From Candidatus Brockarchaeota archaeon (GTDB lineage Archaea > Thermoproteota > EX4484-205 > JAAOZO01), in NCBI GenBank assembly GCA_017601145.1, contig JAFNIV010000012.1:1-46139 (forward strand): a stretch of DNA of 46,139 bases, read 5' to 3'. A program made the position numbers and the translations under genes. This document shows, in pieces, positions 1 through 46,139 of the stretch. Position 1 is the first letter of the stretch. The number at the start of each line of letters is the position of its first letter. The notes beneath the pieces are model-generated. The model was not told the origin of the DNA, searched no databases, and worked only from the letters and a program-made list of their open reading frames with translations.

Positions 1-206
1 GTGAGGCCGTTTCGAGGAACCCGTGTGGAAGGTGGGTTACGGAGGTCTTGCCCTCAGCAGGCGTCTCTTTCGGCCTGTCCCATGCCTACTAGGTCTGCCA
101 GCCCTTCCAGCCAAGCAGACAATGATAAATGTAATGAGAAAAATATAAGCTTTTCGGCTTTCATCCCCCAGCTTTCGCAGGGGGACTTCCCGCCATCAAA
201 GTTAAA
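1..206 (-). mobile_element. Truncated copy 1 of IS200/IS605-derived (PATE-like) repeat
   Basis: This block is nearly identical, in reverse complement, to 11899-12095 and 45933-46134. Read on the minus strand it starts with a G/C hairpin (GGCGGGAAG...GGGGGATGAAAGCC) and runs off the window edge at its distal end. It differs from the other copies by an 8-bp tandem duplication near 101-109. Open frames inside it are not protein-like. Copy 2 continues into a TnpB-type right end, so this copy is inferred to be a non-autonomous IS200/IS605 derivative. Confidence 0.7.
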
Positions 207-244
207 TATTTTCTAAAAAATAAAGATGAAATTGCTTAAGTTAT

Positions 245-1804
245 TTAATGGCTTAGTGTAGCATTCCAGAAATACATTGTCTCATGATCAGGACCAAAGA
301 ATACGTTGTTCACATTCTTTCTTGCAGCAAACAAGGAGTAAGGCTGGTAGAGGAAGATCCAAGGAGCATCTTGCCATATGATGCTTGCAGCTTTCGCATA
401 CAATTCTTCTCTTTTAGTAGAGTTTACTGTGTTTATAGCTTCTTTGAGAAGATCGTCTACTACTGGATTTGAGTAGTGTGCCATTGCTAATCCATGCGGA
501 GGTGCTTCAGTGGATTCGAATAAGTAGTACATGTAGAAGTGAGCATCAGGTATTTCACCTCCCCAACCAATAAGTACAGCATCATACTTAGTTTGGTTCA
601 AAGGCAACAACACATTTTGGACAAAGCTTGGCCAGTCCATAGTTACTAGCTTAACGCTTACATCAATTTGAGCAAGATAAGCTTGAATAGCTTCTGCAAC
701 TTGTACATCTTGTAAGTACCTTCCAGTAGGATGTAAAAGTACCATAGAAAAGCCATTTGGATAACCAGCTTCTGCTAATAGTTCCTTTGCTTTTGTTACA
801 TTGTAGTGGTAAGGTGGCTGAGGAGAATACCCAAAGAAGTTTGGTGGTACTAAGCCAGTTAAGGGTTTACCAAGACCAAATAGAACAGTATCTATGATTG
901 CTGTTTTATTTACAGCATAGTTTAATGCTTGTCTCACCCTTGGGTCTTTGAGAGGACCTTTTGGAAGAAGCGCTACAAACATTATTCTAGTATCGAGAGG
1001 GGTGAAAACTTTTAGGTTTGGATCGTTCTTAAGAGAGGGATAATCTGATGCTGGAGGAAAGAAAGCCACGTCCACGTCTCCTGCTTTTAAAGCTGCTTCT
1101 CGTGTTGAAGCATCTGGAATAATTTCCCATTTTATTGTCTTTATGCTTGGTTTTACTCCCCAATAATCATCAAAGCGTTCCAGTACAACATCTTTTCCTT
1201 TTTCCCAAAGACTGAACTTATATGGGCCAGTTCCTATAGGATCAGTTATAGTCCCAGTTATGTTTACTTTTTCTATTACTTTAGGAGAAGCTATCCAAAA
1301 TCCAGCTAACGCTCTTAAGAAAGGAGGATATGGTTCTGCAAGAGTAATTTTTATAGTATAGTTGTTTATCACCTGAAAGTCTTTTATTGGACCTAAGTTA
1401 GACCTTCCTATAACCCTGGTTCGAGGATCAAGCCACCTCTTTAGATTTAGAGCGACAGCTTGAGCATTAAAATCTGAACCATCCTGAAACTTAACTCCTT
1501 TGCGTAAGTATAGAGTATAAGTAAGACCGTCTGAAGAAATATTCCAGCCAGTTGCCAACCATGGAATTAAATTACCGTTAGCATCATACCATGTAAGGCC
1601 TTCGAATACATGCCGCATTACGTTTCCTACTGTAGTTGTAGTTTGCGCATCCGGGTCAACAGTGTCTAAGTCGGTGCCTATTGCAACTTTTAATGTTGTA
1701 GAAGCTGTGGCTGAAGACTGGAAGTAAAACCAAAGCGCGGAACCGCCTATGATTACGACGATCACTGCTAGAGCTATTAGAGCTTTGCGACTTACCTGAG
1801 CCAT
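245..1804 (-). CDS. dppA: ABC peptide transporter, extracellular substrate-binding protein (SBP_bac_5)
   Basis: This 519-residue protein has a single hydrophobic anchor at residues ~8-27, followed by a Ser/Thr/Ala linker and a family-5 solute-binding domain of the DppA/OppA type. Recognisable pieces include the LKVAIGTDLDTVDPD start of the mature domain, GTGPYKF near the middle, and DPRVRQALNYAVNK. It probably captures peptides or related solutes outside the cell and hands them to the permeases encoded divergently at 1940. The anchor lacks an obvious lipobox, so an uncleaved membrane anchor is likely. The ATG at 1804 sits ~26 nt from a TATA-like box at 1830-1839 (minus strand), which suggests a leaderless transcript. 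The true substrate (peptide, sugar, nickel) cannot be told from sequence. Confidence 0.9.
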   Translation of the reverse strand: MAQVSRKALIALAVIVVIIGGSALWFYFQSSATASTTLKVAIGTDLDTVDPDAQTTTTVGNVMRHVFEGLTWYDANGNLIPWLATGWNISSDGLTYTLYLRKGVKFQDGSDFNAQAVALNLKRWLDPRTRVIGRSNLGPIKDFQVINNYTIKITLAEPYPPFLRALAGFWIASPKVIEKVNITGTITDPIGTGPYKFSLWEKGKDVVLERFDDYWGVKPSIKTIKWEIIPDASTREAALKAGDVDVAFFPPASDYPSLKNDPNLKVFTPLDTRIMFVALLPKGPLKDPRVRQALNYAVNKTAIIDTVLFGLGKPLTGLVPPNFFGYSPQPPYHYNVTKAKELLAEAGYPNGFSMVLLHPTGRYLQDVQVAEAIQAYLAQIDVSVKLVTMDWPSFVQNVLLPLNQTKYDAVLIGWGGEIPDAHFYMYYLFESTEAPPHGLAMAHYSNPVVDDLLKEAINTVNSTKREELYAKAASIIWQDAPWIFLYQPYSLFAARKNVNNVFFGPDHETMYFWNATLSH

Positions 1805-1829
1805 GAAAAAAGGTTTAGGAAAAGTATCC

Positions 1830-1914
1830 TATATTTAAATGTTTCGTTTAAATGCCTCAAGTTTATCCATTACTTATATAAGTATTCATAATTCAATAGA
1901 AAAACTTAAATATA
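1830..1914. promoter_or_regulatory. Divergent promoter region between dppA and dppBCDF
   Basis: Two TATA-like boxes face opposite ways. One, at 1830-1839, serves the minus-strand binding protein; the other, TTAAATATA at 1906-1914, serves the plus-strand permease. Each lies about 26-30 nt from its start codon, the spacing expected for leaderless archaeal transcripts. No operator palindrome is evident. Confidence 0.5.
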
Positions 1915-1939
1915 AGAATTTTGACTTGTTCCAAAACTT

Positions 1940-2875
1940 ATGATGCTGGAAGCTGTTGTCAATAGAATGCTCCAGGCCATTATTACGTTTATTGGAGTTA
2001 TCTTACTTGTTTTTTTCTTAATAAGAGTTCTGCCAGGAGATCCTGCTAGACTCATAGCAGGGTTCGAAGCAAGACCTGAAGATGTACAAAACTTAAGACA
2101 CTTGCTTGGCTTAGATAAGCCACTTCCTTTGCAGTTTGTTGATTACATGCTTTCACTGCTAAAGCTAAATTTAGGAATCTCATATAAAACAGGAGGTCCA
2201 GTATTAAATGAAATTTTAGCAAGATTACCTTATACTGCAGAGCTTGCAGTTGTAGCTGAAGCTATTGCTGTTTTTGCAGGTGTTTCTCTTGGGATCATAG
2301 CGGGACTTAAACCAAGGTCATTTGCAGGCTATTTGGTAAGTATTTTTGGTATAATTGGCTCATCCTTTCCTTCATTTCTAATCGCACTTCTCCTTATATG
2401 GGTATTTGCAGTCCAACTTCATGTACTTCCTGCCTTTGGTGCAGGTTCAATTCAACAATTAATACTTCCAGCAATTACATTAGCATTACTACTTACCGGG
2501 AACATAGCTAGGTTAGTAAAGTCTTCCGTGATAGAGTCTCTTTCAACAAATCATGTTACAACTGCAATGGCAAAGGGACTTTCAGATGAAAAAATAATCT
2601 TTAGGCATATACTTAGGCCTGCATTAAGTCCAGTTATAACAATAATAGGCATTCAGTTTGGGTCATTGATGGGAGGTGCAGTAATAACAGAAACTATTTT
2701 TGGATGGCCAGGAATTGGAAGGCTTATGGTAGACTCAATATTTTCAAGAGATTTTATGCTTCTTCAAGGAATTATAGTCGTGTTTGCTGTTATTTTCTTA
2801 GTAGTTATGATATCTGTTGAAATCTTACAAACAATCATAGATCCAAGGTATAAAGAGGTGTACAAGATGAAATGA
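1940..2875 (+). CDS. dppB: ABC peptide transporter permease DppB/OppB
   Basis: This 311-residue integral membrane protein has the classic DppB N-terminus (hydrophobic helix ending in LIRVLPGDPAR), about six membrane segments, and the EAA coupling loop (MAKGLSDEKIIFRHILRPAL, about residues 205-224) that contacts the ATPases. It pairs with DppC to form the channel. ATG 1940 is chosen because a TATA box lies 26-34 nt upstream. It is the first gene of a four-gene operon whose members overlap by 4 to ~20 nt, indicating translational coupling. Confidence 0.92.
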   Translation: MMLEAVVNRMLQAIITFIGVILLVFFLIRVLPGDPARLIAGFEARPEDVQNLRHLLGLDKPLPLQFVDYMLSLLKLNLGISYKTGGPVLNEILARLPYTAELAVVAEAIAVFAGVSLGIIAGLKPRSFAGYLVSIFGIIGSSFPSFLIALLLIWVFAVQLHVLPAFGAGSIQQLILPAITLALLLTGNIARLVKSSVIESLSTNHVTTAMAKGLSDEKIIFRHILRPALSPVITIIGIQFGSLMGGAVITETIFGWPGIGRLMVDSIFSRDFMLLQGIIVVFAVIFLVVMISVEILQTIIDPRYKEVYKMK

Positions 2876-3762
2876 TAAGAAAAGAAACACTCTTGAAAGA
2901 AATGAATGAACACAGAAAAACAATAAGAGTAGCAACTTGGAAAGCTTTCAAAAGGAATAAGATTTCACTTTTATCTCTAATTGTAATCTTAAGCGTAAGC
3001 GCACTATCAACAGTAGGAATTGTTTATTCACCATATAACCCATATCAACCAAACTTCTCTGGAGCATTGATGCCACCTTCTTTAGCACACCCATTAGGAA
3101 CTGATTGGTTAGGGAGAGACATTCTAAGTCGATTAATAGCAGGAGGAAAATACACGTTAGGACTAGCGTTTGTTGCAATACTTATTGGGGCAACTATTGG
3201 GACTTTTCTTGGACTTGCGTCAGGTTATTACTTAGGCCTTGTTGGGACAATCATACAAAGAGTTTCGGAAATATTTTTGATTCTTCCAACACTAATTATA
3301 GCTGCGTTATTTGCTGCAGTACTTGGAACAGGTCTTCTTAGTACGCTTCTTGCAATTGCAATACCAACAATTCCTGTATATGCAAAACTAGTTCATTCTG
3401 CAGCTTTAAGAGTCAGAAATGAAGATTACGTAGAAGCTGCAAGACTCCTTAAGAAAAGTGGTCCTTACATAATGTTTAACCATATACTTCCAAATATTCT
3501 ACATGTTGTAATAGTACAGACAACTTACTACATGGGGACTGGGATACTAACAGTTTCAGCTTTAGGATTCCTTGGACTTGGGGTACCAAGTCCTACACCT
3601 GAATGGGGAACTATGGTTGGAGACGCAAAAGACTATATTTTTTCATATCCTTTCGTTGTATTTATTCCTGGCATACTAATTGCAGTAGTTGTTGTTGCAT
3701 TTAATATACTTGGAGACGGATTAAGAGAAGCTTTGGATCCAAAGTTGAGGCGATTATTATGA
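2872..3762 (+). CDS. dppC: ABC peptide transporter permease DppC/OppC
   Basis: This 296-residue permease overlaps dppB by four bases (ATGA). It carries an N-terminal OppC-type segment with a membrane helix, the family hallmark GTDWLGRDILSRLI in the first external loop, and an EAA loop (EAARLLKKSGPYIMFNHILP). It ends with the usual hydrophobic helix and the DGLREALDPKLR tail. It is the partner of DppB in the transmembrane pore. Length and motifs are complete. Confidence 0.92.
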   Translation: MIRKETLLKEMNEHRKTIRVATWKAFKRNKISLLSLIVILSVSALSTVGIVYSPYNPYQPNFSGALMPPSLAHPLGTDWLGRDILSRLIAGGKYTLGLAFVAILIGATIGTFLGLASGYYLGLVGTIIQRVSEIFLILPTLIIAALFAAVLGTGLLSTLLAIAIPTIPVYAKLVHSAALRVRNEDYVEAARLLKKSGPYIMFNHILPNILHVVIVQTTYYMGTGILTVSALGFLGLGVPSPTPEWGTMVGDAKDYIFSYPFVVFIPGILIAVVVVAFNILGDGLREALDPKLRRLL

Positions 3763-4724
3763 AGCTTTTAGAAGTAGAGGACCTTAGTGTTGAATACCAC
3801 CTTCCTCAAGGTAAGGTTAAAGCTTTAGACAATGTGAACCTTACTATAGACAAAGGAGAAGTTGTTGGAGTCGTTGGGGAGAGTGGTTCTGGAAAATCTA
3901 CTCTTGCACATGCAGTTATAAGACTTGTAAAGCCTCCAGGTAAAATAGTTGAAGGAAGAATCCTATTCAATGGAAAAAACATATTAGAGTTAAGTGATGA
4001 AGAAATAAGAAAAATTAGAGGAAAGGAGATATCCATGATATTTCAAGATCCTTCTTCATACTTGAATCCTGTTTATCCTGTAGGCTTTCAAGTAGCTGAA
4101 GTATACGAAGCACATGAAAACACAAATATGAGAAAGCTTAATGGAGAAGTAGTATCGCTTTTTAAAAAGGTAAGGATTACAGACTCTGAAGTTAGAGTTG
4201 GAAGTTATCCTCATGAGCTTTCTGGTGGAATGAAGCAAAGAATTTTAATAGCGATGGCGATAGCTCTTAAGCCTAAGCTCCTAATAGCAGATGAGCCTAC
4301 TTCTGCCTTAGATACAACAATCCAAGCAGAGATTCTTTCTCTTCTAAATGAACTAAAAGAAGAATATAGCTTATCTATACTTTTCATAAGTCACGATGTT
4401 GGAGTAGTTTCAGAGATTGCTAATAGGATGATTGTAATGTATGCTGGAAAAGTTGTAGAAGAAGGTCCTGCAAAAAGGATTGTGGAAGAACCTTTACACC
4501 CATATACGAAGGCTCTTGTACTAGCCACAAAAACTACAAGAAAGAAAAAATTGTTTTCGATACCAGGAACACCACCAGATATGCTTAATCTACCTAAAGG
4601 CTGCCCGTTTCATCCTAGATGTCCTTATGCGAAGGATTCATGTAAAGAATGGAGTTACAGGATGATAAGAAATCACGAAGGAGGTGTTGCGTGTGCAATT
4701 TATGAAAATACTGGAAGCAGTTAA
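3759..4724 (+). CDS. dppD: ABC peptide transporter ATPase DppD/OppD
   Basis: This 321-residue ATP-binding subunit shows Walker A GESGSGKST, signature LSGGMKQR, Walker B LLIADEPTSALD and an H-loop histidine (FISHDVG). The C-terminal oligopeptide-transporter extension carries a cysteine-rich motif (CPFHPRCPYAKDSC plus a later Cys), typical of DppD/OppD and reported to hold an Fe-S cluster in some relatives. It overlaps dppC by 4 nt and is the first of two distinct ATPases, expected to form a heterodimer with the next gene product at the cytoplasmic face. Confidence 0.92.
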   Translation: MKLLEVEDLSVEYHLPQGKVKALDNVNLTIDKGEVVGVVGESGSGKSTLAHAVIRLVKPPGKIVEGRILFNGKNILELSDEEIRKIRGKEISMIFQDPSSYLNPVYPVGFQVAEVYEAHENTNMRKLNGEVVSLFKKVRITDSEVRVGSYPHELSGGMKQRILIAMAIALKPKLLIADEPTSALDTTIQAEILSLLNELKEEYSLSILFISHDVGVVSEIANRMIVMYAGKVVEEGPAKRIVEEPLHPYTKALVLATKTTRKKKLFSIPGTPPDMLNLPKGCPFHPRCPYAKDSCKEWSYRMIRNHEGGVACAIYENTGSS

Positions 4725-5610
4725 TGTTTACAAGTATTTTCCTATAGATATCTTTGGAAGAAAAAAGATAAGAGCTGTTGATGGTATTTCATTACATGTT
4801 GCTTCTTCTGAAACACTAGCTATTGTAGGAGAAAGTGGTTCTGGAAAAACGACATTAGGAAGGATTCTCTCTGGGCTAGTTAAGCCTGATAAGGGAAAAA
4901 TACTATACAAGGGTTCTAGCTTCAATGGCTTTCATGGAAAAGTTCAAATGGTCTTTCAGAATCCAGACTCTTCTTTAGACCCTTCTTGGCAAACTTATGA
5001 CATAGTTTCAGAAGCAATGAACAACAGAAGAAAAAGTTTAGATTCTGTTGCTGAAGTATTAGAATTAGTTGGTTTGAATCCAGCATACATAACTAAGTAT
5101 CCTCATGAATTATCTGGTGGAGAAAAACAAAGGGTAGCTATAGCTAGAGCAATAGCAGCAGAACCAGAGATAATAATTCTTGATGAACCTGTATCAGCTT
5201 TAGATGCTTCTATAAGAGCACAAATACTAAACTTATTACTCGACCTTCAGGAAAAGAAAGGTTACACATACGTATTAATTGACCACGATCTTGGAAGAGT
5301 TTGGCATATAAGCGATAGAGTTGTTGTAATGTATGCTGGAAAAGTTGTAGAAGAAGGAAAAACAGAAGAAGTTTTTCAAGATCCTAAACATCCTTATACT
5401 ATAATGCTTCTAAGTGCATCAACCTCAAATATACCAAAGCCAAAGATTAATGTAAGCATTCAAGGGGAGCTTCCAAGTTTGATTAATCCTCCGAGTGGTT
5501 GTAGATTCAGAACAAGATGTCCATTTGCTCAAGAAAAGTGTAAAGTAGAAGAGCCACAACTTTATAATGTTTCAAGAGAACATGAGGTAGCTTGTTATAA
5601 CCAATTCTAA
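4702..5610 (+). CDS. dppF: ABC peptide transporter ATPase DppF/OppF
   Basis: This 302-residue ATPase has Walker A GESGSGKTT, Q-loop VFQNPDSSLDPSW, signature LSGGEKQR, Walker B IIILDEPVSALD and a C-terminal CRFRTRCPFAQEKC motif. I chose ATG 4702 because the family N-terminus (MKILEAVNVYKYFP) begins there; in-frame GTG codons at 4684 and 4693 are possible but add atypical residues. The start lies inside the end of dppD (23-nt overlap), and a GGAGG motif at 4680-4684 could serve reinitiation. It closes the operon. Confidence 0.9.
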   Translation: MKILEAVNVYKYFPIDIFGRKKIRAVDGISLHVASSETLAIVGESGSGKTTLGRILSGLVKPDKGKILYKGSSFNGFHGKVQMVFQNPDSSLDPSWQTYDIVSEAMNNRRKSLDSVAEVLELVGLNPAYITKYPHELSGGEKQRVAIARAIAAEPEIIILDEPVSALDASIRAQILNLLLDLQEKKGYTYVLIDHDLGRVWHISDRVVVMYAGKVVEEGKTEEVFQDPKHPYTIMLLSASTSNIPKPKINVSIQGELPSLINPPSGCRFRTRCPFAQEKCKVEEPQLYNVSREHEVACYNQF

Positions 5611-5831
5611 AGCAGCTAGTCTAGCTTAAATTAAAAATTTTGAAAAATTTATTTTTAGTTTTCTTGTACAAGTTCTTCTCTAAATATGAACATTACTGTT
5701 TTCATTAGAATCTATTTTAATTTTTGCAGGCAAAGATAACGAAAGCTTGAAGAATTAATATTCCTTCAAGCTAAATAATACTTTTCTTAAGCTAAAAGTT
5801 TAATAAGAAGAAAGCACCATCTTTAAAATTT

Positions 5832-6503
5832 ATGAAAAAAGAAAAAGTACTTGTTTCTTGGAGTGGGGGAAAAGATAGTGCATTTGCACTTTATGAGATT
5901 CAAAGGAACGGAGATTATGAAATTGCTGCACTTTTCTCTACAATAACGAAAGATTACGATAGAATTACGATGCATGGAGTTAGAAGAGTTTTATTGGAAG
6001 AACAAGCGAAAGCAATAGGAATTCCAGTTCATGAAGTTTTTATTCCAAAGAAGGTATCTAATGAAGAATACAATTCAATAATGGAAAAAGAAATGATGGA
6101 AGCAAAGAAAAATGGAATTTCTTCAGTTGTTTTTGGAGACATTTTCCTTGAAGATGTAAGGAAGTATAGAGAAGAAAATTTGTCAAAGGTTTCAATGAGG
6201 GGTATATTTCCTCTATGGAAAAGAGGATCGAGAGAGCTTGTAACAGACTTCATAAACTTAGGATTTAAAGCAATTGTAGTTTGCGTTGACTCAAATGTAC
6301 TTGATAAAAGTTTCATAGGAAGAACGGTGGATAAAAAATTTCTAGAAGATCTTCCAAAGAGCGTTGACCCTGCTGGAGAAAATGGGGAATACCATACATT
6401 TGTTTACCATGGACCAATGTTTAAAAAAGAAGTAAACTTTGAAAAAGGAGAAATTGTATTTAGAGAGAATAGATTTTACTATCTAGATTTAATACCAATT
6501 TAA
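5832..6503 (+). CDS. dph6: Diphthine--ammonia ligase-type ATP pyrophosphatase (Dph6/MJ0570 family)
   Basis: This 223-residue protein starts with the PP-loop SWSGGKDSAFALYEI (adenylation of the substrate) and continues through MHGVRR and GDIFLEDVRKYREE to the family C-terminal signature DPAGENGEYHTFVYHGPMF. This is the archaeal stand-alone ATP-PPase of the Diphthami_syn_2 family, which catalyses the last, amidation step of diphthamide synthesis on elongation factor 2. Its length fits archaeal members, which lack the extra eukaryotic RidA-like domains. A TATA-like TTTAATAAG lies ~25-33 nt before the ATG. It stands alone, 220 bp after dppF. Confidence 0.85.
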   Translation: MKKEKVLVSWSGGKDSAFALYEIQRNGDYEIAALFSTITKDYDRITMHGVRRVLLEEQAKAIGIPVHEVFIPKKVSNEEYNSIMEKEMMEAKKNGISSVVFGDIFLEDVRKYREENLSKVSMRGIFPLWKRGSRELVTDFINLGFKAIVVCVDSNVLDKSFIGRTVDKKFLEDLPKSVDPAGENGEYHTFVYHGPMFKKEVNFEKGEIVFRENRFYYLDLIPI

Positions 6504-6625
6504 TTTATAGTTAGAGTTTAAATTTCTCTTACAAATTTTAACATACTTATAACTTTACATTATTCAAATTGTTATTTATATAAAATACGTGAAGTTAACA
6601 CAATTAGTAAAAATAAAGAAAAAGC

Positions 6626-6937
6626 CTAACTTTCCTTTTTCTCTTCTTGTTTCGTTTCTTCTATTGTTTTAGTCTTCGACTCTGTTTCTATGCTCTTAGT
6701 TTCACTTCCTATCTCTTTTTCAATTTCTTCTATTGGCTTTGGAGGAGGCGTAGTTGCTAAAGTGTAACCAATCCATGCCATTATTCCAAGGAATGCAGCT
6801 ACTGCTAGGAAAGCGGAGACTTGCAAAGTTAACAACGAAACTTCAACTCCAAGTAGGAAAAGCAATGCACCATAAACTAATATTCCAACTAGGCTGCCTA
6901 AGAACATTAGTACTCCTATAACTTGATCTTTGTCCAT
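6626..6937 (-). CDS. Small two-helix membrane protein with charged tail, unknown function
   Basis: This 103-residue protein has two hydrophobic helices (residues ~8-30 and ~34-62), followed by a Pro-rich hinge (TTPPPKP) and a strongly charged Glu/Lys/Thr tail (residues ~70-103) that is probably cytoplasmic and disordered. I do not recognise the family. Coding is supported by the clean alternation of hydrophobic and charged blocks and by its position on the same strand as the giant membrane protein, whose start lies far away at 11359. No functional assignment is justified. Confidence 0.65.
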   Translation of the reverse strand: MDKDQVIGVLMFLGSLVGILVYGALLFLLGVEVSLLTLQVSAFLAVAAFLGIMAWIGYTLATTPPPKPIEEIEKEIGSETKSIETESKTKTIEETKQEEKKES

Positions 6938-7048
6938 AGTAATGAGTTAAGAAATGTTGTTTATAAACTTTTATTTTAACAAAAGTTACAATATTTTAAG
7001 AGAAATAGTTAATTTCTTTAGTAAAACTAAAGTTTCTTTATAGGTTGT

Positions 7049-10000
7049 TTAACCTAAGATTTCTTCTTTGATCAAAGCTGAGAATACTAAAAATGGAAGA
7101 GTTGCTATTACCCAGAATATAAGATAAGATGCCAATATTCGATCATCAACAAAGAAAACATTTTTGTTTAAAACAGCTAACGAAGTTACTTTTATTAACT
7201 TATAGTTATCAGAGGCTGTTATTTTAAAGTTCATTTGGCCTTCCAGTGAAACATCGTTACCATCTGAAGAAACTAAGAGAGGAAGACTTTTATCAAAAGT
7301 ATAGAACGAAGAAAAAACTATGTTTCCAGTTGCACTAACATTAGGTTGAAACAAACAAACAATGAACCTATTACCTTTAGAAAGAAAATGTAAGGCAAGA
7401 TTACTTCCATTAAATGATTGAGATACGGATTGAGCAGGAGTTCCTGAAAAAAGTGTAATTTTTGAGTATCCAGGAAATTTTATCCATACATCTCCTTCAA
7501 TAATAAAATTCTGATAGAAGCCGTTTCCTTCTTTTAATATTGTAACAGAAGGAGCTTCTATAGTAATCTCTTTCATATTTGTAATGCTTATATAACGAAT
7601 GCTTCCAAGGGTAACATTCATTCTTGAGTCGTTAAAGAATACTGTAACTGGAGAACTGTAACTTAGCTGAGAAACATTGATATTGAATGCAGCAGAACTT
7701 GAAGAAAGGATAGTCTTTCCTTGAATTTTCGCACTTAAAAATGCTGCACTTGAACCTTCATAGATATAAGGAGGTTCTTTCTGTAACTTTACTCCACTTG
7801 ATTCTAAGAGTTTACCTAGAATTGAAATTACTCTTGAATTTATCAAGTTGTAAAGGTTTACGTAGGTTAATGTTCCTCTACCAATTTTAGCACTAACAAC
7901 GAATGGAATCTTGTGACCATTTCCTTCAAAATAGCTTACTACACTTACATTCGATAAAGGAAGAACAAGACTTACGTTAGTTTCTGGAATTGAGAAGTTT
8001 TTGCTTCCAACAAATTTGTTAACAGCAACAGTGCTATATGTTACGTTTAAGAGTCTCATTGCAAAAAAGTTATATCCGTTTGTGTTAAACACTGTTAGAT
8101 TTCCTCCTTCTAACAAAAAATTAAGATAGTCGCTAACACTTCTTAGCGGAATTTCTCTAATCTTAGTTACTCGTCCAATCACAACATAGTAAAAGCCATA
8201 GTAAAAGAAACCAAGTTTACCATAGCTTAATGTCTCGTTTAAGCTTAGAACCTCTTGGTTATCTAAGTAAAATCTTTGAAATTTGCTACTAATGTTTAAA
8301 CCAAAGATTAATGTTTCTCCTGGAAACCATGGAATTGTATCTTTTCCTCCAAAAGGAAACATGTTTGTTTCCGAACCATTAACAAGTAAACGGTATACAC
8401 TTATTACACCACTTGGCTTAAAAATCATGAATAAAGCTCTAAAATGTTCAGTATCCTTAAAATCATAAACAAATCCAAAAGCTGAAGAAAGAGAAGACGA
8501 AGTGAATGGAGTTATCGAAAATTCAGCAAATTCGCTTGAAAAGTTCTTGTTTGGAACAAAAAATCCTTTACTTGAAGGCAAACCATTACCTCCAATTAAA
8601 AGTCCAGAACTAGAGCTCCAATTTCCAGTAATAAGTGCATATTTTCCTACAATGTAGCTTCCCCTTGCCTTTTGCTCATCGATAAAAGACTCGAGGAAAG
8701 ACAAGAATAACGCAGAAGTTGTTGGCTCTGAATAGTTTGGAATTGGAGGGTCATAAGACAAGAAAAGATTCTTTGAACTAAACAAGTTTGCATCAGTATC
8801 TAACCTAGTTGTAAAGCTTGAATTAAGTTCAGATAGTAAGCTAAACACATAACTATAGTTACTTCCAACAACGTTCTCATAAGAGGGAACTATTAAAACA
8901 TTGCTACTCCTTGGAGAAAGCTTGCTAACCGAAGTAACTTCATATATTGCTGCAGCTTCATTTTTAAACAAAAGTTTTGAAGAATTTAAGTAGCTATAAA
9001 AAAGGCTACTTTTTGCATCTTCTACATCTTTGTTACTTAAGTAAACTAAGATCTTCTTATTGCCTTGAGAAAGTAGGAGGTTTACTAACTCTGGCTTAGA
9101 AGAATAAAAGAGCAATAATCCTTCCTTTAAGTACTCTGGAGGAGAAGAGGCAAGTGAAGCTTCTGCATTTCTTGAGGCTATGAGTAAAGAGTTTTTGTTT
9201 GAGCTAAAGTAGTCATCTAAGAAGTTTATAGCTTCAAGCTCCTGCTGACTTAGTTGCGAATAACTTCTTACTTCATTTGCTTTAAAGTTCATTGCTGCAA
9301 CATAAGAATTTAGCCCATAGAGTGAGACAAAACAAACAAATATTAAGCTTAAGTACTTTGAAAACTTAGAAGATTTAAAAACAGAAGCCACTCTTGAAAA
9401 ACCAAATGTAGCAAGGATAGCTAAGTCTATGTTGAATAGATCAATAACTTGCTGTAAGTTTAATTGAGTATTGTAGACATATAAGTTTAAGGAACTTAGT
9501 ACAAAAAGAACCATAAACGAAATCAACATATTTACTAAAGAAGTTTCATAAAATATACTTCTTTCCTTTCCTAACAGAAAGAAGAAAATTGAAAGTGTTG
9601 CAAGGTACAAAAGTATTCCAGAAAATTCAGAGAAAAACAAAAAACCATAAGTAGGAGTAATTGTACTGTTGGAGTCCCAAGGATAATTTAACCAAGCAAA
9701 CAATGAAATTAAACAAACTGAAAATAGAGAATACGTTATGATAAAGCTTATTTTTCTTGAAAGAGGATTAAGTTTCTTGTAGAAATTTTGCCTATGCAGA
9801 AAAAAAGTTAGAGTTGCTACGATCAAACTAAGAGCTACAACAACATAAACTGAAAAGTTTGAATATAAGTTTGCTAAGAAAATAACGATTAAAGAAGCTA
9901 GAATGCCAGTAAGTAATGTTTTTGCATCTTCCCTTTGATTAAAAACCATAATTGGACTTAAGATCAGTATTGAAGTAAGAACTAAAAAGAATACCAGAGG

Positions 10001-11359
10001 AAAAGCTAAAGAAAAATAAGTCACTATAACAAAAGATGAAAACCAAATTGAACTTAAGTTTCTTAAGGTTAATAAGAACGAGGAAAACAAGATGATGAGG
10101 ATGAAGTTTGAGCATGAACCAAAGAAAGTTTGAGAAGAAAAGCTGAGTAAATCATAAGAAGAAATAGGTAAAAGTGGTAGTATGTTGCTTGCATAGTTTC
10201 CATAAACAACTCCTTGAAGTATCTTTAACCAAAAGTTTCCAGAAAAGAGGAATAAAAATACCATGAACACTAATGAGCTTTTTATACTTGTTTCTTGAAA
10301 GTAAAATTTTGCAAAAGAATAAGTAGAAAGCAAGGAAAGAGAGAAAAGAAAAACTATAACAATAAGTTGTGCATACTCTAGGTTTGTAATTCTTAAGTTC
10401 TCAAAAAAAGGAGAAAGAAAGAGGGAAGTTCCAAGTTTATCTCCTAGCTTTGAGTTGAGAGTTTCTCTTTCTAAAATCTTAGAAGAAACATAATCGTTAA
10501 GTAATGAAGAAGGAACAAGTATTGAAAATTTAGTAACTTCAAATAATCCCAATAGGAAGAAAAGAAAGATCAAAGAAAGTGCTACTAAAGTTTTGTAGTT
10601 GAAAGTAAGTGAAGAAGAGCTATTACTTTTTATAAATTTAAACTTCTTTAAAAAAGAGGTTACTCCAACTAGAGCATAAAGAATTGATATCGAAAAACTT
10701 ACTGGAAGATCAAAAGTAGAAACAATGAAAGAAAGTATTGAAGTTAATGAGATTCCAACTCCAGAAGCCAAAGTAAGTGTATTTAAAGAGAGTAGTTCAT
10801 AGTTAGAAGAAAAGTCTAAAACTACTTTTCCTATGAAAAACGTAAAAACAAGCAATAGTAAAGGAAACTTAAAAAGGACTAGTAATGAGTTTGAATCGAT
10901 GAGAGAAATGAGTGGAGAAAGTATAACAAATATTTGAGGTATAAGAGAAATAAACTTTGAGCTAAGCCTCCCAAGGCTTACCTTTGTCGAAGAACCTTCT
11001 ATGAATAAAGAGTTTGAAATTGTAAGAATGATAGCAATAAAAAGTAAGAACGAAGAATACACAATTGTTTCTCTATCAAGTATGAAGAAAACTGAAGTTG
11101 AAGAAAGTGCTGCAACAAGTATAGATATACTAGCTAGTTTGGTAGGTAATGCTTGAAATATAACACCGAGAACAAGGAAGTAATACGCATAAATGGCAAT
11201 ATCATTTGCTAAAGTTTCATCCCCTAAAATTAGGTAGTAAGCAGCTATAAGTAAAGAAATTTGGAATGCTATGATAAACAAAGCTCCTGGGTTTTCGTTA
11301 AGGTAATGTAGTAAAGATTTCGTCAGATTTTTTAGTCTATAAAGAAAGGCGATTGCCAT
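7049..11359 (-). CDS. Giant multi-spanning membrane protein with large exposed glycosylatable domain
   Basis: This 1436-residue protein is the largest gene here. Residues ~1-690 are very hydrophobic, with roughly 17-20 predicted membrane helices, reminiscent of GT-C-type or DUF2206-like archaeal membrane proteins, although I see no diagnostic catalytic motif. Residues ~700-1400 form a soluble, Ser/Asn/Phe-rich region with many N-glycosylation sequons (NYS, NSS, NWS, NFS, NGS, NVT and others). One segment there (about residues 935-1045) has the pattern of a concanavalin/LamG-like beta-sandwich. A final helix (~1410-1430) re-enters the membrane. The sequons suggest the soluble part faces outside. 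A TATA-like box ~30 nt upstream of ATG 11359 suggests leaderless transcription. Possible roles include surface glycosylation or envelope structure; function is not established. Confidence 0.75.
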   Translation of the reverse strand: MAIAFLYRLKNLTKSLLHYLNENPGALFIIAFQISLLIAAYYLILGDETLANDIAIYAYYFLVLGVIFQALPTKLASISILVAALSSTSVFFILDRETIVYSSFLLFIAIILTISNSLFIEGSSTKVSLGRLSSKFISLIPQIFVILSPLISLIDSNSLLVLFKFPLLLLVFTFFIGKVVLDFSSNYELLSLNTLTLASGVGISLTSILSFIVSTFDLPVSFSISILYALVGVTSFLKKFKFIKSNSSSSLTFNYKTLVALSLIFLFFLLGLFEVTKFSILVPSSLLNDYVSSKILERETLNSKLGDKLGTSLFLSPFFENLRITNLEYAQLIVIVFLFSLSLLSTYSFAKFYFQETSIKSSLVFMVFLFLFSGNFWLKILQGVVYGNYASNILPLLPISSYDLLSFSSQTFFGSCSNFILIILFSSFLLTLRNLSSIWFSSFVIVTYFSLAFPLVFFLVLTSILILSPIMVFNQREDAKTLLTGILASLIVIFLANLYSNFSVYVVVALSLIVATLTFFLHRQNFYKKLNPLSRKISFIITYSLFSVCLISLFAWLNYPWDSNSTITPTYGFLFFSEFSGILLYLATLSIFFFLLGKERSIFYETSLVNMLISFMVLFVLSSLNLYVYNTQLNLQQVIDLFNIDLAILATFGFSRVASVFKSSKFSKYLSLIFVCFVSLYGLNSYVAAMNFKANEVRSYSQLSQQELEAINFLDDYFSSNKNSLLIASRNAEASLASSPPEYLKEGLLLFYSSKPELVNLLLSQGNKKILVYLSNKDVEDAKSSLFYSYLNSSKLLFKNEAAAIYEVTSVSKLSPRSSNVLIVPSYENVVGSNYSYVFSLLSELNSSFTTRLDTDANLFSSKNLFLSYDPPIPNYSEPTTSALFLSFLESFIDEQKARGSYIVGKYALITGNWSSSSGLLIGGNGLPSSKGFFVPNKNFSSEFAEFSITPFTSSSLSSAFGFVYDFKDTEHFRALFMIFKPSGVISVYRLLVNGSETNMFPFGGKDTIPWFPGETLIFGLNISSKFQRFYLDNQEVLSLNETLSYGKLGFFYYGFYYVVIGRVTKIREIPLRSVSDYLNFLLEGGNLTVFNTNGYNFFAMRLLNVTYSTVAVNKFVGSKNFSIPETNVSLVLPLSNVSVVSYFEGNGHKIPFVVSAKIGRGTLTYVNLYNLINSRVISILGKLLESSGVKLQKEPPYIYEGSSAAFLSAKIQGKTILSSSSAAFNINVSQLSYSSPVTVFFNDSRMNVTLGSIRYISITNMKEITIEAPSVTILKEGNGFYQNFIIEGDVWIKFPGYSKITLFSGTPAQSVSQSFNGSNLALHFLSKGNRFIVCLFQPNVSATGNIVFSSFYTFDKSLPLLVSSDGNDVSLEGQMNFKITASDNYKLIKVTSLAVLNKNVFFVDDRILASYLIFWVIATLPFLVFSALIKEEILG

Positions 11360-11898
11360 TATCTGCGGTATATTGCAAGGAATATTTAAGTTTTATTAGT
11401 ATTTAGTACTTATAAGAGAAACATAGTTTCCCCCATAAAGCTGGTACTTAAGTAGTCGAGACATAACTTCACCAATTAGAGCTTTGTATTCTTAATGAAG
11501 TAAATCTTCAAAGGATACTTCTGATTGTGGTAAAGAGAATGAATTGTCTCTGAAGTTAAGAAACGTTTTTGAGGATTAGGAGAAGCAGCACCATGTTCTT
11601 CAACGTAGTCAAAAAAGCCTAGAACCTTTAGTTGAGATGACAATGAAACTTAAAGATGTTTTTGATAAGTTACTCACATACGACCTAGAAGTCCCAAAGT
11701 GAAAATGATGTTCTAAACTGAAAGAAAGATCAGCAAGCAGGCTATGAATTTGTCTCAATAGCAGAACTTCGTTACATAACTCATAGCTTAGTGTGATGGA
11801 GAGCTAAACCTCGAGGAACTGAAAATCTTCAGCTTTAGCTATAGAGAATGCCAATTAACAGAAGAATGTGCATATCTTTCACATAGTTACAAAAACTG
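11360..11898. other. Gene-poor, degenerate interval
   Basis: About 540 bp without a credible open frame. The base composition resembles decayed coding sequence, with frequent stops in all frames and short protein-like stretches. It sits directly upstream of a TnpB-type right end on the same strand, which makes a badly eroded transposase/TnpB remnant plausible, but no motif could be recognised. The far left holds the promoter of the minus-strand giant membrane gene. Confidence 0.4.
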
Positions 11899-12176
11899 TT
11901 TAACTTTTATGGCGGGAAGCCCCCCTGCGAAAGCTGGGGGATGAAAGCCGAAAAGCTTATATTTTCCTCATTATATCTATCATTGTCTGCTTGGCTGGCA
12001 GACCTAGTAGGCATGGGACAGGCCGAAAGAGACGCCTGCTGAGGGCAAGACCTCCGTAACCCACCTTCCACACGGGTTCCTCGAAACGGTCTCACTTGCC
12101 GCCGCCTGTGGGTGAGTGGAGAGCGAGTCTGTCCGTGGAAGCAGGAAGCTCCTTGCAATAGCGAGGAGTAGTTCAC
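11899..12176 (+). mobile_element. Copy 2 of PATE-like IS200/IS605 repeat with intact right end
   Basis: This is the most complete copy of the repeat. After TTTAACTTTTAT it begins with a hairpin (GGCGGGAAGCCCCC...GGGGGATGAAAGCC) and continues through the block shared with both window ends to ~12095. It finishes with a right end typical of IS200/IS605 elements: GGAAGCAGGAAG at 12137-12148, a small hairpin CTCC-TTGC-AATA-GCGA-GGAG (12149-12168) and the terminal TAGTTCAC (12169-12176). Such ends double as the 3' scaffold of TnpB guide (omega) RNAs, with the guide taken from flanking DNA. No intact tnpA or tnpB is present. The pentamer before GGCGGG varies between copies (TTGAT, TTTAT, TTGAC), resembling IS605-family target motifs. 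Confidence 0.7.
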
Positions 12177-12224
12177 ACAACTCTAAACCGAAAAAGTTTT
12201 TAACTCAATTTATTATTCTTATTT

Positions 12225-12540
12225 TGGTGGTGATGGTGGGCTGGGTGCTCGCCGTACCCATTCCCCGAAACCGGCGATATGCGGGGGCCTAAACTCAAAG
12301 ATAACAGAAGTTTCAGAAGGTGCGCAGACACAGATGCCTAATGGTGGCTCTAAAGTTTCAAACAGGAAGTAGACGTGCTAGGAGCTCGTAGGGGCTCCGA
12401 AACGTCTAATTGCCGAACCTGCTAGGCTCGGGAGAGAGCAGCAGTAAGGCAAGCTTCCTGTGTTGAAATGTAGGAGTCTGAAGTATTCTGTGCCTGTAAT
12501 CTCTGAAACTTCTGTGAACTTTGAGGACCATCACCACCAT
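12225..12540 (+). ncRNA. ffs: Signal recognition particle RNA (archaeal 7S RNA)
   Basis: The ends pair (TGGTGGTGATGG at 12225 with CCATCACCACCA ending at 12539), giving the closed archaeal SRP rod. The S domain holds the diagnostic helix 8: AGG-CTC-GGGA-GAG-AGCAG, the symmetric loop plus GNRA tetraloop that binds SRP54. A GGAGC...GCTCC hairpin just upstream corresponds to helix 6 (SRP19 site). The 5' portion matches the Alu-type domain. The size (~315 nt) is right. A TATA-like box at ~12196-12205 lies about 25 nt upstream. It targets secretory and membrane proteins to the Sec translocon, whose Sec61-beta gene is 3.4 kb away. Confidence 0.93.
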
Positions 12541-12585
12541 TCTTAACGAAAGAAATAAATTTGCTATTTTTCAATTAAAATGAAT

Positions 12586-12660
12586 GGGCCGGTGGTCTAG
12601 CCTGGTTAGGATGCCACCCTTACAAGGTGGAGGCCGCCAGTTCAAGTCTGGCCCGGCCCA
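12586..12660 (+). tRNA. tRNA-Val (TAC)
   Basis: A complete cloverleaf without introns: acceptor GGGCCGG/CCGGCCC, D arm GTCT...GGAT, anticodon stem CCACC/GGTGG with loop CTTACAA (anticodon TAC), T arm GCCAG-TTCAAGT-CTGGC, discriminator A. It is the only uninterrupted tRNA gene in the window. Its 3' flank resembles the 3' flank of tRNA-Ala at 38812 and contains an integrase N-terminal relic, so this gene has probably served as an integration site. Confidence 0.95.
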
Positions 12661-12715
12661 CTTAGATTTTTAAGCGAATTCTTAAATATTGGAACATTCT
12701 CCTACTTTAATTAAT

Positions 12716-12770
12716 GAAGTGAGAACCTAAGTACGCACATTTGCTAGATGCTGACGTTAGACGCCACATG
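12716..12770 (+). pseudogene. Relic of integrase N-terminus downstream of tRNA-Val
   Basis: Translation of one frame (12736-12768) gives a short stretch of the form KYAHLLDADVRRH, closely matching KYAYLLEDADVRR in the integrase relic after tRNA-Ala at 38958. The intervening non-coding flank (from the tRNA 3' end) is also similar between the two loci. The frame is broken and truncated by the adjoining TnpB relic. The interpretation as the attachment-site side of an integrated element is inference. Confidence 0.5.
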
Positions 12771-13050
12771 ATTGTTCTAGGAAATCTTAGAGGAATAAGA
12801 AGAAATGGAAAAAAGAAGAGTCTTAAACAGAAAGCTCAATAATGGCTTTCAATACTTCAAACTGAACAACTTGTAGAATATAAGATGGAATTGCTCAGAA
12901 TAAAATTTGTTGAGGTAAGCGAGAGCGCCTCCATGACATGTCATAAATATGGCGCAAAGGAATCAAGTTAGAAGTCTCTTCAAATGTCCAGCTGTTGTTA
13001 CTCATGCAATGCAGAGCGTAATGAAACGATGAACACGCTAAAGCGGAGTT
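12771..13050 (+). pseudogene. tnpB: TnpB (IS200/IS605 accessory nuclease) relic, C-terminal part
   Basis: Conceptual translation with interruptions preserves TnpB landmarks in order. First is a GNLRGIRRNGKKK segment (family consensus around the second RuvC motif). Then comes an LQTEQLVEYKMELLRIKFVEVSES segment (the conserved YKAxxxGI..V..V region, split here by substitutions). Last is a zinc-finger/RuvC-III region reading MTCHKYG...CCYSCNAERNE, corresponding to CxxCG...CxxCG..ADxNxA. Stops and lost catalytic residues make it inactive. It appears fused into or inserted after the integrase relic. Confidence 0.6.
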
Positions 13051-13219
13051 AAGTTGTATGCTTAGTCTAAGAGCGCTTAGCAGTGCCTAGAACTTGTATG
13101 ATGAATCCCATGAATGAGGAGCAGAAAATCTTCGTCTAAAGCTTGGAGAATATCGATTCTTAACTGTATGGGAAACTTTAAGAAATATTAAAAAGTTATG
13201 GCTTGTTAAGGAATCAACA
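13051..13219. other. Intergenic remnant before pelota
   Basis: No gene is visible. The sequence holds probable continuation of the decayed TnpB/IS material and, near its end, the AT-rich upstream region of pelA (AAATATTAAAAAG about 30-42 nt before the start codon). Confidence 0.4.
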
Positions 13220-14290
13220 ATGAAAGTACTTAGTTATGATCAAGAAAAAAATTTTATAATCTTGATTCCTACTTCTCTTGAAGATCTATTGTTTTTGTAT
13301 GACTTCATAGACAAAAAGGATTTGGTTTCCGGGAAAACACATCGTGTAATTAAATTTGGAGATGCCCAAGAGGAAAAAGAAAAAGTGCAAATAGATGTAA
13401 CGATTGAAGCAGAAGAAAAGTTCTTAGATTTTCAAAAAGGTTGTTTACACGTTTCCGGAAGAATAGTAGAAGGCCCTGAAGATATAGAGGGCATTAAAGG
13501 AAAACTTCAGACTGTCTCTATTCTTATCAATAGGGAGTATAAAATAAGGAAAAAAACAGAAGATAAATTTAAGTGGATTTTGCTTTTTAGAAGATTAGAA
13601 GAAAAGGGAAGAAGACTTATAATTTTAGCTGTGGATTCGGAAGAAGCGACTTTAGCAATAGTCCCAGAGGTTGGCGAGGTTGAAGTTCAAAGTTTTTTTG
13701 GGGTATCTTCTGATAAGAGAGATCTTAAAGCGCGAGAACATCTTCTTTCAAGTTTTCTAGATGAGCTTGAAAAAAGTATTGTCAGAAGACTTAAAGCTTT
13801 AGATGCACCAATAATAATTACTGGTCCTGGTTTTGTTAAAGAAAAACTAGCCGAAAGACTAAAAAGTTACGATGATCTTCGGCATAAGATCGTTGCAGTA
13901 GTATCATCAACTTCAGCTTCTATAGCAGGAGTTAATGAGGTTATTAAGAGTGAAGTTGTAGGTAAAGCATTAGGTGAATTTAAAGCATATAAGGAAGCAA
14001 AAGCTGTAGAAGATCTCCTTAAACAGTTAGGTCATGATCCCTCTCTAATTCTATTTAATGTTGAAAAAATCAGAGAGTTTGCGCAAAAGGGTGCTATCTC
14101 GCTTTTGTTGCTTGTTGATAACATAACTTCAATATTAAGTCCTAATGTTTACAGTTTATTAAATGAAGCTTTAGTGGAGGTCGAGGGGCATGGTGGAGCA
14201 GTTATTCTGGTAAATTCAAAAAGCGAAGCAGGAAAAAAACTAAGATCTCTTGGAGGAATTGCTGCTATGCTAAGGTATAAAATCTTTTGA
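13220..14290 (+). CDS. pelA: mRNA surveillance protein pelota (Dom34)
   Basis: This 356-residue protein has the three pelota domains: an N-terminal Sm-like fold (residues ~1-125, with the family pattern of a short loop, V-x-G-K-T-x-R, here LVSGKTHRVIKF), a central eRF1 domain-2 fold (~130-260) and a C-terminal eRF1 domain-3 fold (~265-350). There is no GGQ motif, as expected for pelota rather than release factor. It acts with aEF1A/ABCE1 to dissociate stalled ribosomes (no-go decay). Complete length; the start is preceded by a plausible TATA element. It is convergent with dp1, whose stop is 3 nt away. Confidence 0.93.
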   Translation: MKVLSYDQEKNFIILIPTSLEDLLFLYDFIDKKDLVSGKTHRVIKFGDAQEEKEKVQIDVTIEAEEKFLDFQKGCLHVSGRIVEGPEDIEGIKGKLQTVSILINREYKIRKKTEDKFKWILLFRRLEEKGRRLIILAVDSEEATLAIVPEVGEVEVQSFFGVSSDKRDLKAREHLLSSFLDELEKSIVRRLKALDAPIIITGPGFVKEKLAERLKSYDDLRHKIVAVVSSTSASIAGVNEVIKSEVVGKALGEFKAYKEAKAVEDLLKQLGHDPSLILFNVEKIREFAQKGAISLLLLVDNITSILSPNVYSLLNEALVEVEGHGGAVILVNSKSEAGKKLRSLGGIAAMLRYKIF

Positions 14291-14293
14291 TTT

Positions 14294-15778
14294 TTAAAGA
14301 TTCTTTGCATTTAAAATTGTTGCTTTTCCTTGATTAAGTAAGTAAATTGCAAAAGAACCTGTTGTTGAAGTTATGCCAAGGCCTTCTTGGTAAGGTGTCA
14401 TCTCCTGTAAAGTGCCACTATTTATAATTCGTGTACCTCTGTAAAAATCTAATCCACTTATGTGAATATGCCCAGCATGAAAAACATCTGGTTTTTCTTC
14501 AATAACTAGTTTATCTTCTTCTTCAAGAGCAATTTGTGTATTGTTTCCGTAAATTGGCGCCAAGTGTCTAATTTTAAGCAGATACTTCATACTTTGTTCA
14601 GGTTGATAATAATTAATTTTTGGAACAGAAGACGTTATGTCCTCAAGGCTTTGTCCATGAAAGATCAAAAAACTAACGTCATGAAGTGACACAAAGCAAG
14701 GATTACTTAAATTATAGAAATTTTTTCTCTCTTTCTTAAACTCCAATATATTTTCATCGTCTATAGGTGGTTGTGGAATTGCCTTTCTTACGATATCATG
14801 GTTTCCCGGAACTACTATTATAGTGGTGTAATCTGGAAACTCTCTAATATAGCTTACAACTTTTTCATATTGTTTTGAAACTTCTGCTATTTCAAGTTCT
14901 TTTTCTTGACCTGGATAAATCAGTACTCCATCAACTAGATCTCCCGCTATTATCACATACTTTACTTTACTCATCATTTGAGCTAGCTGCTCATTTACGT
15001 ATTCTCTTCCTTTTACTGTATTTATGATCTTGTAGAAGTATTTTTCTGAAAAAAATTTGCTTCCAACATGAAAATCGGACAAAAGTAAAGCTGCTACGTC
15101 TTCTTCAGATTTCCTTACTCCTCCTTCTGATAAATCTGGAAAAACAATATCTGTTAACAAAAAAGCCTTATTCTTTTTTAGAATCTCAATTCCAATTACT
15201 GAATCAACTACAACTTCAGAAATCTTCTCACGAACCTTTTCATCGTTTATTCCAAGAACTTCCAGTCTCCCAGTAGGGTCTTCAACTGTTAGCTTACTTC
15301 TTTTTTTATCAAATACTATAACTATACTCTTAAACGGTCCCTCTTCCTTACTCTTGATTATATACTCTAAGTCTACAGCTCTAGAGAAATCTACCCTTTG
15401 CCTTAATATGCTTGAAATTTTTTCAAATCTTGACATAAAGTATTTTACTTTATTTTGAATTGTATTTGTTGATTTCTTAGATTCAGAATAAGAACTTATA
15501 ATTTTTACTTTTTCCTCTACTTGTTTTGCAATAGGTTCTTTTGAAAATGTTTCACTTTCCCCTTTCTTTCCTTTTATTATTGAAATAGCTAAGTCAACAT
15601 GTCTTTTTTCAATCATGCTTAGGTTCTCTTTCTTCGCTATTTCTGCTACCTCTAAGACCATTTCTTCAGAGTAATTTTCTTCCATCTTTTTTAGTGCATC
15701 TGGAGCGATAAAAATGCCTTCCTTTAGTAACTTTTCAACAATTTTCTTCCTAAAAGATTCTGCAAAAGTAGAAGACAT
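14294..15778 (-). CDS. dp1: DNA polymerase II (family D) small subunit DP1, calcineurin-like exonuclease
   Basis: This 494-residue protein is the small subunit of replicative PolD. An N-terminal helical domain (~1-65) and an OB-fold region (~135-215) precede a calcineurin-like phosphoesterase domain with all metal motifs present: LLSDFHVGS, IIAGDLVDGV, VVPGNHDIVR, LIFHGQS and HAGHIH. The C-terminus holds the conserved STGTLQEM-type segment (here SGTLQEMTPYQ). It supplies 3'-5' proofreading and pairs with DP2, which is not in this window. PolD argues against a Thermoprotei host. The small subunit lies in a replication/chromatin neighbourhood with RPA and Alba. Confidence 0.93.
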   Translation of the reverse strand: MSSTFAESFRKKIVEKLLKEGIFIAPDALKKMEENYSEEMVLEVAEIAKKENLSMIEKRHVDLAISIIKGKKGESETFSKEPIAKQVEEKVKIISSYSESKKSTNTIQNKVKYFMSRFEKISSILRQRVDFSRAVDLEYIIKSKEEGPFKSIVIVFDKKRSKLTVEDPTGRLEVLGINDEKVREKISEVVVDSVIGIEILKKNKAFLLTDIVFPDLSEGGVRKSEEDVAALLLSDFHVGSKFFSEKYFYKIINTVKGREYVNEQLAQMMSKVKYVIIAGDLVDGVLIYPGQEKELEIAEVSKQYEKVVSYIREFPDYTTIIVVPGNHDIVRKAIPQPPIDDENILEFKKERKNFYNLSNPCFVSLHDVSFLIFHGQSLEDITSSVPKINYYQPEQSMKYLLKIRHLAPIYGNNTQIALEEEDKLVIEEKPDVFHAGHIHISGLDFYRGTRIINSGTLQEMTPYQEGLGITSTTGSFAIYLLNQGKATILNAKNL

Positions 15779-15901
15779 TTTTAATTCCTATCTTGTCTAC
15801 AACTTTACCTAATTCTCACTTATTATTATATATTTTTCTTTTAATTTTAATAAATGACAGAAATTCTTAAATATTCCTAGTTTCTTCTTTAATAAAGAGC
15901 T

Positions 15902-16090
15902 ATGAGCAAAAAAAGCAAGTCAAAGAAGAGCAAAGATTCATCACGGTTACCTCCTACTGGGATTGGTTTAGTCACCTTCTTAGATGAAGACACCGGAGGT
16001 CCAAAGATTAACCCCGAAATTATCTTGTTGGTATCTTTCTTGTTTATTGTTATAAGTCTAGCTGCTGTCCTTTTATTTCCGGTAGCGTAA
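15902..16090 (+). CDS. secG: Preprotein translocase subunit Sec61-beta
   Basis: This 62-residue tail-anchored protein has a Lys/Ser-rich cytoplasmic N-terminus, then the family signature GLVTFLDEDTGGPKINPEII just before a single C-terminal transmembrane helix (residues ~40-60). This is the archaeal Sec61-beta/SecG component of the SecYE-beta channel. ATG 15902 lies ~28 nt downstream of an AAATATTC TATA-like element, suggesting leaderless expression. The gene stops 1 nt before the end of the convergent Alba gene. Confidence 0.92.
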   Translation: MSKKSKSKKSKDSSRLPPTGIGLVTFLDEDTGGPKINPEIILLVSFLFIVISLAAVLLFPVA

Positions 16091-16091
16091 C

Positions 16092-16394
16092 TTATCCTTC
16101 CTTTCCTCTTCCCTCGCTAGGTAACTTTACTACTATTTCTATAGCTGAAATCTTTGTTTCTCCTTTTGAAGTTATCACTTTATCTGAAACAATATTCACT
16201 TTGTCTATCACAAGATCGGTGTAGAAGCTTCTTTTTATTGCATTAACTACCTCTACTGCTTTATATATGTTTCTTCCTCTTGCTCTAATAACTACTTTAT
16301 CTCCACTTGTGTTCATATGCGTTACAACTGCTGTTACATAAGACCAAACTTTTTTTGCTCCAACTTTTACAGTAAATATTTCTTCTTTTTTCAT
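16092..16394 (-). CDS. albA: Alba-type DNA/RNA-binding chromatin protein
   Basis: This 100-residue protein has the Alba fold: a first strand ending in VGAKKVWSYVTAV (family V-G-x-K-P-x-x-x-Y), a central RARGRNIYKAVEVVNAI helix and a basic beta-hairpin. Lys13/Lys14 occupy the place of the acetylatable lysine pair in characterised Alba. It coats DNA and binds RNA as a dimer. Its start overlaps the stop of the RPA gene by 4 nt, so the two are co-transcribed and translationally coupled. Confidence 0.92.
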   Translation of the reverse strand: MKKEEIFTVKVGAKKVWSYVTAVVTHMNTSGDKVVIRARGRNIYKAVEVVNAIKRSFYTDLVIDKVNIVSDKVITSKGETKISAIEIVVKLPSEGRGKEG

Positions 16395-17881
16395 GCTTTG
16401 TTCATCTCTATGCTTTCAACCATAGTTTTCTTAGTAACTAACACATACGTTTCTCCAGTAAATTGATCCCTTTTAGTATCGGCCCATAATACTCTAACAG
16501 GAATGTTTATCTTAAGTCCCTTTATTTTTTCACAGTCTTCTCGCCAAGATACAACTCTTATTAAACCAGTATCGTCTGCAACGTTAACTTCTGCTTTTTC
16601 AATTGGGTTACCTTCTTCATCTGTAAATTCTTGTCTTTTTACAGTAGATATAACTAAACCTTCAATAATTATATTTCTTTGATTTTCTTTGATATCTTTA
16701 ATTTTTACTGGTTTTAGCTGCATTAGTGGAAGCAAAGCCAAGTTTTTATCTTCGATTTTCGAAATACCTCCTAAGTTAGTATAAAGAATTACTTCAGGAG
16801 GTCCTTTTCTAACTTTTGCTCCACTAAGCTTTATTATTTCTCCCTCTTTCAATTCGGGCATTGTTTCGTTTTCGTTCGCCCAAATTGTTACAGTAGCAAT
16901 TCCTGAGTCATCATAAACTATGAGTTCCTTCACTTTCCGTATACCAAAACCTGGAATGTTTCTCTTACTTTCTTCAAAAACCTTTAAGATTTTACACTTC
17001 AAGTTTATAGTTATTCCTTCTTTTGCATCTTTTATTTTTTGCTCAATGGAATAGCCCTCTTCAAGTGCTCCTAATTTTAGGCATCCATTTTCATCCAATG
17101 AAAGTTCAAGTTTCCCATTTATACCAAGTCTAGTTTTTGCTCCTACAAGATACACCCATTTCCCCACATCTTCTTCGCTAATCAACTTACTCATACTTTG
17201 CCATAATGAAACTGCGATCTCCGTTTTTCCATCAGCTACAATAATTCTTCTTAGTTTTCCTTTTTGTGGAGAGACTTGCCTTATTATTCCTTTTGTGTTA
17301 ATGATCGTTTGTTTTTCTGGAATTTCTGAAATTGGAATAAAAAATGTATTGCCTGAAGGTAGATTGAAACTCTCCTGAACCTTTGTAATTGTTCCAAAAC
17401 TTCCAATATGAACTTCAACTATACCAAATCTTCCCTCTTTTGAATAACCTCCTTGAACCTGAATTACATCGTTTTCTTTTATCGATAACAGCTCTGGAAG
17501 TTCTGCTTTTTCTCTCCAAAGAACCACTACACATTGTCCTGTTTCATCCCCAAGATAAATTTTTGAGACTCTTACTTCTTCTTCGTCCTGCTTTGCAATG
17601 TTTTTCGAGGAAATCCCAATGACTCTACCAATTAAAGTTATGTTTCTTAAGTTAGGTAGCACGTTACTAATTTTGATTGCTTGTTCTGATAAACTCGCCT
17701 GTTCTAATTTTATTCCAAGTTCTTGCGCTATTAAAAAAAGCGTATAAAGTTTTTTGTAATTGTTTCCAATTTTAACTTTTTTGCTTCTTTCTTCTATCAT
17801 TTCTACTAATTGGTCTCTTGAAATATCTGGTCTGCTGCTTATAATCACAGAAATGTATTTATCCACTAAGCTCTGCTCCAT
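16391..17881 (-). CDS. rpa: Single-chain replication protein A (ssDNA-binding, multiple OB folds)
   Basis: This 496-residue protein contains four tandem OB folds, starting around residues 75, 185, 290 and 395. Each has the V-x-G-x-V/I first strand and a (V/D)DxTGxxxVxxW-type third strand (GDETGQCVVVLW, ADGKTEIAVSLW, YDDSGIATVTIW, ADDTGLIRVVSW). No zinc finger is seen. This arrangement fits archaeal RPA41/RPA-like proteins that protect single-stranded DNA in replication and repair. Upstream gene of a two-gene unit with Alba. Leading residues (SLVDKYISVIISSRPDIS) match the family N-terminal extension. Confidence 0.88.
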   Translation of the reverse strand: MEQSLVDKYISVIISSRPDISRDQLVEMIEERSKKVKIGNNYKKLYTLFLIAQELGIKLEQASLSEQAIKISNVLPNLRNITLIGRVIGISSKNIAKQDEEEVRVSKIYLGDETGQCVVVLWREKAELPELLSIKENDVIQVQGGYSKEGRFGIVEVHIGSFGTITKVQESFNLPSGNTFFIPISEIPEKQTIINTKGIIRQVSPQKGKLRRIIVADGKTEIAVSLWQSMSKLISEEDVGKWVYLVGAKTRLGINGKLELSLDENGCLKLGALEEGYSIEQKIKDAKEGITINLKCKILKVFEESKRNIPGFGIRKVKELIVYDDSGIATVTIWANENETMPELKEGEIIKLSGAKVRKGPPEVILYTNLGGISKIEDKNLALLPLMQLKPVKIKDIKENQRNIIIEGLVISTVKRQEFTDEEGNPIEKAEVNVADDTGLIRVVSWREDCEKIKGLKINIPVRVLWADTKRDQFTGETYVLVTKKTMVESIEMNKA

Positions 17882-17993
17882 AAAGCTTCGCTTTCTCTTA
17901 GGAAAACCTAGCTTTAAATATTTAGTAAGTCAAAATTACTTCAAGAAGTAAAAGCTTTATTATTCTCTTTTTTTATTGCTGGTGCGGAGAAAC

Positions 17994-18182
17994 ATGGTCA
18001 AAGTAAAAGTAGACCGAGAAACGTGTATAGGCTGTGGCGTCTGTGTCAGTCTGTGTCCAACAGTATTCGCATTGGATGAAGAAGGAAAGTCAAAAGTAAT
18101 AAAGCAGCCAGAAGAAGGAGAATGTGATCTGGATGCCGTTGCCTCGTCTTGCCCTGTAGGTGCTATTACAGTCGAGAAATAA
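17994..18182 (+). CDS. Single-cluster [4Fe-4S] ferredoxin, hyperthermophile type
   Basis: The 62-residue frame starting at ATG 17994 has CIGCGVCVSLCP near the N-terminus and SSCPVGAI near the end. By comparison with Pyrococcus/Thermotoga ferredoxins, C11, C14, C17 and C53 should ligate one [4Fe-4S] cluster, while C21 and C44 are placed to form the stabilising disulfide known in that family. Position 14 is Cys rather than the Asp of P. furiosus, so a complete cluster is expected. An upstream in-frame start at 17976 would add six atypical residues. It is a soluble electron carrier with no dedicated partner nearby. Confidence 0.9.
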   Translation: MVKVKVDRETCIGCGVCVSLCPTVFALDEEGKSKVIKQPEEGECDLDAVASSCPVGAITVEK

Positions 18183-18195
18183 AATAAGCCTGAAG

Positions 18196-18327
18196 TTATC
18201 CTTTTTCTTCTTTCTCTATTTTTTCTTTATCTCTTATTGTTATAAGAATTATAATAGTTATTAGGGTTATTAAACCTAGCATCAATAACGTTGGGTTTAA
18301 TATAGTAAAAAATCCACTTATGTCCAT
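18196..18327 (-). CDS. 43-residue single-span membrane protein
   Basis: From ATG 18327 the frame encodes about 43 residues: a short N-terminus (MDISGFFTILNP), one long hydrophobic helix and a charged KEKIEKEEKG tail. A longer frame starting at 18405 would run antisense into the divergent permease start and is less likely. The TATA-like AAATATTT about 20-25 nt upstream (minus strand) supports leaderless expression and overlaps the promoter of the divergent gene at 18382. Function unknown. Confidence 0.5.
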   Translation of the reverse strand: MDISGFFTILNPTLLMLGLITLITIIILITIRDKEKIEKEEKG

Positions 18328-18381
18328 GCTTTTAGCTCTTAAAGAGAAATATTTTAATTTATCCCCAGTGTCACTTAAGAG

Positions 18382-18996
18382 ATGAAAATGAGCAAGGAGA
18401 AGCAAGAGATTACATTTCCATTGTCCGAAGCAATCTCTTTTGCCGTCGAGAGCATTAGAAGACGTTTTTCTAGGGCTTTAATAACAGTTATTTCGATAGT
18501 TTTAGGAATAGCGTTTCTATCTGCTTTGTTAACAATAACGAGGATAGTTAGTGCACTTAGTGGTGGCCTAAGCCAAACCTCACAAGGTCCGCCACTCTAT
18601 CAAATATGGATGGCTGCTATTGCACTACTGGTTTGTGGTGTTGGAATTATAAACAGTATGTTAATGAGTGTTACCGAAAGATATAAAGAAATAGGAACGT
18701 TGAAGACTTTAGGGGCTGAAGAAATTCATATTTTAGAACTTTTCTTGATTGAGGGTGCATTAATGGGCTTAATAGGTGGCATAGTAGGTGCTTTTGGAGG
18801 ATGGCTAGTCGCCTTTATAATGTACTACGTGCAATCATCTTCTCCTCAATTAGTTCTCCAAGCTTCTTTAAGTTCGATCGATATCGTTGGAATTTCAATT
18901 GTTCTAAGCGTTATCTTGTCTCTCGTATCTTCAATGGTTCCTGCCTATATGGCTTCAAAGTTAAATCCTGTAGAAGCGTTAAGGTATGAGGTGTAA
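18382..18996 (+). CDS. FtsX/MacB-type ABC permease lacking the periplasmic core domain
   Basis: This 204-residue protein has four membrane helices: TM1 at ~32-57, then TM2-TM4 in a typical FtsX block (MSVTERYKEIGTLKTLGA coupling segment, GxxGGxxGxxGG helix, and the C-terminal MASKLNPVEALRYE motif). In MacB/LolC-type permeases TM1 and TM2 are separated by ~200 residues of extracellular domain; here only ~20 residues remain (SGGLSQTSQGPPLYQ). It is 5 nt upstream of its ATPase partner, forming a two-gene type-VII ABC (mechanotransmission/export) unit. A TATA element 25-32 nt before the ATG indicates leaderless transcription. Confidence 0.85.
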   Translation: MKMSKEKQEITFPLSEAISFAVESIRRRFSRALITVISIVLGIAFLSALLTITRIVSALSGGLSQTSQGPPLYQIWMAAIALLVCGVGIINSMLMSVTERYKEIGTLKTLGAEEIHILELFLIEGALMGLIGGIVGAFGGWLVAFIMYYVQSSSPQLVLQASLSSIDIVGISIVLSVILSLVSSMVPAYMASKLNPVEALRYEV

Positions 18997-19001
18997 AAGC
19001 C

Positions 19002-19733
19002 ATGGCGTCTGCACTAAGGTATGAATACACTGTAGAAACAGAAGATCTCGCAAAAACCTATGTAATGGGCCCTGTTTCGGTAAAAGCTCTCGATGGAATT
19101 TCAGTGAAGATAAGAAGGGGCGAATACCTGTCAATAATGGGTCCGTCTGGCTCAGGAAAAACTACGTTCTTCAACATGGTTGGAGGTCTAGATCGCCCAA
19201 CAAGAGGAAAAGTGTACATAGACGAAGTAGACATAGCAAAACTGGACGCATATGAATTAGCTTGGCTGAGAGCTAGAAAAATCGGCTACATATTTCAAAC
19301 TTTTAACTTAATTCCTGTACTAACTGCAATGGAAAACGTTTCTTTACCTATGATCTTTGCTGGTGTTGGAAGAGAAGAGCGGCTAAAACGAGCCAGGGAA
19401 CTACTTGAGAGAGTTGGTTTAGGAAACAGACTAGACCACAAACCTTCAGAATTGTCTGGTGGCCAACAGCAAAGAGTTGCCATAGCAAGAGCCTTAGCTA
19501 ATAATCCCGTTATAGTTTTAGCAGACGAGCCTACTGGTAACTTGGACCTTCATACTGGACTTGACATAATCAATTTGCTTAAGACTTTAAATACAGAAAA
19601 AGGTGTTACAATTATAACTGCAACTCATGATCTAAAAATGATCGATGTAAGTGATAGAATATTCTGGATTAGAGATGGGAAGCTCGAGAGAATAGAAACA
19701 AGAGCTCAAGTTTCAGCTAGAGCTGAAGAATAA
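19002..19733 (+). CDS. ABC transporter ATPase, MacB/LolD type
   Basis: This 243-residue ATPase has Walker A GPSGSGKTT, Q-loop FQTFNLIPVLTAMENV (the LolD/MacB family pattern), signature LSGGQQQRVAIARAL, Walker B VLADEPTGNLD and H-loop ATHD. It starts 5 nt after the permease stop. A homodimer would power a dimer of the short FtsX-like permease. Substrate unknown. Ends in an Arg/Glu/Ala-rich tail. Confidence 0.92.
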   Translation: MASALRYEYTVETEDLAKTYVMGPVSVKALDGISVKIRRGEYLSIMGPSGSGKTTFFNMVGGLDRPTRGKVYIDEVDIAKLDAYELAWLRARKIGYIFQTFNLIPVLTAMENVSLPMIFAGVGREERLKRARELLERVGLGNRLDHKPSELSGGQQQRVAIARALANNPVIVLADEPTGNLDLHTGLDIINLLKTLNTEKGVTIITATHDLKMIDVSDRIFWIRDGKLERIETRAQVSARAEE

Positions 19734-19779
19734 GCTTCGGCATCAGGTTTTTATTTACTGTCTTTGGTTAGTGGTCCTT

Positions 19780-20838
19780 ATGACTGACTGGGTTAAGCTA
19801 CTTGAACTTCTTGATAAAAGTAACATGTATGAAAAGGTATGCAACTTTCCAAATTATCTTGAGGATTCAATAAAGATAAGCGAAAACGCTAACCTTAAGG
19901 TTGACGGCAATATAAAAGAAGTCGTTGCTTGTGGAATGGGTGGTTCTGCTATTAGTTTAGAATTAACTAGGTCTTTAGTGCTGGACAAGATTCTAGTTCC
20001 ATTTACAGTAGTTCGAGATTATTTCTTACCTAAACATGTTAATGAAAACTCATTAGTCTTTATTTCGTCTTACTCAGGAAATACAGAAGAAACCATAAGC
20101 TGCTTACGGGAAGCAATTAGTAGAGGCTCTAATATTGTTGCGGTAAGCTCAAATGGAGAAGTGGAATCAATTTGTGAAAAAAATAATTTGCCTTTTATAA
20201 AGATTCCTAAAGGTCTACCTCCAAGAGCTGCATTTCCGTACTTGTTTTCATCTTTGTTTTTTACTTTAATTAAAAATGACTTAGTTATAGAAAAAGAGAA
20301 AGTTCTAAGTGAATTTTATCCAACTGTAAATTTATTAAGAAATATTTTAAATTCAATTAGATTAGAGAGTCTTGATGAGGATAATGAATCAAAAAGACTA
20401 GCTAAAACTTTGCTTAAATCTGTTCCAGTAATTTATGGATATGGTGCCATGAGTAGTGTCGCTTTAAGATTCAAACAACAAGTGAACGAAAATGCAAAGT
20501 CTTTTGCTATTTTTAATAGCTTTCCTGAACTTAATCACAACGAATTTGAAGGTGTTAGATTCTTAAATCTGGTAGACCCTGTACTAATACTGTTAAGATA
20601 TTCCCAAGAGCCAGAAAGAATAAAGAAAAGAATAGAGATAACAAAGAAAATTCTTAAAAGATTCTATAGTGAAATTTTAGAGCTAAGAGGAACTGGCAAC
20701 ACTATATTTCAAGAGGTTTTTACTCTAGTTTTTAAGTTAGATATGGCAAGTGTGTACTTGGCGCTGTTAAGAGGAGTAGACCCGTCTCCAACTCATAACA
20801 TTGACGAACTGAAGTCTGAACTCTCGTTTCATACTTAA
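19780..20838 (+). CDS. Bifunctional phosphoglucose/phosphomannose isomerase
   Basis: This ~352-residue protein has two SIS domains. The first holds CGMGGSAIS and FISSYSGNTEET, and KGLPPRAAFPYLF follows. The second carries NENAKSFAIFNSFPELNHNEFEG, the family's active-site Glu/His region. This is the crenarchaeal-type PGI/PMI (distinct from cupin PGI) interconverting glucose-6-P, fructose-6-P and mannose-6-P for glycolysis/gluconeogenesis and glycan precursors. ATG 19780 is preferred over GTG 19771 because a TTTTTATTTA TATA-like box lies ~24-33 nt before it. Confidence 0.9.
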   Translation: MTDWVKLLELLDKSNMYEKVCNFPNYLEDSIKISENANLKVDGNIKEVVACGMGGSAISLELTRSLVLDKILVPFTVVRDYFLPKHVNENSLVFISSYSGNTEETISCLREAISRGSNIVAVSSNGEVESICEKNNLPFIKIPKGLPPRAAFPYLFSSLFFTLIKNDLVIEKEKVLSEFYPTVNLLRNILNSIRLESLDEDNESKRLAKTLLKSVPVIYGYGAMSSVALRFKQQVNENAKSFAIFNSFPELNHNEFEGVRFLNLVDPVLILLRYSQEPERIKKRIEITKKILKRFYSEILELRGTGNTIFQEVFTLVFKLDMASVYLALLRGVDPSPTHNIDELKSELSFHT

Positions 20839-21064
20839 AAATTACACTAACTATTATTAAGAAATTTGCACTATATTAGACTGGAGACCAGTTCCACTTA
20901 AAATTGATACTATCACTTTTACATGTAGTTAAGTTTTTAAACTATCTCTTTTGCTCACCTTCAAAAAAACTTTTACGTAAACTCCATAAAAAAGAAGAAA
21001 ACTACGACATAACCGTTATTAAAAACCTTTAAATCCCCCTTATAAAATAACTCGGTTTGCGAAA

Positions 21065-22201
21065 ATGTGGCTTATCCAAGTAGAAAGTAAGGTGCTTCTA
21101 TTTTTTTACCTTCTGGTAACACAAGCTCTAGACATTGGAACAATTTTGAATTTAATTTTTTTGATTTTATTCTTCATTTTTATAGTTTGGGGCCAGCGCA
21201 TTCAAATGATGATTCTACTTAGAGACATAGAGTTCGCAATAGGCCGACTAAAGCTGATGAAAGACTCGGCTAGAAACGCTGTTATTGAAAGAATGAAAAA
21301 GTTTTCAAGCTCTGATCCTTCTAGTTTTATAGATAAGGTTATAGAGTACGTTACGATAGAGCCAGTCTCTCTTGATCCTTCTGGCATCATTTGGAAGTAC
21401 GATTATCTATTAAAAACTTCTGAAGATAGAATAAAGTCTGAAGTTTATTCTTTTGTAAGTCAAGCAAAAGAAGAAGAAAAAAGTAATCTTCTTAACGTAC
21501 TTGAAGTGCTTGCAAATCTTAACCTGCTTTACAAGTTAATGAGACATTACTACATAATGGGCAAAAAGACAGGAAGTGCTTTTATAATAATTCAACTCCA
21601 AGCAATCCTTCCTGAAGTTTTAATGAATGCCGATGCTTTAATGGGTGCACTGTTTGCTTTTTCCTATGGGCATCCTGTAGGAGATGGCGTCGGCGCATTA
21701 GTTGCTGCAAAAATAATGGGAAGTAAACTAAATGAAACTAAAGAAATTGCGAGAGATACAGTTTTTATGGAGACTACTTTAGAAAATAGAAAACTTGGTG
21801 TTATAAAAGCAAGAGGTCCTGGAGGCACTGTAGGTTATCCTGGAGACGCAATTATGAGTCTTTTAGAACGAGAAAAGTATGATCTCGTAGTAATGGTTGA
21901 TGCTGGTCTAAAACTAGAAGGCGAAAAATCTGGATCTATAGTTGAGGGTGTTGGTGCTGCTATAGGTGGAATAGGAACAGAAAAATATAAAATCGAAGAA
22001 GTAGTAAGTAAGAAAGGGATTCCTCTTTATGGTGTAATTGTTAAAATGTCTATGAAGGAAGCGATTACTCCCATGACTGAAGAATTATATAAGGCTTCAG
22101 AACAAGTTATCGCTAGAGTAAAAGAGATTATAAAAGAAAAAGTTCCTGAAGATGGATCTATGCTTTTAATCGGTGTTGGAAATACCATAGGAATAAGGTG
22201 A
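21065..22201 (+). CDS. DUF1512 archaeal membrane-anchored protein
   Basis: This 378-residue protein has one or two N-terminal membrane helices (residues ~8-42), a charged helical segment (~45-150) and a Gly-rich soluble domain with GDGVGALVAAKIMGS, KARGPGGTVGYPGDA and IVEGVGAAIGGIGTEKYKIE. This pattern matches the archaea-specific DUF1512 family as I remember it. The conserved Gly/Asp loops suggest ligand or nucleotide binding, but activity is unknown. TATAAAAT at ~21041-21048 precedes the ATG by ~20 nt (leaderless). It is followed after 6 nt by a zinc-ribbon membrane protein, probably co-expressed. Confidence 0.65.
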   Translation: MWLIQVESKVLLFFYLLVTQALDIGTILNLIFLILFFIFIVWGQRIQMMILLRDIEFAIGRLKLMKDSARNAVIERMKKFSSSDPSSFIDKVIEYVTIEPVSLDPSGIIWKYDYLLKTSEDRIKSEVYSFVSQAKEEEKSNLLNVLEVLANLNLLYKLMRHYYIMGKKTGSAFIIIQLQAILPEVLMNADALMGALFAFSYGHPVGDGVGALVAAKIMGSKLNETKEIARDTVFMETTLENRKLGVIKARGPGGTVGYPGDAIMSLLEREKYDLVVMVDAGLKLEGEKSGSIVEGVGAAIGGIGTEKYKIEEVVSKKGIPLYGVIVKMSMKEAITPMTEELYKASEQVIARVKEIIKEKVPEDGSMLLIGVGNTIGIR

Positions 22202-22207
22202 TGTAAA

Positions 22208-22642
22208 ATGGAAAAAACTTCAGAAAGATATGATATAAATATATCATTATTTTTCTTTCTTTTAGGCTTTTTACTGTTTGTTTCTATAACTCTAATTTTC
22301 AATGGCGTTAATGAAATGAGTTCGGGAAATGCAATAAATGGGGTTATGTCTTTCTTGCTAGGTATTTTAGGTTTTGCTTTAGTAGCATACAACATAAATA
22401 AGATAAGGCATCGTCTTTCATTACCCGCAGTTTTGTCTCTTGGCCCACGTGTGGTTACTGTTGAAATATGTGAAAGCTGTGGTTACAGAACAGAAAGGCT
22501 ATTCAAAGAAGGAGATTTCATTTTTGGCAGAGGAGATAGATGCCCTAAATGTAATTCAGAAGTTCCAATGTTAATTGAAGGGATTTACTTAAAAAGAGAG
22601 TTCCTCGTTAAGGCACAAGGTCAACAACCTTATCGTCAATAA
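22208..22642 (+). CDS. Small membrane protein with C-terminal zinc ribbon
   Basis: This 144-residue protein has two membrane helices (~15-35 and ~45-65), then a cytoplasmic zinc ribbon with CESCGYRTERLF and a second pair CPKC about 20 residues later. The ribbon resembles those of archaeal proteins that recruit partners to membranes, but I do not recognise a specific family. It lies 6 nt after the DUF1512 gene, suggesting an operon. Its last ~35 bp overlap the 3' end of the convergent methionine aminopeptidase gene. Confidence 0.7.
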   Translation: MEKTSERYDINISLFFFLLGFLLFVSITLIFNGVNEMSSGNAINGVMSFLLGILGFALVAYNINKIRHRLSLPAVLSLGPRVVTVEICESCGYRTERLFKEGDFIFGRGDRCPKCNSEVPMLIEGIYLKREFLVKAQGQQPYRQ

Positions 22643-23480
22643 ATATTAAGGTTGTTTCTCGCTGTGCTACAGGTGCGCTTCCTGCTTCAACTAGAACATT
22701 ATATCTTATCAAAGGTATTTTTTTAATAATGTCTAAATCTATTTTCTTTTTTCTAATCCATCTTTCACAAAATGGTAAACTATGAAAGTAATTTTTTAAT
22801 TCTTCTGGAGCTTTATTCAAAGATGCTAGCTTAAATATTAAAGCTGTTTGAACTTCCTCTACATAACCTTTTCCAAAGCTATACGTGAAAAATGGCTCTA
22901 TAGCTACAACCATACCATTTGTAAATCTTGTACTGTTTTTATTTGGTATGTTAGGAATTGATAAACCTGAATGCAAGTTAAACCTTTTTATTTCATGACC
23001 ATGAAGGTTTGATATAACTAAGAATCCTCCCTCTCTTGCAACACTATCGACTATTTCTCCTACCTTTGATATCTTTTCTCCTACCTTTATTCTTTTTATC
23101 ACCTCTCCAAGTGCTCTATTTACCTCCTCAACTATTTTTTTGTCTGTATTTGATAAAGCTACACTAAAAGCAGTGTCTACTATATATCCTTCTAGATGCA
23201 CTCCATAATCAATTTTCACTAATGCCCCAGGTGGTATTGTTGTAGGATCTTCTGATGCTGCCGTATAATGTGCAGCGACCTCGTTTATTCCTATGTTGCA
23301 AGGGAATGCTGGTTTTCCTCCAAGTTCTTCTATTTCGTTTTCTATAGCTTCGCAAAGTTCAAGAACGTTTGTTCCATCTTTAACCTTGTTTTCAAAAGTT
23401 CTTCTTACTTTTCTCGCTATTTGTCCAGCTTGGATGTAGTAGTCTTCTTCTTGGTCAGAAAAGTTTTTAGCTCGTTCCAT
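22608..23480 (-). CDS. map: Methionine aminopeptidase, type II
   Basis: This 290-residue pita-bread-fold peptidase removes initiator methionine. The metal ligands are visible: KIDYGVHLEGYIVDTAFSV (two Asp), NLHGHEIKRF (His), AIEPFFTY (Glu) and QRETTLIF (Glu). The type II insertion with its helical subdomain (about residues 195-260) is present, as in archaeal/eukaryotic MetAP2 but without the N-terminal eIF2-binding extension. The 3' end overlaps the zinc-ribbon gene by 35 bp; the 5' end is divergent from PPAT with 19 bp between starts. Confidence 0.93.
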   Translation of the reverse strand: MERAKNFSDQEEDYYIQAGQIARKVRRTFENKVKDGTNVLELCEAIENEIEELGGKPAFPCNIGINEVAAHYTAASEDPTTIPPGALVKIDYGVHLEGYIVDTAFSVALSNTDKKIVEEVNRALGEVIKRIKVGEKISKVGEIVDSVAREGGFLVISNLHGHEIKRFNLHSGLSIPNIPNKNSTRFTNGMVVAIEPFFTYSFGKGYVEEVQTALIFKLASLNKAPEELKNYFHSLPFCERWIRKKKIDLDIIKKIPLIRYNVLVEAGSAPVAQRETTLIFIDDKVVDLVP

Positions 23481-23499
23481 TTGCTTCTGTCACTAGAAG

Positions 23500-24015
23500 T
23501 TGAGTCTAGAAAATATAAAGGTTGAGCTTAAGAAAACTTACAATAAGGGTGCCGTCGGTGGAACCTTTGATGAGTTTCACGTAGGTCATGAAAGACTCTT
23601 AATTTTTGCTGCTAAAATGTGTAAAAAAGTCATAGTTGGTGTTACGAGCGACGAATTCGTAAAAAAATATAAAAGCCACGATATTGAAAGCTTCAATATT
23701 AGAGTAGAAATAATAAAACGTTTTCTTGAAAATTTAAAGGAAGAATCATGCTTTGAAGTTATTAAGATAGAAAACAAATATGGCCCAACAATAGAAGATC
23801 CGAAACTCGAAGCTATATTTGTTACAATGGACACTGTTGAATCTGCTTTTGAAATAAATAAAATAAGAAGAGAAAAAGGCTTTAAAGCTCTAGAGATAAT
23901 AATCGTTCCAATGGTTTTTGCTGAAAATGGTGGATTTGTTTCTTCAAGCAGAATACGTTCTGGAGAAATTGACAGAAATGGAAAAAAGCTAATAACAGAC
24001 AATAAGTTGACTTAG
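23500..24015 (+). CDS. coaD: Phosphopantetheine adenylyltransferase, archaeal type
   Basis: This 171-residue nucleotidyltransferase has the motif GAVGGTFDEFHVGHERLL (HxGH-type) and the C-terminal VSSSRIRSGEID (ISSTxIR-type), as in archaeal PPAT of the cytidylyltransferase-like superfamily. It transfers AMP to 4'-phosphopantetheine in coenzyme A synthesis. The start is uncertain: TTG 23500 gives a ~17-residue lead before the GGTFD motif and no ATG is available. Only 19 bp separate it from divergent map, so promoters must overlap coding sequence. It is followed closely (9 nt) by pheS. Confidence 0.85.
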   Translation: MSLENIKVELKKTYNKGAVGGTFDEFHVGHERLLIFAAKMCKKVIVGVTSDEFVKKYKSHDIESFNIRVEIIKRFLENLKEESCFEVIKIENKYGPTIEDPKLEAIFVTMDTVESAFEINKIRREKGFKALEIIIVPMVFAENGGFVSSSRIRSGEIDRNGKKLITDNKLT

Positions 24016-24024
24016 CCGTAGGAA

Positions 24025-25485
24025 ATGAGTAGTCCTGAGCTTTCTCTGATACAGAGAAAGATTCTCAATTTTTTGCTAAGGACAAAAGAAGCTAAGCTCA
24101 GTGAATTAGCGAAGGAACTCAATGTTACTCAAGAAGGTTTATTTAGTGTGGCTGAAACTTTAAAAAATTTAGGTCTTTTAAAAATTGAAGAAATTGAAGA
24201 AAGATTCCTCAAACTCACAAAGGAGGGTAAGCTTTATTTAGAGCAAGGACTTCCAGAACGAAGAATTGTAAACCTTGTTGGAAAAGATAGAGAAATCGAC
24301 ATAAATTCGCTTTATAAACTAGGATTAAGCAAAGAAGAAATAGCCATAGGCTTAAAATGGATAAAAGAAAAAGGATGGGGATACATACAAAAAGGGAAAC
24401 TAATCGTTAATAAAGTGCCGGAGATAGGTGAAGATGAAAAAACTATCCAACTTTTTAACAATACTGAATCAATAAAGGAAAATTCGAAAGTAGAGAAAGT
24501 AGCAGAAATCTTGATTCGAAGAAACTTGATAACTGTAGAAGTAAAAAAGGATGGGGCTGTACAACTAACTAAAAAAGGAGAAGAAGAAGCACAAAAACTG
24601 GAAAAAATTGTTTCCGAACCTCAAGAAATTAAAATTATTTCTTCATATGATGTTTTGAGTGGCGAATGGAAAAAGAAAAAGATAAAGAAGTATAACTTGG
24701 AAGCAAAACCACGAAAATACTATGGTGGAGCTTTTCATCCTTACTACTCTTTCGAAGAAAAAGTTAGAGAAATTCTAGTGGGGATGGGATTTGAAGAAAG
24801 CGATGGACCATTCATAGAACCAGAATTCTGGGTTTTTGATGTCTTGTTTCAAAGACAGAATCATCCTGCTAGAGAACTTTTTGATACATATCGGTTGAAA
24901 AACTTAAAAACTTCACTAAAATCTATTGAAAATGTAAAAATAGTTAAGGAACTTCACGAAAAAACTTATGGTGAAGCTTGGAGTGAAGACGTTGCCTCGA
25001 GGCTTGTACTTAGAGGTCAAACGACTTGCGTCTCTGTAAGGTTTCTTTTCGAAAGGAAGAAGCCTCCAATAAAAATGTTCGTAATTTCTGATGTGTTTCG
25101 AAGTGATGTTATTGATGCTACTCATCATATTCAATTTAAGCAAATTGAAGGTATAATGGGTGAGTATGGTGTGACTTTTAGACATTTGCTTGGTATATTA
25201 GATGAATTTTATAAGAAAGTTGGGTTTACTGAGATAAGATTTGTACCTTCTTACTTTCCATTCACCGAACCTAGTGTTGAAATAATAGCAAAACACGAAA
25301 AACTTGGCTGGATTGAGATGGGTGGCGCTGGTATGTTTAGGCCAGAAGTTTTAAAAGCAGTAAGTGTTAACTTTCCAGTTGCTGCTTGGGGTCTTGGATT
25401 CGATAGACTTGCTATGGTTGCCCTAGGAATAGACGACATAAGAAAACTGAGGACTATAAATCTTTCAGAACTTCGAGGTGAATAA
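24025..25485 (+). CDS. pheS: Phenylalanyl-tRNA synthetase alpha subunit
   Basis: This 486-residue class II synthetase has the archaeal/eukaryotic architecture: N-terminal winged-helix DNA/tRNA-binding modules (~1-220), then the catalytic core with motif 1 around HPARELFDTYRL, motif 2 with the VFRSDVIDATHHIQFKQIEG segment, and motif 3 AAWGLGFDRLAMVALGI. Complete length. It forms an alpha2beta2 tetramer with PheT, encoded 5 nt downstream in the same operon. Confidence 0.95.
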   Translation: MSSPELSLIQRKILNFLLRTKEAKLSELAKELNVTQEGLFSVAETLKNLGLLKIEEIEERFLKLTKEGKLYLEQGLPERRIVNLVGKDREIDINSLYKLGLSKEEIAIGLKWIKEKGWGYIQKGKLIVNKVPEIGEDEKTIQLFNNTESIKENSKVEKVAEILIRRNLITVEVKKDGAVQLTKKGEEEAQKLEKIVSEPQEIKIISSYDVLSGEWKKKKIKKYNLEAKPRKYYGGAFHPYYSFEEKVREILVGMGFEESDGPFIEPEFWVFDVLFQRQNHPARELFDTYRLKNLKTSLKSIENVKIVKELHEKTYGEAWSEDVASRLVLRGQTTCVSVRFLFERKKPPIKMFVISDVFRSDVIDATHHIQFKQIEGIMGEYGVTFRHLLGILDEFYKKVGFTEIRFVPSYFPFTEPSVEIIAKHEKLGWIEMGGAGMFRPEVLKAVSVNFPVAAWGLGFDRLAMVALGIDDIRKLRTINLSELRGE

Positions 25486-25490
25486 TTAGT

Positions 25491-27158
25491 TTGCCAACTA
25501 TAAAAATTAATTATGAAGATTTGGTTGGCTTAATTGGAAAAAGTTTCGAGCCCAATAAAATAAAGGAGGTTCTACCTAATGCTAAGTGTAATGTTGAAAG
25601 TATAGAAGGCAATATTTGGATACTAGAAGTTACTTCAGATAGACCAGATCATTTTAGTTCAGAAGGAATAGCTAGAACGTTAAAGGGTTTACTCGGTGTC
25701 GAAGAAGGTCTTAGAAAATTTGAATCGAAAATTTCAAAAGTTGAAGTTATAGTTGACGAGAGTGTAAAAAGCATAAGACCTTTCATAATGTCAGCTGTAA
25801 TTGATGATCTAAAATTAAATGATGAAAGTATAGTTCAGATGATGCAATTACAGGACAAGCTTCATGATGGGATTGGCCAAAGAAGAAAACTAGTTTCTAT
25901 TGGCACCTATGACCTTGATAAACTTGGAAGAAGAATATTTTACAAAGTCATGAAATTGAAAGATATAGTTTTCGTTCCGCTTGGATATAAAACTGAAATG
26001 AATGGGAAAGAAATCCTAGATTTAACTGAGCAAGGGAAAAAATTTAGAAACATAATTCCTAATGACGTGGCTCCAATTCTTGAAGATGAAAGAGGAAATA
26101 TCCTTTCTATGCCTCCAATAATAAATGGGGAGCAAAGTAAAGTTACTGAGAACACAAAGAATATATTTATTGATGTAACTGGTTTAAGTAAAGTAAGAGT
26201 TGAAGATGCTTTGATTGTTCTTTCAACGTCTCTATGCGAGCGTGGGGGTAGTATAGAGTGGGTAAAAGTGATAGAAAAAAACACAGGTAATGTTACTTTA
26301 CCTAACGATAAGAATAAAGATTTAAAGATTACTTCAAAAGATATCAAAGAAAATCTTGGGTTAGAGCTTGAAAATAATAAGATCATCAAACTGCTTAAGT
26401 CTGTTAGGTTTGAAGCAAATTTAGTTGATGATGAAATCCTGGTAAAAGTCCCTATTTATAGGAGAGATGTGTTTAGTAATGTTGACATTATAGAAGATGT
26501 TGCTATTGCTTTTGGATACAATAACCTCACTCCTGAAAGTTTCTTGATGAAGACAATTGGTAAGCCTAGTGAGAAAAAAATGCTTGAGAGAAAAGCTAAG
26601 CTAGTTATGATAGGCATGGAATTCCAAGAGGTTGTGACACCTTTTCTTTGCTCGATTGAAAGGGCTAATAACTGGAACTATAATTCAGAGTCAAAAGTTA
26701 TAGAGCTCGAGAATCCTTCAATAGAAGGTTATGAATCTGTCAGGCCTTCTCTCATTCCTGGACTCCTAAATTCAATAAGGTATAGTGCGCATGCTTCTCT
26801 TCCACATAGAGTATTCGAGGTAGGGCGAGTAGCAATAGTCATGAACTCAAAAATTCATGAATTTACGAATATTGCTGCAGCGATTTCTGACGATAAAGTT
26901 GATCTTGGAGAAGGTCATATGAGGTTGTTTTGGTTTATAAAAAGCATGACCGGTAACGAGCCAAAATTAGAAGCGTTTAGTTTTGATAAGTTTATAGAAG
27001 GAAGAAGCGCACGAATAAAGGTTAAGGATTCGCTCGTAGGTATAATCGGTGAAGTAAACCCTGAAAACTTATTAAGAGAAGGAATACGGAATCCGACTGT
27101 TGTTTGGGAGCTAAACTTAGAAGAATTACTAGGGTCAGCTAGCACATTTTTTAAATGA
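25491..27158 (+). CDS. pheT: Phenylalanyl-tRNA synthetase beta subunit (archaeal type)
   Basis: This 555-residue protein is the shorter archaeal beta subunit: an N-terminal B1-like segment beginning PTIKINYEDL, the B3/4 editing domain (SIGTYDLDKL and LSMPPIINGEQSKVT), a B5 region and a catalytic-like C-terminal domain (RPSLIPGLLNSIRYSAHASLPHRVFEVG). TTG 25491 is taken as start because translation from it gives the family N-terminus and lies 5 nt after pheS. A T-rich run after the stop may terminate the operon. Confidence 0.95.
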   Translation: MPTIKINYEDLVGLIGKSFEPNKIKEVLPNAKCNVESIEGNIWILEVTSDRPDHFSSEGIARTLKGLLGVEEGLRKFESKISKVEVIVDESVKSIRPFIMSAVIDDLKLNDESIVQMMQLQDKLHDGIGQRRKLVSIGTYDLDKLGRRIFYKVMKLKDIVFVPLGYKTEMNGKEILDLTEQGKKFRNIIPNDVAPILEDERGNILSMPPIINGEQSKVTENTKNIFIDVTGLSKVRVEDALIVLSTSLCERGGSIEWVKVIEKNTGNVTLPNDKNKDLKITSKDIKENLGLELENNKIIKLLKSVRFEANLVDDEILVKVPIYRRDVFSNVDIIEDVAIAFGYNNLTPESFLMKTIGKPSEKKMLERKAKLVMIGMEFQEVVTPFLCSIERANNWNYNSESKVIELENPSIEGYESVRPSLIPGLLNSIRYSAHASLPHRVFEVGRVAIVMNSKIHEFTNIAAAISDDKVDLGEGHMRLFWFIKSMTGNEPKLEAFSFDKFIEGRSARIKVKDSLVGIIGEVNPENLLREGIRNPTVVWELNLEELLGSASTFFK

Positions 27159-27417
27159 GTTTAATCAACCAATAAGGTTTATGTTCTTAAGTTACAAAGA
27201 CCTTTTTTAATAAACAATTCTTTTAAAACTTTTGTGAGTACTTTTAGTAAGAATACAAGCGTGCAAAGCTTCTAGGCTTTTTTTGTTCGTTAACAAGGTT
27301 TACATAGCTGAAAGTAAGCATATCTTACAAATAAAGAACATTTGGATTATGCTATCAAACAAAAAAGTTACTAACTTCAAAGCAAAAATTAAAATATCGA
27401 TCTTTGCTCTACCTTAA
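27159..27417. other. Intergenic region after pheT with T-rich termination signal
   Basis: No gene is seen. Runs of T at ~27199-27206 and ~27280-27287 are consistent with archaeal terminators for the pheST operon. An AATTAAAATAT element at ~27387-27396 lies 22-31 nt before the structured RNA at 27418 and is a likely promoter TATA box. Confidence 0.4.
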
Positions 27418-27514
27418 TGTGGCTGGTTGAAATCCCCCATTCAAAGCGGATCCTACCGAGACGGAAGGTCCAGCAATGAGGGTGGAGTACCCAGAATGGG
27501 GAAAACCAGCCACA
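27418..27514 (+). ncRNA. Structured non-coding RNA candidate, possible divergent 5S rRNA
   Basis: A GC-rich 97-nt island in AT-rich DNA with its own TATA-like box. TGTGGCTGGTT at the 5' end pairs perfectly with AACCAGCCACA at the 3' end. An inner CCCCATTC/GAATGGGG helix follows, separated by an asymmetric loop with TGA facing GA (kink-turn-like). Inside are two hairpins (GGATC/GGTCC and GGGT/ACCC). Segments resemble 5S loop C (CGGAAG...AGC) and loop E (GAGTAC...ATGGGGAAAACC), and the rRNA operon here lacks 5S, but the length is short and the best fold is a rod rather than the 5S three-way junction. A new or divergent RNA is equally possible. Confidence 0.5.
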
Positions 27515-27521
27515 GCTCGGC

Positions 27522-27998
27522 TTAAGAGATTGGAGAGGATGGGCTTGAGCTCCCAATGAAACCAATTGTCAGGGTCGAGCTAAAGTCTAAATACTTTAGT
27601 TTTTCAACTAATTTTGGCAGTCCTTCTATGTCTTTCGCATTTCTTATAACTAATACTCTAAGTTTTTTCCACGTTAAATAATCAACGTCTGCAATTCCTC
27701 TTAGTACTCTAGACCATTGTTGGTATTTTTTCTCTCCTCCTCTGTCAAAATCTGGCATTATTACTATTTTCTTTCTTTTCCCTCTTTCCTGCAGTTTACA
27801 TATCAGCTTTGAGAAATTCCTCCCTTTAACCTGAAGTACTTCAGCCTTAGTTCCTAAACTTTTAAGCGCAGATATGTCTTTCTTACCCTCTACTAATATT
27901 AAACTATCTTCGTCAAGAGAAATTAGATACTTTACAAGTTCCATAATTTTGTTTACATCATCAAAATTTATCCTCCTGTTATAATTCCTTTGGGACAA
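27522..27998 (-). CDS. Small Toprim-domain protein
   Basis: This 158-residue protein has a Toprim core: SLILVEGKKDISALKSLG (strand plus catalytic Glu) and IVIMPDFDRGGEKK (DxD motif), the pattern shared by RNase M5, OLD nucleases and DnaG-type primases. It resembles short archaeal stand-alone Toprim proteins of the COG1658 type, presumed RNA or DNA processing factors. The start appears to be TTG 27998. The last ~15 residues are Ser/Pro-rich. It is divergent from dnaG, itself a Toprim protein, with about 80 bp between starts, and its 3' end comes within 8 nt of the structured RNA at 27418. Confidence 0.75.
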   Translation of the reverse strand: MSQRNYNRRINFDDVNKIMELVKYLISLDEDSLILVEGKKDISALKSLGTKAEVLQVKGRNFSKLICKLQERGKRKKIVIMPDFDRGGEKKYQQWSRVLRGIADVDYLTWKKLRVLVIRNAKDIEGLPKLVEKLKYLDFSSTLTIGFIGSSSPSSPIS

Positions 27999-28079
27999 CT
28001 ACTAAAAAGATAGTGTTAGAACTAAAGCCTTAAAAAGCTTTCTACTGAATAGATAGGTAGAAGAGGTGATGCTTAAACT

Positions 28080-29280
28080 TTGGTCGCAGAGTCTGAAGTT
28101 CATGGAGGTCCATACTTTAAGTATCTTATAAAAATAAAATTTGAGGTCGAGGGTGTGGTGGAAAGGGATTAGCCCCCCACAAAAGCATGATGTCATAGGT
28201 GCCATATTTGGTCAAACTGAAGGCTTGTTTGACGAAACCCTTGATCTCAAAAAATTACAGAAGTCTGGGAGAGTAGGCCGTATAGATGTAGATCTAAAGA
28301 CAGAGGACAATAAAACTACGGGTATAGCTGTAGTTCCTTCTTCTCTTGATCAAGCTACAACTGCCCTAATAGCTGCTTCTATTGAAAGTATTGAAAAAGT
28401 AGGACCTTACAATGCTAGTTTTTCGCTTGTAGAAATTGAAGACTTTAGGGAAAAGAAAAGAAAAGAAATATTGAAACGAGCTCAAGAAATAATGATAAAA
28501 TGGAAGGCAGTCAGAAAAACTGAAGAATCAAAAGCGCTATCTACAGTAATGGAAAAAGTTGAATCTGCAAAACCAGTGAGTTGGGGCCCAGATGAACTAC
28601 CTGCTGGGCCTGAGGTTGATGGTTCTGAGGAATTGATAATTGTTGAAGGAAGAGCTGATGTTGCCCTTCTTCTCTCCATTGGAATAAAAAATACAGTTGC
28701 TACAAACGGAGTGAATATTTCTCAGTCTTTAATTGAATTAACAAAAACAAAGAAAAAAGTAACGGCTTTCGTAGATGGAGATAGAGTCGGAGAAATGATA
28801 CTTAAAGAACTTCTTAGGATGAATGCAAAGATCGACTACGTTGCAGTAGCACCAAAGGGCAAAGAAGTTGAAGAACTTTCTCCCTCTGAAGCATTAGAAG
28901 TTCTTAACAAAGCTTTACCTTTGCACGAGTACCTTTCAACTACAACTTCGCAAAAGAAGCTCTTGCAACTGTCAAAGGAGCAAATAGCACTTTTAAAAGA
29001 AAAAGTAGCTCAAATCAGAGGCAAATTAACTTCATTACTTCTGGATGAAAATGGAAATGTTATCGAAGAAATACCAATAGGCGAGCTATACGAAAAGCTA
29101 GACAAACACGAAAACGTAAAGTACATTGTATTCGATGGCGTTATAACTCAAAGGTTACTTGATAAGTCTGCAAGTCTAGGAGTTTATGTAATTGTAGGCG
29201 AAAGAATAGGTAAAGTTGAAAAGCAGCCAGAAAAGTTACTTGCACTTAGAAGTGAAGATCTATTGCAACTTAGTGAGTAA
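28080..29280 (+). CDS. dnaG: Archaeal DnaG (Toprim primase-like, exosome-associated), interrupted by a 19-nt intron
   Basis: Joining 28080-28163 to 28183-29280 gives a ~393-residue DnaG. Exon 1 (TTG start) ends FKYLIKIKFEVEGVVE and exon 2 begins KHDVIGAIFGQTEGLF, together the canonical N-terminus. The 19-nt insert contains an in-frame TAG and shifts the frame. Downstream lie the Toprim motifs LIIVEGRADVALLL and TAFVDGDRVGEM. Archaeal DnaG binds the RNA exosome and has weak primase activity. A frame running only from 28141 would give a spurious N-terminus. Exon 1 has no ATG in frame; an ATG at 28069 is in another frame. The 3' end overlaps convergent tsr3 by 21 bp. Confidence 0.88.
28164..28182 (+). 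other. Predicted 19-nt BHB intron in dnaG mRNA
   Basis: The flanks fold as a bulge-helix-bulge: outer helix 28153-28156 with 28185-28188 (beyond a G-A mismatch), central GTGG (28158-28161) with CCAC (28177-28180), bulges AAA (28162-28164) and AAA (28181-28183), inner GGG (28165-28167) with CCC (28174-28176). Cutting after the second base of each bulge, as the archaeal endonuclease does, removes exactly 28164-28182 and restores the reading frame. Not experimentally shown here. Confidence 0.8.
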
Positions 29281-29751
29281 TAGATCTTCATCAATACAAT
29301 TATTTAGGAAAAATTCTGTATTTAACTTTATAAACTCCGCACCCCACTTAAACTTACTTAGTATCATTATGGCTTCCTCATAGAACCCAAGATAAAGAAA
29401 TGCTGCAGCTAGAGCTTCAGCAGAGGAAAGTTCAAACTGCTTTCCATAGTTTACAGGGTTTGCTGCTATTAGCGTAGGAAGTCTCCTTTGTTCCCCTCTT
29501 TTAATCTTCCTAAATATTTCATAACCTTTCTTCCACGAGGAATCAATAACGACAATACCATGAACTAGAACTAGTGCTGAATCTTCTTTTGAAAGCATGT
29601 TTTCTGCCAGTGGGTTAAGAACTATTGCTTTCTTTGGTATTTCGCTAATCTTCTTTATTATCCTCAACAATCCATGTTTTGCAAGTCTTTTGCTTGTACA
29701 TTTCTTTGGATCATCCTGCGCAAGGTAATAAGAAAATATTTTTATTCTCAT
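29260..29751 (-). CDS. tsr3: Tsr3-type 18S/16S rRNA aminocarboxypropyltransferase
   Basis: From ATG 29751 the protein is ~163 residues and shows Tsr3 landmarks: YYLAQDDPKKCTSKRLAKHGL (family D-x-K-x-C-T-G/S-x-K-L), VIDSSWKKG (DCSW-like, here DSSW), RRLPTLIAANPVNYGKQFELSSAEALAAAFLYLG. It transfers the aminocarboxypropyl group of SAM to N1-methylpseudouridine in the small-subunit rRNA decoding region. A start at 29793 would add 14 residues but lacks family support. It overlaps the 3' end of dnaG by 21 bp and lies just upstream of the rRNA operon on the opposite strand. Confidence 0.9.
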   Translation of the reverse strand: MRIKIFSYYLAQDDPKKCTSKRLAKHGLLRIIKKISEIPKKAIVLNPLAENMLSKEDSALVLVHGIVVIDSSWKKGYEIFRKIKRGEQRRLPTLIAANPVNYGKQFELSSAEALAAAFLYLGFYEEAIMILSKFKWGAEFIKLNTEFFLNNCIDEDLLLTKLQ

Positions 29752-29847
29752 TTTCGTAAACAAAACTTTAGGTTGGAGATAAAAATTTTTCACATTTTGT
29801 TTTTCTTCCTTTTTTACAGAAGTGGCTAGAACAATCAGAAAGAAAAA

Positions 29848-29856
29848 TCCTTATAT
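29848..29856 (+). promoter_or_regulatory. rRNA operon promoter (TATA box)
   Basis: TCCTTATAT preceded by a purine-rich AGAAAAA (BRE-like) stretch. It is ~25-30 nt before the leader hairpin at 29881, and no other strong TATA candidate lies between that hairpin and 16S, so this is the likely rRNA promoter. Confidence 0.55.
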
Positions 29857-29880
29857 CCCCCTTCTTAAGTAGTAAGAAGT

Positions 29881-29957
29881 GGCCGTAAGTTGACGGCGAG
29901 TTCTCCCAGAACCTGGGCGATAGCCCAACTATGAACGGGAGGCCTCCACTTACGGTT
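29881..29957 (+). ncRNA. Structured rRNA leader or independent small RNA
   Basis: A nested hairpin beginning at the predicted transcription start: GGCCGTAAGT (29881-29890) pairs with ACTTACGGTT (29948-29957). Inside are GGC/GCC, CTCCC/GGGAG and a terminal GGGC-GATA-GCCC. It lies 45 nt before the 16S processing stem. It could be a processed guide or regulatory RNA, or a leader element for rRNA transcription or assembly. I recognise no known family, and box C/D or H/ACA motifs are not convincing. Confidence 0.5.
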
Positions 29958-30001
29958 AAAGTGTAAAATGAGGACCAATACTATGACCTTGGTCTGATGT
30001 G

Positions 30002-30028
30002 GTCGTCCAACTGATTAGATGGTGCGCG
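30002..30028 (+). other. 16S pre-rRNA processing stem, 5' strand (BHB)
   Basis: GTCGTCCAACT-GATTAGA-TGGTGCGCG pairs with the 3' strand at 31588-31614. The middle seven bases form a four-pair helix (GATT with GGTT) plus a 3-nt bulge, the exact BHB substrate of the splicing endonuclease. Confidence 0.85.
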
Positions 30029-30038
30029 GTCGTCTCCT

Positions 30039-31573
<1,535 letters not shown>

Positions 31574-31587
31574 CGTAAAGGGACAAT

Positions 31588-31614
31588 CGCGCACCAGGTT
31601 AAGAGTTGGACGAC
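31588..31614 (+). other. 16S pre-rRNA processing stem, 3' strand (BHB)
   Basis: CGCGCACCA-GGTTAAG-AGTTGGACGAC complements 30002-30028, with the opposing 3-nt bulge (AAG). It closes the 16S precursor loop for excision. Confidence 0.85.
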
Positions 31615-31687
31615 TATTCTTTATGACCTCGAGATGATAATCTCGAGCGAAAGGTGCAATCTTCTCGAATAAGAGAAGAAATGAGCG

Positions 31688-31723
31688 CCGGCATAGGACA
31701 TGTGTATTTTTCTCAGCAGCTGT
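31688..31723 (+). other. 23S pre-rRNA processing stem, 5' strand (BHB)
   Basis: CCGGCATAGGACAT-GTGT-ATT-TTTCTCAGCA pairs with 34777-34807. The central helix is GTGT/ACAT and the bulges are ATT and AGA, a perfect BHB motif. Confidence 0.88.
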
Positions 31724-31730
31724 GGGGAAA

Positions 31731-34765
<3,035 letters not shown>

Positions 34766-34771
34766 TGACTT

Positions 34772-34807
34772 ACAGTTGCTGAGAAAACATAGAATGTCCT
34801 ATGCCGG
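34772..34807 (+). other. 23S pre-rRNA processing stem, 3' strand (BHB)
   Basis: ACAGTTGCTGAGAAA-ACAT-AGA-ATGTCCTATGCCGG complements the 5' strand at 31688-31723 and carries the second bulge. Confidence 0.88.
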
Positions 34808-34836
34808 TTTTATGATTTTTCTGTTTTATTTTTAGA
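34808..34836 (+). terminator. T-rich terminator after 23S
   Basis: Successive T runs (TTTTATGATTTTTCTGTTTTA) directly after the 23S processing stem, before the RNase P promoter. Such runs terminate archaeal transcription, and no 5S gene lies before it. Confidence 0.5.
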
Positions 34837-34874
34837 GTAAAGCTTTATTTAGTTTTCTCCTTATTTATCCTTTA

Positions 34875-35179
34875 GCTTGGGTGAGCTGGTGGGCGGATTT
34901 CGGGTCTGTAAGGGCCTGAGGAAACTTCCCTCTCATCACGGGTCTCATGGCGTCGTAAGACGCAAGGGGAGACCCTTAGCTACGAGACAGAAACTCCCCC
35001 CATCACAGAATGTGAATGATGGACAAAAAGTCCTGACTATTGTGAAAGAGGGGTTGAAAGCTAAGTCTCGTGAGGAGCAAGGCCAAACAAGTCAGATGAT
35101 TACCCGTGAGATGACTGGGTAGGCCGCTTAGACAAATTCCGCCTAAACAAAAAGGGAGTTACGGCCAGCACACCCAAGC
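34875..35179 (+). ncRNA. rnpB: RNase P RNA
   Basis: The ends form P1 (GCTTGGGTGAG with CACACCCAAGC). The 5' conserved region reads GAGGAAACTTCCC, the middle has ACAGAAACTCCCC, and the 3' part carries the P4-closing AGACAAATTCC followed by GGGAGTTACGGCC. This order matches archaeal type A RNase P RNA, ~305 nt. It trims tRNA 5' leaders with protein partners Pop5, Rpp30, Rpp21 and Rpp29. A CTTTATTTA element at ~34844-34853 is a plausible TATA box. A reading frame through it is a shadow. Confidence 0.92.
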
Positions 35180-35246
35180 GTTTCTTCTAGCATGTTAACC
35201 CTAGAAAGTAAACTTTTTATTTTACTTATAGTAAAAAAGCACATGA

Positions 35247-35350
35247 GCCCCGGTAGCTCAGCCTGGTAGAGTAAAACTTTGTCGTGCTCAATGCCTTGGT
35301 AAGGCAGAGGTCACGGGTTCGAAACGATTGCGAAAGGCCCGTCCGGGGCT
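35247..35350 (+). tRNA. tRNA-Thr (GGT) with two introns
   Basis: Acceptor GCCCCGG/CCGGGGC, discriminator T, anticodon loop TTGGTAA (GGT at 35298-35300). An intron of ~17 nt interrupts the D-arm/position-26 region (about 35272-35290; exact cuts ambiguous, GAG/CTC helix). A second, 13-nt intron (35324-35336) lies in the T loop: T stem ACGGG/CCCGT, central helix TTCG/CGAA, bulges AAA and AGG, giving mature loop TTCGAAG. Removing both leaves a ~74-nt tRNA. Anticodon pair 27-43 would be A-G, so the first intron's edges are less sure. Confidence 0.88.
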
Positions 35351-35397
35351 TTTTACAAAAGTTTAATTATTGGCTTCTTTTACTTTTCTTGTTAAAA

Positions 35398-35835
35398 ATG
35401 AATGGTGATGGTTTCATAGATGAGGGCATCATAAAGCTTGAATTGAGCAAGTTAAATAATCTTAAGAATGACCTTGAAGCTATAGCTAAAAGTAAAGAAA
35501 ACAATGTAAGTGTTGAAAAAGAAGCAGTACTGCTAAAACGGTTTCTAGAAAAAGCAATTTTAAGAAGGAGGATACAGCTTAAGTTGATAGCGTTAAAAAA
35601 ACGTATGCAGCTAATAGAAGCACTAAATGAAAAACTCTATCTTTTTAACAAACTTTACTCTAGATTTTTAGAGGAAAACCTAAGAATAGAAGACTCATGC
35701 AGTTTTTCTGCTGAGGAAATAAAGAAATTGCCTTCTTCAGACGAAATTAAAGAAAAACTTTACGAAATAAGAGCAAAATATTTTGAGCTAATAAACAATA
35801 GCTTAATAGAGCAAGAGGACATCGACAAAACATGA
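35398..35835 (+). CDS. Coiled-coil / ESCRT-III-like protein in the Cdv cluster
   Basis: From ATG 35398 the protein is ~145 residues, almost entirely helical and highly charged, with a long basic helix around residues 45-85 (KAILRRRIQLKLIALKKRM) resembling the alpha1-alpha2 hairpin of ESCRT-III proteins. It lacks a PRC barrel, so it is not a recognisable CdvA although it occupies that place ahead of cdvB. A frame running back to 35284 enters the tRNA and is rejected. A TTTAATTATT element lies 30-38 nt upstream. It probably acts with the next genes in membrane remodelling; assignment to ESCRT-III is tentative. Confidence 0.6.
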   Translation: MNGDGFIDEGIIKLELSKLNNLKNDLEAIAKSKENNVSVEKEAVLLKRFLEKAILRRRIQLKLIALKKRMQLIEALNEKLYLFNKLYSRFLEENLRIEDSCSFSAEEIKKLPSSDEIKEKLYEIRAKYFELINNSLIEQEDIDKT

Positions 35836-35882
35836 AAAAGTTAAAGTTCTTATACTTGGCCTTCTAGAGTAAGGTGTTGATT

Positions 35883-36587
35883 ATGGAACAGGATGCAAAT
35901 TCAAGTGATTCTTATCTAATTCGAAAAAAGATAGTTGATCTTGATATTGTGATACATAGAATAAAAGCAGTAGAGCAAAACTTAACAAGGAGAGCTGACT
36001 CATTAAAGAGCATAACTGGAGAGCTATTAGCAAGTGGAGACACAACAAGAGCAAAAAATTACGCTCTAGAAATTGCTCATATAAAATTTTTGTTAAAAAG
36101 AATACTTTATACTGAGATGTTACTAGAAGTTGCAAAAACTCGACTTGAGATTATTTCAATAGTCCAACCAATAGCAGAACAAATAAAAGTAGTGAACTCT
36201 CTTATAATGGAGGCTAAAGGTATTGCAAAGTTTACTTCACCAGAACTTTCAGAGCTTAATGAGATAGATAAGACTCTTGAAAGATTAGTTCTACCTGTGA
36301 ATGAATCTACACCTTCAGAAACTGAACAAGATGAGGAAATAAAAAATATACTTAAAATGGCTTCTGAAAGTGCATCAAGAAAAATTCAAGAAATGTATCC
36401 TGAAGTTCCAGTTGAACAAAAATCCTTGAAAGACAAACTATACGAATATGCAAAATCAAAAGGGGGTAGATTCGTTATGGAAGATGCAGTAAGGGAACTA
36501 AAGGCATCAAGGGAAGAAATAGTCACAGCTTTAAAAGAATTGCAAAAAGAAGGGAGAATAATTTTAGAAGAGTCTGAAGGTTATTAA
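35883..36587 (+). CDS. cdvB: ESCRT-III family cell-division protein CdvB
   Basis: From ATG 35883 the protein is ~234 residues: an ESCRT-III helical core (~10-150: basic alpha1/alpha2 hairpin, then acidic helices), a linker with EMYPEVPVE (a Pro-rich stretch resembling the MIM2 motif that binds the Vps4 MIT domain), and a C-terminal winged helix (~180-232, KLYEYAKSKGGRFVMEDAVRE...REEIVTALKELQKEGRI). This C-terminal domain is the mark of Sulfolobus-type CdvB, where it contacts CdvA. It polymerises at midcell during division. CTTATACTT lies ~25-33 nt upstream (leaderless). Confidence 0.88.
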   Translation: MEQDANSSDSYLIRKKIVDLDIVIHRIKAVEQNLTRRADSLKSITGELLASGDTTRAKNYALEIAHIKFLLKRILYTEMLLEVAKTRLEIISIVQPIAEQIKVVNSLIMEAKGIAKFTSPELSELNEIDKTLERLVLPVNESTPSETEQDEEIKNILKMASESASRKIQEMYPEVPVEQKSLKDKLYEYAKSKGGRFVMEDAVRELKASREEIVTALKELQKEGRIILEESEGY

Positions 36588-36612
36588 AAGTAAGGGTGTT
36601 ATTGTTTTGTTT

Positions 36613-37737
36613 TTACTCGCTTCCAAACCTTTGCTTCCATTCTTCATATTTCTTAATACTATTTACATCTATCGAAGGTGCTCTTGAATTTATTACTTTA
36701 AAGAAATCCTGCATTACGACATGTCTTCTTTCTCCTTTTCCGCCTGTTTTTTGGAAAACTTCTTCGGCTAACATGTTTTCTATGTCTTTCACAATATTGT
36801 ATAAGTCATCTGCAGAATAGTTCTCTGTTATTTTTGCTAAATAGCTGAAGTTTATATCAGGTGAAAGTCTAAAGCCTGCTTTTTGAACATAAAGTTTTAA
36901 GATTTTTTCTCTGTCCTGTTCTTCTGGTGGACCAACATATATCCTTTTAGTAAATCTCCTAAGAAACCGTTCATCTAGATTCCATGGTTCATTTGTTGCG
37001 GCAATCACAAAAATTTTACTATCTTTTCCCTTGCTTTCTAAACCATCCATCTCTATCGAAAGTTGGCTTCTTACTCTGTTTTCTCCTCCAACTTCTAATA
37101 CATTTTTTCCTATTATACTGTCAACCTCATCAAAAAATAGTACTACTTTAGCTCCGTTGTCAGCTCTACTTCTTGCATAGTTAAAAATTCTCGTGATGTT
37201 TTTTTCTGATTCTCCAAGAAAATGCGAAAACACGTTCTTTATTTCGTAAAATTCAGCGTTTATTGATGTTGCAACTGCAGCTGCCAAGTAAGTTTTTCCA
37301 CAGCCTGAAGGACCATAAAGAAGAACATATTTACTCGGCCCAAGTTTATATAGGTCGGGTCTTTTATCAGGGTATTCTATAGCACTTCTTATTGCTCTTT
37401 TTGCATGTTCCAAACCTATAACTTCCTCCCAGCTTATGTTTTTCTTTTCAAGTCTCATAATATCTGAAATTTTGTTATTATCATCAATTGTTACCTTTAT
37501 TGGTTCTTTTTGAGATTCAAGTTCTGAAATCCTCCTTTTGTATTTTTCAATTAATCCAAGGTAAGTTCTTCTTAGAGTATCTTCTTCAACAAGGTTACAC
37601 AGTTTTCCTAGTATCTCAATCACATTTTTGTATTCTACAATTGCTTTTTCTCTTTCATTTGCTAGATCGTATTGAACAGCTAAATTTGCTTTTTGACTAG
37701 CTATGTCTTCAAGTTCATTAATTGCCATGGTACTCAT
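36613..37737 (-). CDS. cdvC: Vps4/CdvC AAA ATPase with MIT domain
   Basis: This ~374-residue protein (ATG 37737; alternatives 37743 TTG, 37728 ATG) has an N-terminal MIT three-helix domain (~5-80) that recognises ESCRT-III tails, followed by an AAA module: Walker A GPSGCGKTY, Walker B VVLFFDEVDSIIG, sensor 1 VIAATNEPW, arginine finger region DERFLRRFTKRI, and the Vps4-type C-terminal part. It disassembles ESCRT-III polymers. It is convergent with cdvB and divergent from the second ESCRT-III gene, rather than in the canonical cdvABC operon. Confidence 0.93.
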   Translation of the reverse strand: MSTMAINELEDIASQKANLAVQYDLANEREKAIVEYKNVIEILGKLCNLVEEDTLRRTYLGLIEKYKRRISELESQKEPIKVTIDDNNKISDIMRLEKKNISWEEVIGLEHAKRAIRSAIEYPDKRPDLYKLGPSKYVLLYGPSGCGKTYLAAAVATSINAEFYEIKNVFSHFLGESEKNITRIFNYARSRADNGAKVVLFFDEVDSIIGKNVLEVGGENRVRSQLSIEMDGLESKGKDSKIFVIAATNEPWNLDERFLRRFTKRIYVGPPEEQDREKILKLYVQKAGFRLSPDINFSYLAKITENYSADDLYNIVKDIENMLAEEVFQKTGGKGERRHVVMQDFFKVINSRAPSIDVNSIKKYEEWKQRFGSE

Positions 37738-37822
37738 ACTCAATTTATCTCGTATATTTGGTCTTTTTCTTTAGAATGATAGACTAATTATTTCATATTT
37801 GTTTAAGTGACGCAGATGAAAA

Positions 37823-38479
37823 ATGGTGCTAGATTTCCTATTTGGTAAGAATAAGGTAAAGCCAGAAAAGCCAATAGAACCTATAGCTGAAAAAATAGAT
37901 TATCGCCAAAAAATACAAGAAATAAATGTTAAGCTTAAAATTCAGAAGGAAAAATTAGAAAGGAGCTTAGCTAACTTAGAATACAAAAATAAACAACTTT
38001 TTGATAAAGTCGTAAAGGCTCAAGCAGAAAAAAATAAAGAATGGGCAGTACTTTATGCAAATGAAATGGTCCAAGTTAAAAAAATAGCAAGCACCATTTC
38101 CACTGCAATAGCTGCCCTTGAAAAAGTTTCATTACGTCTTGAAACTGTGCTTGTTACCATGGATGTTAAAGACTTACTAACTTCTCCAGAAGTTGCAATA
38201 TTAAAACCTCTTTCTGAGTCATTAAGAGGTGTTATGCCTGAAGTATCAATGGAGCTTAATAAGATTTCAGAATCTTTAGACGAAGTTGCTCTCTCATTTG
38301 GAGCTGCTGAAGGCTACAATACAATACAATACGTTAAAGACGAAGATGTTCAATCTATACTCAGAGAAGCCTCAATTGCAGCAGCGCAAAGGATCAGAAA
38401 TACCTTTGCACAACCTGATTTCGACACATTAAAAGAAAACGAAAAAACTTCTTCTACAACTGTAGGAAATAACTGGTGA
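37823..38479 (+). CDS. Second ESCRT-III protein (CdvB paralog without winged helix)
   Basis: This 218-residue protein has a short N-terminal amphipathic MVLDFLFGKNK segment (membrane-insertion type), a basic alpha1-alpha2 hairpin with long coiled coil (~30-110), then the acidic helices common to ESCRT-III (VAILKPLSESLRGVMPEVSMELNKISESLDEV). It lacks the C-terminal winged helix of CdvB and ends in a disordered tail, like Sulfolobus CdvB1/B2. Expected to co-polymerise with CdvB and be remodelled by the divergent Vps4, whose promoter region it shares (85 bp between starts). Confidence 0.87.
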   Translation: MVLDFLFGKNKVKPEKPIEPIAEKIDYRQKIQEINVKLKIQKEKLERSLANLEYKNKQLFDKVVKAQAEKNKEWAVLYANEMVQVKKIASTISTAIAALEKVSLRLETVLVTMDVKDLLTSPEVAILKPLSESLRGVMPEVSMELNKISESLDEVALSFGAAEGYNTIQYVKDEDVQSILREASIAAAQRIRNTFAQPDFDTLKENEKTSSTTVGNNW

Positions 38480-38530
38480 AAGAACACAGCAACTGCAAAG
38501 TTTATTTAGTTTTTTTATTTGTTTTAAAGT

Positions 38531-38618
38531 GGGGGCGTCGGCTAGCTTGGCTTAGGCTCTACGGCTCGGGCCCGTAAGACCCCGGTTCGAAATTTTAACG
38601 GAAATCCGGGCGCCCCCA
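38531..38618 (+). tRNA. tRNA-Pro (CGG) with T-loop intron
   Basis: Acceptor GGGGGCG/CGCCCCC, discriminator A, anticodon stem TACGG/CCGTA, loop CTCGGGC (anticodon CGG at 38567-38569). The T loop is interrupted by 13 nt at 38592-38604: T stem CCCGG/CCGGG, central helix TTCG/CGGA, bulges AAA and AAT. Splicing restores the canonical loop TTCGAAT, placing the intron between positions 59 and 60. Confidence 0.92.
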
Positions 38619-38811
38619 TCTTATCAAAATTTAAATTTTTAGGAAAGCAACGAATCAAAACTACCTTTATAATAAACACTCTAAAAGTTTTTGCTAAAAA
38701 TCCTGCTTAAGATTAAGGTCTAAATCGACCTTACTTTATTTAGGTTAAGTTACATATTAAAGAAAGAGAAAAAAATTTAAAATAGTCCTTTGAAGTCTGA
38801 AAATGTTAGGG

Positions 38812-38900
38812 GCCGGTAGCTCAGTTGGTAGATCTGAAAGAGCCAAAAGTACTCGCTTGGCGTGCGAGGTGTCGTGGGTTCGACTCCCACCCGGTCCACT
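38812..38900 (+). tRNA. tRNA-Ala (GGC) with D-arm intron; integration target
   Basis: Acceptor GGGCCGG/CCGGTCC contains the G3-U70 alanine identity pair; anticodon stem CTCGC/GCGAG, loop TTGGCGT (GGC at 38861-38863). A 16-nt intron (38834-38849) splits the D arm: central helix TGGT/GCCA, bulges AGA and AAA, inner helix TCT/AGA with a GAA loop. Splicing gives D stem GCTC/GAGT. The 3' end (CCCGGTCCAC) is repeated at 41988-41997, the mark of element integration. Confidence 0.92.
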
Positions 38901-38957
38901 TAATTTTTTAAGCGAATCCTTAAATAAGTGAACATTCTTTCCTTTAATTGATGAGAG

Positions 38958-39319
38958 TTGAGGGCTAAGTACGCTTATTTGCTTGAAGATGCGGATGTTC
39001 GGCGCTGGTTTGATAATCTTGCGGCTAAGTCTTATTTGACTGCCACTGTTTACCTTAGGAATCTTGGGCTTTATTGCGAGCTTATTGGACGGATCCTAAA
39101 GCCTTGCTTAAGGTTGCGAAGACCAAGGCTTTAAGGGATGGTTTCACCGATTTTGTCCGGAGATTGGAGAGGGAGGGTAAGGCGGGCTCCTACATTGCAA
39201 GGTTCAAGAAGACCTTGCACTTTTGGTTCAGCTATAACGGCTTGGATGTTAGGCTTAAGGTTATTGTCAGGCTAGTGCATGACCAAAACAACCTTAAATA
39301 TCAAGAGACAAAAGTTTAG
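38958..39319 (+). pseudogene. int: Frameshifted N-terminal part of a tRNA-targeted integrase
   Basis: From TTG 38958 the frame reads RAKYAYLLEDADVRRWFDNL...VYLRNLGLYCEL, then shifts near 39075 to a second frame continuing TDPKALLKVAKTKALRDGF...YIARFKKTLHFWFSYNGL. Together they match the SAM-like N-terminal core-binding domain of archaeal tyrosine recombinases. The catalytic domain (R...HxxR...Y) is absent. Its position directly after the tRNA 3' end matches the split-integrase arrangement left by SSV-type integration. The frameshift and truncation make it inactive. Confidence 0.75.
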
Positions 39320-39335
39320 CGGAGGTGCATCAAAC

Positions 39336-41783
39336 ATGAAGTCTCATAAAAACGAAAGCTCGGCTTTTACTGGCGCAGAAGAGGCTAAGAAGCTCTCTGT
39401 AACGGAATTATTCAGGAGACTTTCCTCAAACGAGAACGGCCTTACCACTTCAGAGGCGGAGAAAAGGCTTCAACAGTTCGGCTCTAACGAGATTCCTGAG
39501 AAAAAAGTTAATCCAATTGTAAAGTTTTTAGGCTATTTTTGGGGTCCTATTCCATGGATGATTGAAGCGGCAGTTGTTGTGTCGGCGTTTATCCAACACT
39601 GGACTGATTTTGGAATTATTTTCGTGCTTCTTATGGTTAATGCAGTGGTTGGTTTCTGGCAGGAGCATAAAGCAGACAATGCTATTGAAATGTTGAAACA
39701 GAAGCTTGCGCCGAAAGCGCGAGTTTTGCGTGATGGCAAATGGCGTGAAATTCCAGCTAGGGAACTTGTGCCAGGTGATGTTGTGCGTGTACGCTTAGGT
39801 GATATAGTCCCAGCTGACATCAAACTTTTTGAGGGCGACTATTTGCTTGTGGACGAATCGGCATTGACAGGCGAATCTCTGCCTGTAGAAAAGCATGTCG
39901 GGGACGTTGGGTATGCGGGTTCCATAGTAAGGCAGGGAGAGATGAATGCTCTGGTGGTTTCCACTGGCATGAATACATATTTTGGTAAGACTGCTAGGCT
40001 TGTAGAAGAGGCTAAAACTCAAAGCCACTTTCAGAAAGCCATAATCAAGATTGGCGATTATTTAATAGTTCTCGCCATGATATTGGTGGCTATATCTTTT
40101 TTTGTAGCACTTTTCCGCCATGAAAGCATTCTCGAGATACTCCAATTTGCTTTGGTTTTAATTGTGGCGGCAATTCCGGCAGCATTGCCTGCTGTTCTTT
40201 CAGTTACAATGGCAATAGGCGCTATAGCACTAGCCAAAAGAGAAGCAATAGTAAGCAAACTTGTCTCTATTGAAGAAATGGCGGGAATGGATGTTTTATG
40301 CTCTGACAAGACCGGCACCATTACAAAAAATGAGCTCACAGTAGGCGAAGTGAAACCGCTTACGGGATTCACAGAAAAGGACGTGTTATCATTCGCTACT
40401 TTAGCGTCCAGAGAGGAAGACCGCGATCCGATTGACGATGCAATAATTGCTAAAGCAAATGCGTCACATGAAGTTGCTGAAGTTATTCGCCATTATAAAG
40501 TTACATCTTTTAAGCCATTTGACCCTGTTTCAAAACGGACAGAAGCCACGGTAGAGGCTGATAACGGAACCAAGTTTAAGGTTGCCAAAGGTGCAGAGCA
40601 AGCAATTCTATCACTTGTAGTCAATAAAGAGGCAGTAGGCACTGATGTGGATGCGATTGTAGATTCATTTGCCTTAAAAGGATATCGTGCGCTGGGAGTA
40701 GCTAGAACCGATGAAAAGGGAAATTGGCAATTCATTGGTTTAATCGCGCTCTATGATCCGCCACGTGAAGATTCGGCTGAAACAATTAAAGTAGCACAAT
40801 CCATGGGCGTGCACGTAAAAATGGTTACAGGCGATCATATTGCCATTGCTAAAGAAGTTGCAAGGCAAGTAGGTTTAGGAACAAATATTGTAACGGCATC
40901 GGCTTTTGTAGATAAAGAAAGTAGTGAGGCTGCACGTGTCGTCGAGGATGCTGATGTTTTTGCCCAAGTTTTCCCTGAACACAAATATCATATCGTGGAG
41001 CTTCTTCAAGGCAAAGGTCATATTGTGGGCATGACCGGAGATGGCGTAAATGATGCTCCGGCTTTAAAGAAGGCGGATGCGGGCATAGCGGTTGCAGGCG
41101 CTACAGATGCTGCGAAGTCTGCAGCTGCTATCGTGCTTACGAAGCCTGGGCTTTCCGTTATTATTGATGCTATTAAAGAAAGTCGCAAAATATTCCAGCG
41201 AATGACGAACTATGCTATTTACCGCATTTGCGAAACGATAAGAGTTTTATTCTTCATCACGGTGTCAATAATAGTATTCAATTTTTATCCCGTCACTCCG
41301 CGAATGATAGTCTTGTTGGCGATTCTAAATGATATACCAATCATGACAATCGCTTATGACAATGTAAAATATTCTGATCAGCCAGAAAGATGGAACATGC
41401 GAATTTTATTAGGAATAGCCACTTTTCTAGGCATCATAGGCGTTTTCTCATCTTTTGGATTACTTTACATAGGGCGTGAAATACTGCATTTAAATACTGA
41501 AATACTTCAGTCATTCATATACCTCAAGTTGTCAGTTGCTGGGCATCTTGCCTTATTTGTGGCAAGAACAAAAGGACCTTTTTGGTCTGTTAAACCAGCG
41601 AAAATCCTGCTTCTTGCAGTTATACTTACACAACTGACTGCAACACTAATCACCGTTTATGGAGTACTGCTTCCAGCAATGGGATGGAGCCTCGCAGGTC
41701 TTGTTTGGAGTTACGCTTTAGCGTTATTTCTGGTAACTGATTTTCTTAAGGTCCGCTTCTATAAGCTATTAGCCAAGCCTTGA
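39336..41783 (+). CDS. P-type (P3A) plasma-membrane proton-efflux ATPase, element cargo
   Basis: This 815-residue pump starts at ATG 39336, preceded by a strong GGAGGTG ribosome site; an upstream frame start at 39279 lies in integrase debris. Motifs: actuator TGES, phosphorylation CSDKTGTITKN, N-domain KGAEQAI, hinge MTGDGVNDAPALKKADAGIAV, and ~10 membrane helices with PAALPAVL in M4. It lacks heavy-metal CxxC modules and fits the fungal/plant-type H+-ATPase family found in some archaea and acidophiles. Its richer GC, Shine-Dalgarno use and position between att-like repeats indicate horizontal transfer. It would extrude protons, aiding pH homeostasis. Confidence 0.93.
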   Translation: MKSHKNESSAFTGAEEAKKLSVTELFRRLSSNENGLTTSEAEKRLQQFGSNEIPEKKVNPIVKFLGYFWGPIPWMIEAAVVVSAFIQHWTDFGIIFVLLMVNAVVGFWQEHKADNAIEMLKQKLAPKARVLRDGKWREIPARELVPGDVVRVRLGDIVPADIKLFEGDYLLVDESALTGESLPVEKHVGDVGYAGSIVRQGEMNALVVSTGMNTYFGKTARLVEEAKTQSHFQKAIIKIGDYLIVLAMILVAISFFVALFRHESILEILQFALVLIVAAIPAALPAVLSVTMAIGAIALAKREAIVSKLVSIEEMAGMDVLCSDKTGTITKNELTVGEVKPLTGFTEKDVLSFATLASREEDRDPIDDAIIAKANASHEVAEVIRHYKVTSFKPFDPVSKRTEATVEADNGTKFKVAKGAEQAILSLVVNKEAVGTDVDAIVDSFALKGYRALGVARTDEKGNWQFIGLIALYDPPREDSAETIKVAQSMGVHVKMVTGDHIAIAKEVARQVGLGTNIVTASAFVDKESSEAARVVEDADVFAQVFPEHKYHIVELLQGKGHIVGMTGDGVNDAPALKKADAGIAVAGATDAAKSAAAIVLTKPGLSVIIDAIKESRKIFQRMTNYAIYRICETIRVLFFITVSIIVFNFYPVTPRMIVLLAILNDIPIMTIAYDNVKYSDQPERWNMRILLGIATFLGIIGVFSSFGLLYIGREILHLNTEILQSFIYLKLSVAGHLALFVARTKGPFWSVKPAKILLLAVILTQLTATLITVYGVLLPAMGWSLAGLVWSYALALFLVTDFLKVRFYKLLAKP

Positions 41784-41791
41784 AATGGCTA

Positions 41792-41953
41792 ATGGAAAAC
41801 CTTCCAAACCAAACAATAACAATAGAAGAAGTCGTCCAACGGGCTTATGAAGAGGAAGGCTTGGAAAAGGCAGCCGTTGAAACAGCCATATGGCGCCTAA
41901 CACAACAAGGCCAAATATACCAGCCACAACCAGGAAAAATAAGAAAACTGTAA
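41792..41953 (+). pseudogene. Winged-helix fragment resembling the C-terminus of archaeal MCM
   Basis: A 53-residue frame (MENLPNQTITIEEVVQRA...) ends with AVETAIWRLTQQGQIYQPQPGKIRKL. The final pattern (L-x-x-x-G-x-I-Y-x-P-x-x-G-x-I) is that of the C-terminal winged helix of archaeal MCM helicases, also found in mobile-element MCMs. Without the AAA+ domain it is either a relic of an element replication helicase or a free-standing small wHTH protein. The frame remains open upstream into the end of the ATPase gene. Confidence 0.5.
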
Positions 41954-41987
41954 AAAAGGATTCACTTAATTATTTAATTGCATACCG

Positions 41988-41997
41988 CCCGGTCCAC
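41988..41997 (+). other. att-like duplication of the tRNA-Ala 3' end
   Basis: CCCGGTCCAC repeats the last bases of tRNA-Ala(GGC) at 38891-38900. The bases that follow (CTAAATTTTAAACAAATCTTTAAG) are also similar to the tRNA 3' flank, allowing for gaps. It marks the distal end of the ~3.1-kb integrated element, or the junction to an older tandem insertion. Confidence 0.65.
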
Positions 41998-42452
41998 CTA
42001 AATTTTAAACAAATCTTTAAGTACAAGACTTTATTTTGTTTTTTATCGAGAGAATATAAAGGCTAAGCATGCCTATCTGCTTGAAGCTGTTAAAGCTTTT
42101 TGCTCAAAAGTTGTGAAGACAAGACTTCCTGTAGTGTCTTTTATTCCTTAGGGTTGTTTACTAAGTTAGGTGATTTTAGAATCTAAGTCTGGTATGTTTT
42201 TCTCCTTAGAGTGTCTCGCTTATCTTTATAAATGCCTCGGAAGATGTGGAAAGTTACAATTTAATTAGTTTGAAAATATTAATTTTTATCTACAAAATAA
42301 ACTTCTTTGCATCCTGCTTTAATAGGATGTTTTTAGATTAAAATTCAAAAATCTTCAATTGGTATTTATAAGCTCCCTTTCTTCTTTCATGTGATTTGGT
42401 GTTCAACAAGAAAAATTTAAATTTGGCCCTACTCTCAATAGGTAAGAACAAA
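41998..42452. other. Non-coding interval with a second integrase relic
   Basis: At ~42058-42100 translation gives AKHAYLLEAVKAF, matching AKYAYLLEDADVRR of the first integrase relic at the same distance from the att-like repeat. The remainder is decayed AT-rich DNA with no credible gene. It suggests an older insertion at the same tRNA. The last ~40 bp hold the promoter of the downstream tRNA. Confidence 0.5.
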
Positions 42453-42542
42453 GGGCCCGTAGCTTAGCTAGGTAGAGCGGCAGGCTCATAACCTGTTGGT
42501 CGAGCGTTCAAAGGGTATTTCCTGAAAGTCGCTCCGGGCCCA
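42453..42542 (+). tRNA. tRNA (CAT; Ile2 or elongator Met) with T-loop intron
   Basis: Acceptor GGGCCCG/CGGGCCC, discriminator A, anticodon loop CTCATAA (CAT at 42487-42489). A 16-nt intron (42513-42528) lies in the T loop: T stem GAGCG/CGCTC, central helix TTCA/TGAA, bulges AAG and AGT, inner GG/CC. Splicing gives TTCAAAT. The GGGCCCG acceptor resembles archaeal tRNA-Ile(CAU, agmatidine-modified) as I recall it, and ileS lies 53 nt downstream, but Met cannot be excluded. It is not an initiator (no A1-U72 or GGG/CCC anticodon stem). Confidence 0.9.
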
Positions 42543-42595
42543 TCTAACTTTCTTAGTAAAAATTAAAAGGGGCTAATTGTTAAAATAGGGCTAAA

Positions 42596-45500
42596 TTGGA
42601 GCAGCAGAACTATGATCCTAAAGAAATTGAAGCATACGTAAAAGGTTTCTGGGAAATCAACAAAATAAGAGAAAAAATAGAGCAAACTAGAAAAACTCGA
42701 AACAAAGGGAAACTAGGTTACGTTGAAGGTCCTCCTACCTTAAATGGTCGTTGTCATGCAGGGCATAGTAGAGGACGTGCTCTAAAGGATATATGGTACA
42801 GGTTTAACACAATGCGAGGCTATTATGTGCTATTTAGGGCTGGATGGGATACGCAAGGCCTTCCTGTTGAGCTTGAGGTAGAAAGAGAACTTAACTTACA
42901 GAATAAAAAAGCAATCGAAACAGAGTTTGGACTAGAACGTTTCATAGAGGAAGTAAAAAAGAACATAGAAAAATACCATCAATATTGGCTATCGGTAGAT
43001 AAGAAGTTTGGGCTTTTCTTTGATTACGAAAAGGAGTATATGACTTATCGTGATGATTATATAGAAAGAGAATGGAAATACCTAAAAGCTGCGTGGGAAC
43101 AAGGTTTACTAAGTGAAGGCTACAGAGTAGTTGCTTATTGCCCAAGCTGTCAAACTGCTTTAAGCGATGCTGAAGTAGGGCTTGGTTATGAACTTCTAGA
43201 AGATCCATCAATATACTTTAAGTTTAAGTTAAAGGGAAGTGAAAATACTTACTTATTGATTTGGACCACTATGCCTTTTACTATCGTAACTGATATGCTC
43301 GTAGCTGTTAAACCCGATGCAGATTATATATTAGTTGAAACAAACCAAGGAAACTTAATATTAGCAAAAGAAAGACAGCAAGTCTTAGATCAACTCAACT
43401 TAAGTAACTATAAAGTACTAAAAGAGTTTAAGGGTAAAGAAATAGTCGGAACAAAATATGAGCATCCACTATTAGAGCTTATAAGTGGATTAAAAAAGAT
43501 ATATGAAAAAGAAGACATACACAGGATTGTTGGTGCTGATTTTGTAGACTTAACAACTGGTACAGGAATAGTTCATCTTTCTCCTGGAAATGGAGAAGAA
43601 GATTTTAATGTTGGTGTGCAAGAAGGCTTGTCTATATTTTCTCCTTTTGATGGTGAAGCAAAATTTACTGAAGAGGCTGGTTACTTTAGTGGGATGTTCG
43701 CAAGAGATGCAGATGATGTCGTAATAAAGCTTTTAGATGAGAAAGGTTTACTTGTAAAAAAAGAAAAGGTAGAACATCTCTACCCAACGTGTTGGAGGTC
43801 TCATCATAGGCTCATATTTATAGCTAGGAGAGAATACTACCTTTGGACCAACAAAATAGTGGATAACATAGTTAAGGCTGCAGAAAAAGTAGAATACTTC
43901 TATGAGGAACCTAAAAATAGATTTATTTCGATATTAAAGGAAGGAAAGCCTTGGTGCATCTCTAGAGAGCGATACTGGGGTACTCCCTTGCCAATATTTG
44001 TTTGCGAAAAATGCGGGCATAAAAGGTTAGTTAGCTCAAGGAAGGAAATAGTTGAGAATGCCATTGAATTACCTGATGGCCCAAACTTTGAGTTGCATAG
44101 ACCATGGATTGATAAAATAAAATTAAGGTGTGAAAAATGTGGTGGCATAATGCATAGAGAGCCATTTGTACTTGATACATGGCACAATAGTGGTGCTGCT
44201 CCACTTGCAAGCTTCAGCGATGAAGAATTTTCGTACTTTGTTCCAGTTGATTTTCTTACAGAAGGAATAGATCAAACTAGAGGTTGGGCAAATCGTCTTC
44301 TCTTGCTTAACGTGATACTTAAAGGAAAGCCTGAACCACCATACAAAGCATTCTTGTTTCAAGGTCATGTTCTTGATGAGCTTGGTAGGAAAATGAGTAA
44401 AAGTTTAGGAAATGTTGTTGATAGTGAAGAAATGATAGACAAATATTCTGCAGATTTATATAGATTTTATTTGGTTTGGAAAGCTAGTCCGATTGAAAGT
44501 ATGAGTTTTAGCGAGAAAGAAATAATGGAAAGACCATTCCAAGTTTTAAGCACGTTCTTCAACTTATGTAAATTTTTCTTTCAAAATGCAAAGTATGATA
44601 ACTATAGCTGGGATCGTTTTAGTATAAATGAAATAAATCCTTCAGATTTATCTTATGCTGATAAGTGGGTCTTATCCAAAACTCAAAAATTAATAGTTAA
44701 TGTTACAAACTATATTGATAGGGCTAGGTATCACCATGCGTTAAGAGAGCTGGAGAATTTTATAATCAATACCTTAAGTAGAATGTATATACCATCGATT
44801 AGGCAAGAATTTTGGTTTGAAGAAGATGAAAGAAAAATTATGACAAAATATGCCACACTTTTTTATATTCTGTTAACAGTTGCAAAGCTTATGAACCCAA
44901 TTACTCCTTTTATATCTGAGTATGTATATCAAAAAGTTTTTAAGCAATTTTCTAGTAATCTAGAACTATCGATAAATCTTGAAGAATGGCCTAAGTATGA
45001 CAAGAAGTTTTTATTTAAGGAAGAAAAAACTATGGATCTTGCCTTTAAAGTTATCCCTGTAATTCTTTATGCGAGACAAAAAGCTGGGGTTAAAAGAAGG
45101 TGGCCTTTACGAAAAGCTACATTGGCAATAGAAGATAGTGAAGTGCTAGAAGAATTAAAGAAAGCTCGTAACATCATCGAATTACTATCAAATGTGAAGG
45201 AGATAGATTTTGTTTCTAACAAAAAAGATCTAAACTTAAAATTAGAGATTAGCCCAGATTTACAAAAACTTGGGCCAAAATACAAGGAAAAACTAGGAGA
45301 TATCGTTAAAGAGGTTAAAAATAATGAGAAACAAATAGCTCACAGTTTATTAGAGTCTGGTAAGGCTACAATTTTTTTAAATAATATGCAAATTCAGCTA
45401 ACTAACGAGGATGTAAAAATAACTTACCTTCCACCAGATGAAACTGTTTTCGTAGAAGATACCGAGAAAAAAATTTCTGTTTTGCTTTCAAAAAAGAGAG

Positions 45501-45787
45501 ATGAAACTTTACTAGCAGAAGGCATACTGAGAGACATTGCAAGAAGGATACAGGATGCAAGAAAAAGAGCTGGCCTTAATCCCCCTGAAATAATAGAGCA
45601 AGTTGTGCTCGTTGGATTAGACGATGAAACTAGAAAGCTAATGCATGGCAACTTACAAGAACTAGCAAAATTAGTCAGAGCAAAAGAAGTAATAATCTCA
45701 GAAAATCTTCCTCCTTCTTCCATAAGTTTTGATTATGATTTCGAAGGTTTTAAGCTTAGGATAGGCATAAAAAGCTTTAAAAGTTAG
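42596..45787 (+). CDS. ileS: Isoleucyl-tRNA synthetase
   Basis: This 1063-residue class Ia synthetase has the HIGH-equivalent HAGH (~residue 55), GWDTQGLPVELEVE, the CP1 editing domain (LIWTTMPFTI and the GTGIVHLSPGNGEEDF region), zinc sites (CPSC, CEKCGHKR, CEKCGG), the tRNA-binding WISRERYWGTPLP-type strand (CISRERYWGTPLP) and KMSKSLGN (~597). The anticodon-binding helical domain and the archaeal C-terminal region are present. The TTG 42596 start gives MEQQNYDPKEIE. No T-box or other leader structure is evident, but it follows tRNA(CAT) by 53 nt and precedes tRNA-Ala by 20 nt. Confidence 0.95.
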   Translation: MEQQNYDPKEIEAYVKGFWEINKIREKIEQTRKTRNKGKLGYVEGPPTLNGRCHAGHSRGRALKDIWYRFNTMRGYYVLFRAGWDTQGLPVELEVERELNLQNKKAIETEFGLERFIEEVKKNIEKYHQYWLSVDKKFGLFFDYEKEYMTYRDDYIEREWKYLKAAWEQGLLSEGYRVVAYCPSCQTALSDAEVGLGYELLEDPSIYFKFKLKGSENTYLLIWTTMPFTIVTDMLVAVKPDADYILVETNQGNLILAKERQQVLDQLNLSNYKVLKEFKGKEIVGTKYEHPLLELISGLKKIYEKEDIHRIVGADFVDLTTGTGIVHLSPGNGEEDFNVGVQEGLSIFSPFDGEAKFTEEAGYFSGMFARDADDVVIKLLDEKGLLVKKEKVEHLYPTCWRSHHRLIFIARREYYLWTNKIVDNIVKAAEKVEYFYEEPKNRFISILKEGKPWCISRERYWGTPLPIFVCEKCGHKRLVSSRKEIVENAIELPDGPNFELHRPWIDKIKLRCEKCGGIMHREPFVLDTWHNSGAAPLASFSDEEFSYFVPVDFLTEGIDQTRGWANRLLLLNVILKGKPEPPYKAFLFQGHVLDELGRKMSKSLGNVVDSEEMIDKYSADLYRFYLVWKASPIESMSFSEKEIMERPFQVLSTFFNLCKFFFQNAKYDNYSWDRFSINEINPSDLSYADKWVLSKTQKLIVNVTNYIDRARYHHALRELENFIINTLSRMYIPSIRQEFWFEEDERKIMTKYATLFYILLTVAKLMNPITPFISEYVYQKVFKQFSSNLELSINLEEWPKYDKKFLFKEEKTMDLAFKVIPVILYARQKAGVKRRWPLRKATLAIEDSEVLEELKKARNIIELLSNVKEIDFVSNKKDLNLKLEISPDLQKLGPKYKEKLGDIVKEVKNNEKQIAHSLLESGKATIFLNNMQIQLTNEDVKITYLPPDETVFVEDTEKKISVLLSKKRDETLLAEGILRDIARRIQDARKRAGLNPPEIIEQVVLVGLDDETRKLMHGNLQELAKLVRAKEVIISENLPPSSISFDYDFEGFKLRIGIKSFKS

Positions 45788-45807
45788 GAAAGTTTGCAAC
45801 CTTATAC

Positions 45808-45893
45808 CGGGCCGGTAGTCTAGTGGTAAGACGCTGGCTTCGCATTTCCATAAGAAAAAGCCAGAGAGCGAGGGTTCGAATCCCTCCCGGTCC
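45808..45893 (+). tRNA. tRNA-Ala (CGC) with anticodon-loop intron
   Basis: Acceptor GGGCCGG/CCGGTCC with the G3-U70 pair, anticodon stem CTGGC/GCCAG, exon loop TTCGCA plus A (anticodon CGC at 45840-45842). A 14-nt intron at 45844-45857 sits at the canonical 37/38 position. T arm GAGGG-TTCGAAT-CCCTC is uninterrupted. It lies 20 nt after ileS and may be co-transcribed. Confidence 0.92.
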
Positions 45894-45932
45894 ATTTCCA
45901 CTTTGTTTGAATGAACAGATGTTCTTTATGTC

Positions 45933-46139
45933 TTTTAACTTTGACGGCGGGAAGCCCCCAGCTTTCGCAGGGGATGAAAGCCGAAAAGCTTATATTTTTC
46001 TCATTACATTTGTCATTGTCTGCTTGGCTGGCAGACCTAGTAGGCATGGGACAGGCCGAAAGAGACGCCTGCTGAGGGCAAGACCTCCGTAACCCACCTT
46101 CCACACGGGTTCCTCGAAACGGTCTCACTTGCCGAGGCC
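45933..46139 (+). mobile_element. Truncated copy 3 of PATE-like repeat
   Basis: Same orientation as copy 2 and inverted relative to copy 1; it runs off the window end. It begins after TTTAACTTTGAC with GGCGGGAAGCCCC. Uniquely, the loop of its first hairpin (CAGCTTTCGCAG) is the reverse complement of that in copies 1 and 2 (CTGCGAAAGCTG), so the loop has flipped between its arms. Otherwise nearly identical to the others through ~46134. Confidence 0.7.

Follow-up and report, generated by a model that had tools for sequence, protein, structure and literature searches.

In archaea, introns that fold into a bulge-helix-bulge (BHB) and are processed by EndA and RtcB are described for tRNAs, with lengths of 11–175 nt given in passages of PMC2738675. 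A BHB intron of 16–44 bp also occurs in the cbf5 pre-mRNA of Desulfurococcales and Sulfolobales, as the same passages report (PMC2738675, citing Watanabe 2002 and Yoshinari 2006). The same paper further cites inserts of 12 bp in a virus of archaea, and introns in additional protein-coding genes that were predicted but are unconfirmed (PMC2738675, in part); an earlier prediction for dnaG may exist among the latter. For the HVO_1309 mRNA of Haloferax, excerpts of a 2020 paper show that EndA acts on a messenger RNA, and according to them no additional archaeal BHB intron had been reported apart from that of cbf5 (PMC7714728). The literature that we searched (titles, abstracts and some passages, covering few subscription papers or preprints) contained no dnaG intron, and cbf5 was the only confirmed host of a BHB intron within a coding sequence in those texts. 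From the comparison of related genomes presented here, dnaG appears to be the second such archaeal gene.

The putative dnaG intron has the BHB and the cleavage rule in common with the tRNA introns, presumably also the enzymes, and it lies within their size range. Its host is an mRNA in which the exons rebuild a reading frame, whereas the exons of tRNA introns rebuild the tRNA fold. The proposed action of EndA on mRNA is shared with HVO_1309, whose EndA sites are in the 5′ untranslated region according to the same excerpts, while the BHB of dnaG interrupts the coding sequence. The cbf5 intron, as far as the cited passages describe it, resembles the dnaG intron in many respects: both are short (16–44 bp versus 18–32 nt) and located within the coding sequence, both have a mostly relaxed BHB, with the cut (predicted for dnaG) between the second and third bulge bases, in both the interior varies among species, and both split a function-critical region of a protein of RNA metabolism. 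They differ in gene, lineage and site; in addition, the cbf5 intron is backed by cDNA and EndA evidence in those passages, and the dnaG intron is known here from sequence comparison. The original prediction had held that an intron this small, in dnaG, would be new; as regards the size, this is contradicted by the range given for cbf5.

The window that we analysed is the whole stretch of 46,139 nt. It makes up contig 3 of an archaeal assembly of 1.62 Mb in 55 contigs, with a completeness of 86.5%, and comes from a poorly known group of hot-spring archaea. dnaG, which encodes an RNA-handling protein, spans positions 28080–29280 in two reading frames (Table 1). A stop codon directly precedes the upstream open frame, which presumably starts at the TTG and whose product reads L(M)VAESEVHGGPYFKYLIKIKFEVEGVVE; in this frame FKYLIKIKFEVEGVVE is followed by RD and the TAG codon, and the downstream frame starts with KHDVIGAIFGQTEGL. 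The sequence is thus as it had been described, and deletion of the 19 nt results in a single 1182-nt frame (393 aa plus stop) with the conserved N-terminus of DnaG. Exon 2 alone matches NCBIfam NF003108 ("DNA primase DnaG", E 6e-112) and enters the profile at position 22. No second full copy of dnaG was found in the window genome at its 86.5% completeness, and the only other match (27672–27908) is weak and corresponds to a neighbouring small Toprim ORF. This Toprim-like ORF (27522–27998, minus strand) is divergent from dnaG and has weak NCBIfam matches, below the cut-offs, to PRK04017 and ribonuclease M5. The window also carries 16S and 23S rRNA genes and, about 115 nt behind them and in the same orientation, RNase P RNA (30040–35173).

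Table 1. Positions of dnaG features in the window.
Feature	Position	Strand	Remarks
dnaG exon 1	28080..28163	+	28 codons, from the presumed TTG start to GAA (VVE); K-Y pair is residues 14-15
19-nt BHB intron (putative)	28164..28182	+	Excision rebuilds the conserved N-terminus; same-codon inserts and covarying helices in relatives
BHB element	28153..28188	+	Outer pairs 28153-28156/28185-28188 beyond a G/A mismatch; centre 28158-28161/28177-28180
BHB element, remaining parts		+	Bulges 28162-28164 and 28181-28183; inner helix 28165-28167/28174-28176
In-frame TAG	28170..28172	+	Ends translation of exon 1 if the intron is retained
dnaG exon 2	28183..29280	+	Encodes TOPRIM, the C-terminal parts and what remains of the N-terminal domain; stop codon included

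A BHB with a GTGG/CCAC centre, two AAA bulges, a GGG/CCC inner helix and four outer pairs had been proposed for the exon junction. The centre, the bulges and the inner helix are present, and a predicted fold of 41 nt draws the centre, the 5′ bulge and the inner helix. The outer helix is weaker than claimed: its four pairs are found only beyond a mismatch of G28157 and A28184, and two of them are G-U pairs. A cut at the second base of each bulge removes exactly the 19 nt, as suggested, and the same rule is upheld in the relatives. Taken alone, the window element is unexceptional and folds no better than shuffled sequences, with folding-energy z-scores of 0.30 (41 nt), −1.26 (61 nt) and −0.13 (141 nt). 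When the insert was shuffled 20,000 times, a BHB arose at the protein-restoring place in 0.16% of cases. Since folding of the single sequence is no better than expected by chance, the case rests on the relatives. The insert contains a run of six C (five in the congener); a miscount is possible, which would shift the length by one and leave the reading unchanged.

Among the genomes analysed, the order and the class of the window genome comprise the identical 12. dnaG was found in ten of them, and not in G003 (77% complete) and G009 (70% complete). Comparison of the dnaG loci and the DnaG N-termini, as recommended with the original prediction, revealed an insert at the identical codon in all ten. 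We scanned 120 nt upstream of a fixed anchor mechanically for a centre of 4 bp flanked by 3-nt bulges, one on each strand, and for an inner helix with 3 or more pairs; G-U pairs were allowed, and this architecture was detected in all ten genomes. Each genome had two to five candidates, and in every genome exactly one of these restores VVE(K/R)(H/S)D(V/I) when both bulges are cut between their second and third base. Removal of some other candidates (e.g., L001, L004–L008) also leaves the frame open, but without the conserved residues. When the inserts were shuffled, 0.08–0.8% of trials had any BHB at the restoring place; for the five inserts that were tested from beyond the genus of the window, the helix actually observed came up in at most 0.015%. 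Occurrence of inserts with the same architecture at the same codon in ten genomes puts the element far beyond chance.

Across the order, GTGG pairs with either CCAC or CCGC in the centre. The inner helix is short in the window's genus (3 pairs) and longer in the other genomes (6 to 10), and the outer helix has 2–3 adjacent pairs in eight of the ten genomes, while in the window's genus it begins with the G/A mismatch. Three sequences (L009, L010, L022) are more stably folded than most of their shuffled versions, with z-scores of −2.33, −2.48 and −2.01, but in their minimum-energy folds the 3′ bulge is wholly or partly closed, and the motif is relaxed there. Judged from the outer helices and the predicted folds, the motif is best called a relaxed BHB. 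In an alignment that was not fitted to the structure, with the structure taken from one row and five of the ten rows being close congeners, 96.5% of the cells were paired and 5 of 15 pairs had changed on both sides. Pairing fell to 34–62% when the partners were slid by 1–3 columns. The covariation score was 0.270, compared to 0.182 for shuffled and at most 0.107 for slid alignments. Five observed measures were reached by 0, 1, 0, 44 and 0 of 500 shuffles; the value of 44 applies to the number of further pair types, which gives weak support. The interruption in the relatives thus has a conserved structure, which is not the picture of a frame that is simply broken.

These comparisons strongly support the proposed BHB intron, and we assign a probability of about 0.93 to the view that 28164–28182 is an archaeal-type intron in the dnaG pre-mRNA. 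Two frames together with a hairpin would also suit a recoding site, at which programmed ribosomal frameshifting or bypassing skips the insert in translation and leaves the RNA intact. The inserts have lengths of 19 nt (window), 18 nt (congener), 32 nt (five genomes), 29, 30 and 23 nt, that is 1, 0, 2, 2, 0 and 2 modulo 3. The offset between the frames is therefore not constant among the orthologues, and since all residues modulo 3 occur, a single fixed frameshift is excluded. Moreover, the inserts of 18 and 30 nt keep the frame yet contain stops, and bypassing has no need of GTGG/CCAC, of two bulges or of junctions that follow the BHB rule. We consider recoding to be very unlikely.

Even less probable is a dead 5′ frame, with a shortened DnaG made from a start within the exon 2 frame. 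Such a start is available (TTG at 28141 opens this frame), and exon 2 scores as DnaG by itself. However, exon 1 is conserved in sequence and position in all ten genomes of the order, and it resembles the uninterrupted DnaG of other orders. Between the two congeners 7 of its 28 codons are changed, 4 of them synonymously and only 3 with an effect on the amino acid; by this comparison exon 1 is under selection. In exon 2, 156 of 366 codons are changed (127 synonymous) in an ungapped comparison, so that synonymous change is rarer in exon 1 (4/28 versus 127/366), although the numbers are small. The exon sequence close to the splice site behaves, in these small numbers, as if it were constrained at the RNA level too. 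A shortened product would also lack the conserved K-Y pair, and it gives no reason for the insert to retain its paired structure. For Sulfolobus DnaG, parts of one study report that the N-terminal domain binds RNA and that K6 and Y7 matter (PMC4227792), and the invariant K14-Y15 of exon 1 presumably correspond to these residues.

An assembly or sequencing error, for which the 55 contigs of an 86.5% complete genome and the six-C run might speak, is the least probable explanation and is refuted for the interruption itself by the inserts at the same codon in ten separate genomes, well beyond one assembly. One of the ten is a public MAG: the dnaG stretch of G001, the only other genome of the window's genus in our searches, is identical to that of "Thaumarchaeota archaeon SJ3.Bin70" (JAAOZO010000025.1). 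This MAG comes from a Yellowstone hot spring (PMC6368606). An intein was rejected, as the inserts have only 18–32 nt and are out of frame or contain stops. Identity with the cbf5 intron was rejected as well, because the host gene is dnaG and the site is not the codon for the catalytic aspartate of cbf5.

For the BHB intron we propose the following course of events. The transcript would fold around the exon junction into the BHB, and EndA, probably an (αβ)2 heterotetramer, would cut both 3-nt bulges between their second and third base. Ligation of the exons by RtcB would then yield a continuous frame of 1182 nt that encodes full-length DnaG. In an unspliced transcript, ribosomes that start at 28080 would read 30 codons before the TAG at 28170 ends translation, and the K-Y pair, which is conserved, would be severed from the TOPRIM and C-terminal parts.

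The window genome has RtcB and two EndA-type genes (PF01974). The product of the first (189 aa) matches the tRNA-splicing endonuclease chain 3p1z_B (E 1.5e-46), which we take to be a structure from Aeropyrum pernix, and retains the regions of the Tyr, His and Lys, presumably the catalytic residues. The product of the second (174 aa) also matches EndA chains but is without the His. At least two EndA-type matches were found in 11 of the 12 class genomes (one in G011) and RtcB in 9 of the 12; RtcB was not found in the incomplete assembly of the congener G001. The missing RtcB and EndA matches fall in incomplete assemblies.

In three genomes (G004:C12, G005:C9, G007:C4) a stretch of about 1.5 kb splits the RtcB match close to profile position 50, inside a single open frame of 975–985 codons; this stretch has the appearance of an intein within the RNA ligase. 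Two tRNAs of the window were matched by Rfam and not by ARAGORN. The one at 38810–38898 has a stretch of 17 nt in the D-arm, compared to 1 in the model, and perhaps carries a non-canonical intron, and the one at 45809–45894 has 17 nt in the anticodon loop, compared to 3 in the model, and probably carries an intron.

To determine the distribution of the dnaG intron, a gene was regarded as uninterrupted if one match in one frame extended from profile position 10 or less to position 100. Among the matches listed for 321 genomes outside the order (235 of a phylum sample plus 6 plus 80), 317 were uninterrupted, 2 had a second intron and 2 (G069 and G387) were cut by contig ends; this tally leaves out 65 of the 397 phylum genomes with matches and 9 of the 397 without a match. 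Six genes (G088, G172, G267, G360, G287, G299) show one stop each, and since the span equals the number of matched codons, they hold no insert. The stop of G088 sits immediately before the start codon and, to judge from the span, those of the other five presumably do so too. At two loci, L055 (G054:C2:116195-116425) and L056 (G073:C8:53721-53963), the N-terminal domain of DnaG has an additional, weak match in the same genome; the open frames there are short (146 and 157 codons) and perhaps encode stand-alone relatives of that domain. The cbf5 gene was not seen to be interrupted in the class: 11 of the 12 genomes have a TruB_N match, without an internal stop in the matched stretch.

The second intron was found when 397 genomes were drawn from the phylum, of which 388 had a match. 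Split dnaG matches occurred in G085 (C2, 62935–63248; L073, minus strand) and G192 (C1, 206979–207285; L074), which belong to one genus of family f31 in another order; the remaining 42 of the 44 genomes of that order are uninterrupted. The site falls within the codon for Q in FGQTEG, at a distance of ten codons past the first site, and the inserts have 26 and 19 nt. Our scan identified a CGGU/GCCG centre, the bulges CAA and AAA, and inner helices of 8 and 5 pairs. Left unconstrained, RNAfold drew a 5′ bulge of 3 nt, a centre extended to 5 pairs and a 3′ bulge of 4 nt. When the inserts are excised by the rule used for the first site, VGALFGQTEGIF and frames of 383 and 385 residues result, and both genomes have two EndA-type genes. 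By these features the insert is a separate, predicted BHB intron of dnaG. As far as seen, the first intron does not occur outside one class, nor the second outside one genus, and two separate gains are the simplest reading.

What makes the predicted dnaG intron notable is its presence in every dnaG found in a class, in spite of sequence turnover, and the apparently independent gain of another intron in the same domain. Genes of this kind will probably be annotated wrongly by gene callers, as truncated or frameshifted. DnaG is a cap protein of the exosome. A second host gene and a separate gain suggest that archaeal mRNA introns are not a single accident. We tentatively raise a view that we ourselves hold to be doubtful: BHB introns in coding sequences might be recurrent and perhaps regulatory in archaeal RNA-processing genes, dnaG would have gained one at least twice, ten codons apart in the RNA-binding domain and in separate orders of one phylum, with one of these introns kept through a whole class, and splicing may gate the output of DnaG through EndA and RtcB, which would tie RNA decay to the processing of tRNA and rRNA. 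A comparable negative regulatory role is proposed for the cbf5 intron in passages of PMC2738675. Gain, drift and possible function of such introns can now be compared between two genes.
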